Below, piece by piece: positions 1 to 39,060 of a DNA stretch of 39,060 nt. The DNA lies in assembly GCA_023229785.1 (NCBI GenBank), contig JALNYV010000021.1, positions 1-39,060 on the forward strand, in the 5' to 3' direction. This DNA is from Candidatus Dojkabacteria bacterium. Lineage in GTDB: Bacteria; Patescibacteria; Dojkabacteria; SC72. Numbering within the stretch: position 1 is the first letter of the stretch; each line of letters starts with the position of its first letter. The notes below the pieces were generated by a model, which saw nothing but the letters and a program-made list of their open reading frames with translations, searched no databases and was not told the origin of the DNA. Position numbers and translations under genes: made by a program.

Positions 1-146
1 TAGTTCCCTATCTTAAGTCCAGATTCTAAACTATGTGGATTTTTTATACCAATATTAGCAATACTAATTTTCTTTCTATGCTCTTCTGATAAATGCTTAC
101 CCCACATTGGATTTTTATTACCAAGTTTATTTAAGCGACACTTTTC
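1..146. repeat. Terminal overlap of the circular assembly, left copy
   Basis: Bases 1-146 match 38915-39060 end to end with a single mismatch (C at 20 versus T at 38934). The match is bounded on both sides by the window ends and an open reading frame runs through it in the same frame, so this is best read as the overlap of a circular or circularly permuted genome. A true terminal repeat of the packaged DNA is possible but less likely, because the boundary falls inside a gene and beside an insertion sequence end. Confidence 0.9.
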
Positions 147-185
147 TTTCATTTGTGGTTGTCTTTTGTAAATTCCAGAAGGCAT
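1..185 (-). pseudogene. NUMOD3-type HNH endonuclease fragment, 5' part
   Basis: An ATG at 185 opens a minus-strand frame that runs off the left edge of the window. The translation starts MPSGIYKRQPQMKEK and contains GNKNPMWGKHLSEEH, a NUMOD3-like DNA-binding repeat of the type found at the N-terminus of phage HNH homing endonucleases; it resembles the start of the HNH gene at 20081-20560. Because the window ends overlap, the frame continues at 38914 and stops at 38884, giving only about 71 residues with no HNH catalytic domain. The last codons lie inside the IS1595-type element. The gene therefore looks cut off by that element. The truncation is seen directly; the endonuclease origin is inferred from the motif. 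Confidence 0.75.
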
Positions 186-221
186 CTTGACCGATTGGCT
201 TGTTAAGAGTATTATAAAGGT

Positions 222-290
222 ATGATATTTTGGTTTATATTAATAGTGATAATAGTTTATATTATCTCACTATACTTTAAAAAAACCTAA
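222..290 (+). CDS. Possible 22-residue membrane peptide
   Basis: A plus-strand ATG at 222, preceded by AAAGG three bases upstream, opens 22 codons ending at TAA 288-290. The peptide is almost wholly hydrophobic (core FILIVIIVYIISLYF) with a KKT tail, so it would form one membrane helix. It fills the roughly 100-base gap between the last virion gene and the HNH fragment and runs opposite to them. AT-rich sequence produces such peptides by chance, so this is only a candidate. Confidence 0.22.
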   Translation: MIFWFILIVIIVYIISLYFKKT

Positions 291-1603
291 AGACCCTTTA
301 ACGCATTTATAAGCAATATTTTATCTATGTTGCCAAGTTTGTCTTTTGGTAGTTTTGATATTGTTTCATTCATCGCATTTATTGCTTGTGCTGCTGTAAT
401 TTTTGCATTTGGACTAGAGGCAAGTTTTTTTAATCCATATAAACCGACAGCTCCTGGTAATCCTCCAGCTCCGGCTCCAACTCCTCCAAGAACCAAATCT
501 CCCCACGTAACTATTCCCTGTTTTTGTGCTTTAGCCATTGCAGAATCTATCACATCAAAAGCCTTTTTATATTTTCCTAATTGAGTTATGTGTTCTCCTA
601 TGATTGGAGAGGACTCAGAAATATTATTTCTAACCGACTTCCATACTTCTGTTAGTATACTTTTTTGTAAAGACGGTTTTTGTAATTTAAATCCCGTATC
701 TCCAATAACATCTCCAAGCTCTTGTCTCAATTTATTAAATTCATTAAATGAAATAGATTTATTTATAAATTTTCCATTTTCATCAAAAAATAAACCGCCC
801 GTTTTTAAAGCATCTATTTTAGATTTATTAAGTGCATTGATTATCTCTTTCCTGGCATAAAGTTTTCCTTTAGATTCTGTTATATTTTTCAATGCTGTTC
901 CTATAATGTTTTTTGCTTCAAATGGTTTTTTTATTTTCGAACCCTCGGAAGTTATTGCTTCATTGAGATTGAGCATTGCATTCTGAGTATCAGAATATAA
1001 ACTCCCCAACTTATTAAATATATTTTTTCCACCGTATTGTTTTTCTGCTACTAAAAGTTTAGCAGGGTTTTGACCTTTTTCTATCATTTTTTTACTAACA
1101 CCTAGAGCATCTGTCATAAGAGCTTCAGGTGCCTTTCTTGATATTTTAGAAATTATTTTTCCAGCACCACCAAGTATCCCAACAGTAGCGGCACTAGTCA
1201 ATCCAGTAGTAAAGGCTTGTTTTATACTATCCGATATTGATTCGCCTTCAGATAATCCCGCTCCCAGACCCGCTGCCGCTCCTAAACCCCCAACCTTAAG
1301 TGCTGTTTTTGCTAACCCACCACCTATACCTGGCATTGCGACAGTAGCTCCAACCTGTAAAATATCTCCCGCTATTTGTCCTGCGGTTGGTTTGGCACCT
1401 ATAGATTCTTTAGTATATTGTCTAACCTCTGGAGATATGGCATAGGCTATTGACTTAGAGATATTTTTAACTCCAGCAAATCCTGCTAACTTTTCAGCAA
1501 AGCCTTCTTTTGGTTGTGTTGAAGTTTGTTGTTGAGGAACAAATCTTTTTATTGTTGTTGGGGTTGTAACTTTTACAGCTCCATATTTTGTAGGGTCAAA
1601 CAT
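287..1603 (-). CDS. Probable internal virion (ejection) protein
   Basis: A 438-residue protein. Residues about 85-160 and 370-395 are glycine/alanine-rich and hydrophobic (GGLGAAAGLGAGL; GGVGAGAGGLPGAVG), with an amphipathic charged middle. Gly/Ala-rich membrane-inserting stretches plus helical middle sections are typical of podovirus internal or ejection proteins that form a channel in the host envelope. It is the last gene of the late block and starts one base after the stop of the next upstream gene (1605-3260), which is also internal-protein-like. There is no recognisable enzyme motif. The role is inferred from composition and position; an exact family was not recognised. Confidence 0.6.
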   Translation of the reverse strand: MFDPTKYGAVKVTTPTTIKRFVPQQQTSTQPKEGFAEKLAGFAGVKNISKSIAYAISPEVRQYTKESIGAKPTAGQIAGDILQVGATVAMPGIGGGLAKTALKVGGLGAAAGLGAGLSEGESISDSIKQAFTTGLTSAATVGILGGAGKIISKISRKAPEALMTDALGVSKKMIEKGQNPAKLLVAEKQYGGKNIFNKLGSLYSDTQNAMLNLNEAITSEGSKIKKPFEAKNIIGTALKNITESKGKLYARKEIINALNKSKIDALKTGGLFFDENGKFINKSISFNEFNKLRQELGDVIGDTGFKLQKPSLQKSILTEVWKSVRNNISESSPIIGEHITQLGKYKKAFDVIDSAMAKAQKQGIVTWGDLVLGGVGAGAGGLPGAVGLYGLKKLASSPNAKITAAQAINAMNETISKLPKDKLGNIDKILLINALKGL

Positions 1604-1604
1604 A

Positions 1605-3260
1605 TTAATAGTCTAATTTATATCCTGCAGCAATGGCTTGTTTTAATCCAAGTCTTTGTTGTGGGCTGTATAAATCTTCAAATGTAAATTGTTGTCCTTC
1701 GTTGTCCTCAACTGTTACTGGTAATCCAGACATTCCGAGATAGAATCCTTCTAGCTGACTAAGTTTCTTTTGTATATCTTCTCCAGTATCTCCAGCAACT
1801 GGCACTTGAGTGCTATAAAATTCTATTTCACTATCGTTCAAAGCAGCACCTGTTCTAATACGAGTTTTAATATCTGCCGCTTCTTTCTTTAAGTTTACAA
1901 ATTGCGAGTTACCAGATAGTCTTCCCAAAAATCCTTCTCCCAATATTTGAGTTCTTAATAATGGAAGTTCTCCTCTATCAGCCATTGCTCTTAACTGTTG
2001 TACTGCATCTAAACCAGATGTAGCATCATCTGCTGCGTTCATTTGTTTAGCTGTTAATGGTTTTGGTATTGCTATGCCTTTTTCAGCCATAGCAGATACA
2101 ATAGCCTGACGTGTAGATGAAGGAAGTGTTGGTGTTGATAGGTCAAGATTTCTGCTTCTTACTTGGTCAATGTAGTAATCCATATTTGATTGCATGTCAA
2201 GAGAACCAGCCCCAGACTGCATAGCCTGAATATAATCTATATCTATTCCCTGTTGTTTTTGGTCAGCAGCAACTTGTTTCCAATAATCATTTTGTTGTCT
2301 TGTAAGTTCTGCAGTCTGGAAATCTAACTGGTCGTTAATACGCTTCTGTTCGTCTGTAGTCATAGCCTGTATAACATCTTTGTATTGTTCAAATCCCCAT
2401 TTAAGGTCAGACACAGTTTGCTGTTGAGCCTTGGTAGCGTTGTCTACATATAGTTGAGCAGACTTAAAAGCATTATCCCAATTACCCTGTAGGGCTTGGG
2501 CTTCTGAAGCTAACACTGATGCTTGTGCTGCCACCCCTGACTTCTGTATAGCGTAGGCTCGTTGTATCCTTGCAGTTTCACCTGAAGCAAAGGCAAGGTC
2601 AGTCCCAGGTCTATTCTGGGCTAGATCAACTGCTTGTGCTTCTCTTGTGTCTATTGCTGCCATTTGTTTTTGATATTCAGTTACCTGTGCAGTGATGTCG
2701 TTTATCCTATTATACTTCTCAGGAGTTAATCCCCATTTTTCATAGATAGCATTTTGCTGGGCAAGTAAGTTCTGTTGAGATGTAGTAACTTGATTTTGTA
2801 TATCACCTGATTTTCCCATTAAAGAAGCCCACATCTTTTCGGTTGTACTTTGTTGTGGCTGTTCTGTTGGTGTTGTAGGAGTTTGTACCGCCTTATCTGC
2901 ATCTGCCTTTTCTTTTTGTAGCTGCGTCGCTTGTGCTTTAATGCTTTCTATTTGAGCAGATATGTTCGCTAAATCTACTGAGGCAGTAGGTGGAGTATTA
3001 TTCTGTAATCCAACACCTTGACTACCAGGAAAACTTTGACCAAGTGTCATTGTAGTTTGTGGAACTTGGTAAGGTTTAGACATACCCAATGCAACCGAAA
3101 GTGGTTGACTAGGTTGTTGTGTAGTAGGTTTGGAATTAGGACTGTAGATAGAACTTAAACTTCTATTAAATGCGTTTATGCTCCCAGAGTTATTACCAAA
3201 ACCATAGGTTGTTAAACCTGTATTTGGGTCTTTAGTTCGTCCTGTTATATTGTATGCCAT
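1605..3260 (-). CDS. Probable internal virion / ejection protein, coiled-coil rich
   Basis: A 551-residue protein with a low-complexity Gln/Thr/Ser/Pro-rich N-terminal 150 residues, followed by long Gln/Ala-rich helical stretches (residues about 150-330) and a C-terminal section containing RTGAALNDSEIEFY and a QKKLSQLEGFYLGM helix. Such C-terminal blocks recur in podovirus internal virion proteins. It is transcribed just after the tail genes and before the Gly/Ala-rich protein at 287-1603, the usual order for ejection proteins. The leader TTCGCTAAAACT precedes the ATG and resembles the TTCGCC leaders of other late genes. Function is inferred from context, not from a catalytic motif. Confidence 0.6.
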   Translation of the reverse strand: MAYNITGRTKDPNTGLTTYGFGNNSGSINAFNRSLSSIYSPNSKPTTQQPSQPLSVALGMSKPYQVPQTTMTLGQSFPGSQGVGLQNNTPPTASVDLANISAQIESIKAQATQLQKEKADADKAVQTPTTPTEQPQQSTTEKMWASLMGKSGDIQNQVTTSQQNLLAQQNAIYEKWGLTPEKYNRINDITAQVTEYQKQMAAIDTREAQAVDLAQNRPGTDLAFASGETARIQRAYAIQKSGVAAQASVLASEAQALQGNWDNAFKSAQLYVDNATKAQQQTVSDLKWGFEQYKDVIQAMTTDEQKRINDQLDFQTAELTRQQNDYWKQVAADQKQQGIDIDYIQAMQSGAGSLDMQSNMDYYIDQVRSRNLDLSTPTLPSSTRQAIVSAMAEKGIAIPKPLTAKQMNAADDATSGLDAVQQLRAMADRGELPLLRTQILGEGFLGRLSGNSQFVNLKKEAADIKTRIRTGAALNDSEIEFYSTQVPVAGDTGEDIQKKLSQLEGFYLGMSGLPVTVEDNEGQQFTFEDLYSPQQRLGLKQAIAAGYKLDY

Positions 3261-3274
3261 AGTTTTAGCGAATG

Positions 3275-3442
3275 TTACACATTAGAAGTATCTATAACTC
3301 TTACGTAGAGTTTATCTACTTTTAATTGTGGATAAAATTTAATATCTTCAAACTGTTTGAAGTCTGTTTTTTTTTGACTATTCTTAAATTCTTCAAAGTC
3401 TTTTTTTAATTTATCGAAATCTTCTTGTGTTACGTTTTCCAT
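3275..3442 (-). CDS. Small charged protein, 55 aa
   Basis: ATG at 3442 and TAA at 3275-3277 encode a 55-residue acidic/lysine-rich peptide (starts MENVTQEDFDKLKKDFEEF) that should be a single amphipathic helix followed by a short beta section. It sits tightly between the large tail protein (ending 3443) and the internal protein (starting 3260), with the ATG abutting the upstream stop, so it is almost certainly translated as part of the late operon. I do not recognise a family; a small chaperone or minor virion part is possible. Confidence 0.6.
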   Translation of the reverse strand: MENVTQEDFDKLKKDFEEFKNSQKKTDFKQFEDIKFYPQLKVDKLYVRVIDTSNV

Positions 3443-4927
3443 TTATGTATTTAAAAATGAATAGTCGATTACGATTTTGCTAATGGCGACTCCACCAGCA
3501 CTCCAAGAAATAGTAGGTCTAAATGAGTGGCACTCTATTTGTGCAAGGTCAAACTTCTTTGAAGTTATTGCTCCATCTTTTGTATATGAAATAACTCCAC
3601 CATCTTGCTGAATAGTATTGGCTGTCCCATAATTTGAGTCTACACCTACCGTAATACTGTCGGAGGCTACTAATGGTTTGAAGAATACTTCTATGTAATT
3701 AAGAACTGCCTTTTGAGCAAGGTCTATGTAGTTACCTCGGTATACTGCATTTGGAGAGTAACCAGAATAATGTAACGTCCAAGAGTATGAACTTCCATTC
3801 TGATAAGAAGCAAATATGTAAGGTAAATTGCTAAACCTTCCAACATAACCAACCGTAGCCGCTGCTCCACTACTAGAACATAATTGGTTAAATGCTCTTT
3901 CTACTTCAGGGATTTCACTCCCATAAGAATAAATAGCATTTTTATAACTAGAAGCTGCACCACCAAATATTACTTGATTGTCAATTTCTGTTAAAGCGTT
4001 TTTCTTAACTACTAATTCTCTAGTTGTCCCAGCAATATTAAATGATAATTTTCTTATTTGTTCACTACCATTTTCTGTCAATCTTTCTAAATTTGTTACA
4101 CCATTACGAACAGTTATTAAATAAATTGTTCCATTCAAATTTAAAGAAGAAATAATTTTTGAGGCAACTATTGGAATACTATAATTATGCACACTTGACG
4201 TTCCATCCCAAAAGAAAATCCTGCTGTCTAAATCATTAACAAGAGATACTGGTCTTGGCTTCCTTTGAGCACAAATACCGATATAATTATTAGTTGGGAA
4301 TAATGATGTTATCTCCCACTCGATACCTAAATCTAACGCTTGCTTTGTGTATGTCCCGTTGGCACCTACCTGTCCATCAAGCTTATTAACGTATCTTCCA
4401 TCTCCTATCCAAAGATATGTTTTCCAAATTAGTTTTGGGTGTATGTCAGATGTTGAAAATCCAGGAGAACTGGCGTTCACTGGAATCGTAGATAGCCAAT
4501 CATCATCAAATGCAGATTCGTTATACATCCCCATAGTAGTGGCGGTTATGTACATCAGATTGTTGGTGCTTTTTATATTATATTGTACAACTTCTTTACC
4601 ACCAGAAACTGTATGAGGGAAACCCCCTGTGCTTGAAAAAGATTGACCAGCGTCAGCTAATCTATATACCTTTCCCGAGTCTATTGCGAATAATCTATTT
4701 TGGTTTAATGTACTATTATTATTCCACTCCTGAGTAGCATCTAATATCAGTCCAGCTAAAATTCCGTCTGTTGATTTAACCCTAACAGTTTCACTAAACC
4801 CAGGAACTAAATATCCCCTATCCCTTTGAGGCATAAGGTCTCTACAGTTCTCGTCGAACATAGAAAGTCCAGCATTTCTTTTAATGCTTGAAATTCCGTC
4901 AAATTTATCTATTACAATTTTAGACAT
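3443..4927 (-). CDS. Tail protein, nozzle/stabiliser-like
   Basis: A 494-residue protein, beta-rich throughout, with repeated hydrophobic-aromatic blade-like segments (for example NRLFAIDSGKVYRLADAG, PKLIWKTYLWIGDG, NGTIYLITVRNG). This fits a beta-propeller such as the tail nozzle or head-completion proteins of short-tailed phages. It lies between the adhesin-like protein 4920-6002 (8-base overlap) and the internal virion proteins. Propeller architecture is inferred from the repeat pattern; no named family was confirmed. A receptor-binding role is the main alternative. Confidence 0.5.
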   Translation of the reverse strand: MSKIVIDKFDGISSIKRNAGLSMFDENCRDLMPQRDRGYLVPGFSETVRVKSTDGILAGLILDATQEWNNNSTLNQNRLFAIDSGKVYRLADAGQSFSSTGGFPHTVSGGKEVVQYNIKSTNNLMYITATTMGMYNESAFDDDWLSTIPVNASSPGFSTSDIHPKLIWKTYLWIGDGRYVNKLDGQVGANGTYTKQALDLGIEWEITSLFPTNNYIGICAQRKPRPVSLVNDLDSRIFFWDGTSSVHNYSIPIVASKIISSLNLNGTIYLITVRNGVTNLERLTENGSEQIRKLSFNIAGTTRELVVKKNALTEIDNQVIFGGAASSYKNAIYSYGSEIPEVERAFNQLCSSSGAAATVGYVGRFSNLPYIFASYQNGSSYSWTLHYSGYSPNAVYRGNYIDLAQKAVLNYIEVFFKPLVASDSITVGVDSNYGTANTIQQDGGVISYTKDGAITSKKFDLAQIECHSFRPTISWSAGGVAISKIVIDYSFLNT

Positions 4928-6002
4928 TTTTATTTTGGTAATTCCAGGCGGTAGAACTTTTAGATTGATTAGTATAATTAGTAGTGTTCTTTGTTTGGTT
5001 AGTATAGGTGGTTGTATTTTTATTTAAGAATGTCCATCCTATATTAGTTCCAGACATAACAATATCATATCCTGTAAGTATAAACTGCCCCACGGCGGTA
5101 AACATACTCATTGCCTTAGAAGTTAATATATTTATCCCAGTTAAGGTGAATTGTCCTACTGTCGTTAACGCGTGAAGTGTTTTACTAACTGTTATATTAT
5201 TTCCAGTTAGGGCGAATTGTCCTACCGAAGTAAACATACTCATCACTTTGGATACTAAAATATTAATTCCTGTAAGTGTAAATTGTCCAACAGATAATGA
5301 CGCATTAAGCGTTTTGCTTACTAATATATTATTTCCTGTTAAAGTAAATGCTCCTACTGTGCAATCCATCGAATACGCTATCCCCGTGCTATAAGTAATC
5401 TCTAAATAAGGTTTATTTGTTCCATCTGCACTATTAACCTGTAAGATTGTCGTTTGACTTGCAGCCCAAGTGACGCTTCCACCTAATCCATCTGAAGTTA
5501 ATCTTAATCCTAATTTAGTAATTCCACTATCAGAAATTGTTGCAATTCCTGCGGCATTTAAACTTATTTCTAAATATGCACTTGTTGTTTGCCCTCCTAC
5601 ATTTATATCTGATGAAAATTTAGTTGTTCCCAAGCTATCATAATCACCCACTACTACATCATTGTTTGAAGCTGGTGCTGAAGATACTATATTAAATGTT
5701 TGGCCAGTAAGTCCATCGGCACTTGTAACGACATATAATCCTAGTTTGGCTGCACTTATTGTAGCCCCTGTTGGTAACGCAGAAGTGTCAAATAACAAAA
5801 TTGTTCTTTGCAAATAAGCATAATGTTGGCTCGTAGCGTTACTTTCAAGATAGACATAAAGACTAGTTGAAGACGGATTAACAGATGTTCCTGATGCAGC
5901 AGCAATTTTATTAGCTAAAGTCTCATCAGTATTTTCTGAAATTGTTGCATCAACTGTGTTAGTTTCTGGATTTGCATCCGGATAGACCGTTAGTGTTGCC
6001 AT
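4920..6002 (-). CDS. Repeat-containing tail fibre / adhesin-like protein
   Basis: A 360-residue protein in three parts. Residues 1-205 look like a beta-sandwich of the DNRLRE/carbohydrate-binding type (YLQRTILLFDTSALPTGATI is characteristic). Residues about 216-318 are five copies of a 22-residue unit, VGxFxLTGxxIxxSK. The final 40 residues are Asn/Thr/Tyr-rich (TYTNQTKNTTNYTNQ). This is the organisation of a surface-exposed fibre or decoration protein. Its start overlaps nothing upstream; its end overlaps the next gene by 8 bases. Binding to glycans is inferred from the first domain. Confidence 0.6.
   Translation of the reverse strand: MATLTVYPDANPETNTVDATISENTDETLANKIAAASGTSVNPSSTSLYVYLESNATSQHYAYLQRTILLFDTSALPTGATISAAKLGLYVVTSADGLTGQTFNIVSSAPASNNDVVVGDYDSLGTTKFSSDINVGGQTTSAYLEISLNAAGIATISDSGITKLGLRLTSDGLGGSVTWAASQTTILQVNSADGTNKPYLEITYSTGIAYSMDCTVGAFTLTGNNILVSKTLNASLSVGQFTLTGINILVSKVMSMFTSVGQFALTGNNITVSKTLHALTTVGQFTLTGINILTSKAMSMFTAVGQFILTGYDIVMSGTNIGWTFLNKNTTTYTNQTKNTTNYTNQSKSSTAWNYQNKNV
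5050..5357 (-). repeat. Five in-frame 66-bp repeats coding VGxFxLTG units
   Basis: Within the adhesin gene, five 22-residue units follow one another. They alternate between two subtypes, one ending SKTLNASLS / SKTLHALTT and the other ending SKVMSMFTS / SKAMSMFTA. This means the original duplication was of a 44-residue pair. The last unit (VGQFILTGYDIVMSG) is incomplete. The DNA copies have drifted, so the array is not a recent duplication. Confidence 0.8.
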
Positions 6003-6413
6003 TTATGCAATTGTAAGCACTCCATTACTCCCATCGAAATTAAAAGTAAAGGTATCTGTATTTGTCATAGTTACAGTAGAACCATTATCATATAATCCAA
6101 TCAATCTATCTGAGGTTGAAGCATCGTCAAATAATGCTACATACCTCCAAGTAGGAACTGTTCCATCTGCTGTTAGGACTAGGTCTGTTAAGAGTAATTT
6201 ATATGTTCCTGCTGTTTGAGAAGAGCCTGAAACCGTACATACCCTTGTTGAAAGGTGTCCATAACCAATTTGAGCCACACCAGATATTGATGTTGCTGTT
6301 GTATTGATAGCAGAAGCTGAAAGAGCAAGTGTTAAACCTGCACCACTTAAATCTATTTCTTTTTCTGCTAGGTGTTCTACGAATGAATTTACTTTTGTAA
6401 AGCTGATCGCCAA
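6003..6413 (-). CDS. Small virion structural protein, TTG start
   Basis: A 136-residue beta-rich protein with RYVALFDDASTSDRLIGLYD and a final TFTFNF strand, a pattern common in small phage structural proteins found beside adhesins. No ATG is available near the 5' end; the frame opens with TTG at 6411-6413, followed by GCG ATC AGC. Its stop abuts the ATG of the adhesin at 6002. An AT-rich hairpin (6421-6448) sits just upstream. The specific role in the virion is unknown. Confidence 0.6.
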   Translation of the reverse strand: MAISFTKVNSFVEHLAEKEIDLSGAGLTLALSASAINTTATSISGVAQIGYGHLSTRVCTVSGSSQTAGTYKLLLTDLVLTADGTVPTWRYVALFDDASTSDRLIGLYDNGSTVTMTNTDTFTFNFDGSNGVLTIA

Positions 6414-6420
6414 ATGAGTG

Positions 6421-6448
6421 TAATACTAATTATGTATTTTTAGTATTA
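6421..6448 (-). other. AT-rich inverted repeat before the 6413 gene
   Basis: TAATACTA (6421-6428) and TAGTATTA (6441-6448) are perfect complements around a 12-base loop, in the only gap (6414-6465) of this part of the late operon. In the transcript it would fold just ahead of the TTG start of the 136-aa gene. It lacks GC pairs, so it may tune translation or mRNA processing rather than terminate transcription. Confidence 0.4.
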
Positions 6449-6465
6449 TATTTTAATTATTTTAT

Positions 6466-7215
6466 TTATATTGATGAACGAACTGAAGGTTTAAAACGAG
6501 TTGGGAAATCTCTATCACGTTTTGAGTAATAGTCGTTAATTCCTGTTTCATATTCCTTTAAGGCTAATCGTAGATTCTGCATTTTTTCAGGAGTATAGTT
6601 TTTGCTTACTCCGTAGTCTACTGCACAACCTGCGGCTATATAGGGATGAAAGGTAATCTGGAATCCAGGCTCTTGTGTTATTTCTCTAAAAGCACCCGAA
6701 CCCGTGGTCATTGTTGGTGTCGAAACGTCTCTAGCTAGATAAAGTTTAAGACCTTCCGTAGTTGTTACGCTTCCTGTCGCTGGGATAGGATACAGAAGTA
6801 AAGAGTTACCAATTACATCATAGTATTTAGGAAGTCCATTAGTATCGTAATATTCTGACATCGCTACATCTTTAACCTCGGATTTGTCCATCCTATTCAA
6901 AAGATAATAATTTCCATTAGACTGCTTTACTTCTACTCTTTGAACATCAAGTGCATTACTCGGCAAAGAATAGTCTTGTTGTGCATCTACAAGGTCTGCA
7001 GTGGCTATCGGAAGAGTTGTATAATTAGAGTCATCAAACTGCCACCCTGCGTCTTGTCTCCACATTAAATACGCTGCTTTCCTGTAATAGGTCTTAGCAG
7101 AACGAACCCAATCAGAAGATGGATATGAGGTTGTATCAGTTGCCGTCTTTCCTAAAAGGTAAAGAGTGTAGTGGTACAATGAATCATCTCGACTGGTGTT
7201 TGAAATAAACTTCAT
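6466..7215 (-). CDS. Head-to-tail connector / adaptor protein
   Basis: A 249-residue protein with an N-terminal helical part (YHYTLYLLGKTATD, then aromatic-rich YYRKAAYLMWRQDAGWQFDD), a central beta part with YSLPSNALDVQRVEVKQ, and a C-terminal helical part (KNYTPEKMQNLRLALKEYETGINDYYSKRDRD). DYSLP followed by xxRVxxV and a late helical EYE motif is typical of phage neck/adaptor proteins below the portal. Its ATG overlaps the stop of the WlbA-like gene. The adaptor assignment is from pattern and position. Confidence 0.55.
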   Translation of the reverse strand: MKFISNTSRDDSLYHYTLYLLGKTATDTTSYPSSDWVRSAKTYYRKAAYLMWRQDAGWQFDDSNYTTLPIATADLVDAQQDYSLPSNALDVQRVEVKQSNGNYYLLNRMDKSEVKDVAMSEYYDTNGLPKYYDVIGNSLLLYPIPATGSVTTTEGLKLYLARDVSTPTMTTGSGAFREITQEPGFQITFHPYIAAGCAVDYGVSKNYTPEKMQNLRLALKEYETGINDYYSKRDRDFPTRFKPSVRSSI

Positions 7216-7955
7216 TACTTTGAGGCGAACTTAAGGTCGTTTAAAAACTTTATGAGCCAGACGATATCTTTCGCTCTAACTCCTTTTCCCTGCATTAGGT
7301 CTTCGTAAACATACTTGTGCAGGTTCTCGTATGCTAGATTGTCTTGTTTTGAAAAATTGTATTCTGTTCCATTAATCCTGAATACCCTTCTTTGGTTTTC
7401 TCGTTCCTCATTTGTACTAAGTCTGAATGTACAATGGAACTTATCTCCATTAATAATCCCTGTGGCTATTCTTTCGTTGTCGTCACACATCCAACTAACA
7501 GGTCTTCCGAATAAGTAGAAGAGTAGGTCAAAGTAGTGTATTCCTAAGTTGAATAGTATCCCCCCTGATTTACTTTCGTCTCCTTTCCACCCCTGGTGGT
7601 ACTTTTCGTCTCGGTATACAGATATGTCCATCTCCACATAATTCATCTCCTCCACTTTTATTTCCTTTAATAAAGGATGATACCTTAACTGCAAGACGGT
7701 GAAGACGTTGTCGTATTGTGCAAGTTCTTCGGCTTGCTCTGACTTCAAGACTAATGGCTTTTCTACTAAACATATTTTATTTAAGTTTTCTTTAATATGC
7801 TGATAATGTAAATAGTTCGGACTATTTATTACTACACAATCCTCTTTGGTGTTCAAACCTACAAATTCTCCACCTGCTTGGCGGATTGCTTCTATATGTG
7901 TGGGAGCTATGAAGCCACAAGAAGTTAAACTAAATCTTTTTGGAAATTTATCCAT
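7215..7955 (-). CDS. wlbA: Gfo/Idh/MocA oxidoreductase, WlbA/WbpB-like
   Basis: A 246-residue NAD-dependent sugar oxidoreductase. Near the N-terminus CGFIAPTHIEAI matches the Rossmann start of WlbA/WbpB. Then come INSPNYLHYQHI, the family EKP motif (LVEKPLVL), LQLRYHPLLKEI, and GWKGDESKSGGILFNLG followed by IHYFDLLFYLFG. WlbA/WbpB proteins oxidise C3 of UDP-GlcNAc-uronic acid before transamination by a DegT enzyme. Here the protein is shorter than the usual 310-340 residues, mainly in the first Rossmann unit and the C-terminus. It ends the second sugar block and overlaps both the HNH gene (8 bases) and the connector gene. Family is confident; substrate is inferred. Confidence 0.8.
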   Translation of the reverse strand: MDKFPKRFSLTSCGFIAPTHIEAIRQAGGEFVGLNTKEDCVVINSPNYLHYQHIKENLNKICLVEKPLVLKSEQAEELAQYDNVFTVLQLRYHPLLKEIKVEEMNYVEMDISVYRDEKYHQGWKGDESKSGGILFNLGIHYFDLLFYLFGRPVSWMCDDNERIATGIINGDKFHCTFRLSTNEERENQRRVFRINGTEYNFSKQDNLAYENLHKYVYEDLMQGKGVRAKDIVWLIKFLNDLKFASK

Positions 7956-8415
7956 TATTTTTATGTTCTAATTTATGACATTCTTCACACAATGTCATCC
8001 CGTTATCAACAACAAATCTTAAATCTTGATATAATGAGAACAGTTTTATGTGGTGGGCGTGTAATTCTACTCCTCGCTTATTACATTTTTGGCAAGTCCA
8101 ATTATCTCGTGCGAATACTGACTCTCTCCAGTTTTTAAAATCTAATGAAGTTCTTATTTTGTGGTTTAATGGTGTAATACCTCCCTTCCAATGGTTGTTA
8201 AGTTCGCCTGCCCTATAACCCTTCAATCCTTTGTTCCACGTAGTATGTCCTTTCTTTAACCAACCCTTATTTTGGACTACTATTTTATAATTTATTGTTC
8301 CTTTGAGCTTCCCTCTGGCTATCCCTCTACATTTATGGGAACAGTACTTCTCGTTAGAGTTTTCATAATGTTTACCACAAACATCACAATTCCTTTTATA
8401 TATCTTCGGCATCAA
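7948..8415 (-). CDS. HNH homing endonuclease with N-terminal zinc finger
   Basis: A 155-residue protein. It begins with a zinc-ribbon-like block (NCDVCGKHYE, then YCSHKC), has NUMOD-type NHWKGGITPLNHKIR, and ends with the HNH core: WTCQKCNKRGVELHAHHIKLF, then NGMTLCEECHKLEHKN. The two CxxC pairs and the HH-N-H residues expected for metal binding and catalysis are present. It is a free-standing gene placed exactly between a glycosyltransferase (ATGA overlap at 8412-8415) and the WlbA-like gene (8-base overlap), so it does not interrupt either. Such genes cleave unmodified relatives and spread by repair. Confidence 0.85.
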   Translation of the reverse strand: MMPKIYKRNCDVCGKHYENSNEKYCSHKCRGIARGKLKGTINYKIVVQNKGWLKKGHTTWNKGLKGYRAGELNNHWKGGITPLNHKIRTSLDFKNWRESVFARDNWTCQKCNKRGVELHAHHIKLFSLYQDLRFVVDNGMTLCEECHKLEHKNNG

Positions 8416-9113
8416 ACTAATTGTTTAAATAATTTTTGATTATGTTCTTTCAAATATCCCATAACTTTGCTGTATTCCTGCTCTACACGTTCCTTCTGAA
8501 GTATTAGGTAATATATTTCTCTTAATGAAGCTGTGCTGTGGTGGTCTGCTACGTAATCTAGGTGGACATAAGGTTGAAATCCTAACTTCCTTGCACGATT
8601 GCAAAATGACAGGTCATTTCCTAATTTCTTGATTCCGTCTGAGTCATACTCGTTTCTAAATGGATGTTTGACTGCCTCTAAAACTTTACGTGAGAGTATA
8701 ATACATCCTGTGCCTGTGGCATCTACTGGGACTAATCCTTGTTTGTCTAAATACTCACGAGTAAATTCTAGTTGTCCGTCTTTAGCTTGTTTTAAATAAA
8801 GTGGTAATACCTTACCTTCCTGCATTACAAACATAAGTGGAACAATAATATCTTTATTAAAGTCTACCAGTTTCATTATGTTCGGAGGAGGGATAATATC
8901 CGAGTCTATCATCATTAAATAATCAAATTCTTTTCTGGCTAAAAACTTCTGTACTATATGGTTTCTGTTATTGGTAATCGGTTTTTTATGGGGATAGGTC
9001 ATATTAATTCTAAACCCATCCTGCTGTTGTATCATTGAAAGAACCTTTGATAGTTCTACTGATATTGTCCCTTGATTAAGTACAGCAATGTAACAATTTC
9101 GTTGGCGTAGCAT
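8412..9113 (-). CDS. GT-A fold glycosyltransferase (GT2-like)
   Basis: A 233-residue protein with the GT-A signatures: N-terminal nucleotide-binding strand (RNCYIAVLNQGTISVEL), an RN pair in NNRNHIVQKFLARKE, the metal-binding DxD as MIDSDI, and VDATGTGCIILSRKVLE where acceptor-side Gly-rich loops occur. A late DHHS resembles the DxH seen in some GT-A enzymes. It would transfer a sugar from an NDP donor to a glycan, lipid or virion acceptor in the cytoplasm. It is coupled to the flanking genes (one-base gap upstream, ATGA overlap downstream). Confidence 0.7.
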   Translation of the reverse strand: MLRQRNCYIAVLNQGTISVELSKVLSMIQQQDGFRINMTYPHKKPITNNRNHIVQKFLARKEFDYLMMIDSDIIPPPNIMKLVDFNKDIIVPLMFVMQEGKVLPLYLKQAKDGQLEFTREYLDKQGLVPVDATGTGCIILSRKVLEAVKHPFRNEYDSDGIKKLGNDLSFCNRARKLGFQPYVHLDYVADHHSTASLREIYYLILQKERVEQEYSKVMGYLKEHNQKLFKQLV

Positions 9114-9114
9114 T

Positions 9115-9858
9115 TTATTTGAAAAATTTAGTTAATATTTTATTTTTAGTTTCTTCATTGTATATTTCGTTTTGTCTAAATGGATGACTAAACGCTGTAC
9201 TAATGTTGGCGTTGTGGACTAAAACTAAATATCTTCTGTCTGGCATCCTCACTGGGTTAAACACTTTTACTATATCCTCGTGGCTGTGGAATCCTTCTAA
9301 AAACTTGTAGTGTAATTCTGGGTCTAGGAAGTCTGCATTGGGGTACATTAAAGTGTAAAATGGTGGGTTGGTTGTGGGGTTCCATTCTGCAAGTCTATCG
9401 TCAGTACTATATATATATCCAAGTTGGTGTGTAAGGGCTGTCCTAGGGCTCCACAATGCGTCACAGACGCTTTGGACAACCTCTTCTGAGTACATATCGT
9501 CTGAGGCTAGGTTAATAAGTCGTACATCTTCGGTTCCCACTAAGTCTTTCAGTTCGGGCAAGCTCCAGGATAATCTTATTTTTAAAAAAGTTTCTTCATT
9601 AACCTTTCTATCATCCCAGATACATATCCCCCCGAAGGTCATTATGGTTTTGTGGGACACATCTATTTCCTTAATCAGTGGATTGTCCTTTTCCTCTGGT
9701 CTGAACTGCATCCATATAATAAAGTCTTGGTTGGTTTGTTTGGCTAGGCACTTGGCTGTATATTTGTTGTATAATTCTATCCTACGTTTGAACCACTCAT
9801 CTCCCCTATAACCATTGAATAATCCTAGCCCTGTAAATGGTATTGAAACTATTATCAA
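9115..9858 (-). CDS. Putative rhamnosyltransferase-type glycosyltransferase, TTG start
   Basis: The protein resembles the phage/capsule family that starts IIVSIPFTGLGLFNGYRGDEWFKRR and continues YTAKCLAKQTNQDFIIWMQFRPE. Residues RLINLASDDMY (metal-binding DD) and a late SHPFRQNEIY also fit. The frame is open to 9948, but the family start coincides with TTG at 9858. That TTG overlaps the TGA of the HNH gene (TTGA), the same coupling used elsewhere in this operon, so I place the start there (about 247 residues). The extra 30 codons upstream overlap the HNH gene and look non-native. Sugar specificity cannot be read from sequence. Confidence 0.7.
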   Translation of the reverse strand: MIIVSIPFTGLGLFNGYRGDEWFKRRIELYNKYTAKCLAKQTNQDFIIWMQFRPEEKDNPLIKEIDVSHKTIMTFGGICIWDDRKVNEETFLKIRLSWSLPELKDLVGTEDVRLINLASDDMYSEEVVQSVCDALWSPRTALTHQLGYIYSTDDRLAEWNPTTNPPFYTLMYPNADFLDPELHYKFLEGFHSHEDIVKVFNPVRMPDRRYLVLVHNANISTAFSHPFRQNEIYNEETKNKILTKFFK

Positions 9859-10403
9859 AGTGGTTGATTTGATACTGACACTAACCCAGTAAAAAATGGT
9901 ATTAGTCGTTTCTCTTCTGCCCACTTTATTGGGTGGTGAGCATGGCATAATGTAATGCCATTATTAATTTCATACCTTAACTCTGGATAATCTGTATAAC
10001 TTAAAATATGGTGTGCTATAACTTTTCCTTCGCAATCCTTATTATTTATTTTACACTTCCAACCATCTCTATTTTTAACATTTTTGCTCCATTCTCTATG
10101 AGCATAATCGTTCCTTTCTTCTTCTGACTTTTTCAGTTTTGTTCTATCTTTTATATAGGCAAAGTGATATTCACCTCTAAAACATTGTTTGCAAATCTTA
10201 GTTTCCCTATTAGATAATTCTTTACCACATTCAGGACATTTAGGTAATCCGCCCTTCCAATTATGATTTTTTTCTCCTATTTGTGGTTTTCCAATATTTT
10301 TCTTTCCTTCTTTGGTATGATGTTTTCCCAACATGCCACTTAAATGTGTACCAGAGTTCCAAGATGGTTGTCCTTTAACAAATTGTCCCTTTTCGTTTCT
10401 CAT
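9855..10403 (-). CDS. NUMOD3-HNH homing endonuclease
   Basis: A 182-residue protein. The N-terminus holds NUMOD3-like repeats (SGTHLSGMLGKHHTKEGKKNIG; GEKNHNWKGG), the middle a zinc ribbon (CPECGKELSNRETKICKQC), and the C-terminus an HNH core with WKCKINNKDCEGKVIAHHILSY and NNGITLCHAHHPIKW. It lies between a SAM methyltransferase (ATGA overlap at 10400-10403) and a glycosyltransferase (TTGA overlap at 9855-9858), so the insertion respects both neighbours. Catalytic His and Asn residues are in place, so it is probably active. Confidence 0.85.
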   Translation of the reverse strand: MRNEKGQFVKGQPSWNSGTHLSGMLGKHHTKEGKKNIGKPQIGEKNHNWKGGLPKCPECGKELSNRETKICKQCFRGEYHFAYIKDRTKLKKSEEERNDYAHREWSKNVKNRDGWKCKINNKDCEGKVIAHHILSYTDYPELRYEINNGITLCHAHHPIKWAEEKRLIPFFTGLVSVSNQPL

Positions 10404-10921
10404 TTTTTTCTTAGTATTAAAATTCTTGTATTATTGTAGTCTAACGGTCTGTATATTAGTTCGTAATTTTCATTTCCAAAGAATAACTCATCACAATCTT
10501 TAACCACTGTAAATGTTGGTTCGGGAATATAGTCGTGGAATAAAACATATCCACCTTTGGCTACGTGTTTCTCCCAAGCTAAGAAGTCTGCTTTCGCCTC
10601 AGTATGGTTTCCGTCTATAAATAACACTCCTATTGGTTTATCCCACTTTTCGGCAACCTCTACTGATTTGCCTATAATAAAATCTATTCCCTCTACAATA
10701 AGATTGTGCTTTCGCATTATATCTATTGTGTATACAACAGGTGTGTTCTCTCGTGCTAGTAATGCAGAACCTGCCATATCTGTACCTATTTCTAAATAGC
10801 AGTTAGGCTTCTCTATTGTCGCACAATACTTTTTCAAAACCTCTACATCAAATGGGTTAAGTTGTACAAACACTTCTTGCTCACCTATCTTGCGATTGTA
10901 TCCAAATTGTTCTGTATTCAT
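10400..10921 (-). CDS. Class I SAM-dependent methyltransferase
   Basis: A 173-residue protein with a Rossmann-type methyltransferase order. Motif I is CYLEIGTDMAGSALL, the acidic end of strand 2 is VYTIDI, and motif IV-like VLFIDGNHTEAKADFLAWEKHVAKGG is followed by YVLFHDY. The DGNH and FHDY pattern is that of the Methyltransf_24 group often found in polysaccharide clusters, which methylate sugars. Its start overlaps the HAD gene stop by one base (TAATG). It likely O- or N-methylates the sugar made or transferred by this cassette; the acceptor is not known. Confidence 0.7.
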   Translation of the reverse strand: MNTEQFGYNRKIGEQEVFVQLNPFDVEVLKKYCATIEKPNCYLEIGTDMAGSALLARENTPVVYTIDIMRKHNLIVEGIDFIIGKSVEVAEKWDKPIGVLFIDGNHTEAKADFLAWEKHVAKGGYVLFHDYIPEPTFTVVKDCDELFFGNENYELIYRPLDYNNTRILILRKK

Positions 10922-11202
10922 TAGAAATAGTTTAGTGTGTCCTTCCAGTTTACGAAACGAATTGCTCGGTCATCTATATACGCTAAAGCCTTAATCTTCT
11001 TATTAGTAGGCTTATCCATTATCCCATTACTCTTAAGCCACCTTTCTGCTTTTTCTAAATCATCTCTACCTGTGCAGATGGTATACTTGTATCCTTTATT
11101 CTTGAGCCATTTAAGAGCTTGGACTGCACCTTCCACAGGTTTGTCGGTCATACAGTCTCTTAAAACTCCGTCCAAATCTATACTTAACATTCTTTGTTTC
11201 AT
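10921..11202 (-). CDS. HAD-family phosphatase, small
   Basis: A 93-residue protein with all core HAD motifs in a minimal frame: motif I SIDLDGVLRDC (nucleophile Asp in DxD), motif II YTICTGRDD, and the acidic motif IV in AYIDDRAIRFVNW. There is no cap domain, so a large or macromolecular substrate is possible. It overlaps the ATP-grasp gene by 4 bases. In sugar clusters such phosphatases remove phosphate from sugar-phosphate intermediates. Substrate is inferred only. Confidence 0.8.
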   Translation of the reverse strand: MKQRMLSIDLDGVLRDCMTDKPVEGAVQALKWLKNKGYKYTICTGRDDLEKAERWLKSNGIMDKPTNKKIKALAYIDDRAIRFVNWKDTLNYF

Positions 11203-12083
11203 AAAATAATGCTGTCGTAATATCTCAACATTGTTTTACCATATGTTAGATTTACGCTTGGCGTAATTCCTTTTAATATATTTATAAGTATCTCTGGTAT
11301 GTTCATTCCTGAAGCAGTCGCAAGTGGCATACCGCCAGAAGGGAAACGATTATTAATATCGATAAAGTAATATTTACCATCTTTTTTAATACATTGAATA
11401 TTCCACACTCCTACTAACTTCATCTTTTCTACTATTTTCTGACAAACTTTATAAAGTTCATCGTTCTTTTCAGTGACACACTTAGTAGCAAGTCCTCCTT
11501 TCTTTTCAAGTCTTATCCTTGGTAAAGCACACACCATCTTTCCATCAAAGTCTGATACCCCATCTACTGTATATTCTACTCCTTCAACAAACTCCTCATA
11601 GAACATATCTTTACCTAGATAGAAATCTAACTCTCGTTGGTCGTTTACTTTGACTGTGTTCTTGCTTCCTGTCCCAGTTATCGGCTTAACAATCATCGGG
11701 AAGTGGGTCGGGTATTGGGTTGGGGTGAGGATGTTTAGGTTTCTTAAAAATGCTTTGCATAATATTTTATTCTCTGTTATCTCATAAACCTTTCGAGGAG
11801 AAATAACTAACTTATTGTTCAGCTCCTCTATGCCATTCAAAACCTTAATCTCTTCTGAAAAACTTGGGAATATAATGTCTATTTGTTCTCTTCTGCAAAT
11901 GTCTATCATCACTTCCTTGTACCTTGGGTCGGTAGCCTTTGGGACTACGAACCATACATCTGACATATATAACCCCGCAGATAACTCTTCGCAATCAACT
12001 GCAATAATCCTGTGTCCTTTAAGGGCTTTGATTATGTTTACCCCATTGGTACTTCCAGCACTTGTGATTAAAACATTAGCCAT
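11199..12083 (-). CDS. ATP-grasp ligase
   Basis: A 294-residue protein of the PylC/carbamoyl-phosphate-synthase-like ATP-grasp group. The pre-ATP-grasp start is VLITSAGSTNGVNIIKAL, the ATP lysine lies in PMIVKPITGTGSKNTV, the adenine-binding strand is FYEEFVEGVEYTVDGV, and the metal/ATP residues lie in YFIDINNRFPSGGMPLATASG. Such enzymes join a carboxylate to an amine or thiol through an acyl-phosphate. In glycan clusters they add amino acids or similar groups to sugars, which would suit a uronic or amino sugar made here. It overlaps both neighbours (4 and 8 bases). Confidence 0.8.
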   Translation of the reverse strand: MANVLITSAGSTNGVNIIKALKGHRIIAVDCEELSAGLYMSDVWFVVPKATDPRYKEVMIDICRREQIDIIFPSFSEEIKVLNGIEELNNKLVISPRKVYEITENKILCKAFLRNLNILTPTQYPTHFPMIVKPITGTGSKNTVKVNDQRELDFYLGKDMFYEEFVEGVEYTVDGVSDFDGKMVCALPRIRLEKKGGLATKCVTEKNDELYKVCQKIVEKMKLVGVWNIQCIKKDGKYYFIDINNRFPSGGMPLATASGMNIPEILINILKGITPSVNLTYGKTMLRYYDSIIL

Positions 12084-12741
12084 TGAGTTCTTTTAATATC
12101 TTGGTAAAAGGTGTATCTATAAGTTCTGTGTTCGGCATAACGCAATGTCCATTTATCTTTTGCATATTAGGAATAAGGTTAGGTCTAGTAAATTGTTCCT
12201 GCCATAATTTTTTGTATCCTTGATTATAGTTATCAGTCCACAGTGTCCACATCTCAAATGGAACTCCATACTTATCACACTGCTTCTTAACGTCTTTAAC
12301 ATACTCTATGTCTACCCCGTATTTGGTTGTACAAAGTAATTTCATAAGTTCTGTCGTCTCACTCAAGTCTGTGATGTACACTTTTATGTTCGCCCTTCTA
12401 AAATAGTCAGCTACTTCTCCTGCGTTCTCTCCACCTAAATATTTAGTAAATGTTTTAAAACTTTCTTCAAGATAAGGATGAACACCCAAACAAGGAGAAT
12501 GGATAGCGTTGCACTTCCTTGAAGTACCAACTGGAACTGTACTATGTATGACCGTATATTTCGGAGTATGTTGGTTTTGGTAAATTTCAACTTCTGAAAT
12601 AAACGCACTATCATAAGGAAAACAAATATGTATAATGTCGTAATGACCTTGAACATATTCTTTATCTCTAATCTCTCCACCAATTACTTTGTGTAAAGAT
12701 TTCCCAATTTCTCCCGCACCAATAATTAAGCTTGTTTGCAT
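12076..12741 (-). CDS. UDP-sugar dehydrogenase-like protein, short
   Basis: A 221-residue Rossmann protein. The N-terminus SLIIGAGEIGKSLHKVI is a GxGxxG dinucleotide site, and YTVIHSTVPVGTSRK is the STVPVGT motif of UDP-glucose/GDP-mannose dehydrogenases. LGGENAGEVADYF and ETTELMKLLCTTKYG match the following domain, where ExxKL contacts the substrate. Family members are usually about 400-450 residues; the UDP-binding C-terminal domain is missing. It could be a minimal dehydrogenase, a reductase, or a degenerate enzyme. It overlaps both neighbours by 8-16 bases. If active it might supply a UDP-uronic sugar to the WlbA-like enzyme. Confidence 0.65.
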   Translation of the reverse strand: MQTSLIIGAGEIGKSLHKVIGGEIRDKEYVQGHYDIIHICFPYDSAFISEVEIYQNQHTPKYTVIHSTVPVGTSRKCNAIHSPCLGVHPYLEESFKTFTKYLGGENAGEVADYFRRANIKVYITDLSETTELMKLLCTTKYGVDIEYVKDVKKQCDKYGVPFEMWTLWTDNYNQGYKKLWQEQFTRPNLIPNMQKINGHCVMPNTELIDTPFTKILKELNG

Positions 12742-13550
12742 ACAAATGGAAAATTATTAAATCTTGTTAAGTATAATTCTCTTGCTGGGTTTGGTTGGGT
12801 CTGTGTCTTTAACTTATCCCAACACTCTCTTAAATCGTGTTCTGTTTCGTAATTCCAAATATCTGCGTATTTAATTCTAGTAATAGGATACTGACCATTT
12901 AATACACTCTTTGCTGTAACCTCGGAAAAACCATCGTGGAAGTTTGGTCTAAATCCTGCTTGATAACCTTTAATCTCTTCGTTTAATTGTGCTTCGGGAA
13001 CTTTCCCGTGGTAAATAACATTAGGTAAATCTTTGTCTTTTTCTCCTTTATTTATCCCATAAACGTGAAACTCTAATTGTGGGTCTTTTTCTGCCCATCT
13101 TTTTGCAAGTGCTAGTCCATATTCGTCTTCTCTCGCTGGGTGAGCACACAACCATACTTTCCATTTACCGTCTTCTGGTACTTTGAATGTAGGTTGATAA
13201 CTATTTACATCATCTAAGAACGAAGGTACTATTTTTGCTTCTATACCGACATCGTGAAGTTCTGTCTGCTCAATCTCGTTCTCGCAATAATGTTCTGTCT
13301 CTGGGTAATTTTTCAAAATCCTTCTTCTTTCATAGTCCGAAATAACTCTTGTAATATCTGAACCACACCAAAAAACTATTCTCTTTGTAAAGTCCATTTC
13401 AAATACTGCAAAATCTCTTTCGTGATAAAGTCCGAAGAAAACACACTCTGTGTCTGGGTCATCAACGCCATCCCATTCTTTGAGTCCCCACGTTCTCTCG
13501 GCTTTCTCTTTAAAACCAATTACACTACTGCTGACACGTAATTTAGCCAT
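12726..13550 (-). CDS. Glycosyltransferase, GT-B-like
   Basis: A 274-residue protein with the shape of the C-terminal half of a GT4-type enzyme. WKVWLCAHPAREDEYG begins the donor domain, FHVYGINKGE and NVIYHGKVPEAQLNEEIKGYQAGFRPNFHDGFSEVTAKSVL follow, and SEVTAKSVLNG takes the place of the usual E-x7-E donor motif. The N-terminal acceptor half is reduced. It starts at the stop of the next upstream glycosyltransferase (13550). It likely adds one sugar in the glycan assembled by this block. Confidence in glycosyltransferase identity is moderate. Confidence 0.55.
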   Translation of the reverse strand: MAKLRVSSSVIGFKEKAERTWGLKEWDGVDDPDTECVFFGLYHERDFAVFEMDFTKRIVFWCGSDITRVISDYERRRILKNYPETEHYCENEIEQTELHDVGIEAKIVPSFLDDVNSYQPTFKVPEDGKWKVWLCAHPAREDEYGLALAKRWAEKDPQLEFHVYGINKGEKDKDLPNVIYHGKVPEAQLNEEIKGYQAGFRPNFHDGFSEVTAKSVLNGQYPITRIKYADIWNYETEHDLRECWDKLKTQTQPNPARELYLTRFNNFPFVCKQA

Positions 13551-14449
13551 TATTTGAATTTACTTAATATTTCTGCAACCCTGTGACCCAAGGTCTGTGA
13601 TTTAACAAACGCTTGTCCTGTCTTCGCTATTCCTTTTCTTACTGCGTTTGACTTCTTATCTAATATCATTGAAAGCGTAACAAAAAGGTCTTGTTCTGTG
13701 TAGTAATCAATATAATGTGTACCATCTACAAATCCTGCTTCCTGTAAGCCGTATGCTCTAGGGTGTATTGGTACTCCACCACTGGCGAGTATGTTATAAA
13801 TTCTATCTGACCAAAAGAAATCATCAAACGGATAAGAAGGAACAATCACAACTTTTGCTGATTTGCAAACATTGGAAAAATCCTTTCCATATTTGTCGTC
13901 AAATAGTTTAAACTTATCTCCAAACTTTTCCTTTAACCATTCGAATTGTTTTACTCTATCTCCGTACAATGTACCGAGCATAGCAATATCACATTCTAAT
14001 TCTGGTTTCTTCTTGCCGTTCTTTAGTCTCTCAGATGCACCTGGGTGTAAGGGTATAATCTTTTCATTCTCAAATCTTCTTGTCCAAGTTTCGTCAACCA
14101 TATACATATAATCTACGTGTGGGAGTAGAGATGTAACAATCTTCATTTTCCCTCCCATCACTCTGTCTAAGAACCAACATACCTTCTTACAGGTCATTCC
14201 CTCTAGTAAGGTAGTAAGTCTTTCTAACATCAACTGAACATAGAAATCATTGTTCTCTGGGATTAAAGCGTGGAATAAAAACACATCACACTTATTAGCC
14301 TTTAAGATAATCTTTGTTAGGTCTTCATTCTCAGCAAATTCCCTCAAATCAACCTGTACTACTTCTGCTTGTTTCTTCAACGAGTAAAGAATATCCTGGT
14401 CTATCGTTGGTACTTCTGATTTAAAATTTCCGAAATATAGAACCTTCAT
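13550..14449 (-). CDS. GT-B glycosyltransferase (CgeB-like)
   Basis: A 299-residue protein. It starts MKVLYFGNFKSEVPTIDQDI, contains KCDVFLFHALIPEN, and has CDIAMLGTLYGDRVKQFEWLK, which opens the donor domain. It ends with VIVPSYPFDDFFWSDRIYNILASGGVPI, the conserved NDP-sugar loop of glycosyltransferase family 1 / CgeB-like proteins found in phages and capsule clusters. It is the first gene after the capsid gene in transcription order, separated from it by an 86-base gap holding a hairpin. Role: sugar transfer in the cytoplasm; acceptor unknown. Confidence 0.7.
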   Translation of the reverse strand: MKVLYFGNFKSEVPTIDQDILYSLKKQAEVVQVDLREFAENEDLTKIILKANKCDVFLFHALIPENNDFYVQLMLERLTTLLEGMTCKKVCWFLDRVMGGKMKIVTSLLPHVDYMYMVDETWTRRFENEKIIPLHPGASERLKNGKKKPELECDIAMLGTLYGDRVKQFEWLKEKFGDKFKLFDDKYGKDFSNVCKSAKVVIVPSYPFDDFFWSDRIYNILASGGVPIHPRAYGLQEAGFVDGTHYIDYYTEQDLFVTLSMILDKKSNAVRKGIAKTGQAFVKSQTLGHRVAEILSKFK

Positions 14450-14465
14450 TTTTTATTTGTCTTCT

Positions 14466-14494
14466 CCTGGCGTCATCAGGAAGCCTTCGCCAAG
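14466..14494 (-). other. mRNA hairpin downstream of the capsid gene
   Basis: In the 86-base gap 14450-14535 the minus-strand RNA has CTTGGCG (14494-14488) pairing with CGCCAGG (14472-14466), seven pairs including one G-U that works only on this strand. Flanking TTGTC/GACAA bases can close it further. There is no U-tract, so a classic terminator is unlikely. It may stabilise the capsid mRNA or act as an RNase stop, giving more capsid than glycosyltransferase. Confidence 0.4.
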
Positions 14495-14535
14495 TTAGCT
14501 CCCCGATAAGACGACAATTAAATGTTAATTAAGTG

Positions 14536-15450
14536 TTAGTATAGACCTATTAATCTGACACCTTTGTAAGAATTACCTACAGCTTTGACACCGTACATAA
14601 TATCTCCAACAACTGTTGTTCTTAGGTTTTCAGACGGTTTCTCTTGGATTCTAACTCCAGATGGTGTTCCATTTGGTAAGTTTCCTAGAGCATAGGCTGC
14701 AAAACTATTGTGTAACAATAGATTTCTATGTGCGTCACGGCCTCTTGTAGTTGCATACCAACCATCTGTGATGGTAGCGATAGGCACCTGTGTCGTAACT
14801 GTTACTGGTACACCATAAAGTGTATCGTGGGTTCCTTGGATCAACGATGGTTTCCCGAATTGAGAAGCATCATATAATTTTTGGACTGCCATTACTTCAC
14901 CGTAATAGCTCTTTGGGTGGAAGAAGAACATACACTCTTCTCTAGGAATATTGTATGATTCTATAATTCCAAGGGCAGTTTCCAAGTCTGAACCTTTTAA
15001 CCCTGCTACTGTTGCAGCAACGCTTCTTGAAGGATTTGTTGCTGTTGCTAAAGCGAGAATTGCTGAATCCAAGTCTTTTGCTAAAGCATAAGCCATTGAA
15101 TCTGCGAAAATCTCTTTTAGTCTGTAAGATGAACTTACTTGTGCAGCCTGATAATCTGCAAACACTCTGGCTACTGACTTCCATGTGTTTATATCCAAGA
15201 TTGTTCTGCTATCTACAACCATATTAGCTGTAATATCTCCAGTGGTAGTTGTTACTGACCCTGTAGTATATTGAGCTTGTGTTGGGATGTTGATAGACTT
15301 TCCTCCTTCTGTTACGTAGTCGGAAAAATCTTGAAAAAACTTGGCAGCCACCAATCTTGCTTTGAAGATTGCATCTACTCTAGGAGCCCAGATGTCTGGT
15401 CGGTAGACCAAGTACGTTTGGGCAGTTCCTAATATTGAACTGATTGTCAT
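14536..15450 (-). CDS. Major capsid protein (HK97-fold type)
   Basis: A 304-residue protein with the features of podovirus coat proteins. A helical N-terminus leads to RPDIWAPRVDAIFKARLVAAKFF, then a beta stretch (GKSINIPTQAQYTTG, VVDSRTILDINTWKS), DYQAAQVSSSYRLKEIFADSMAYALAKDLDSAILAL (spine helix region), PREECMFFFHPKSYYGEVMAV, and a beta-rich C-terminus ending GVRLIGLY. It is located directly after the scaffold gene, the standard order. The leader TTCGCCCAAAATA precedes its ATG. Fold is inferred from family resemblance and order. Confidence 0.8.
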   Translation of the reverse strand: MTISSILGTAQTYLVYRPDIWAPRVDAIFKARLVAAKFFQDFSDYVTEGGKSINIPTQAQYTTGSVTTTTGDITANMVVDSRTILDINTWKSVARVFADYQAAQVSSSYRLKEIFADSMAYALAKDLDSAILALATATNPSRSVAATVAGLKGSDLETALGIIESYNIPREECMFFFHPKSYYGEVMAVQKLYDASQFGKPSLIQGTHDTLYGVPVTVTTQVPIATITDGWYATTRGRDAHRNLLLHNSFAAYALGNLPNGTPSGVRIQEKPSENLRTTVVGDIMYGVKAVGNSYKGVRLIGLY

Positions 15451-15465
15451 TATTTTGGGCGAATA

Positions 15466-15993
15466 TTATATCCCTGTACTCCCCTTTCTTGTCTGTTTCT
15501 CTTCGTAGTCTTTGAACTCCGCTTTGGTCATCTTTGCGATGTCCTGGTAATTCTTACTTGGCGAAGAAAAATCAGGTGAAGATGAGCCAGGAACTTTTTT
15601 ACTATCAGCCTCCTTTTTTCGTCTGGCTGCTATGGCATCCTTTACCCACTCGTCTTTAGTAGCTTTGATAACATCATCAATCTTCGCACCACCCGCATTA
15701 CGAGTGATGAAGTCGACTTCTGCCTCATTATAGCCTTCTAAAGCCTTTGCAAGTTTGACTACTTCCATAGGATTAGTTCCACCAACTGTCTTCTCAGACA
15801 ACTGCTTCTCAAGTCTTTCAGCCTTCTCCTTATAATGGAGTTTCTGGGCTTCCATACTTTGGAACTCTTTAGTTTTCTCAGGTTTTTCTTCCTGTACTAC
15901 ATTAGGTGTAGTAACTTCCTCATTGGTTTCTGGAGTTTCCGTCTCCGCTGCAGCCAATATTTGGTCTACTGACTGCTCTGTTGTATCTGTCAT
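15466..15993 (-). CDS. Capsid scaffolding protein
   Basis: A 175-residue acidic, helical protein. It has a Glu/Thr-rich N-terminus (AAAETETPETNEEV), a long coiled-coil centre (KLHYKEKAERLEKQLSEK) and a lysine-rich C-terminus (DYEEKQTRKGSTGI). That composition, and its position between portal and capsid genes, is diagnostic of phage scaffolds that guide prohead assembly through a basic C-terminal helix. A stem (ATTGG / CCAAT with GGG / CCC inside) lies in the gap 15994-16052 upstream of its ATG. Confidence 0.75.
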   Translation of the reverse strand: MTDTTEQSVDQILAAAETETPETNEEVTTPNVVQEEKPEKTKEFQSMEAQKLHYKEKAERLEKQLSEKTVGGTNPMEVVKLAKALEGYNEAEVDFITRNAGGAKIDDVIKATKDEWVKDAIAARRKKEADSKKVPGSSSPDFSSPSKNYQDIAKMTKAEFKDYEEKQTRKGSTGI

Positions 15994-16052
15994 TTTTTTA
16001 AAATCTTTTGTGATTTAATTGGTTTTTACAGGGTTTGCTCCCCCAATCGACT

Positions 16053-16283
16053 TTAAATACCTGTTGTATTTCCTTCTATTTTATCTACCTTCTTTCCTAT
16101 ATTATCTAATGCTACTGTTAAATCTTTACATTCCTTAGCCCATAACTTAAGTACCTCACTTCTAATCGCATCTTTCTCTAATAAGAGTTGTGCAATAATA
16201 TCATCGTATTTCTTATTGAGAATACTTTTTATTACATCTTTATTATTAGAAATTATAGATAATTCGACATTAGTGAAAATCAT
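16053..16283 (-). CDS. Small helical protein, 76 aa
   Basis: A 76-residue, mostly helical, charged protein (SIISNNKDVIKSILNKKYDDII; LWAKECKDLTVALDNIGKKVDKIEG). It sits between portal (6-base gap) and scaffold genes. No family was recognised. Possible roles are a minor head protein or assembly factor; the ending heptad-like segment suggests self-association. Confidence 0.6.
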   Translation of the reverse strand: MIFTNVELSIISNNKDVIKSILNKKYDDIIAQLLLEKDAIRSEVLKLWAKECKDLTVALDNIGKKVDKIEGNTTGI

Positions 16284-16289
16284 AAATTT

Positions 16290-18008
16290 TTATACTGTTG
16301 CTGGTTGGTTATTCATAACTGGCATCTGTGCCACGTTAGGTTTAGCTATTGAACCTCCTGGCTGAGCCATTCTTTGCTGAGCCATTTGGTCTTGGATACT
16401 CGGTATTGGGTCATCTCCCCCTAACTCGTGAGGATTAAATCCAGCCGCTTCCATTAACTTTCTTTTAATTGCTTTGAGTTCTGTTGGGGTAAATGAGCCA
16501 GGGTTATTGTTAGCCATATTAGATAGAAGTGTTAAGTTCTGCATCTGTTCAGCCATATCCATAGACTCGTTTCCAATAACAATATCTATCTTAGTCATTA
16601 CGTCTTCATAGATACCTTTAGGAATTTCTATCTTCTCATTCTTAACTCCATCAGCTATTACAGACTTCATCACATTTTCTTCATCTGGCATTATAAGTTT
16701 CCCGTTAAGTAAACTTTCAAATTTCTTTTCGTTCAGTCTCTGTGAAACTACCATCTGGAATAACTTATCTGAACCTGCATCTCCTGACATTATATTTCTA
16801 ATAATAACTTGGTGTTCTTTACGAGTTGAGTTCTTGAAGTCTGGAAGTATCCAGTCTACGATTATCTCCTTAATAAAGTTGTTAAGTTCTTCTCTCTTGG
16901 TCTTAAAGTATCCTGACTGTATCTGGTAGTTGACCATTGCTGCCTTTGCGTTTGCTGGGACAGACTTGGATTGTGGCTGTTCTCCAGTAAAGGTCTTACG
17001 CATTGCATTGCTCTCCCATTTGTATTCGTCTTGATTGTAAAATGAGAGATTGCGTTCCTCGTTAGCAATAGGTTCTACTGGGTCATTAGTAATAAGAACA
17101 TCTCCATTCTCTACCTGTGAAAGTAGATTTCGTGCAATAGAGTTATCTCGTGTTTGGAATAGGTGTTTAGAAGTCCACGCTAATCCGTCTGATTTATCCG
17201 ACGCTATCCTATTAAGATAAATCTGTTCGTGGAATAGTTTTTCAACTTGTCCCCTACCCATTGTTCTACCTCTTACCTTCTCCCAAGAAATATCTTTATA
17301 AAGAGACTTTGCCATTTGCATATGTGCAAGGACAACTCCGTCTGCTGACACTATAAAATAGTTGTCATCAGTGCCTTCCAAAAATCCTTTTGGAAACCAC
17401 GCTTCATAAACTGCCAACTTACTATCCTCTTGTGTTTCGTATTTTCTTAAATCTACTTCGTTCCAATTCTCCCAACCATTCTTCTTTGCCTCTACAATAA
17501 ACTCATCTGGTTGATACTTGTGTCTTTCCACCATTGGGATACCTTTCATCGAAACTGCGTCTGGTCTGAATCTTAGGTTAGAAAGTGGGACTATCTCAAT
17601 AGTGTCTCCGACTTTCTTGACTACTGTATGTCCATATTTTGGTAGGTCGTATGCAAGTTTGTTCAAGAAGTTTCCGAAGTATCTATCCTTCATCCATTGA
17701 TGAAGTTCTTTCTGCATTACGAAAGCTGTCCAATAATCTTGGTCTTCTGAAATGACTTTTATATCTTTGACATCAGACTCAATAAGTTTAGATGCTATGT
17801 CTACTGGGAATGTAGAGATGTTGTAAAATGGTCTTGGGTTTCCAAAACTATCAAAGTCTCCATCACGATATTGTGATAACCAATACTTTTCAATTAAATC
17901 AATAATGTTCCCTTGCGTCTTTGCAAACGCTGGGTTCATTTTGATTTGTGCCTGTTCACAATAATCAATCTCTTGTTTTACCTTGGCTGTTATCTCTCGG
18001 CTATCCAT
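16290..18008 (-). CDS. Portal protein
   Basis: A 572-residue protein placed between terL and scaffold/capsid genes. The N-terminal half contains QTQGNIIDLIEKYWLSQYRDGD-like helices (as KTQGNIIDLIEKYWLSQ), wing-domain strands (VEIVPLSNLRFRPD-type, here IEIVPLSNLRFRPDAVSM) and YEAWFPKGFLEGTDDNYFIV. Helix-rich stem and crown regions follow (GQVEKLFHEQIYLNRIASDK), and a Gln/Ala/Pro-rich disordered tail ends it. Length and order match podovirus-type portals, the dodecameric DNA channel. Assigned from order and pattern. Confidence 0.7.
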   Translation of the reverse strand: MDSREITAKVKQEIDYCEQAQIKMNPAFAKTQGNIIDLIEKYWLSQYRDGDFDSFGNPRPFYNISTFPVDIASKLIESDVKDIKVISEDQDYWTAFVMQKELHQWMKDRYFGNFLNKLAYDLPKYGHTVVKKVGDTIEIVPLSNLRFRPDAVSMKGIPMVERHKYQPDEFIVEAKKNGWENWNEVDLRKYETQEDSKLAVYEAWFPKGFLEGTDDNYFIVSADGVVLAHMQMAKSLYKDISWEKVRGRTMGRGQVEKLFHEQIYLNRIASDKSDGLAWTSKHLFQTRDNSIARNLLSQVENGDVLITNDPVEPIANEERNLSFYNQDEYKWESNAMRKTFTGEQPQSKSVPANAKAAMVNYQIQSGYFKTKREELNNFIKEIIVDWILPDFKNSTRKEHQVIIRNIMSGDAGSDKLFQMVVSQRLNEKKFESLLNGKLIMPDEENVMKSVIADGVKNEKIEIPKGIYEDVMTKIDIVIGNESMDMAEQMQNLTLLSNMANNNPGSFTPTELKAIKRKLMEAAGFNPHELGGDDPIPSIQDQMAQQRMAQPGGSIAKPNVAQMPVMNNQPATV

Positions 18009-18010
18009 AT

Positions 18011-18736
18011 TTATTTGGCGAGTCTTTTAATTGCTTTTTGGTTTAATGCTCTATCTCGTTGGGCAATTCGTGCTTGTTGCACCATAGCTTTGACCATACC
18101 TTCTTTCGCTTTCTTCATTTGTTGAACACTGTTTTTTAAAATTGAATCTGCTGTATGTTTTGTTGTATTGCCATAAACACACCTGCCTCCAATTTTAGCT
18201 GGGTCGTATATTCCAGAGTCGTCTCCATAAACGTAGAACGCTACATCATTAGAACCTGTCTGAGCAACAAATCCATTTACTGTGTCATAGACAAATGAGT
18301 TACCTGGATGGCTTCCATTTGTTCCAGTTGCAGGTCTCTTTGCTATAAGGATATAATCTGTTGCTGTCACTGTCTTGCCAGGGACTACTAAACTTATCGC
18401 ATATTGTTTATATGCAGAACTAAATGGTGTACTGAATGTAAATGATTCGAGCATATAATCTGTTGCTGAAATTGTTGATACATCAAACAAAGAAGATGTT
18501 GCTAACACTGTCCCAGTTGGTTTAGCTGATGACCCATAAGTTCCTGTAATATCATATAATGCAGCGTAAGCATTGCCAGTTGGAAGCAAGACCTTTTTTA
18601 AATAAAATTTACAACTTGAAATCTTTGTAGGATAAGCCGTAAATGCTTGTCCAGCACTTAAATACCACCCACCATAAAGTTTGTGGGCTTCGGTAGAAGC
18701 TGTTTCTCTGAAAAAATCTACTGTTACTGTACTCAT
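18011..18736 (-). CDS. Virion surface protein with beta-sandwich domain
   Basis: A 241-residue protein. Residues about 1-175 form a beta-sandwich seen in many extracellular proteins (GGWYLSAGQAFTA, CKFYLKKVLLPTGNAYAALYD, FSTPFSSAYKQYAISLVVPG, DVAFYVYGDDSG). The last 50 residues are a basic helix (QQMKKAKEGMVKAMVQQARIAQRDRALNQ). A sandwich joined to a basic helix suggests a decoration or adhesin protein anchored to the head. It lies between terL and portal, an unusual place for an adhesin. The leader TTCGCCCAAAGT precedes its ATG, immediately after the terL stop. Confidence 0.5.
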   Translation of the reverse strand: MSTVTVDFFRETASTEAHKLYGGWYLSAGQAFTAYPTKISSCKFYLKKVLLPTGNAYAALYDITGTYGSSAKPTGTVLATSSLFDVSTISATDYMLESFTFSTPFSSAYKQYAISLVVPGKTVTATDYILIAKRPATGTNGSHPGNSFVYDTVNGFVAQTGSNDVAFYVYGDDSGIYDPAKIGGRCVYGNTTKHTADSILKNSVQQMKKAKEGMVKAMVQQARIAQRDRALNQKAIKRLAK

Positions 18737-18748
18737 ACTTTGGGCGAA

Positions 18749-20077
18749 TTAAATAAATGTTTTAACTGTTGGTTTCCTGTATTTTTTAAGTTCCTGTGAT
18801 ATTGGGTCAATAGTTGAAGGGAGTTGCAGGTTAAGTCCCCATATTGCTAACCCAAATGAAATTACTGCGTCATCGTGATAACCTACTGGAGCACCATACT
18901 TAGTGTTTCTCAATAACTCACCTGTTCTTTCGTTTATAAATTTATACTCGTAGGCTTTTAGTTCATCAACTAGAACTGGGATGTTCGGTACTCTGATGTA
19001 CATTTCGTCAATGAATACTATTTCACGCCCTATAAGTTCTTCTTTAGTCTTCCCTGATAAAGTAAAGTCTTCTACAAACACTCCTGAGTTGCGTAGGTCG
19101 TCATAGATTGGTCTACCTACCCCAGTAGCGTCTATAATCACCCTTGATCCGTTGTATTTAAGAGCCTTAGCACGAATAATGTCTTTCTGTTGGGTGTAGT
19201 CTATTCCCTTAAATCTGTCCCAGTGGACTACTTGGTGTGAATTTCTATCAATAACTGTAACTACTGTGTAGTCGTTCACTGTTCCAAGGTCTACTCCCAT
19301 AATATAGAAATGGTCTCTCTTACCGTCTTCTTCTCTATATGGAACTATTGCTTTGTCTACATTTCTAAACACAATTCCTGCATCAGAGACAAATTCTGCC
19401 ATATATTCCTGACGAAACATCAATTCTGGTGTACTTTTTTTAATTTCTTCGAGTTTTACCTCGTCTGTTTCTACTCCGTCTAGGGTAGTGAACTGAAATG
19501 CTGCTCCTTTTTCTTTTAATATATTAAATTTGTTCTTAAACCAGTTTGCTCCACGAGGAGTCGAAATCATTACTACCTTAGTATCTCGGCTCTTGGCAAT
19601 CGTTGTAGGATAAATGTACTGGTTGTAAACTGTTTCTGGTATAAGTGCTGCTTCGTCTATAATCTCAAGGTCTAATTCTTCTCCCAATAAGGACATCGGT
19701 TCGGTTGTAGATTTACATTGTATCCAAATGCTTTCTGAAAGTTTAAATGTTCCTGGTCTTCCTTGACCTCCTGAAACATACCTACCAAAGTCTTTATCAA
19801 ATGCTAACAAAAACTTGATAACATACTCAAATACCTTATTGGTAAGTTCGTATGTTGGTGCTACTATCCAAATTTTACAAGATTGTCTTTTGCCCTTACG
19901 TATGGCATCTAATCCGTTTAATAATTCCTTCACTATGATATACCCACACAGTGCTGACTTCCCGAACCTTCTACCTGCACAGACAATAATCTCTTTACTG
20001 TCGCACAATAGAATCTCTTTTTGTTTGTTGTGGGGATAAAAAGAAATTAGTTGTTGTAGCTTTTCATCACTTATCAT
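18749..20077 (-). CDS. terL: Terminase large subunit
   Basis: A 442-residue packaging motor ATPase/nuclease. Walker A is AGRRFGKS (residues 34-41), Walker B is LEIIDEAAL (Asp141-Glu142), the coupling motif STPRGANWF follows, and the nuclease domain has GVDLGTVNDYTVV (Asp263), VIIDATGVG (Asp316) and YHDDAVISFGLA. All catalytic acids are present, so the protein should be functional. Its N-terminus (MISDEKLQQLISFYPH) is echoed by an orphan 19-codon frame upstream of the HNH gene at 20081-20560, which suggests the HNH entered at the terL 5' end. Confidence 0.92.
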   Translation of the reverse strand: MISDEKLQQLISFYPHNKQKEILLCDSKEIIVCAGRRFGKSALCGYIIVKELLNGLDAIRKGKRQSCKIWIVAPTYELTNKVFEYVIKFLLAFDKDFGRYVSGGQGRPGTFKLSESIWIQCKSTTEPMSLLGEELDLEIIDEAALIPETVYNQYIYPTTIAKSRDTKVVMISTPRGANWFKNKFNILKEKGAAFQFTTLDGVETDEVKLEEIKKSTPELMFRQEYMAEFVSDAGIVFRNVDKAIVPYREEDGKRDHFYIMGVDLGTVNDYTVVTVIDRNSHQVVHWDRFKGIDYTQQKDIIRAKALKYNGSRVIIDATGVGRPIYDDLRNSGVFVEDFTLSGKTKEELIGREIVFIDEMYIRVPNIPVLVDELKAYEYKFINERTGELLRNTKYGAPVGYHDDAVISFGLAIWGLNLQLPSTIDPISQELKKYRKPTVKTFI

Positions 20078-20080
20078 ATT

Positions 20081-20560
20081 TTATATATTGTTATATTTTC
20101 TGCTGTTGCAACTCCCACACAACGGTTGTATATTTTCGATATTATCTGAACCCCCCTTACTAACAGGGATAATATGGTCGTGAGTTAACTTTATTTCTGG
20201 TTCTGATTTATGGCAATATAAACAAGTCCAGTTGTATTGTGCCTTTAAATTTTCCCATTCTGTAAAGGTATGTGAACCACCGTTATTACTTTTCCTAAAT
20301 TCTCTCCTTCTTTGTATAAATGATTTATAACCAGGTTTTTTAGTCCTACCGTCTTTCCATGCTGGATTTTTATCTCCAATAAATCCAACTTTTCCAAGCC
20401 AGTACCTTGTTGGATTTTTTAATTTGGCTTGTCTATACTTTTCCTTTTGTTCGGGCGTTCTAACTTTTCCCTTATTGCCAACCCCACGCTTGTTATTAAG
20501 CATAAATTTGCTGAATTTCTCACGTGTTTCTTTAGTTCTTTTATAAACTCCTTTTGGCAT
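20081..20560 (-). CDS. NUMOD-HNH homing endonuclease upstream of terL
   Basis: A 159-residue protein with N-terminal NUMOD-like repeats (KGVYKRTKETREKFSKFM; GKVRTPEQKEKYRQAK; IGDKNPAWKDG) and a C-terminal HNH core (NWTCLYCHKSEPEIKLTHDHIIPVSKGGSDN, then IQPLCGSCNSRKYN). The core matches the classic McrA-like HNH with HDHIIP and N-x-LC. It ends 3 bases before the terL ATG. Its first 20 bases overlap the orphan 19-codon frame that resembles the terL start. Likely a homing endonuclease targeting terL of relatives. Confidence 0.85.
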   Translation of the reverse strand: MPKGVYKRTKETREKFSKFMLNNKRGVGNKGKVRTPEQKEKYRQAKLKNPTRYWLGKVGFIGDKNPAWKDGRTKKPGYKSFIQRRREFRKSNNGGSHTFTEWENLKAQYNWTCLYCHKSEPEIKLTHDHIIPVSKGGSDNIENIQPLCGSCNSRKYNNI

Positions 20561-20600
20561 ATTTTATAAGTTCTTGTAATTTTGAATCTGCTATTGCCAT
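20541..20600 (-). pseudogene. Possible terL 5' remnant, 19 codons
   Basis: ATG at 20600 (overlapping the previous stop as TAATG) encodes MAIADSKLQELIKYAKRSL and stops at 20541, inside the HNH gene. ADSKLQELIKY closely parallels the real TerL start, SDEKLQQLISF. I read it as the original terL beginning, cut off when the HNH gene entered, with terL now restarting at 20077. The match is short, so chance or an unrelated mini-protein remains possible. Confidence 0.4.
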
Positions 20601-20710
20601 TAGTACTTCATTTTCTTCTTCATCGCACTGTTCTTCATCATCTTGCCGTTAGGCATCTTGTGCATCATTTTTGCTACTTTCTTTGTTGCTTTCTTTATTT
20701 TTTTTGCCAT
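20600..20710 (-). CDS. Lysine/methionine-rich basic mini-protein, 36 aa
   Basis: ATG at 20710 to TAA at 20600-20602 encodes 36 residues of which about 16 are Lys and 8 are Met (MAKKIKKATKKVAKMM; GKMMKNSAMKKKMKY). The stop overlaps the ATG of the terL-like remnant. Such short basic proteins can bind nucleic acid and neutralise DNA in the virion, or form a membrane-active helix. It is the only coding candidate between the two HNH genes and TATAAT occurs about 40 bases upstream. I do not recognise a family. Confidence 0.5.
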   Translation of the reverse strand: MAKKIKKATKKVAKMMHKMPNGKMMKNSAMKKKMKY

Positions 20711-20759
20711 ATTATTTTATGTTTTCAAATAATTTAATTTGCTCTATTATATAATCGAC

Positions 20760-21230
20760 TTAAATATGTATCTTTATCTCTGGTTTCTCTGGTTTTAAAT
20801 TCCAATGATTTCTTCTCATATATTCTCTATATTCTTTATCCTCTAAGGTCTTGATAGCGTGACAATTATGGCAAAGAGTTGTTCCATTACTAACATCGAA
20901 CATCAGTTCTGGATATATTGCTTTACTTTTAATATGGTCTGCGGTAAGTACTCTCCCGTCCTGATTACCACATTTTTGGCAAGTATAATCGTCTCTTCTT
21001 TTAACGGCTTTTTTCCACGAACTTAAATTTTTACCATCTTTCCAACTACCACTTTTTTCTCCAAATTTCCCTTTGTTTGCTTCACTTAATTTCTTTTTTG
21101 TAGAATCTGATAAATGCCTTCCCTTCATATAATTTTTCAGAAAATTAATGTTTGTGGGCATTCTCCCCTCCATTGCAGTTCTTATTTTTTCCTTATGCTC
21201 TTCTGGCATTTTGTATCCTACTTTTGTCAT
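20760..21230 (-). CDS. NUMOD3-HNH homing endonuclease
   Basis: A 156-residue protein: MPEEHKEKIRTAMEGR and KGRHLSDSTKKKLSEANKG are NUMOD3-type repeats, GEKSGSWKDGKN is a linker motif, and the HNH core is YTCQKCGNQDGRVLTADHIKSK with NGTTLCHNCHAI. Its 5' end overlaps the last 13 codons of the DegT aminotransferase in another frame, so the aminotransferase C-terminus (after KEFN) is probably foreign sequence. It appears intact. Confidence 0.85.
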   Translation of the reverse strand: MTKVGYKMPEEHKEKIRTAMEGRMPTNINFLKNYMKGRHLSDSTKKKLSEANKGKFGEKSGSWKDGKNLSSWKKAVKRRDDYTCQKCGNQDGRVLTADHIKSKAIYPELMFDVSNGTTLCHNCHAIKTLEDKEYREYMRRNHWNLKPEKPEIKIHI

Positions 21231-22278
21231 TGAATTCTTTTATACATTTAATAATATAATCGCATTCAAAATCTTCAAGTTCGGGATACAGTGGCAGTGC
21301 TATTGCTAACTTTGCCAACTTCTCTGTCGCTGGTAAACTACAATTTAATTTCAGTGCAGGATGTTTGTGATTTGGAACGTGGTCTCTCACTAAAGTTTCT
21401 ATCCCTTTGCTTTTAAGGTAAGCTGCTAACTTCTCTCGTTCTTCTGAGGTGTAGATGTAGTTCTGTGGAGTTTTCCAGTTCATTCCTAGTCCCTTGTTGT
21501 ACTTTTCGCAAATTTCTAATCTCCTTTTAATCCACATTGGCAACCACTGTATTTTAAAGTTTAAAATCGCTGCCTGTAGGTTATCTAGTCTTGAGTTATA
21601 TCCAAACTCGGTCATTAGGTTGTCTTCTACCTTCTCACCACCCTTCAGTCTCTTTTGTGCATTGTCTCTTAAAACCTTAATCCTGTCAGAAAGAACTTCA
21701 TCATCTGTTGTAATCGCACCACCGTCTCCGTAGCATCCGAGCATTTTCGCTGGATAAAATGAAAAACATTTGATTATTCCATTTGCTGTTGTTTTGACTC
21801 CACACGCTTGTGCTGAGTCTTCAATAATAGGAATCTTATCTACTATCCTCTTTAATTTTTTAATATCCACTACTGCTCCATTCATATGAACTGGAATAAT
21901 AGCCTTTGTTCTCTTGGTAATTTTCCTTTTAACCCGCTCTAAATCCATTAACATATCGTCTCCGATATCTACCAAGACTGGTTTGGCTCCCACATTATGA
22001 ATTGCCGCTATGGTTGCTATGAATGTATGAGATGTGGTAATGACCTCGTCTCCTTTACCGATATTCAAAGCCTTTAAAGCAAGGAATAAAGCATCTGTAC
22101 CAGAGTTGAGTCCTACTGCGTATTTCTGTCCTACTAGTTTAGCAAGGTTATTTTCAAACGCCTCAACATCTTTTCTAAGTATTAAATCTCCGTTTCCTAA
22201 ACACTCTTTAATAATGCCATCAATATATTTTTTGTATATTCTATAAGAAATCTTATAGTTGACGAATGGTATTTTCAT
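21193..22278 (-). CDS. DegT/DnrJ/EryC1 sugar aminotransferase
   Basis: A 361-residue PLP enzyme with the full family signature: FIATIAAIHNVGAKPVLVDI, AIIPVHMNGAVVD, IIEDSAQACG (PLP contacts), SFYPAKMLGCYGDGGAITT with the catalytic Lys, and EFGYNSRLDNLQAAILNFK. It transfers an amino group from glutamate to a keto-sugar nucleotide. With the CapD-like dehydratase next to it (4-base overlap) it could make a 4-amino-6-deoxy sugar. With the distant WlbA-like enzyme it could act as the 3-aminotransferase. The last residues (DKSRIQNARRA) lie in the HNH overlap and may be non-native. Confidence 0.9.
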   Translation of the reverse strand: MKIPFVNYKISYRIYKKYIDGIIKECLGNGDLILRKDVEAFENNLAKLVGQKYAVGLNSGTDALFLALKALNIGKGDEVITTSHTFIATIAAIHNVGAKPVLVDIGDDMLMDLERVKRKITKRTKAIIPVHMNGAVVDIKKLKRIVDKIPIIEDSAQACGVKTTANGIIKCFSFYPAKMLGCYGDGGAITTDDEVLSDRIKVLRDNAQKRLKGGEKVEDNLMTEFGYNSRLDNLQAAILNFKIQWLPMWIKRRLEICEKYNKGLGMNWKTPQNYIYTSEEREKLAAYLKSKGIETLVRDHVPNHKHPALKLNCSLPATEKLAKLAIALPLYPELEDFECDYIIKCIKEFNDKSRIQNARRA

Positions 22279-23054
22279 AATATATAAAATTTATCTTTTT
22301 TAATTGCTCTTTTACTTTCTTCTAAGGTCATCAGTTCCTCCTCTAACTTCTCACCTTCTTTGGCACCAGTGTATTTAATTGGATAACCAGGGAACATTTC
22401 TTTGGCTACGTCCTCAACTAATCTCTGTTCTCCCATATCCAGTATAATAGTCCCTTTCATTTTAGTAGCTTGGATTACTAATTCACACGCTTGTGGTATT
22501 GTCATCCAGTATCGTTTCATTCTCTTGTCGGTAATGGTTAAAGGTTTCCTTTCTTTAAACTGCTTCTGCCAAATCGGTATCACGCTTCCACGGGAGCCTA
22601 AAACGTTCCCAAATCTCACGACCACTCCACCAGCTCTCTTTACCATTATCTCCCCCAGGAGTTTTGTTGTTCCCATTAGGGAAGTTGGGTTTACTGCTTT
22701 GTCGGTGCTTATGAACACTAGCTTTGATTTGTACTTTTCGCATAGTTTTATAATATTTAAAGTTCCTATTACGTTAGTTAAGACTATCTCTTCCATGTGT
22801 TCTCTTTCAAAGTTGGAGAGATGCTTATAAGCTGCTGCGTGGTAAACTACTTTAGGTTTGTACTTCTCAAATAACTCAGCAAGTCGTTCTCGGTTCCTTA
22901 TGTTCGCAATCTCGGGGATAACTTCCTCTAAGTCAAAGACTCCTGATTCGTCTTGGTCACACGCAATTACTGTGTTTTTATTGGTTAGTTGTTTACACAA
23001 TTCAGATCCTATAGACCCAGCGGCTCCCACCACAAATACATTATTTTTTGCCAT
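22275..23054 (-). CDS. SDR sugar dehydratase (CapD/FlaA1-like)
   Basis: A 259-residue NAD(P)-dependent enzyme. VVGAAGSIGSELCKQL is the GxxGxxG site, AAAYKHLSNFE and FISTDKAVNPTSLMGTTKLLGE are hallmarks of UDP-GlcNAc 4,6-dehydratases, and VVRFGNVLGSRGSVIPIW binds substrate. The usual catalytic Tyr is Met (LMGTTK), as in the CapD/WbpM branch, while the Thr-Asp-Lys is kept. It would form a 4-keto-6-deoxy sugar for the DegT enzyme encoded next. It overlaps the HNH gene by 14 bases at its start. Confidence 0.88.
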   Translation of the reverse strand: MAKNNVFVVGAAGSIGSELCKQLTNKNTVIACDQDESGVFDLEEVIPEIANIRNRERLAELFEKYKPKVVYHAAAYKHLSNFEREHMEEIVLTNVIGTLNIIKLCEKYKSKLVFISTDKAVNPTSLMGTTKLLGEIMVKRAGGVVVRFGNVLGSRGSVIPIWQKQFKERKPLTITDKRMKRYWMTIPQACELVIQATKMKGTIILDMGEQRLVEDVAKEMFPGYPIKYTGAKEGEKLEEELMTLEESKRAIKKDKFYIL

Positions 23055-23532
23055 TAAAGTAATTTATCCAATAATTTCTTCTCATTTTATGCGTTGTCTT
23101 TGTATGACAACTTTTGCACAATGTTATTAAATTATCTGTATTGCAATTAAATTTATCGTAATCTATGTGATGAACCTCGTTCCCGTATTGGCTACATACT
23201 TGGCAAATATAATTATCTCGTTCTCTAATTGCTCTTTTAAGAGATTGTGTCCAGTCTACTGAATAAATATCTCCTCTTCCTTGATAGTTCCAGTGCTTCT
23301 CACCTGTCTGTGCTAATCCTATAATTCTTTTGGTTTCTTCTGAGTGATGTCCACCTTTAAACGGAGCAACCTTGGTTTTATATATCTTTTTAAGTGTTTT
23401 ACTAATCTTATCTATTGTTTCGGGTTTTTGTTTAACTCCTTTTTTAAATTGTTGCGGAAGATTTTTAGCCCATGGAGCTGGTTTCCCTTTGTTCCACGGA
23501 GTAAAACCTTTTGTAAATTGACCTAAATTCAT
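23041..23532 (-). CDS. NUMOD-HNH homing endonuclease
   Basis: A 163-residue protein. GFTPWNKGKPAPWAKNLP and GGHHSEETKRIIGLAQTGEKHWNYQG are NUMOD-type elements. The HNH core is NYICQVCSQYGNEVHHIDYDKFNCNTDN and then LITLCKSCHTKTTH. It sits exactly between the two sugar genes (ATGA overlap with transketolase C-half at 23529-23532; 14-base overlap with the dehydratase), leaving both intact. Confidence 0.85.
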   Translation of the reverse strand: MNLGQFTKGFTPWNKGKPAPWAKNLPQQFKKGVKQKPETIDKISKTLKKIYKTKVAPFKGGHHSEETKRIIGLAQTGEKHWNYQGRGDIYSVDWTQSLKRAIRERDNYICQVCSQYGNEVHHIDYDKFNCNTDNLITLCKSCHTKTTHKMRRNYWINYFNGKK

Positions 23533-23915
23533 AGTCTGATATATGTTTTCTTTAAAAGTTTTGCTAACGCCACTAAAGGTTCTACTTCTCCTTTCATAAA
23601 ATTGTGAGAGTTTCCTAAAAATCCTGAATGACCTGCGGCAACTACTTTTACATCAATTCCCTGTTCCCAAGCGTTTCGTATCGCCTCTATACATCTATAA
23701 TTAAGAAACACTGCACCTGAATAGATATAAACTTCCTTTCCTGATAAGGCTAATCCAGTTGCTACGCCAGCCATAGTTTGTTCAATAACTCCACAGTTTA
23801 TAAAATGCTTTGGTCTGTGGGTTTCTACCCAAGGGTATCCTAAATCACCAGTAAGAAGCCAACAATCCCTATCCTTTATCCAATTCCAAAATTGCTCTCT
23901 TGTATGAAATTTCAT
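23529..23915 (-). CDS. Transketolase-like, pyrimidine-binding half
   Basis: A 128-residue protein matching the second domain of transketolase/DXS-like TPP enzymes. LLTGDLGYPWVE is the entry strand, HFINCGVIEQTMAGVATGLALSG contains the catalytic Glu (IEQ) that activates TPP, and VVAAGHSGFLGNSHN follows. The third domain is missing, so the protein is shorter than the usual C-terminal subunit of about 300 residues. Its start overlaps the N-half gene by 47 bases. It likely pairs with that half. Confidence 0.8.
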   Translation of the reverse strand: MKFHTREQFWNWIKDRDCWLLTGDLGYPWVETHRPKHFINCGVIEQTMAGVATGLALSGKEVYIYSGAVFLNYRCIEAIRNAWEQGIDVKVVAAGHSGFLGNSHNFMKGEVEPLVALAKLLKKTYIRL

Positions 23916-24519
23916 CTAAGTTGTAGTAATGGTTCTTGTATCCCATATCGGCAATTAACGGGACGCCATCACCCTTGATAGTTTGAACGACCTTGAAAGG
24001 AAAAATATCTTGTAACACTTCTAACGCTTTTGTGATTCCTAATATGTCTTCTGTAGCACCTAACGCCTGTAAGTGATTCCTATCGATGTAAATCTTTAAG
24101 TTCTTTAACTTATGTTGTCTGGCAAATAATAAACTCTCATAAAATGTTCCTTCCTGACAATCGCCATCTCCTAATAAAATATAAACATCTCTCATTCTGT
24201 TCCCTAGTGCCATCCCACAGGCTACAGGAAGCCCTGTGCCGAGAGAACCTCCACTCCAGGGTAATCCTGCCTTGCTACTGGGTAATGGATACTTTTTCAA
24301 AAATTCAACTGCCTTCTTAAAAGGATAGGTGTGGCAGTAATATGCCGCCACACCTGACGCCTTCCCGAATATAAAAATATCTTTCTTTCTTTTCTTATTA
24401 AAAATTTCCTCAATAATACCAACACACGATAAAGCTGAACCTATGTGGCAAGCTCCTGCCTTGTATGAGACATCTATTATCTTCTGGCGAATATTCATAA
24501 ATTCTTGGTTCTTTAACAC
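23869..24519 (-). CDS. Transketolase-like, TPP diphosphate-binding half
   Basis: A 216-residue protein. GACHIGSALSCVGIIEEIF is the transketolase N-terminal helix with the conserved His, GGSLGTGLPVACGMALG the next loop, and LLGDGDCQEGTFYESLLFARQHKLKNL the TPP motif (GDG-x-QEG), followed by IDRNHLQALG. Split two-gene transketolases are known in archaea, some bacteria and sugar clusters. The start could also be the later Met in MNIRQKII (24495 region). It probably moves a two-carbon unit to make an unusual sugar; the true reaction is unknown. Confidence 0.85.
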   Translation of the reverse strand: MLKNQEFMNIRQKIIDVSYKAGACHIGSALSCVGIIEEIFNKKRKKDIFIFGKASGVAAYYCHTYPFKKAVEFLKKYPLPSSKAGLPWSGGSLGTGLPVACGMALGNRMRDVYILLGDGDCQEGTFYESLLFARQHKLKNLKIYIDRNHLQALGATEDILGITKALEVLQDIFPFKVVQTIKGDGVPLIADMGYKNHYYNLDEISYKRAILELDKG

Positions 24520-24622
24520 AAACTATAAATCTACGTATCTGACACTCTTTCATTATCCTTTTCACAGACTTCTCTGGAAGGTCACAATTGGTACCAGCCT
24601 CGGTTATCCAAGTCATGTACAA
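24410..24622 (-). CDS. Small protein, up to 70 aa, overlaps transketolase start
   Basis: This frame starts MYMTWITEAGTNCDLPEKSVKRIMKECQIRR and overlaps the AbrB-like stop by 10 bases in the same coupled style as the rest of the operon. Its first 35 codons fill the otherwise empty 93 bases 24520-24612. The remainder overlaps the transketolase gene and looks like read-on in another frame. No family recognised. It is real if the gap is coding; otherwise the gap is leader sequence. Confidence 0.45.
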   Translation of the reverse strand: MYMTWITEAGTNCDLPEKSVKRIMKECQIRRFIVCVKEPRIYEYSPEDNRCLIQGRSLPHRFSFIVCWYY

Positions 24623-24837
24623 CCACAGGTTCCCTTATACGCACCTGCGTGTTTATTGCATCGTTCAAGATTAAAGGGTTTCTTTATCAGGGGCTCGGTT
24701 CTCTCATTAACGGCTGTAATTACTTGGGTGGTGTCAAACTCAACTTCGTCACCAACGTTATAACTGCCGATAGCCTCCCTAGGGACGTAAATCCCAATGG
24801 AGTTTCCTATTGTTCTTAGTTTTGCTTTAAACTTCAT
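24613..24837 (-). CDS. SpoVT/AbrB-like DNA-binding protein with Cys/His tail
   Basis: A 74-residue protein. Residues 1-45 are a swapped-hairpin AbrB domain (LRTIGNSIGIYVPREAI, NVGDEVEFDT). The C-terminus CNKHAGAYKGTCGC has one His and three Cys that could bind a metal. AbrB-type proteins are dimeric transcription regulators or antitoxins. It is the first gene after the 373-base intergenic region downstream of terS, so it may control the sugar/packaging operon it heads. No toxin partner is visible next to it. Confidence 0.7.
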   Translation of the reverse strand: MKFKAKLRTIGNSIGIYVPREAIGSYNVGDEVEFDTTQVITAVNERTEPLIKKPFNLERCNKHAGAYKGTCGCT

Positions 24838-25210
24838 ATGCGTAATTACTTTATAGGGTTATAACGCTTGGCGTAATTACCCTTTGTCTATTTTGGGATT
24901 TTACTGCGGGACTGCTATATATATATTATCATTATCATTTCATTCACACTCCACCCCCCGTATGTCGCAAAATATACGTTAAGCGACATTCTCTATAGGT
25001 AAATAAGCTTAGATAGGGCTTATACTCTTATAATACGTATCTTTTAACGGCCTCTTATACTGTGTATATGTATGTGTGTGCGGGGGATAAGTAAATATAA
25101 CCAACTATATCTATATTAGTATCTATGTGTTTATCTGTCTGTTTTTATAGTAGTAGTTTAGTATGACTATATCTTTTAACGTGCCTTGCAGGGCATTGTA
25201 GAGCGTCTGT
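24838..25210. other. 373-base intergenic region between terS and the late operon
   Basis: No convincing gene on either strand. It contains a 7-bp perfect inverted repeat ATGTCGC (24962-24968) / GCGACAT (24983-24989) around an A/T-rich loop, a direct repeat TATCTTTTAACG at 25038-25049 and 25170-25181, and a direct repeat GCGTAATTAC at 24840-24849 and 24871-24880 flanking the AbrB-like start. It also has a CCCCCC run at about 24953 and a GGGGG run at about 25082. Being beside terS, it is a natural place for the packaging (pac/cos) site and for the promoter and operators of the operon; no clear sigma-70 hexamers were found. Confidence 0.55.
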
Positions 25211-25567
25211 TTAGGGTTCTTTGTCGCTTATTGCGTCTATCTTATTGAATATGCCTATTATCTTGGTCTCTCCTTTGGGGTATTTATCGCCTAGTTTAAA
25301 GAGCATATCCTTTGCTTTTAGAGCATTGTCTTTATCTGTATTTAATCTTGTATCGCCCAAGTCTTCTACTTGCTTTAATTGTAATCCCCAATCAACATTT
25401 TTGAATGTTTCTATCCAACTCTTAGACTCTGTTAGTACTTGCGGTTGCGTACTGGTTGCTTTACTGTATCCTACTTCTTGCATTATTTTACCCATATTTA
25501 CAACGCCACCTTTTTCTATGGTTTTCTTTACTTTTGCTATTGCTTGTCGTTGTCTTTGAGTACTCAT
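25211..25567 (-). CDS. terS: Terminase small subunit
   Basis: A 118-residue protein beginning MSTQRQRQAIAKVKKTIEKGG, with an HTH-like VNMGKIMQEVGYSKATSTQPQVLTESKSW. This is the small-terminase pattern (short helix, VGYS, then TESKxW). It recognises the packaging site and recruits TerL. In most phages terS and terL adjoin; here seven sugar, HNH and regulator genes (about 5 kb) separate them. It is divergent from the plus-strand genes at 25699-26033. Confidence 0.75.
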   Translation of the reverse strand: MSTQRQRQAIAKVKKTIEKGGVVNMGKIMQEVGYSKATSTQPQVLTESKSWIETFKNVDWGLQLKQVEDLGDTRLNTDKDNALKAKDMLFKLGDKYPKGETKIIGIFNKIDAISDKEP

Positions 25568-25588
25568 TTTATATTGATATTAGTTGAG

Positions 25589-25606
25589 TTATGCACCTGT
25601 GCATAA
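25589..25606. promoter_or_regulatory. 18-bp perfect palindrome, candidate operator
   Basis: TTATGCAC-CT-GTGCATAA is a perfect inverted repeat of 8 bp per arm, centred 31 bases upstream of the terS ATG and 11 bases before the -35 of the plus-strand promoter. The position between divergent genes and the symmetry fit a dimeric repressor site that could control both directions. Which protein binds is unknown; the AbrB-like or HTH proteins are candidates. Confidence 0.6.
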
Positions 25607-25616
25607 GTGGCTATTG

Positions 25617-25646
25617 TTGATACCTCTTGTTATCTATTTATATATA
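25617..25646 (+). promoter_or_regulatory. Plus-strand sigma-70-like promoter
   Basis: TTGATA (25617-25622) and TATATA (25641-25646) are separated by 18 bases, one or two changes from the sigma-70 consensus. They are followed by 52 bases to the ATG of the first plus-strand gene. The leader contains a second inverted repeat, TAGAGTA (25663-25669) / TACTCTA (25683-25689), ten bases before the start codon. Confidence 0.5.
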
Positions 25647-25698
25647 TGGTAGTATTAAATCGTAGAGTAAATCTATTAACAATACTCTATTAAATAAT

Positions 25699-25878
25699 AT
25701 GATAAAAATAAAATTAAGTGAAAAAGAAATACAACTATTAAAAGGAATACTCAATGCAACTATCAACACGGGCTGGGAATCTTGCTTGGGCGGTTATGAT
25801 GAAAGCGATAAAAGGGCTATCAATAAATATGAAAAAGAAATGTTAATGGTTGAAGTAATAAGAAATAAATTAAAATAA
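25699..25878 (+). CDS. Small plus-strand protein, 59 aa
   Basis: ATG at 25699 and TAA at 25876-25878 encode 59 residues (MIKIKLSEKEIQLLKGILN, then GWESCLGGYDESDKRAINKYEKEMLMVEVI). The pattern, a basic N-terminal helix plus a second helix, resembles small phage regulatory or anti-host proteins, but no family is recognised. It is one of only two well-supported plus-strand genes and lies behind its own promoter and palindrome, so it is expressed separately from the late operon. Codon use is like the rest of the phage. Confidence 0.65.
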   Translation: MIKIKLSEKEIQLLKGILNATINTGWESCLGGYDESDKRAINKYEKEMLMVEVIRNKLK

Positions 25879-25883
25879 CTAAT

Positions 25884-26033
25884 ATGAAATCATTTGCATT
25901 AGAAAACATTAAAAGATATAAGAGCCGAATAAGGAGGGAAAAGGTCGGGGCTGTCTTGTATCATATAGGGGAAGCATTGACGGCATTGGCTATCTTTGCT
26001 TTTGCTTATCTGTGGTTTAGTATAGCTATATAA
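25884..26033 (+). CDS. Small plus-strand membrane protein, 49 aa
   Basis: ATG at 25884, five bases after the previous stop, encodes 49 residues: a basic N-terminal half (RYKSRIRREKVGAVLYH) and one hydrophobic helix (ALTALAIFAFAYLWFSIAI) at the C-terminus. It would be a tail-anchored or single-span membrane protein. It is co-transcribed with the 59-aa gene and ends four bases before the stop of the convergent gene at 26037. Possible roles, superinfection exclusion or lysis control, are guesses. Confidence 0.6.
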   Translation: MKSFALENIKRYKSRIRREKVGAVLYHIGEALTALAIFAFAYLWFSIAI

Positions 26034-26036
26034 AAC

Positions 26037-26258
26037 CTATTTGGTTTCAGACTCCTTAACTGGGGTCTTTTTTTCTGCCTCAATACTCTCTTTTTCTTTT
26101 AACTCAATAGCCTGTAATTTTTTTGTCATCTCCTGAACCTTGTTCAGCTTTTTTATCACGTCTCTTTCTACATCTTCGTAGGTTTCAAACACGAGTTTAA
26201 TGAACTCTTGTTGTATCTCTTGCTTTTGATTATCGTAGTATTGTTTATTGTATGCCAT
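26037..26258 (-). CDS. Small coiled-coil protein, 73 aa
   Basis: A 73-residue, highly charged helical protein (KQEIQQEFIKLVFETYEDVERDVIKKLNKVQEMTKKLQAIELKEKES) with a disordered lysine/glutamate tail. It follows the exonuclease gene by one base. No family recognised; composition suggests a dimeric accessory protein. It ends the minus-strand early block, tail-to-tail with the plus-strand pair. Confidence 0.6.
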   Translation of the reverse strand: MAYNKQYYDNQKQEIQQEFIKLVFETYEDVERDVIKKLNKVQEMTKKLQAIELKEKESIEAEKKTPVKESETK

Positions 26259-26259
26259 A

Positions 26260-26979
26260 TTATTTTGCGTAAGTTAATGAATTATGTTTAATCTTATTTG
26301 AGCTGACGCACCATTTTCCGCACGAGGTGCATTGTAATCTCTGGCTCATAAATACTTTATTTATTTGAAATCCTCTTCTTTGTAAGTTTAAGCTCCCACA
26401 AGCTGGGCAGGTCATTCCTAATTCAACTGGTGGTGTGTTGTTAGCCCAAGGTACGAGTTTTAGGTACACTTTCTCCAAGAGTTCAACATCTCTTTTATTA
26501 TACTCAACCATTAACTTCCAAGACTTCTTATCCCCTTTAAGGCATCCTAACCATAGTCCGAATCCTCCTGTCTGCTTCTTGCCACCAAGTCCAAGGTATT
26601 CTCCAAGGTCATTTAGGTGGTTTGAGTTAAATCTGAAGCGTGAACGGGCTATTTTAAGCGTATCAATCGTTTTGTATGGTTTCGGTGGTGGTAATCCTTG
26701 CTTAATAAAGAAGGCATTAGCCATTTTATTATCAAAAGAGTCTGAGTTCTGTCCTACAATTATATCTGCCTCGTTTATCAGTGTGTGCAATTTTTGCACT
26801 AGCTCCTTTTCTCCTAGTTCCATCTTGGAACAACTTGAAATCTTTTTATCTCCCAACCATTTATAAGCGAAGCATAATAGTTCTCTTTCCTTTTCAAATC
26901 CTAGTGCGTTTTGCTCATATTTATCCCATATATATGCAAGATTTGGACTGGTTTCAATATCGTATAAGAGAATTTTCAT
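26260..26979 (-). CDS. DnaQ/YprB-like 3'-5' exonuclease with zinc ribbon
   Basis: A 239-residue protein. The exonuclease domain has KILLYDIETSPNLAYIW (ExoI, Asp-x-Glu), IIVGQNSDSFDNKMANAFF (ExoII, Asp), and MVEYNKRDVELLEKVY (ExoIII, YxxxD). These are the DEDDy acids needed for two-metal hydrolysis. Residues about 189-225 add a zinc ribbon (CPACGSLNLQRR, then CTSCGKW). Domain order is like the RNase H-like YprB group in phages. It probably trims DNA in replication, repair or recombination. It is the only clear DNA-replication-type enzyme in the window besides NinG. Confidence 0.85.
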   Translation of the reverse strand: MKILLYDIETSPNLAYIWDKYEQNALGFEKERELLCFAYKWLGDKKISSCSKMELGEKELVQKLHTLINEADIIVGQNSDSFDNKMANAFFIKQGLPPPKPYKTIDTLKIARSRFRFNSNHLNDLGEYLGLGGKKQTGGFGLWLGCLKGDKKSWKLMVEYNKRDVELLEKVYLKLVPWANNTPPVELGMTCPACGSLNLQRRGFQINKVFMSQRLQCTSCGKWCVSSNKIKHNSLTYAK

Positions 26980-27263
26980 TTAGCATCTTCCCTTAATAGT
27001 ATACAAATTAAAGCGTAAATACTTAAATCCATTAGTGTATCTTCGAACCTTTCATCTTCAACCTTTGCTTCTTTAGTGGATAAATTTACTAACCTTGACC
27101 ACTTGTCTGACATCCTAACCATTGGTCCTTTCCACGCTGGTATCCCAAACTTTTCGCACTGCCTAAAATTAGAAAATGGGTCTTCTGTGGCGTAATCATG
27201 GGACTTCTTATCGTGAATATCCTTAATCTTATCTAATAGTTTATAAAATCTTGGATTTATCAT
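26976..27263 (-). CDS. DUF1599 / MazG-like nucleotide protein
   Basis: A 95-residue all-helical protein with HDKKSHDYATEDPFSNFRQ, VRMSDKWSRLVNL and ERFEDTLMDLSIYALI, the signature of DUF1599 (nucleotide modification associated domain 1). This belongs to the all-alpha NTP pyrophosphohydrolase superfamily; the Glu/Asp residues in KSHDYA and EDTLMDL would hold metal. Such phage proteins clean up or alter nucleotide pools. It overlaps the exonuclease gene by 4 bases, suggesting joint expression. Confidence 0.8.
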   Translation of the reverse strand: MINPRFYKLLDKIKDIHDKKSHDYATEDPFSNFRQCEKFGIPAWKGPMVRMSDKWSRLVNLSTKEAKVEDERFEDTLMDLSIYALICILLREDAK

Positions 27264-27273
27264 AGAGCTTATT

Positions 27274-27334
27274 AGCCAAAAATCCCACTAGGTGGGTTGG
27301 CTTTGCTTAACGGCAGTTATAAATAACTCCGTAA
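27274..27334. terminator. Tandem strong hairpins downstream of the sigma-like gene
   Basis: Two stems fill the 81-base gap 27264-27344. The first is AGCCAA + CCCAC (27274-27288) against GTGGG + TTGGCT (27292-27302) with a 3-base loop. The second is TTAACGGCAGTTAT (27307-27320) against ATAACTCCGTAA (27323-27334), 12 pairs with two bulges. Neither has a proper U-tract on the minus strand, so they may act as terminator, pause or processing sites between the sigma-like gene and the nucleotide-metabolism genes. Confidence 0.5.
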
Positions 27335-27344
27335 TTCATTTTCA

Positions 27345-27581
27345 TTACTTTATTATAACACATAAAGCCTTTTTTGCTCCTGAGATTGTGCTTGCACCGA
27401 CCTTTAATTCGCATTCTATCTCTCTAAATGTAAATCCACCCATAATCATCTGTAATATCTCTTGTTGTTGCTTTGGTAACTTACGTATTGCTAATTGAAC
27501 CTCTAAACTATCTACTAACTGCTTGGCTTGGTCTCCGTCATCGGAGATGTCAAAACCTTCTTCTTTGTATATTATGCTCAT
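27345..27581 (-). CDS. Sigma-factor region-4-like HTH protein
   Basis: A 78-residue protein whose C-terminal half, LPKQQQEILQMIMGGFTFREIECELKVGASTISGAKKALCVI, has the form of sigma-70 region 4 / LuxR-type helix-turn-helix (LPxxQxEIL, then helix, turn, recognition helix). The N-terminus is acidic. It could be a phage transcription activator that changes the host polymerase for late genes. Its ATG directly abuts the U-run of a terminator-like hairpin, leaving no room for a ribosome site, which suggests unusual control. Confidence 0.7.
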   Translation of the reverse strand: MSIIYKEEGFDISDDGDQAKQLVDSLEVQLAIRKLPKQQQEILQMIMGGFTFREIECELKVGASTISGAKKALCVIIK

Positions 27582-27618
27582 AAAAAAACACTGAATTATT
27601 TAATAATAATTTTCAGTG
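27582..27618 (-). terminator. Rho-independent terminator-like hairpin before the sigma-like gene
   Basis: On the minus strand CACTGAA(AATTATT) pairs with (AATAATT)CAGTG, about 12 pairs with a small bulge, followed by seven Us and then at once by the ATG of the sigma-like gene (27581). It also embeds a TTATTTAATAAT segment like the leader motif of other genes. Either it ends the upstream transcript, so that the gene needs read-through or antitermination, or it regulates translation. Confidence 0.65.
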
Positions 27619-27653
27619 CTTCCTTGAAAGCGTGTAGTCCTAACTCCGTAAAG

Positions 27654-27812
27654 TTAGTTTGACTCTGTGAATACTCTTAATTTTATCTCTACCTTAAATA
27701 CAAAATCCTTTTTACATTTTTCACAGTGCTTCTCAATAAGTTCTCCGTCTTCTACGGTCTTCTTATCAAGGCAAGTGTTGCAAACAGGACAGTGTATTAA
27801 GTGTTGGTTCAT
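27654..27812 (-). CDS. Zinc-ribbon mini-protein, 52 aa
   Basis: ATG at 27812 overlaps the TGA of the NinG-like gene (ATGA), and TAA lies at 27654-27656. The 52 residues contain HCPVCNTCLDKK and HCEKCKKDFVFKV, two CxxC knuckles of a zinc ribbon. Probably a small nucleic-acid or protein binding factor made with NinG. A short hairpin CTAACT/AGTTAG overlaps its stop. Confidence 0.7.
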   Translation of the reverse strand: MNQHLIHCPVCNTCLDKKTVEDGELIEKHCEKCKKDFVFKVEIKLRVFTESN

Positions 27813-28180
27813 TCTAATTCTTTCATCAACTTAATTATAGAATCTCTCCTTGAAACTGATGTATTATGTAGTTTCTCTAACTCTTTATACCTCTTTTCTC
27901 CTAATTTGTTAAGCATATACTCTCTGTACACTCCAGCCTTCTCATTCTCCCATTTAAAGTGTGTTCCTGAGCAGAAACAGTCAGCGTTGTCTAGTTCGTA
28001 TCGTGTAGAACTACAGTTCCTTCCCCAAAAGTGGGAGCATTGTAACACGAACCTACTATTCTCTAGCTCCTCTCCTTTCTTATTCTTACAGTATGGACAG
28101 TTTGGTCTTCGGCATACTCCAACACTCCTAACCTTCTCGCTAAACTTCTTGTCTGCTAATTTGCTTGACCAAAGTTTCAT
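27809..28180 (-). CDS. ninG: NinG/Rap-like recombination endonuclease
   Basis: A 123-residue protein with the lambda NinG pattern: CRRPNCPYCKNKKG near the N-terminus, VLQCSHFWGRNCSSTRYELDNADCFCSGTHFKWENEKAGVY in the centre and YMLNKLGEKRYKELEKL at the end. CSHF, LDNAD and CxGxHFKWEN are the conserved HNH-like metal residues. NinG (Rap) cleaves branched recombination intermediates. Lambda NinG is larger (about 200 residues), so this is a compact version lacking the N-terminal extension. It overlaps both flanking genes by 4 bases. Confidence 0.85.
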   Translation of the reverse strand: MKLWSSKLADKKFSEKVRSVGVCRRPNCPYCKNKKGEELENSRFVLQCSHFWGRNCSSTRYELDNADCFCSGTHFKWENEKAGVYREYMLNKLGEKRYKELEKLHNTSVSRRDSIIKLMKELE

Positions 28181-28368
28181 TTAAATATTAATTTAGCGTG
28201 GATAAGCTTATCTATTTCGTGCCTTTCTTTGGCATTTAGAATCACGGCTTTCTCAAGCGTTCCAGTAAAAGATTCTAACTCATCTAATACTGATTTTAGA
28301 TAAGCAGTTTGTAGATTAGCAAACTGTAATTCGCTTATCGCTGATTCTAATAACTTTGTCTTCTTCAT
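28177..28368 (-). CDS. Small helical protein, 63 aa
   Basis: A 63-residue protein, nearly all helix (LLESAISELQFANLQTAYLKSVLDELESFTGTLEKAVIL), overlapping NinG by 4 bases. Heptad-like leucines suggest a coiled coil. No family recognised; it may partner NinG because they are translationally coupled. Confidence 0.6.
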   Translation of the reverse strand: MKKTKLLESAISELQFANLQTAYLKSVLDELESFTGTLEKAVILNAKERHEIDKLIHAKLIFK

Positions 28369-28390
28369 TTTGAACTATTGATTAAGTTAA

Positions 28391-28819
28391 TTATGGCTTC
28401 CAGTGTGCTTCACCGTGATGTTTGGAGCAATACCAGATTACCTCTAAGGGTTTAGTGTAGTCTTTATGATGTCCCTCTGATTTTGGGTTTCCGCATACTA
28501 CACAAGGTAGTTTAATTACTTTGCCCGAAGTAACAGCGTTTCTTAGAGTGTATCGTGCCTTGTTTTTTTCTGGGTATTTTTCTATGTGTTTATAAGTATC
28601 TTTTAAGCATTCCCCACTCTTTATTCTCTTCGCTTTCTTTATTCTCATCCTGGCTTTGTCATAGGGATACCTTTTTCTATGGTTACCTCTTGTTTCCCTG
28701 CAAAAACACGCCTTACACTTATTTCTAACCCCACTAAGGTATTTATAACTTTTATAATACTCCGATAGTGGTTTTTCAACCTTGCAGGTATCACAAATTT
28801 TACTTACAGAGGTCATCAT
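28391..28819 (-). CDS. HNH endonuclease, recombination-VII-like zinc finger type
   Basis: A 142-residue protein. KICDTCKVEKPLSEYYKS and NKCKACFCRETRGNHRKRYP form an N-terminal zinc finger common in phage HNH proteins. The C-terminus LPCVVCGNPKSEGHHKDYTKPLEVIWYCSKHHGEAH is an HNH core with CxxC, HH-D and CxKHH. It overlaps the upstream gene by 20 bases; the start could be the second or a later Met. A clear paralogue, broken by a stop, lies at 29697-30083. Confidence 0.85.
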   Translation of the reverse strand: MMTSVSKICDTCKVEKPLSEYYKSYKYLSGVRNKCKACFCRETRGNHRKRYPYDKARMRIKKAKRIKSGECLKDTYKHIEKYPEKNKARYTLRNAVTSGKVIKLPCVVCGNPKSEGHHKDYTKPLEVIWYCSKHHGEAHWKP

Positions 28820-29195
28820 ATTTCCACGCTTTCTCTTTTAATAATTTAATTTCTTCTTCGTATTTACTACGCTGGGCTTGAAGGGTTTGGCGGATAGTTT
28901 CACGTAATCTTTCTCCAGCATTTTCATCATTATCAAGTAAATGTGGGGCGTTTTCTCCGCACCATTCTTTTATGAAAGTATCTAATACCGACTCCCACTC
29001 TATGTTTTTATTGGGGTGTTCTTGGCACATATTGTGTAATCCCAATTTACAATCTTCGTCAAAAGTATGTTTCACTTCTTTTGTTTCTTGGATTTTTCTT
29101 TTAACCAACTCAACCAACCAGGGAGGACAATCGTGTTGGTCGCCCTTCATATAATAGGCTAAACATTTTTTACATTGTATTTCTTCTTTGTTCAT
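28800..29195 (-). CDS. Hypothetical zinc-binding protein, 131 aa
   Basis: A 131-residue protein. IQCKKCLAYYMKGDQHDCPPWLVELV gives a CxxC-(x)10-H-x-C metal site, and CKLGLHNMCQEHP may form another. The C-terminal half is helical (AGERLRETIRQTLQAQRSKYEEEIKLLKEKAW) and likely coiled coil. It overlaps the HNH gene. No family is recognised; possibly a DNA-metabolism accessory. Confidence 0.6.
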   Translation of the reverse strand: MNKEEIQCKKCLAYYMKGDQHDCPPWLVELVKRKIQETKEVKHTFDEDCKLGLHNMCQEHPNKNIEWESVLDTFIKEWCGENAPHLLDNDENAGERLRETIRQTLQAQRSKYEEEIKLLKEKAWKYDDLCK

Positions 29196-29216
29196 TTTGG
29201 TAGTGGTGGGGGTTAA

Positions 29217-29369
29217 TTATAAATCTAACTCTGGCGGTAAAACTGTAATAATAAAGCAGTAAAACAGCGGTAAAAAGAAAATCATCCTCCCAAAGGCTAA
29301 TATTTCTATTGCGGATATTGTTGCCAATATTAAGATTGTAATTCTGAGTATTATTTTGTCTATTTTCAT
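29217..29369 (-). CDS. Small membrane protein, 50 aa
   Basis: ATG at 29369 to TAA 29217-29219. The 50 residues have a KIDK start and two hydrophobic spans (IILRITILILATISAIEILAF and MIFFLPLFYCFIITVL), so a helical hairpin in the membrane is likely. It is preceded at six bases by a copy of the TATATTATTAAATAAA leader. Role unknown; size and form are compatible with a holin or antiholin. Confidence 0.55.
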   Translation of the reverse strand: MKIDKIILRITILILATISAIEILAFGRMIFFLPLFYCFIITVLPPELDL

Positions 29370-29374
29370 CTTTT

Positions 29375-29390
29375 TTTATTTAATAATATA
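29375..29390 (-). promoter_or_regulatory. AT-rich leader motif, copy 1
   Basis: Minus strand TATATTATTAAATAAA, identical to copies at 30527-30542 and 34442-34457, each lying 5-12 bases before an ATG. No Shine-Dalgarno sequence is needed to explain these starts, so the motif may itself aid translation or serve as a phage promoter element. Confidence 0.45.
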
Positions 29391-29397
29391 TTTTACT

Positions 29398-29507
29398 GAT
29401 AGTTGGCTTTTGGGGAAAGGCTTACGTTGCTTATGCTCACACCTCGCTTAAACGCATAGCCGACGGATTACGAGGACACCGTTCTGTTCCCCCAGAAACC
29501 AGCTATC
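29398..29507. ncRNA. Candidate structured RNA closed by an 18-bp stem
   Basis: Arms 29398-29415 (GATAGTTGGCTTTTGGGG) and 29489-29507 pair over 18 positions: 15 Watson-Crick, two G-U and one mismatch when read as plus-strand RNA; the minus strand pairs slightly less well. The 73-base interior holds TTATGC/GCATAG (29431-29436, 29454-29459), ACGG/CCGT (29463-29466, 29479-29482) and CCTCG (29442-29446) able to pair with CGAGG (29471-29475) as a pseudoknot. No reading frame explains it. It is not a tRNA (no T-arm). Class unknown. Confidence 0.5.
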
Positions 29508-29532
29508 CCCCTCTAATGGGACAAGAGAGGGG
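29508..29532. other. GC-rich hairpin next to the candidate RNA
   Basis: CCCCTCT (29508-29514) and AGAGGGG (29526-29532) form a perfect 7-bp stem immediately after the stop of the 50-aa gene (29534) and one base beyond the long-stem RNA. It lacks a U-tract on both strands. It may be part of the RNA fold or a processing/termination site. Confidence 0.5.
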
Positions 29533-29533
29533 A

Positions 29534-29686
29534 TTAGGGTTCTAAAAGTCCTACTAAATAATCTCTAAATGTTTTTAATTCTGCCTTGAGGTGAAATGCC
29601 CTTAAATCTAAGTTGTTTAATCTCCATAATTCTATGGCATCAACCTTTCTAATTAAACTTTTTATTTCTTTTTCTTCTTTATTCAT
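29534..29686 (-). CDS. Small helical protein, 50 aa
   Basis: ATG at 29686 to TAA 29534-29536, 50 residues: MNKEEKEIKSLIRKVDAIELW followed by RLNNLDLRAFHLKAELKTF and YLVGLL. It is amphipathic and helical. It starts 11 bases after the broken HNH gene ends. No family recognised. Confidence 0.55.
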   Translation of the reverse strand: MNKEEKEIKSLIRKVDAIELWRLNNLDLRAFHLKAELKTFRDYLVGLLEP

Positions 29687-29696
29687 AAGAGTTTGA

Positions 29697-30083
29697 TTAG
29701 GTTAATAATATTTTACTATGTTCCTGTCGGTGGTGTTTCCTGCAAAGCCAAATAACTTCAAGGGGTTTACTATAATCTGGGTGGTGGCATTCAGTTTTAT
29801 TGCTTCCACAATATACGCAAGGTTGTTTTACAAGGACACCTTCCCTTATTGCCTTATTAACTATTGCCCTTGCTATAATTTTTATTTTATTTTCTGCCTT
29901 ATTGCGATATTTTTTTTGAACCTTTAATAAATACTTCCTACGTTATTGATACTTTCCCTTAAAATAACGACTCATAATACACTCTTTACACATACTATGG
30001 AATCCTCCCTTTTTGTATTTATTTCTGGAAAACATTAAAAGTTCCTTTGATTTATGGCATATAATGCAGGTTTTACTATCCAT
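29697..30083 (-). pseudogene. HNH endonuclease interrupted by an in-frame TAA
   Basis: From ATG at 30083 the frame reads MDSKTCIICHKSKELLMFSRNKY then GGFHSMCKECIMSRYFKGKYQ and hits TAA at 29943-29945 (codon 47). Without any frame change it continues RRKYLLKVQKKYRNK, then VKQPCVYCGSNKTECHHPDYSKPLEVIWLCRKHH, and stops at 29697. The whole matches the intact HNH protein at 28391-28819 part for part (zinc finger, linker, HNH core). A single substitution has thus silenced a second copy, unless the stop is read through. Confidence 0.85.
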
Positions 30084-30084
30084 A

Positions 30085-30237
30085 TTATTTATTTAGATGA
30101 TTTAATAATTCCTTATATCTTTCATTATCTGCAAGATGATATGGCGAGTGTGTTTTTAACCAAGCTAAGTGTCTATAACATTCCTCACAAACACCTAAAT
30201 CTTTTACTTCTTCATTTTTTCCGCAAGAACATTTCAT
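30085..30237 (-). CDS. Zinc-finger mini-protein, 50 aa
   Basis: ATG at 30237 to TAA 30085-30087 encodes 50 residues starting MKCSCGKNEEVKDLGVCEECYRHLAWLKTHSPYHLADNERY. CxC and CxxC pairs form a probable zinc site, followed by an amphipathic helix. AAGGAAG lies upstream as a weak ribosome site. It ends two bases before the broken HNH gene. Unknown family. Confidence 0.6.
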   Translation of the reverse strand: MKCSCGKNEEVKDLGVCEECYRHLAWLKTHSPYHLADNERYKELLNHLNK

Positions 30238-30268
30238 AATTCTTTATATACTTCCTTAAATTTTATAT

Positions 30269-30514
30269 TTAGAGGGCTTCGTAGGTTGCTTCAAAAATAT
30301 CTGGCTTGCAAGGGTAGAACTCGCCCTTAACTCCTTTAATAATCCAGTCGCCTTTTTGAGCCGTCATTTTACCCTCTAAAGTATTGATAACTAAATTACC
30401 TTCATCAAATGAAAACACACTTAATGGTACAAATCCGTTTATATCCTCTGAATTTGAGCCGTTCCATAAAACTGCCTCAACTGTTACTGGTCTTTTCTTA
30501 AATTTTTGTATCAT
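30269..30514 (-). CDS. Conserved small phage protein (PGDYG-type)
   Basis: An 81-residue protein. MIQKFKKRPVTVEAVLWNGSN at the start and NTLEGKMTAQKGDWIIKGVKGEFYPCKPDIFEATYE at the end are the widely conserved phage pattern YRKKPVxVEAxxW...LEGxMxxxxGDxIIxGxxGEFYPxxPDIFxxTY. The family is small, beta-rich and found in many phages and prophages; its job is unknown. The leader carries a TATATTATTAAATAAA motif. Confidence 0.85.
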   Translation of the reverse strand: MIQKFKKRPVTVEAVLWNGSNSEDINGFVPLSVFSFDEGNLVINTLEGKMTAQKGDWIIKGVKGEFYPCKPDIFEATYEAL

Positions 30515-30526
30515 AATCTTCTTTAA

Positions 30527-30542
30527 TTTATTTAATAATATA
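30527..30542 (-). promoter_or_regulatory. AT-rich leader motif, copy 2
   Basis: Minus strand TATATTATTAAATAAA followed by TTAAAGAAGATT and the ATG of the PGDYG-type gene at 30514. It is identical to the copies at 29375-29390 and 34442-34457. Confidence 0.45.
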
Positions 30543-30548
30543 CCCCCC

Positions 30549-30698
30549 TTATTTTGTTAAAGGGATTTTATAAATACTTTTGTTCAATTTATCAGCTGCC
30601 CAATTACCAACCGTATTTAATGGTTTTACTAAAATCCCGCAGATAAACCATACTGTATAAAGTAATTGTTCTTTTAATGTCATTGACCTAAATTTCAT
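30549..30698 (-). CDS. Small membrane-associated protein, 49 aa
   Basis: ATG at 30698 to TAA 30549-30551, 49 residues: MKFRSMTLKEQLLYTVWFICGILVKPLNTVGNW followed by AADKLNKSIYKIPLTK. One hydrophobic helix (LLYTVWFICGILV) is flanked by basic ends. It precedes the PGDYG gene by 34 bases. Function unknown. Confidence 0.5.
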   Translation of the reverse strand: MKFRSMTLKEQLLYTVWFICGILVKPLNTVGNWAADKLNKSIYKIPLTK

Positions 30699-30803
30699 CT
30701 TTTTATATATTACTTTTTAAGGGGTTAAAATCTTCTATTATTTTCGTCCACCTGTTGATAATTTTACAAAGTATTTTTCCATATTTTTCTTAGTTTAATT
30801 TTA

Positions 30804-30962
30804 TTAGCCGTTGCCGTAGCCGTTGCCGTAGCCGTCGCCGTAGCCGTTGCCGTAGCCGTCGCCGTTGCCGTAGCCGTTGCCGTTGCCGTTGCCGTTGCCG
30901 TCGCCGTTGCCGTTGCCGTTGCCGGCTATGCTAAATTTATTTTTTAATAAAATAGTTTTCAT
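30804..30962 (-). CDS. (Gly-X)n low-complexity mini-protein, X = Asn, Asp or Tyr
   Basis: ATG at 30962 (its A is the last base of the upstream TAA, as TAATG) opens 52 codons. Thirteen ordinary residues (MKTILLKNKFSIA) are followed by 39 residues of strict Gly-X alternation: 10 Asn, 3 Asp and 6 Tyr partners, ending in Gly. Every Gly is GGC and every partner is an NAC codon, so the hexamer GGCNAC varies only at one base. The tract is GC-rich in an AT-rich genome. It is coupled to the DUF6948 gene. Such sequence may phase-separate, cross-link or self-assemble; no function is known to me. Confidence 0.75.
   Translation of the reverse strand: MKTILLKNKFSIAGNGNGNGDGNGNGNGNGYGNGDGYGNGYGDGYGNGYGNG
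30807..30923. repeat. Hexanucleotide repeat tract (GGCNAC)n
   Basis: On the plus strand the tract reads as GCCGTT, GCCGTA and GCCGTC hexamers without interruption, about 19 units plus one final GCC. Only the last base of each unit varies. Strand slippage easily changes copy number of such a tract in multiples of two codons, keeping the frame. It is coding on the minus strand. Confidence 0.9.
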
Positions 30963-31348
30963 TAGATTTCTTTATAGTTAGGTTGTGCGATTATTTGTTT
31001 TTTGGCTACTTCTGTACAAGGGATTATTTCAATCACATTTGTTAAATATACTTTTTCAACGGGCATAGCATATTTGTTTTCACTTTCTTTACCGTCTTTA
31101 ATACCCGTTGTGGCAAGGGCTGATAAAGTAAATTCACTCCACCATCTCCACAGTCTGCGAGCGTCATTTACAAACATCTTTTCTCCGTATACTTTCAAAT
31201 CTACCCATCCAGCCCAAACTCCTGCGGAATATGTCCTGATAATACAATAGGTCAATCCTTTGACTGATTTTGCTGTTTCAGTTGCTTTTAATTCGTTTTC
31301 TGGCAAATATTTTATGCCATTTATAATTATTTCGTTTTTTGCTGTCAT
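30962..31348 (-). CDS. DUF6948 family protein
   Basis: A protein of about 128 residues from the ATG at 31348 (MTAKNEIIINGIKYLP); the frame upstream is open only through a TTG. It contains TYCIIRTYSAGVWAGWVDL, VNDARRLWRWWSEFTLSALATTGIKDG and VYLTNVIEIIPCTEVAKKQI, the DUF6948 pattern found in many phages (RTYSAGV, NARRLW, EIIPCTE). Function is unknown. Its stop overlaps the start of the (Gly-X)n gene, so the two are translated together. Confidence 0.85.
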   Translation of the reverse strand: MTAKNEIIINGIKYLPENELKATETAKSVKGLTYCIIRTYSAGVWAGWVDLKVYGEKMFVNDARRLWRWWSEFTLSALATTGIKDGKESENKYAMPVEKVYLTNVIEIIPCTEVAKKQIIAQPNYKEI

Positions 31349-31410
31349 ATTTTTATATGCGGTAGGTCGCAACCCTGTTTAATTACTTTTTAATATCTAG
31401 CTAGTGGGGG

Positions 31411-31602
31411 TTAGTCTAATACTAATTTAAGTGTTATTTCGATAGAATCTCCAATGTGTAGTTTTTTTATTCCTTCAATTTCTTTCTTTACACACTTATG
31501 AGCATATTCGTTGATACTTTTTTCTTTTAACTTATAAAACTCCTTCCCACTCATAGAAAAGTCTTTCAAAAGTTCTTCATCACTTGCAAATATGTTTTTC
31601 AT
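31411..31602 (-). CDS. Small helical protein, 63 aa
   Basis: A 63-residue charged protein: MKNIFASDEELLKDFSMSGKEFYKLKEKSINEYAHKC then KEIEGIKKLHIGDSIEITLKLVLD. Helical N-terminus and a short beta C-terminus. It stands alone between two small genes (20- and 62-base gaps). Not recognised. Confidence 0.55.
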   Translation of the reverse strand: MKNIFASDEELLKDFSMSGKEFYKLKEKSINEYAHKCVKKEIEGIKKLHIGDSIEITLKLVLD

Positions 31603-31622
31603 ATGTTTGTTTTGTTAAGAGG

Positions 31623-31796
31623 TTAGTTATCTAAACCTGTACTATTTTCTACGGTGCTAACAGTGGTAAGAACGCTGACCTTTGTATAAACATAAGTATC
31701 GGGCATACCCTGAACTGCGTGAACTTCATAGTCACCTTTAAATAAATCTTCTATTGGCACATTACCATCTCCCATTAGTTTAATTTGTTTTTCCAT
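31623..31796 (-). CDS. Small beta-rich protein, 57 aa
   Basis: ATG at 31796 to TAA 31623-31625 encodes 57 residues: MEKQIKLMGDGNVPIEDLFKGDYEVHAVQGMPDTYVYTKVSVLTTVSTVENSTGLDN in short. Alternating hydrophobic strands suggest a small beta fold. AAGAAG upstream may be the ribosome site. It starts one base after the 53-aa gene stops. Family unknown. Confidence 0.55.
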   Translation of the reverse strand: MEKQIKLMGDGNVPIEDLFKGDYEVHAVQGMPDTYVYTKVSVLTTVSTVENSTGLDN

Positions 31797-31797
31797 A

Positions 31798-31959
31798 TTA
31801 TTGTTCTTCTTTATAAATTTTATTTCTATCTTCTAAGGTAAACTTCTCACGTTCGTCCCACTTGCCATCTAAGAAACGCTTAACTGATTCGCTTTGACCC
31901 CTTGCTTGCTCAAGGTAGTCTTTGTATGTTTTATGTTGGATTCCTAAAGAGTCTATCAA
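31798..31959 (-). CDS. Small charged protein, 53 aa, TTG start
   Basis: The frame runs from TTG at 31957-31959, one base after the upstream stop, to TAA 31798-31800: 53 residues, IDSLGIQHKTYKDYLEQARG then FLDGKWDEREKFTLEDRNKIYKEEQ. There is no ATG candidate; the tight spacing supports TTG. It is acidic and helical. Unknown. Confidence 0.5.
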   Translation of the reverse strand: MIDSLGIQHKTYKDYLEQARGQSESVKRFLDGKWDEREKFTLEDRNKIYKEEQ

Positions 31960-31960
31960 G

Positions 31961-32278
31961 TTATTCGAAATTCTCTTCGGATGGCATTTCCTTGTTGAGA
32001 ATATCCATTATTTTATTGTTTTGGGCGACTATTGTAGTTAAAAGGTCATATACATCGGGATTGTTAGAAAGATTCGTCTGTGGGCTCGGAGATGCGTTGT
32101 AGGTGCCTTGTGGAGCACCATGAGACCTTTTCCAGTCATCTCTAGCCTTTTTATGATCTTCATCTTTCCAATTTGGGCACGACATGAATGTACTTACTTT
32201 ACCAGTAACTTTATCTGTCTTATGCCCTTCTAATGTTTTATCTAATCCGCATGTTTGACACTTAAATATTTTTTGCAT
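31961..32278 (-). CDS. Zinc-finger protein, 105 aa
   Basis: A 105-residue protein. FKCQTCGLDKTLEGHKTDKVTGKVSTFMSCPNWKDED gives CxxC plus a later Cys/His set as in toprim- or Rad50-like zinc ribbons used in single-strand annealing and host-nuclease proteins. The middle is disordered (Pro/Ser/Asn-rich) and the C-terminus helical (VYDLLTTIVAQNNKIMDIL). It may bind DNA. It is coupled to the two neighbouring genes by one-base gaps. Confidence 0.6.
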   Translation of the reverse strand: MQKIFKCQTCGLDKTLEGHKTDKVTGKVSTFMSCPNWKDEDHKKARDDWKRSHGAPQGTYNASPSPQTNLSNNPDVYDLLTTIVAQNNKIMDILNKEMPSEENFE

Positions 32279-32279
32279 A

Positions 32280-32555
32280 TTATGATTCTCTAATTAATAA
32301 TTTTTTGCATATAAACGCCAGCTCTTCTGGCTCAAATGATTCCTTAAATATTCTAGTTATGTCCTCTAAGGTAAGGATTCCTTGACCAGCCCTAGCACTT
32401 CTTATGGCCATAAATAAGTGGCTCTCCACTAATTCCTTGGCCGTATAGGCTTCGTTGAAAGGATACATAGGATGCTCACTAATTGGTTTCCCATTTATTG
32501 TTTTGTTCTCTTCTACTTGTTCTTCAAAAGTTTTCATGTTCTGTATTTTTTTCAT
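32280..32555 (-). CDS. Hypothetical protein, about 85-91 aa
   Basis: The frame opens at 32555, but the second Met (MKTFEEQVEENK, 32537) makes a tighter junction with the upstream stop (32524). It contains EAYTAKELVESHLFMAIRSARAGQGILTLEDITRIFKESF and ends ELAFICKKLLIRES; all helical. No family known to me. Confidence 0.55.
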   Translation of the reverse strand: MKKIQNMKTFEEQVEENKTINGKPISEHPMYPFNEAYTAKELVESHLFMAIRSARAGQGILTLEDITRIFKESFEPEELAFICKKLLIRES

Positions 32556-32829
32556 AATTATTTTGTTCTATTGACCTTTGTGTTTTATACGAATCTTTTT
32601 CTTCTATAAATTTCTCTGACTCTGGCGTCCGTTCTTCTATTGACTTACTTGCCATCTTCATTACTTCCTTTTTAGCAAACCATATAAGATACTCAGATGT
32701 TTCTTCTTTAACCTTTTCAGTTGGCATTTCGCTGAATGATTGTTTCACTGAGCAGAAATACTGTTCTGGTTCAAACGGTCTTATTTGAACTGTTTTTGAG
32801 AATGACCTTGCTATTTCAAATTGCTCCAT
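32524..32829 (-). CDS. Hypothetical protein, 101 aa
   Basis: A 101-residue protein: FSKTVQIRPFEPEQYFCSVKQSFSEM, then EYLIWFAKKEVMKMASKSIEERTP and a charged disordered tail. The N-terminal phrase resembles phage proteins in which VQIRPFEP introduces a beta strand before a helical core. One base separates it from the upstream gene. Function unknown. Confidence 0.6.
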   Translation of the reverse strand: MEQFEIARSFSKTVQIRPFEPEQYFCSVKQSFSEMPTEKVKEETSEYLIWFAKKEVMKMASKSIEERTPESEKFIEEKDSYKTQRSIEQNNYEKNTEHENF

Positions 32830-32830
32830 G

Positions 32831-33079
32831 TTATAATCCTGTTGGGTTAATATCTTCTACGACCTTTGATTCTTTTATTTCTCCGTTTTCCTCTAAGATG
32901 ATATCTTTCGCTGGTTCGTTTACTATGTCTGTTATTGGCTCTTCAACTGTGAATACTGTTTTATTTTGTAGAATAACCTGACTAACTAATTCTTCTAAAA
33001 GACTTTTTACTTTGCGTTCTTCACGCATTGTTTTCTTTAAAAGTTTTACTAACTGTTTTAATGTTGTAAGTTCTAACAT
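32831..33079 (-). CDS. Hypothetical coiled-coil protein, 82 aa
   Basis: An 82-residue protein: a leucine/lysine-rich helix (LTTLKQLVKLLKKTMREERKVKSLLEELVSQVI) followed by an acidic linker. The leader has a near copy of the AT-rich motif (ATAATATTAAATAAA). Likely oligomeric; role unknown. Confidence 0.55.
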   Translation of the reverse strand: MLELTTLKQLVKLLKKTMREERKVKSLLEELVSQVILQNKTVFTVEEPITDIVNEPAKDIILEENGEIKESKVVEDINPTGL

Positions 33080-33096
33080 ATTTTTTTTATTTAATA

Positions 33097-33327
33097 TTAT
33101 TGACCTACTTTAATTATATTCCCGTCAACCACTTGTGTCAAGTGTGGCTTATGCACACCCTTGATTATCTCCCCTTTTAAGAGAAGAATCTGATGTATCC
33201 TTTGTCCTGTACGATTAAAAAGCTTTCCTATATTTCTATAAGAAACTTCTGGATGGAGTTTCCAGTATTCTATAATTTGCTTGTACTCTATTTCCTTTTG
33301 TGCTAGCTGTGATCTATTTGCAGACAT
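33097..33327 (-). CDS. Helix-turn-helix protein, 76 aa
   Basis: A 76-residue protein. HPEVSYRNIGKLFNRTGQRIHQILLLKGEI is a helix-turn-helix of the sigma region 4 / resolvase kind (SYRNIGKLFNRTGQRIHQIL). The N-terminus is one amphipathic helix, the C-terminus beta. It heads a run of coupled small genes and has its own promoter (33362-33390), so it could be an early regulator. Confidence 0.65.
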   Translation of the reverse strand: MSANRSQLAQKEIEYKQIIEYWKLHPEVSYRNIGKLFNRTGQRIHQILLLKGEIIKGVHKPHLTQVVDGNIIKVGQ

Positions 33328-33361
33328 TTTATTTTTTCCCAGAATTAGTTAATATACTTTA

Positions 33362-33390
33362 ATATTAGTCCATAGAAGTATAGTTGTCAA
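33362..33390 (-). promoter_or_regulatory. Sigma-70 promoter for the small-gene operon
   Basis: Minus strand: -35 TTGACA (33390-33385), 17-base spacer, -10 TAATAT (33367-33362), then about 34 bases to the ATG of the HTH gene at 33327. The -35 is perfect; the -10 has two changes. A likely early promoter driving 33327 down to about 30962. Confidence 0.6.
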
Positions 33391-33413
33391 GTCTTTGCAA
33401 CAAAAAACACCAA

Positions 33414-33593
33414 TCACTTGATGTTCTTTAACCTTATGTAAGGTTGTTTCTTCCAACACTTGTCGCACAATACTCCTCCTTCAATAAACGCAACCTCGTC
33501 AGTTTCTTTTATATTTTTATTACACTTAATACAAACATTAACACAGTGGAATCCTACTAATTTTCCGACAGTACCTTTTATTTCTTTTTTCAT
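33414..33593 (-). CDS. Zinc-ribbon mini-protein, 59 aa
   Basis: ATG at 33593 to TGA 33414-33416, 59 residues: GFHCVNVCIKCNKNIKETDEVAFIEGGVLCDKCWKKQPYIRL. CxxC...CxxC spaced by about 20 residues is a treble-clef/zinc-ribbon, here near the C-terminus. It follows the structured 548-base region directly and may be its first gene. Family not recognised. Confidence 0.6.
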   Translation of the reverse strand: MKKEIKGTVGKLVGFHCVNVCIKCNKNIKETDEVAFIEGGVLCDKCWKKQPYIRLKNIK

Positions 33594-33844
33594 AATTATT
33601 GCGAACCTCGGAATAGTTTATCCTGGAAAGTAAATAAGAAATTCCAAAGCCAGCATTTAGCTTCTTCTTTTGTTTCGTTATTAGTATCCGCTGTATTTGT
33701 CGGTAATAACTATCCTTAACTCTCTCTTACATAGCCGTAGCCCCATAAGAGGTTATCTCTAAATCGCAAAAGGAATTAAACTTAACGATTTAGACGAAAC
33801 GGAATATCCTGTATAAGCAAATGAAGTATCTTCCGTATATCCCA

Positions 33845-33970
33845 TCATTTAATGGCTTCAAGCAAGTGGCTGATGGGTTCGCCAACCATCTTGCAGGTAT
33901 CGTGTGGTTTTGAGAACCTTTTTAAGCCTAACCACCAAAACTCTAAGGCTATTACCTCTATCATAAACAT
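33845..33970 (-). CDS. Possible 41-aa ORF inside the structured region
   Basis: ATG at 33970 (or 33964) to TGA 33845-33847 reads MFMIEVIALEFWWLGLKRF then SKPHDTCKMVGEPISHLLEAIK. It looks protein-like and starts right after the attenuator-like stem, but there is no ribosome site and it overlaps several stems. It is either a leader peptide of a regulated transcript or chance. Confidence 0.3.
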   Translation of the reverse strand: MFMIEVIALEFWWLGLKRFSKPHDTCKMVGEPISHLLEAIK

Positions 33971-33974
33971 AGAA

Positions 33975-34018
33975 AAACGGACTATCACCAAACAATCCGT
34001 TTCTCTATATTGGTGATA
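33975..34018 (-). promoter_or_regulatory. Interlocked stems: attenuator-like switch or pseudoknot
   Basis: On the minus strand four blocks follow each other: A TATCACCA (34018-34011), B AAACGGA (34002-33996), C TGGTGATA (33990-33983), D TCCGTTT (33981-33975). A pairs perfectly with C (8 bp) and B with D (7 bp). B-D is followed by a U-run (five Us counting the arm), like a terminator; A-C would be the antiterminator. Both together form an H-type pseudoknot. Confidence 0.55.
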
Positions 34019-34141
34019 TATTTATTAAATTGTACTCTTATATTGCATCTTAATCTATTCTGTGCTACTATATTTGTGTTAGTGGATCACGCCATTTCGT
34101 ACTTATGGAAACGACCCACTAACCCCACAAACATAAAACCT

Positions 34142-34435
34142 CTAGGTTTTTGCCAGCTCGTTAAGAGCTGTTTTTTCTTGAAACACTTTTCTTTCTTTCC
34201 ATTCTTGCTGTTTTCCTTTATGCCATTGGTCTACGGGTCGCATATATCCCACAACTCTACTAAACACCTCCGTCTTCTTATAATTTGTTAAGCTTTGGTC
34301 TTTCTCAAAACATTTCGAACATCTGACAACGAAATATTCTGTGTCCCCGTCCATAAACTTTAGACACTTTGAATCTAACAGTTCTCCATTGAATTCCTGG
34401 ATAACTTTGTCACACTTATCGCATTTTTCTGGCAT
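34142..34435 (-). CDS. Stand-alone protein like the NrdD C-terminal tail
   Basis: 97 residues from ATG 34435 (EKCDKCDKVIQEF). Two CxxC pairs (KCDKC; RCSKC) form a zinc site, and TEVFSRVVGYMRPVDQW then HKGKQQEWKERKVF is very like the C-terminal tail of some anaerobic ribonucleotide reductases (EVxSRVVGYxRPVxxWNxGKxxEFxxRKxF). The rest of NrdD is absent from the genome. The Gly in VVGY is kept; the radical Gly of E. coli NrdD in GYLG is Arg/Pro here. It may bind or replace the tail of host NrdD. Similarity is recalled from memory. Confidence 0.6.
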   Translation of the reverse strand: MPEKCDKCDKVIQEFNGELLDSKCLKFMDGDTEYFVVRCSKCFEKDQSLTNYKKTEVFSRVVGYMRPVDQWHKGKQQEWKERKVFQEKTALNELAKT

Positions 34436-34441
34436 TGTTAT

Positions 34442-34457
34442 TTTATTTAATAATATA
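34442..34457 (-). promoter_or_regulatory. AT-rich leader motif, copy 3
   Basis: Minus strand TATATTATTAAATAAA, six bases before the ATG at 34435. The TAA of the upstream transglycosylase-like gene (34447) lies inside it. Identical to copies at 29375-29390 and 30527-30542. Confidence 0.45.
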
Positions 34458-34857
34458 AATTGAAGCACGACCAATGACTTTGAAGATTATTCTTCCAAGC
34501 CCATACTACCATATCTATCTGTTCTCTAGTGTTATGGATATCCAAGTTGGTACCTCTTTCCTTGTTCCAATAAACCCATGTTGATGGCATATATTGTAAA
34601 ACTCCTATTTCCCCAGCTTTCCCAACCGCACTGTACCTAAAACCCGACTCACACTGGGAGGTTTTAAGTAATTGCGATTCTTCTAATCCGTATTTATTAG
34701 CGACATAGACTAAAGCCTGTTTAACTTCTTCGGTGGTGGGTGTTAAAGATAGAGACTCTAACGGGTTTAACTGAATTTGCACTGTTTCATCTACATCGCT
34801 TTTTGTTGTCCTTGGAATTGCAAGACCTAGAACGACCAGTGTTGCCAACACCGTCAC
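34447..34857 (-). CDS. Lytic transglycosylase-like protein, GTG start
   Basis: 136 residues from GTG at 34857. An N-terminal hydrophobic signal anchor (VLATLVVLGLAIP) comes first, then the lysozyme-like domain: YGLEESQLLKTSQCESGFRYSAVG with the catalytic Glu in CESGF, GEIGVLQYMPSTWVYW, and IDMVVWAWKNN. This is the SLT fold that cleaves peptidoglycan glycan strands. The signal anchor would let it reach the periplasm or cell wall through the Sec path. It has its own promoter at 34902-34930. It probably works with the M23 peptidase in lysis. Confidence 0.8.
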   Translation of the reverse strand: MTVLATLVVLGLAIPRTTKSDVDETVQIQLNPLESLSLTPTTEEVKQALVYVANKYGLEESQLLKTSQCESGFRYSAVGKAGEIGVLQYMPSTWVYWNKERGTNLDIHNTREQIDMVVWAWKNNLQSHWSCFNLYY

Positions 34858-34901
34858 GAGAATTGCTATCCTTGTTCTTTTTTTATCTGCATATTAATTT
34901 A

Positions 34902-34930
34902 ATTTTAATCTTTGGAAACAAACTTGTCAA
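34902..34930 (-). promoter_or_regulatory. Sigma-70 promoter before the transglycosylase gene
   Basis: Minus strand: -35 TTGACA (34930-34925), 17-base spacer, -10 TAAAAT (34907-34902), five of six in the -10. It reads into the 34857 gene with a 45-base leader. Confidence 0.6.
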
Positions 34931-34945
34931 ACAGAAAGTTATGCA

Positions 34946-35113
34946 CTACTCTACTACCTTAAACCACTCTCTAACTATTAAACTAGCAATACCTATAATC
35001 ACAAATGCTAATCCTGCATATACATTTGTTGGGACAAGACCCACACCTAACGGAATAAGAATTGTCGATATCGAAGTGAACGTCACATTAGACGTTGCTT
35101 TTATTGTATTCAT
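34946..35113 (-). CDS. Holin-like membrane protein, 55 aa
   Basis: ATG at 35113 overlaps the TGA of the upstream gene (ATGA); TAG lies at 34946-34948. 55 residues with two hydrophobic helices (VTFTSISTILIPLGVGLVP and VYAGLAFVIIGIASLIV) and a charged C-terminus (REWFKVVE), the form of small class II holins. It lies between the M23 peptidase and the transglycosylase. Holin role is inferred from position and topology. Confidence 0.6.
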   Translation of the reverse strand: MNTIKATSNVTFTSISTILIPLGVGLVPTNVYAGLAFVIIGIASLIVREWFKVVE

Positions 35114-35214
35114 CTTTTTTTACCCTCATCCTTTACTAGGTTACGGCCTATTCCTGATGTTAAAATCATTCCTAAGATGTAACCAATAAATAAAGAAAGT
35201 ATTTGTGAAATCAT
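35110..35214 (-). CDS. Small membrane protein in the lysis region, 34 aa
   Basis: ATG at 35214 overlaps the TGA of the M23 gene (ATGA); TGA at 35110-35112 overlaps the next ATG. 34 residues: one hydrophobic span (ISQILSLFIGYILGMIL) and a basic tail (NLVKDEGKKR). Coupling on both sides suggests a lysis helper, such as an antiholin or spanin-like partner. Confidence 0.6.
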   Translation of the reverse strand: MISQILSLFIGYILGMILTSGIGRNLVKDEGKKR

Positions 35215-35741
35215 TTTAATAAACTTAATATTTTATTTACTGTGTTTTGTATAGTAGCCTTTAAATCAAAATTAACTGGAATAGTCCAATCGATGTTTTT
35301 GCTAAAATCAAAAGGTACATCATTCTTTGATATCGATAAGTGTACGTGAGTTCCTGGAAATGGTGGAAATAATCTAATATTTATAGGAACGTAAACCCCA
35401 TTGCTTTCTACCCACCCAGTATTACCCATACAAGCTACTGGTTGGCCTTGTAATACAGTATCACCCTCGCTTACTGGGAATACTGGTAAACAATGCCAGT
35501 AAACACAAGAAATAGTAGGGTCTTCAATACTTACCATCCTTATCCCACAACCTGCCTTTAAATCAAAGTCTGAATAATCTAATTTTGGTGTAGTTCTTAT
35601 TGTAGCAATTTTACAATTAAAAGGAGCTACTAAATAATCAGAATAAAACGAAGCATAGTCATTGGCTTTATGATATTCTGAAAATTCTTGGGTAAGTTTA
35701 TTCGGTGTACATGACTTAAATGGTTTGCATATTTTAATCAT
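35211..35741 (-). CDS. M23 family peptidase (endolysin)
   Basis: About 176 residues from ATG at 35741 (MIKICKPFKSCTPNKLTQEF); an in-frame ATG at 35783 would add 14. The LytM/M23 zinc site is present: HKANDYAS (HxxxD) and GTHVHLSI (HxH), with YWHCLPVFPVSEGDTVLQGQPVACMGNTGW as the beta core. It cleaves peptide cross-links in peptidoglycan. There is no signal peptide, so it needs the holin-like proteins next to it. It is the main lysis enzyme candidate. Confidence 0.85.
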   Translation of the reverse strand: MIKICKPFKSCTPNKLTQEFSEYHKANDYASFYSDYLVAPFNCKIATIRTTPKLDYSDFDLKAGCGIRMVSIEDPTISCVYWHCLPVFPVSEGDTVLQGQPVACMGNTGWVESNGVYVPINIRLFPPFPGTHVHLSISKNDVPFDFSKNIDWTIPVNFDLKATIQNTVNKILSLLK

Positions 35742-35810
35742 AAGTTTTTTTTTAATAGTAAGGAGAGTTTTGCCCCTCTCCATAGGCCTTAGAAGTGGAA
35801 TAGTTGGCGT

Positions 35811-35975
35811 TTACGAAACTTTGATTTTTTCTTTCGCCTTTTCAAGGTGACACCTTTGTACAATACGATTTTTTTCTGCAAACCAGAGAAGTACGAAGTT
35901 CTTTTTCCTCCATATTTCTCCACAACCAAAGTTGCAAACGTACGACCATCCGTGACTCAGTAATAAATCACTCAT
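35811..35975 (-). CDS. Small protein with strong ribosome site, 54 aa
   Basis: ATG at 35975 preceded by AGGAGG at seven bases, by far the best Shine-Dalgarno in the window; TAA at 35811-35813. 54 residues: MSDLLLSHGWSYVCNFGCGEIW then KKNFVLLWFAEKNRIVQRCHLEKAKEKIKVS. Three or four Cys and one His may bind zinc. It starts just after the 36324 gene. The strong site implies high expression. Unknown function. Confidence 0.65.
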   Translation of the reverse strand: MSDLLLSHGWSYVCNFGCGEIWRKKNFVLLWFAEKNRIVQRCHLEKAKEKIKVS

Positions 35976-35994
35976 TTGACACCTCCTTTAAGAA

Positions 35995-36324
35995 CTACTT
36001 ACTTTTCAATATTTGTTTTATTTCTCCTAACTCTACAAATAAATCTCTGTGTTCGGTTAAATTTAAATCTAGTTTTGCGTTTATATGTGCCAAATCATTT
36101 GTTTCAATTTTATTCAACTTCTCTCCTATTTGTTTGTTGACTTCTTGCAAGGTACAAATTCTTTGTTCTAATACAGCAATTTCGGTTTGTTGGTGGGCGT
36201 CTTTATCACTTTTAGAAGTAGTACCATTTAAGTAATCAAAAAACTTTGTCATTCCTGTTTTCAGAATTTCGATTATCGCCATTACGATTCCGACCACTAA
36301 ACCGATTGTTGTTACATCTGTCAT
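35995..36324 (-). CDS. Membrane-anchored coiled-coil protein
   Basis: 109 residues: an N-terminal transmembrane span (TIGLVVGIVMAIIEIL) and then a long coiled coil (TEIAVLEQRICTLQEVNKQIGEKLNKIETNDLAHINAKLDL). The layout recalls phage holin-partner or XhlA-like proteins, though XhlA usually has its span at the other end. It begins the lysis region, just inside the left end of the IS element, and its leader has an AT-rich motif variant. Confidence 0.6.
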   Translation of the reverse strand: MTDVTTIGLVVGIVMAIIEILKTGMTKFFDYLNGTTSKSDKDAHQQTEIAVLEQRICTLQEVNKQIGEKLNKIETNDLAHINAKLDLNLTEHRDLFVELGEIKQILKSK

Positions 36325-36397
36325 TTGTTTTTATTTAATTATATTCCCTTTTGTTGATATTAACCTCCTATCATTGGGAACTATGTATAACTAAACA

Positions 36398-37084
36398 CTA
36401 ATCCTTTGAATTTTTGAGAAGTCCAACAATCATATTTTTTATTTCAGGAATATGTAAAATCTCTTTTACAAAATACTCCAAATTAGTTTGTTGGTCTGCT
36501 GTGCGAATTTTTATAATTTCATCATAATCAATCCCAAAAAGTTGGCACAATTCTTGTCCTGTTAAAATTTCCTCCATTGAAAATTTATGTTTTAATCCGT
36601 CATAGATTTCCTTTTTAGTCCTCGCATTGAAACTGCATAAATAAATTGCGGTAGAGTATGGTAATTCAGAGGATATGTCGTTTGTAAAATTATGCAAAGT
36701 CGTATGCTCACCGCTCGCTTTTTTCGTATCAAACTGGTCGCCATCTTTAACCTCTACAATGTAGCATATTCTTTTGTGCGGATTAAAACCTAAAAAATCA
36801 GGTTCATATTGAGAGTTTATTTTCTGTGATTGCTTTACCTGCCTTTTAGTGGCGACAAAAATCTTATCCTCTCCGTCCAATAATGTCCGAGTAAGGAAGT
36901 CGTCCAAGTTATCAATCTTATTAACCCGTTCCATTATCAATTTTTCAAGTTCCGTTCCTGCCGAGATAGACGCTCCTTGTATTTTACTTATAAGATTTCC
37001 TAAAAAAGGTATGCCAAAAAGCCGAGTGTATCCGCTCGGTGATTGATTTTCTCGCCTACCTTTTGCATTTTGTATTAGTGCCAT
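36398..37084 (-). CDS. Probable type II restriction endonuclease, PD-(D/E)XK
   Basis: A 228-residue protein. Residues 94-113 hold EPDFLGF...ICYIVEVKDGDQ: Asp96, Glu111 and Lys113 form the PD-x(14)-ExK site, with Glu45/Glu47 upstream (GTELEKL) as in many type II enzymes. KKASGEHTTLHNF follows. It lies 15 bases downstream of the methyltransferase and 22 bases inside the IS end. The pairing makes restriction most likely; a Mrr- or nicking-type nuclease is possible. Recognition site unknown. Confidence 0.65.
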   Translation of the reverse strand: MALIQNAKGRRENQSPSGYTRLFGIPFLGNLISKIQGASISAGTELEKLIMERVNKIDNLDDFLTRTLLDGEDKIFVATKRQVKQSQKINSQYEPDFLGFNPHKRICYIVEVKDGDQFDTKKASGEHTTLHNFTNDISSELPYSTAIYLCSFNARTKKEIYDGLKHKFSMEEILTGQELCQLFGIDYDEIIKIRTADQQTNLEYFVKEILHIPEIKNMIVGLLKNSKD

Positions 37085-37099
37085 AATTGGTAATGTTAA

Positions 37100-37882
37100 T
37101 TACCCCATTATATCACAACCGAGAAAGTTTCTGCCAGCCCTTTGAGCCGATTTCATTACTGAAAATCCGCCAGCCGAAGGGTCAACAACAATGTCGTCCT
37201 TATCAGTCGTGGCTTTGATTAAACGCTCCTGTAATGAAACAGGTTTAGCGTGTGTGTGGTTTTTATCGCCATTCTCTATTTTCTCGCTCCAAACGTCTGG
37301 TATGTCGTGTATAACCCATATTCCTTTTGCTCGGACAGGCGGTTTTTGTAAAATAAGCAAATGCTCTGAATATCTGCGTGAGCGATAGCCCATTCCCATT
37401 CTTTCTTTATTCCACGTTATCATATCAACCAACTGCAAAGAGCAACCCTCTAAAATGGTATGAACGCCAGAAACTAAAATAAATTTATCAATCCACATCA
37501 TTAAATGTCCGCTCGGTATTAAAACCCTTTCAATCTCTTTGAGAAAATGCTTAATCTGCACGTTTGTTTGCTGTGGAAGTTCTGCCCTCTTTTTACTTCT
37601 GCCCTCGCCCTCATTTCCGTAGTTCTGCTTATCCATAACGCTCCGATATTGAGGGTCAAAGAAAACAAGAGGTATTGTCTTGTCGTCCAAGAGTTTCAAC
37701 ATTTTCAATCCGTCCATTTTCTGCCTTTTATTCAATTTGAGTTTAGGGTCAAGCGTTATTTTAGGCGACTGCAACAGGCGTTCCGATGAAAACACGCTCC
37801 GCAGATTTGGTCTGTATTTCGCTACCGCTTCCACGACTTCCCCGAACTCCTGCTCTAACGGCTCTATAATTTGTTTTCGCAT
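37100..37882 (-). CDS. DNA N4/N6 methyltransferase
   Basis: A 260-residue protein. The catalytic motif is IPLVFFDPQYR (DPQY, residues 76-79), followed by NYGNEGEGR; the SAM motif DPSAGGFSVMKSAQRAGRNFLGCD lies at the C-terminus (from 234). This order is the beta class (m6A or m4C). HLMMWIDKFIL and DMITWNKERMGMGYRSRRYSEHLLIL match related phage and prophage methylases. Its first 40 codons overlap the transposase in another frame. It would protect DNA from the adjacent nuclease. Confidence 0.85.
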   Translation of the reverse strand: MRKQIIEPLEQEFGEVVEAVAKYRPNLRSVFSSERLLQSPKITLDPKLKLNKRQKMDGLKMLKLLDDKTIPLVFFDPQYRSVMDKQNYGNEGEGRSKKRAELPQQTNVQIKHFLKEIERVLIPSGHLMMWIDKFILVSGVHTILEGCSLQLVDMITWNKERMGMGYRSRRYSEHLLILQKPPVRAKGIWVIHDIPDVWSEKIENGDKNHTHAKPVSLQERLIKATTDKDDIVVDPSAGGFSVMKSAQRAGRNFLGCDIMG

Positions 37883-38789
37883 AATTATTAGTTAGTTTCT
37901 TATAGTTTAACGCATTTTGCTTATTGCTACAAACTGCGTCCAAGAAAGACATTGATTGTCCTCCGTTGGATAATTTGAAACAAAACTCATTAACATATCT
38001 TTGTAAATGTTTTTTTGATAAATGGTGATAAGTTCCATTAACTCCACGCTTAAAAGTAGCCCACACGCTTTCAATGCTGTTAGTCCCTGCAATACCTCTG
38101 ACATATTCGCCCTTGCTGTGATTTACAACGTGGTGCTTATATCCTTTTTTCGTAATACCTCTGTAAGAAGTGTAGTCGTCTGAAAAAATAGCGGAGTTTT
38201 TTAATACGTTGGTTTCAATCAGTTTGTGCATTTCAAATTTTCCTGTGCTATCCATAACTTTTCCGACAATTTTTCCGTTTCTTTCTCTCATTCCTACGAT
38301 TGCAATTTTTCCAACTGCTCCACGTCCCTTAATAGTTCTTTTGTTGGCGTGTTTATTCTTTTCTTTTCCACCGATATAGGTTTCGTCAATTTCAATCTGT
38401 CCTTTTAATTTTCCATATTCATAACACGCTTCCCTTATTCTTTGTCCCATAAACCACGCTGTGCGTTGCTGAACGCCCAACTGCTCGGCTAATGCTATTG
38501 AGGATATGCCCTTTTTGGCTATTCCCATTAAATACATAGCAAGCAACCAAGTTCTTACTGGAACGTGCGAACCCTCCATAATCGTTCCTGTCTTAACCGT
38601 AAATTTGCGATTGCATTTTGAACACTTGTAAGGTTGCAAACTCTTTCCCTTATAAACCTTTACGCTGTTGCAATAAGGACAAGTCGGCTCATCTGCCCAT
38701 CTTTTTTCTGCGAAAAAGTCCTCTGCTGATTTTTCAGTAGGGAATTGTTTTGTTAAGAATTTTGCTACACCTAATTTTTTGCTTTTCAT
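37761..38789 (-). CDS. IS1595-family (ISXO2-like) transposase
   Basis: A 342-residue protein. The N-terminal zinc ribbon is CPYCNSVKVYKGKSLQPYKCSKC (Cys 37, 40, 56, 59). The catalytic domain has IEIDETYIGGKEKNKH (Asp135), FSDDYTSYRG (Asp204) and TNSIESVWATFKRGVNGTYHH (Glu240), then HLQRYVNEFCFK. This is the IS1595 pattern. Residues after about 302 (Arg/Gly/Ser-rich) overlap the methyltransferase start and look like read-through. The core is intact, so it could be active. Confidence 0.9.
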   Translation of the reverse strand: MKSKKLGVAKFLTKQFPTEKSAEDFFAEKRWADEPTCPYCNSVKVYKGKSLQPYKCSKCNRKFTVKTGTIMEGSHVPVRTWLLAMYLMGIAKKGISSIALAEQLGVQQRTAWFMGQRIREACYEYGKLKGQIEIDETYIGGKEKNKHANKRTIKGRGAVGKIAIVGMRERNGKIVGKVMDSTGKFEMHKLIETNVLKNSAIFSDDYTSYRGITKKGYKHHVVNHSKGEYVRGIAGTNSIESVWATFKRGVNGTYHHLSKKHLQRYVNEFCFKLSNGGQSMSFLDAVCSNKQNALNYKKLTNNYAKTNYRAVRAGVRGSRGSGSEIQTKSAERVFIGTPVAVA

Positions 38790-38827
38790 ATTGTTTTAGG
38801 ATATGCTTATATTGTATCCTATATTCC

Positions 38828-38856
38828 ATTATATTCCAATCAAGAGGTGTTGTCAA
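38828..38856 (-). promoter_or_regulatory. Perfect consensus sigma-70 promoter of the IS element
   Basis: Minus strand TTGACA (38856-38851), exactly 17 bases, TATAAT (38833-38828), about 38 bases before the transposase ATG. The -35 sits inside an inverted repeat GTGTTG/CAACAC that could hold a repressor. A second symmetric element AGGATA/TATCCT lies between -10 and ATG. Confidence 0.85.
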
Positions 38857-38883
38857 GTATTTGGCAACACTAAACGCCTCATC

Positions 38884-39060
38884 TTAAAAACCTGTTTTAG
38901 TGTTATAAAATACATAGTTCCCTATCTTAAGTCTAGATTCTAAACTATGTGGATTTTTTATACCAATATTAGCAATACTAATTTTCTTTCTATGCTCTTC
39001 TGATAAATGCTTACCCCACATTGGATTTTTATTACCAAGTTTATTTAAGCGACACTTTTC
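38884..39060 (-). pseudogene. NUMOD3-type HNH fragment, 3' part
   Basis: Continuation of the fragment at 1-185 seen at the other end of the circular sequence: codon 14 onward, through GNKNPMWGKHLSEEHRKK, then SLESGLKIGN and, beyond the IS boundary at 38922, YVFYNTKTGF encoded by the IS end, stopping at 38884-38886. The HNH core that should follow is absent on the far side of the IS as well. Confidence 0.75.
38915..39060. repeat. Terminal overlap of the circular assembly, right copy
   Basis: Matches 1-146 with one mismatch (38934 versus 20). See the left copy. The first eight bases are the end of the IS element. Confidence 0.9.

Follow-up and report, generated by a model that had tools for sequence, protein, structure and literature searches.

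A probable IS1595-family transposon with a type II restriction–modification operon as exchangeable cargo, resident in a phage

How does a phage acquire a restriction nuclease at all? The locus described here bears on this question. In the window (the whole stretch of DNA analysed, 39,060 nucleotides), positions 36376-38922 form an IS1595-type unit of ~2.5 kb, in which genes for a transposase, a DNA methyltransferase (MTase) and a restriction endonuclease (REase) all lie on one strand. The contig encodes a large terminase (phrog_2, 2.9e-42) and a major head protein (phrog_267, 1e-15), with PHROG matches for 10 of the 20 proteins scanned. Since its first 146 positions repeat its last ones, it probably represents a complete phage of ~38.9 kb. 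Genes of the glycosyltransferase, aminotransferase and nucleotide-sugar epimerase types are also present (13550-14449, 21193-22278 and 22275-23054) and perhaps serve sugar decoration. We are confident, though short of certain, that the unit is an IS1595-family transposon resident in the phage, with a type II restriction–modification (R-M) operon as exchangeable cargo, and that the N-terminal leader of the MTase goes with the transposon.

Table 1. Coordinates of the element and its surroundings in the window.
Feature	Position	Strand	Evidence
Terminal repeat of 38915-39060 with a single mismatch; the contig is probably circular or complete	1..146	.	Comparison of window ends
Small phage ORF, REase side of insertion, holin-like by eye	35995..36324	-	ORF; no firm family
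Terminal inverted repeat, REase end, GGGAACTATGTAT	36376..36388	+	Exact 13/13 to opposite end
Type II REase, 228 aa, probably PD-(D/E)XK type	36398..37084	-	PADLOC REase_II PDLC03487 3.5e-54
Type II N6/N4 MTase, 260 aa, DPQY motif, beta order	37100..37882	-	Pfam PF01555 (N6_N4_Mtase) 2e-18; PADLOC PDLC03271 4.6e-79
N-terminal leader of MTase, MRKQIIEPLEQEFGEVVEAVAKYRP	37808..37882	-	Leader profile; sequence listing of MTase family
IS1595-family transposase, intact ORF	37761..38789	-	Pfam PF12762 (DDE domain) 3.2e-40 and zinc ribbon; NCBIfam NF033547 4.9e-58
Sigma-70-type promoter TTGACA-17-TATAAT	38828..38856	-	12/12 match
NUMOD3 (homing endonuclease-type) ORF, 3' end, runs into transposon end	38884..39060	-	PF07460 5.4e-07
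Terminal inverted repeat, transposase end, GGGAACTATGTAT	38910..38922	-	Exact 13/13

A preliminary description, made from the letters alone, had named 13-bp terminal inverted repeats, an intact IS1595-like transposase, a beta-class MTase and a nuclease, all on one strand behind a perfect sigma-70 promoter, and each of these parts was borne out (Table 1). Among the IS1595 family features tested in the window, the DDE transposase and its zinc ribbon are present. The conserved part of the transposase stops near 37887, and its tail, which is also found in P0121, overlaps the MTase gene by 122 nt in another frame. The MTase gene starts before the transposase gene has ended, so that the genes are probably coupled in translation. 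Judging from the layout, the single promoter just inside the transposase end would read transposase, MTase and REase in that order; the promoter scan returned 11 sites overall against 9.4 in shuffles.

In the MTase the motif DPQY precedes DPSAGGF, the order of the beta class. Both components of a type II system are present: the MTase and an adjoining REase with catalytic residues. The REase has no Pfam nuclease match, and a PDB sequence search with it returned only four chains at E 0.42-0.51 (a profile search returned none); in the structural comparison that the preliminary description had proposed, its best match is a type II enzyme. The catalytic residues of the REase are invariant in 37 relatives. 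This invariance counts against the idea that the MTase is the selected gene, shielding phage DNA from host restriction while the REase rides along as a passenger or has no activity. Phages often carry lone MTases, and two related elements (L085 and L139) carry an MTase with no nuclease seen, as this idea would have it; yet 38 longest-contig sizes, an indirect sign of linkage, are common to the MTase and REase relatives (120 listed for each), and we consider selection on the MTase alone unlikely.

The ends of the element are well defined. Sites matching GGGAACTATGTAT with at most two mismatches number two in the window, and both are the element ends; at the same setting, shuffles held a mean of 1.22 matches, and two were reached in 37 of 100. 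When 5000 first-order shuffles were examined for an exact 13-bp inverted repeat between 250-bp flanks, 10 contained one; the arms of the window element can be aligned to 29 nt (79%). Terminal inverted repeats of the IS1595 family start with GGG, as the ends of the window element do, and GGG-N3-TATATAC is found in many relatives. An 8-bp target duplication is absent at the window copy, where the flanks are TTAAGATA and AATGATAG; we therefore use the label 'IS1595-type element', with the duplication missing at this insertion. The 5' part of the NUMOD3 ORF that runs into the transposon lies at the window start, across the repeated contig ends. Besides this ORF, the phage has two HNH endonuclease-type genes (20081-20560 and 23041-23532). 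Composition gives no sign of foreign origin, DNA-level copies gave no match in named phage and plasmid records, and no empty site was found among four phage relatives reached through the terminase (L037-L040, whose records may be fragments).

The element may have entered as a transposon and since become immobile, one flank having later been lost or rearranged; the phage would then retain it for its R-M genes alone. This would account for the missing duplication, and poor duplications are likewise seen in R-M-bearing relatives with good ends (L142, 2/8; L089, 1/8; L150, 4/8; L138, 3/8), whereas the intact transposase ORF and the exact ends of the window copy point the other way. So does the junction itself: the two contig ends represent two variants (T and C), and as the end repeat begins inside the transposon end, both carry that junction, with TAGTTCCC in each. 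We regard present immobility as possible, with the odds leaning against it.

Two relatives contain the same three genes between matching ends. On the viral contig of L024, which has a terminase match, the transposase (57%), MTase (68%) and REase (63%) follow the order of the window; the element is 3028 bp long, with ends matching at 14/14 and an exact duplication, AAAATTAA (8/8). When its flanks are joined and one copy of the duplication is kept, an HNH-like ORF (by eye) ends right at the next start. The second relative, L218, belongs to a genome of the same phylum as the SAR202 MAG G385 (presumably Chloroflexota) and holds the three genes of the window in 2447 bp, with 14/14 ends and TATTGAAT (8/8) on both sides. 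A DNA pattern for the transposase end found the L024 contig only. The L024 element also holds a tRNA-Gln (ttg) at 652-725 (-), between the element end and the transposase. The 14/14 ends and exact duplications of L024 and L218 indicate a real R-M transposon rather than chance neighbours. The earlier proposal that a complete type II system travels by transposition and has entered a phage is well supported, by the duplications of these relatives and by the terminase and major head protein of the window contig; the window copy itself lacks the duplication.

An ordinary R-M operon could by chance have come to lie beside an unrelated insertion sequence (IS), with inverted repeats arising by luck. 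Besides the missing duplication in the window, this is suggested by members of the R-M family that have neither a transposase match in the locus nor a GGGAACTAT-type end pair (L001-L006, L008-L010, L012 and L025; L007 is cut at the MTase). Campylobacter coli/jejuni plasmids, too, carry an adjacent MTase and REase, the latter 42% identical over 94% and present in 5 of the 72,556 plasmid records searched; the 7.6 kb read there include no annotated transposase, and the MTase is annotated at 220 aa. Because the pair occurs outside phages without a transposase, the R-M family extends beyond the transposon. L024 and L218 largely refute the chance reading, however, and leader matches at the transposase stop (see below) also contradict it. 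Linkage in the protein database is a further argument, though an indirect one read from coincident sizes and not from contigs: 23 longest-contig sizes, 14 of them at least 5 kb, are common to 120 listed REase and 120 listed transposase relatives, against a mean of 1.6 and a maximum of 7 in a jittered control, and 14 sizes occur in all three lists (REase, MTase and transposase, 120 listed each). The searches behind these lists gave 289, 7094 and 2075 matches, and one listed MTase has no size. Taken together, chance neighbourhood is very improbable. The preliminary description had named the pair lying outside the repeats in related phages as contrary evidence; the four terminase-reached phage relatives, possibly fragments, have no MTase match (0/4 records), and pairs lacking the transposase are known from outside phages. 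In one Bacteroidetes MAG, a transposase fragment (L011:6800-7216; 140 aa, 34%) lies just before a window-type R-M pair, perhaps a decayed element.

Among 50,697 phage records, a tblastn search with the REase gave no match at E <= 1e-5; the transposase matched in 5 records, and the MTase in 9 at 23-40% identity, none covering 80%. The evidence for the R-M transposon pattern therefore comes from metagenomic contigs and MAGs. In viral contigs, REase relatives numbered 0 from the single sequence and 4 from an alignment, and across 379 genomes of the phylum of G001 the one REase match was G001 itself.

We assembled 150 IS1595 loci, 79 of them viral (distinct loci from the best 80 of 311 matches of a transposase-alignment scan together with earlier matches) and 71 distinct ones from bacterial genomes, where prophages are possible. 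Ends with an exact 8-bp duplication were found at 45 of the 150 loci and at none in each of 10 shuffles. By Pfam, MTase or specificity genes account for 12 of 55 first downstream ORFs in the viral loci and for 0 of 69 upstream ORFs (Fisher 2.8e-5), where each family match counts as a separate protein and the upstream control consists of ORFs of at least 120 aa at 69 loci. The 55 are the 57 viral first ORFs less those of L100 and L137, which are very long; 22 of the 79 viral loci have no ORF of at least 90 aa behind the transposase, and three ORFs that are MTase-like by eye (L091, L117 and L111) are left out of the counts. The corresponding figure for genome loci is 4 of 36 first downstream ORFs.

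The cargo behind the transposase is diverse. Apart from window-type R-M (L024, L218), it includes MvaI/BcnI-type R-M (L029 and L089, and L036 with a broken frame), an N6 MTase with a type I specificity subunit (L150, L138), a D12-type MTase with PDDEXK_11 and an exact duplication (L194), and a D12-type MTase with a NotI-like enzyme at a locus where no ends were seen (L211). C5 MTases with a ~246-aa partner occur in L132 (7/8 duplication) and L142 (14/14 ends); as this partner has no Pfam match, it is a REase by position only. Other Pfam cargo comprises two P63C and two KilA-N proteins in the viral set, and likewise in the genome set. By reading, an MTase stands right behind the transposase in 5 of 30 loci from the phylum of G385 (L194, L202, L211, L214 and L218; 30 of 33 matches taken, and L192, with its MTase at +904, not counted), and in 0 of 30 from the phylum of G001, some of which are cut by contig ends. 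A PAPS-reductase-like cargo is seen by eye in L077:5010-5804 and in L143:2920-3732, the latter in an element with an exact duplication. Terminase was found by PF03354 in 0 of 8 viral records, and by phrog_2, a profile that also matches 11 of 14 control genomes, in 10 of 14 viral records whose cargo is R-M or MTase-like. Among plasmid records with an IS1595 relative, three of 466 were read and none has an annotated R-M system. With unrelated R-M genes at the equal place in relatives, the slot behind the transposase appears to be exchangeable.

Several cargo proteins, the window MTase included, appear to start with a leader tied to the transposon and not to the cargo family. For the window MTase it has the pattern IIEPIxxxFxxVVxAVA, and by eye it is absent from the homologues L001 and L002. 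The start is IIEPL-like in 16 of the 21 MTases of this family that share a contig size with a transposase (3 are annotated too short) and in 41 of the remaining 99 listed (10 too short). A leader profile built from 17 MTases was run on the 5820 ORFs of the 150 loci. Its 11 top ORFs (12 rows, L221 being listed twice; E up to 0.043) all begin 3-49 bases ahead of the point where the transposase stop ends, against a background of 60 of 5820 ORFs that begin within -60..+10 of it. Ten of the 11 lie outside the MTase family of the profile, the sole member being L028 on the L024 contig. The leader is found on MvaI-type MTases (L029, L089), on P63C-type (L080, L219, L221, L151) and KilA-N-type (L146) bodies, assigned by eye unless tested, and on a ~350-aa kind of cargo (L115:4929-5999, L102:4899-5942 and L220; no Pfam match for L102 and L115). 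Scores are weak for L218 (E 9.6) and L074 (0.48).

According to a second profile, 58 of 79 viral loci have a small ORF with a basic tail, mostly 37-62 aa, behind the transposase, overlapping it by 4 bases in 40 of the 58; the position of the ORF is not an independent result, since ORFs close to the transposase stop had served as seeds for the profile. None was found in genome loci at 20 bits. In L132 the small-ORF sequence forms the start of the C5 MTase, and 66 of the 79 viral loci have the leader or the small ORF. The two profiles align over 21 columns with an hhalign probability of 82 (E 1e-5, single comparison); hmmsearch between them is weak, with a best E of 0.0007 one way and 0.058 the other. 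The small ORF reads approximately MKxPPxxLDxIxDxVLAYRPKPKSKPAKKR (e.g., L125:4888-5055 and L075:4885-5016); five tested against Pfam gave nothing better than 0.12. It may be an accessory transposition peptide.

The leader could also be a by-product of the junction, a cargo start borrowed from the 3'-terminal part of the transposase region and functionless by itself. Its position at the transposase stop in every one of the 11 best-scoring ORFs, the overlap of its codons with the transposase tail in the window and the weak likeness to the free small ORF in simple profile searches fit this explanation; recognition of the peptide on unrelated proteins in distant elements, and the frequency of the small ORF, do not. 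To us the matter is nearly balanced, tilting somewhat away from a by-product. A bolder proposal is that IS1595 transposons of this branch encode a small conserved peptide, free or fused to the N-terminus of captured cargo, that tethers the cargo to the transposase or the element ends. R-M MTases and DNA-binding cargo (P63C, KilA-N) would then act in cis, and the elements would offer a cargo port through which defence systems are swapped between phages and bacteria. We put this forward as speculation that is distinctly unlikely.

For the transposon with R-M cargo that we favour, comparison of the two relatives, as distinct from this copy, shows that the transposase moves the unit between GGG...TAT ends and makes 8-bp duplications. 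From their families, residues and fold, the MTase would protect a target site and the REase would cut unmodified DNA. The pair would probably prevent loss of the element and make the cell or phage that carries it hostile to DNA lacking the modification. In a phage it could methylate the phage DNA ahead of nuclease action and then attack competing DNA; the protection and exclusion of competitors proposed in the preliminary description are plausible. That R-M systems move is known, yet their vehicles are seldom mapped with single-base precision. The ~2.5-kb elements of the present family carry several unrelated R-M systems, occur in bacterial genomes as well as viral contigs, and have ends and duplications open to direct testing. 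A leader on unrelated cargo was unexpected and offers a way into the question of how these elements acquire new genes.

R-M systems in transposons and IS1595 passengers are already known. In the literature searched, by titles and the openings of abstracts, nothing reports IS1595 elements carrying R-M genes, their recurrence, or a leader common to different cargo; the founding paper, Siguier 2009, lies outside this search, and an earlier mention of MTase or R-M passengers is possible. None appears in the available parts of PMC9296519, PMC9208149, PMC6211672, PMC8370563, PMC3339403 and PMC7285500.

In the part of the source available, a plain IS1595 member has 14-bp repeats starting with GGGG and 8-bp A/T-rich duplications (PMC12561309). 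Passenger-carrying members (tIS) include the lincomycin resistance element tISCpe8 and the mobilisable transposon MTnSag1 (PMC5704250, in part). Like these, the window element unites an IS1595-type transposase, terminal inverted repeats and passenger genes; unlike them, it has type II R-M cargo and a leader on the MTase, and is phage-borne. Tn7-like transposons are larger, multi-gene elements, whereas the window element has 2.5 kb, one transposase and two cargo genes. Both spread defence genes, R-M included, and R-M is the commonest defence cargo of Tn7-like transposons according to the available part of PMC8649781. The PaeR7I R-M system moved with the help of IS copies, a plasmid-borne R-M having joined chromosomal IS1 or IS5 (PMC3031569, in part). 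PaeR7I thus joined separate IS copies, whereas the R-M genes of the window lie inside one element's own ends.
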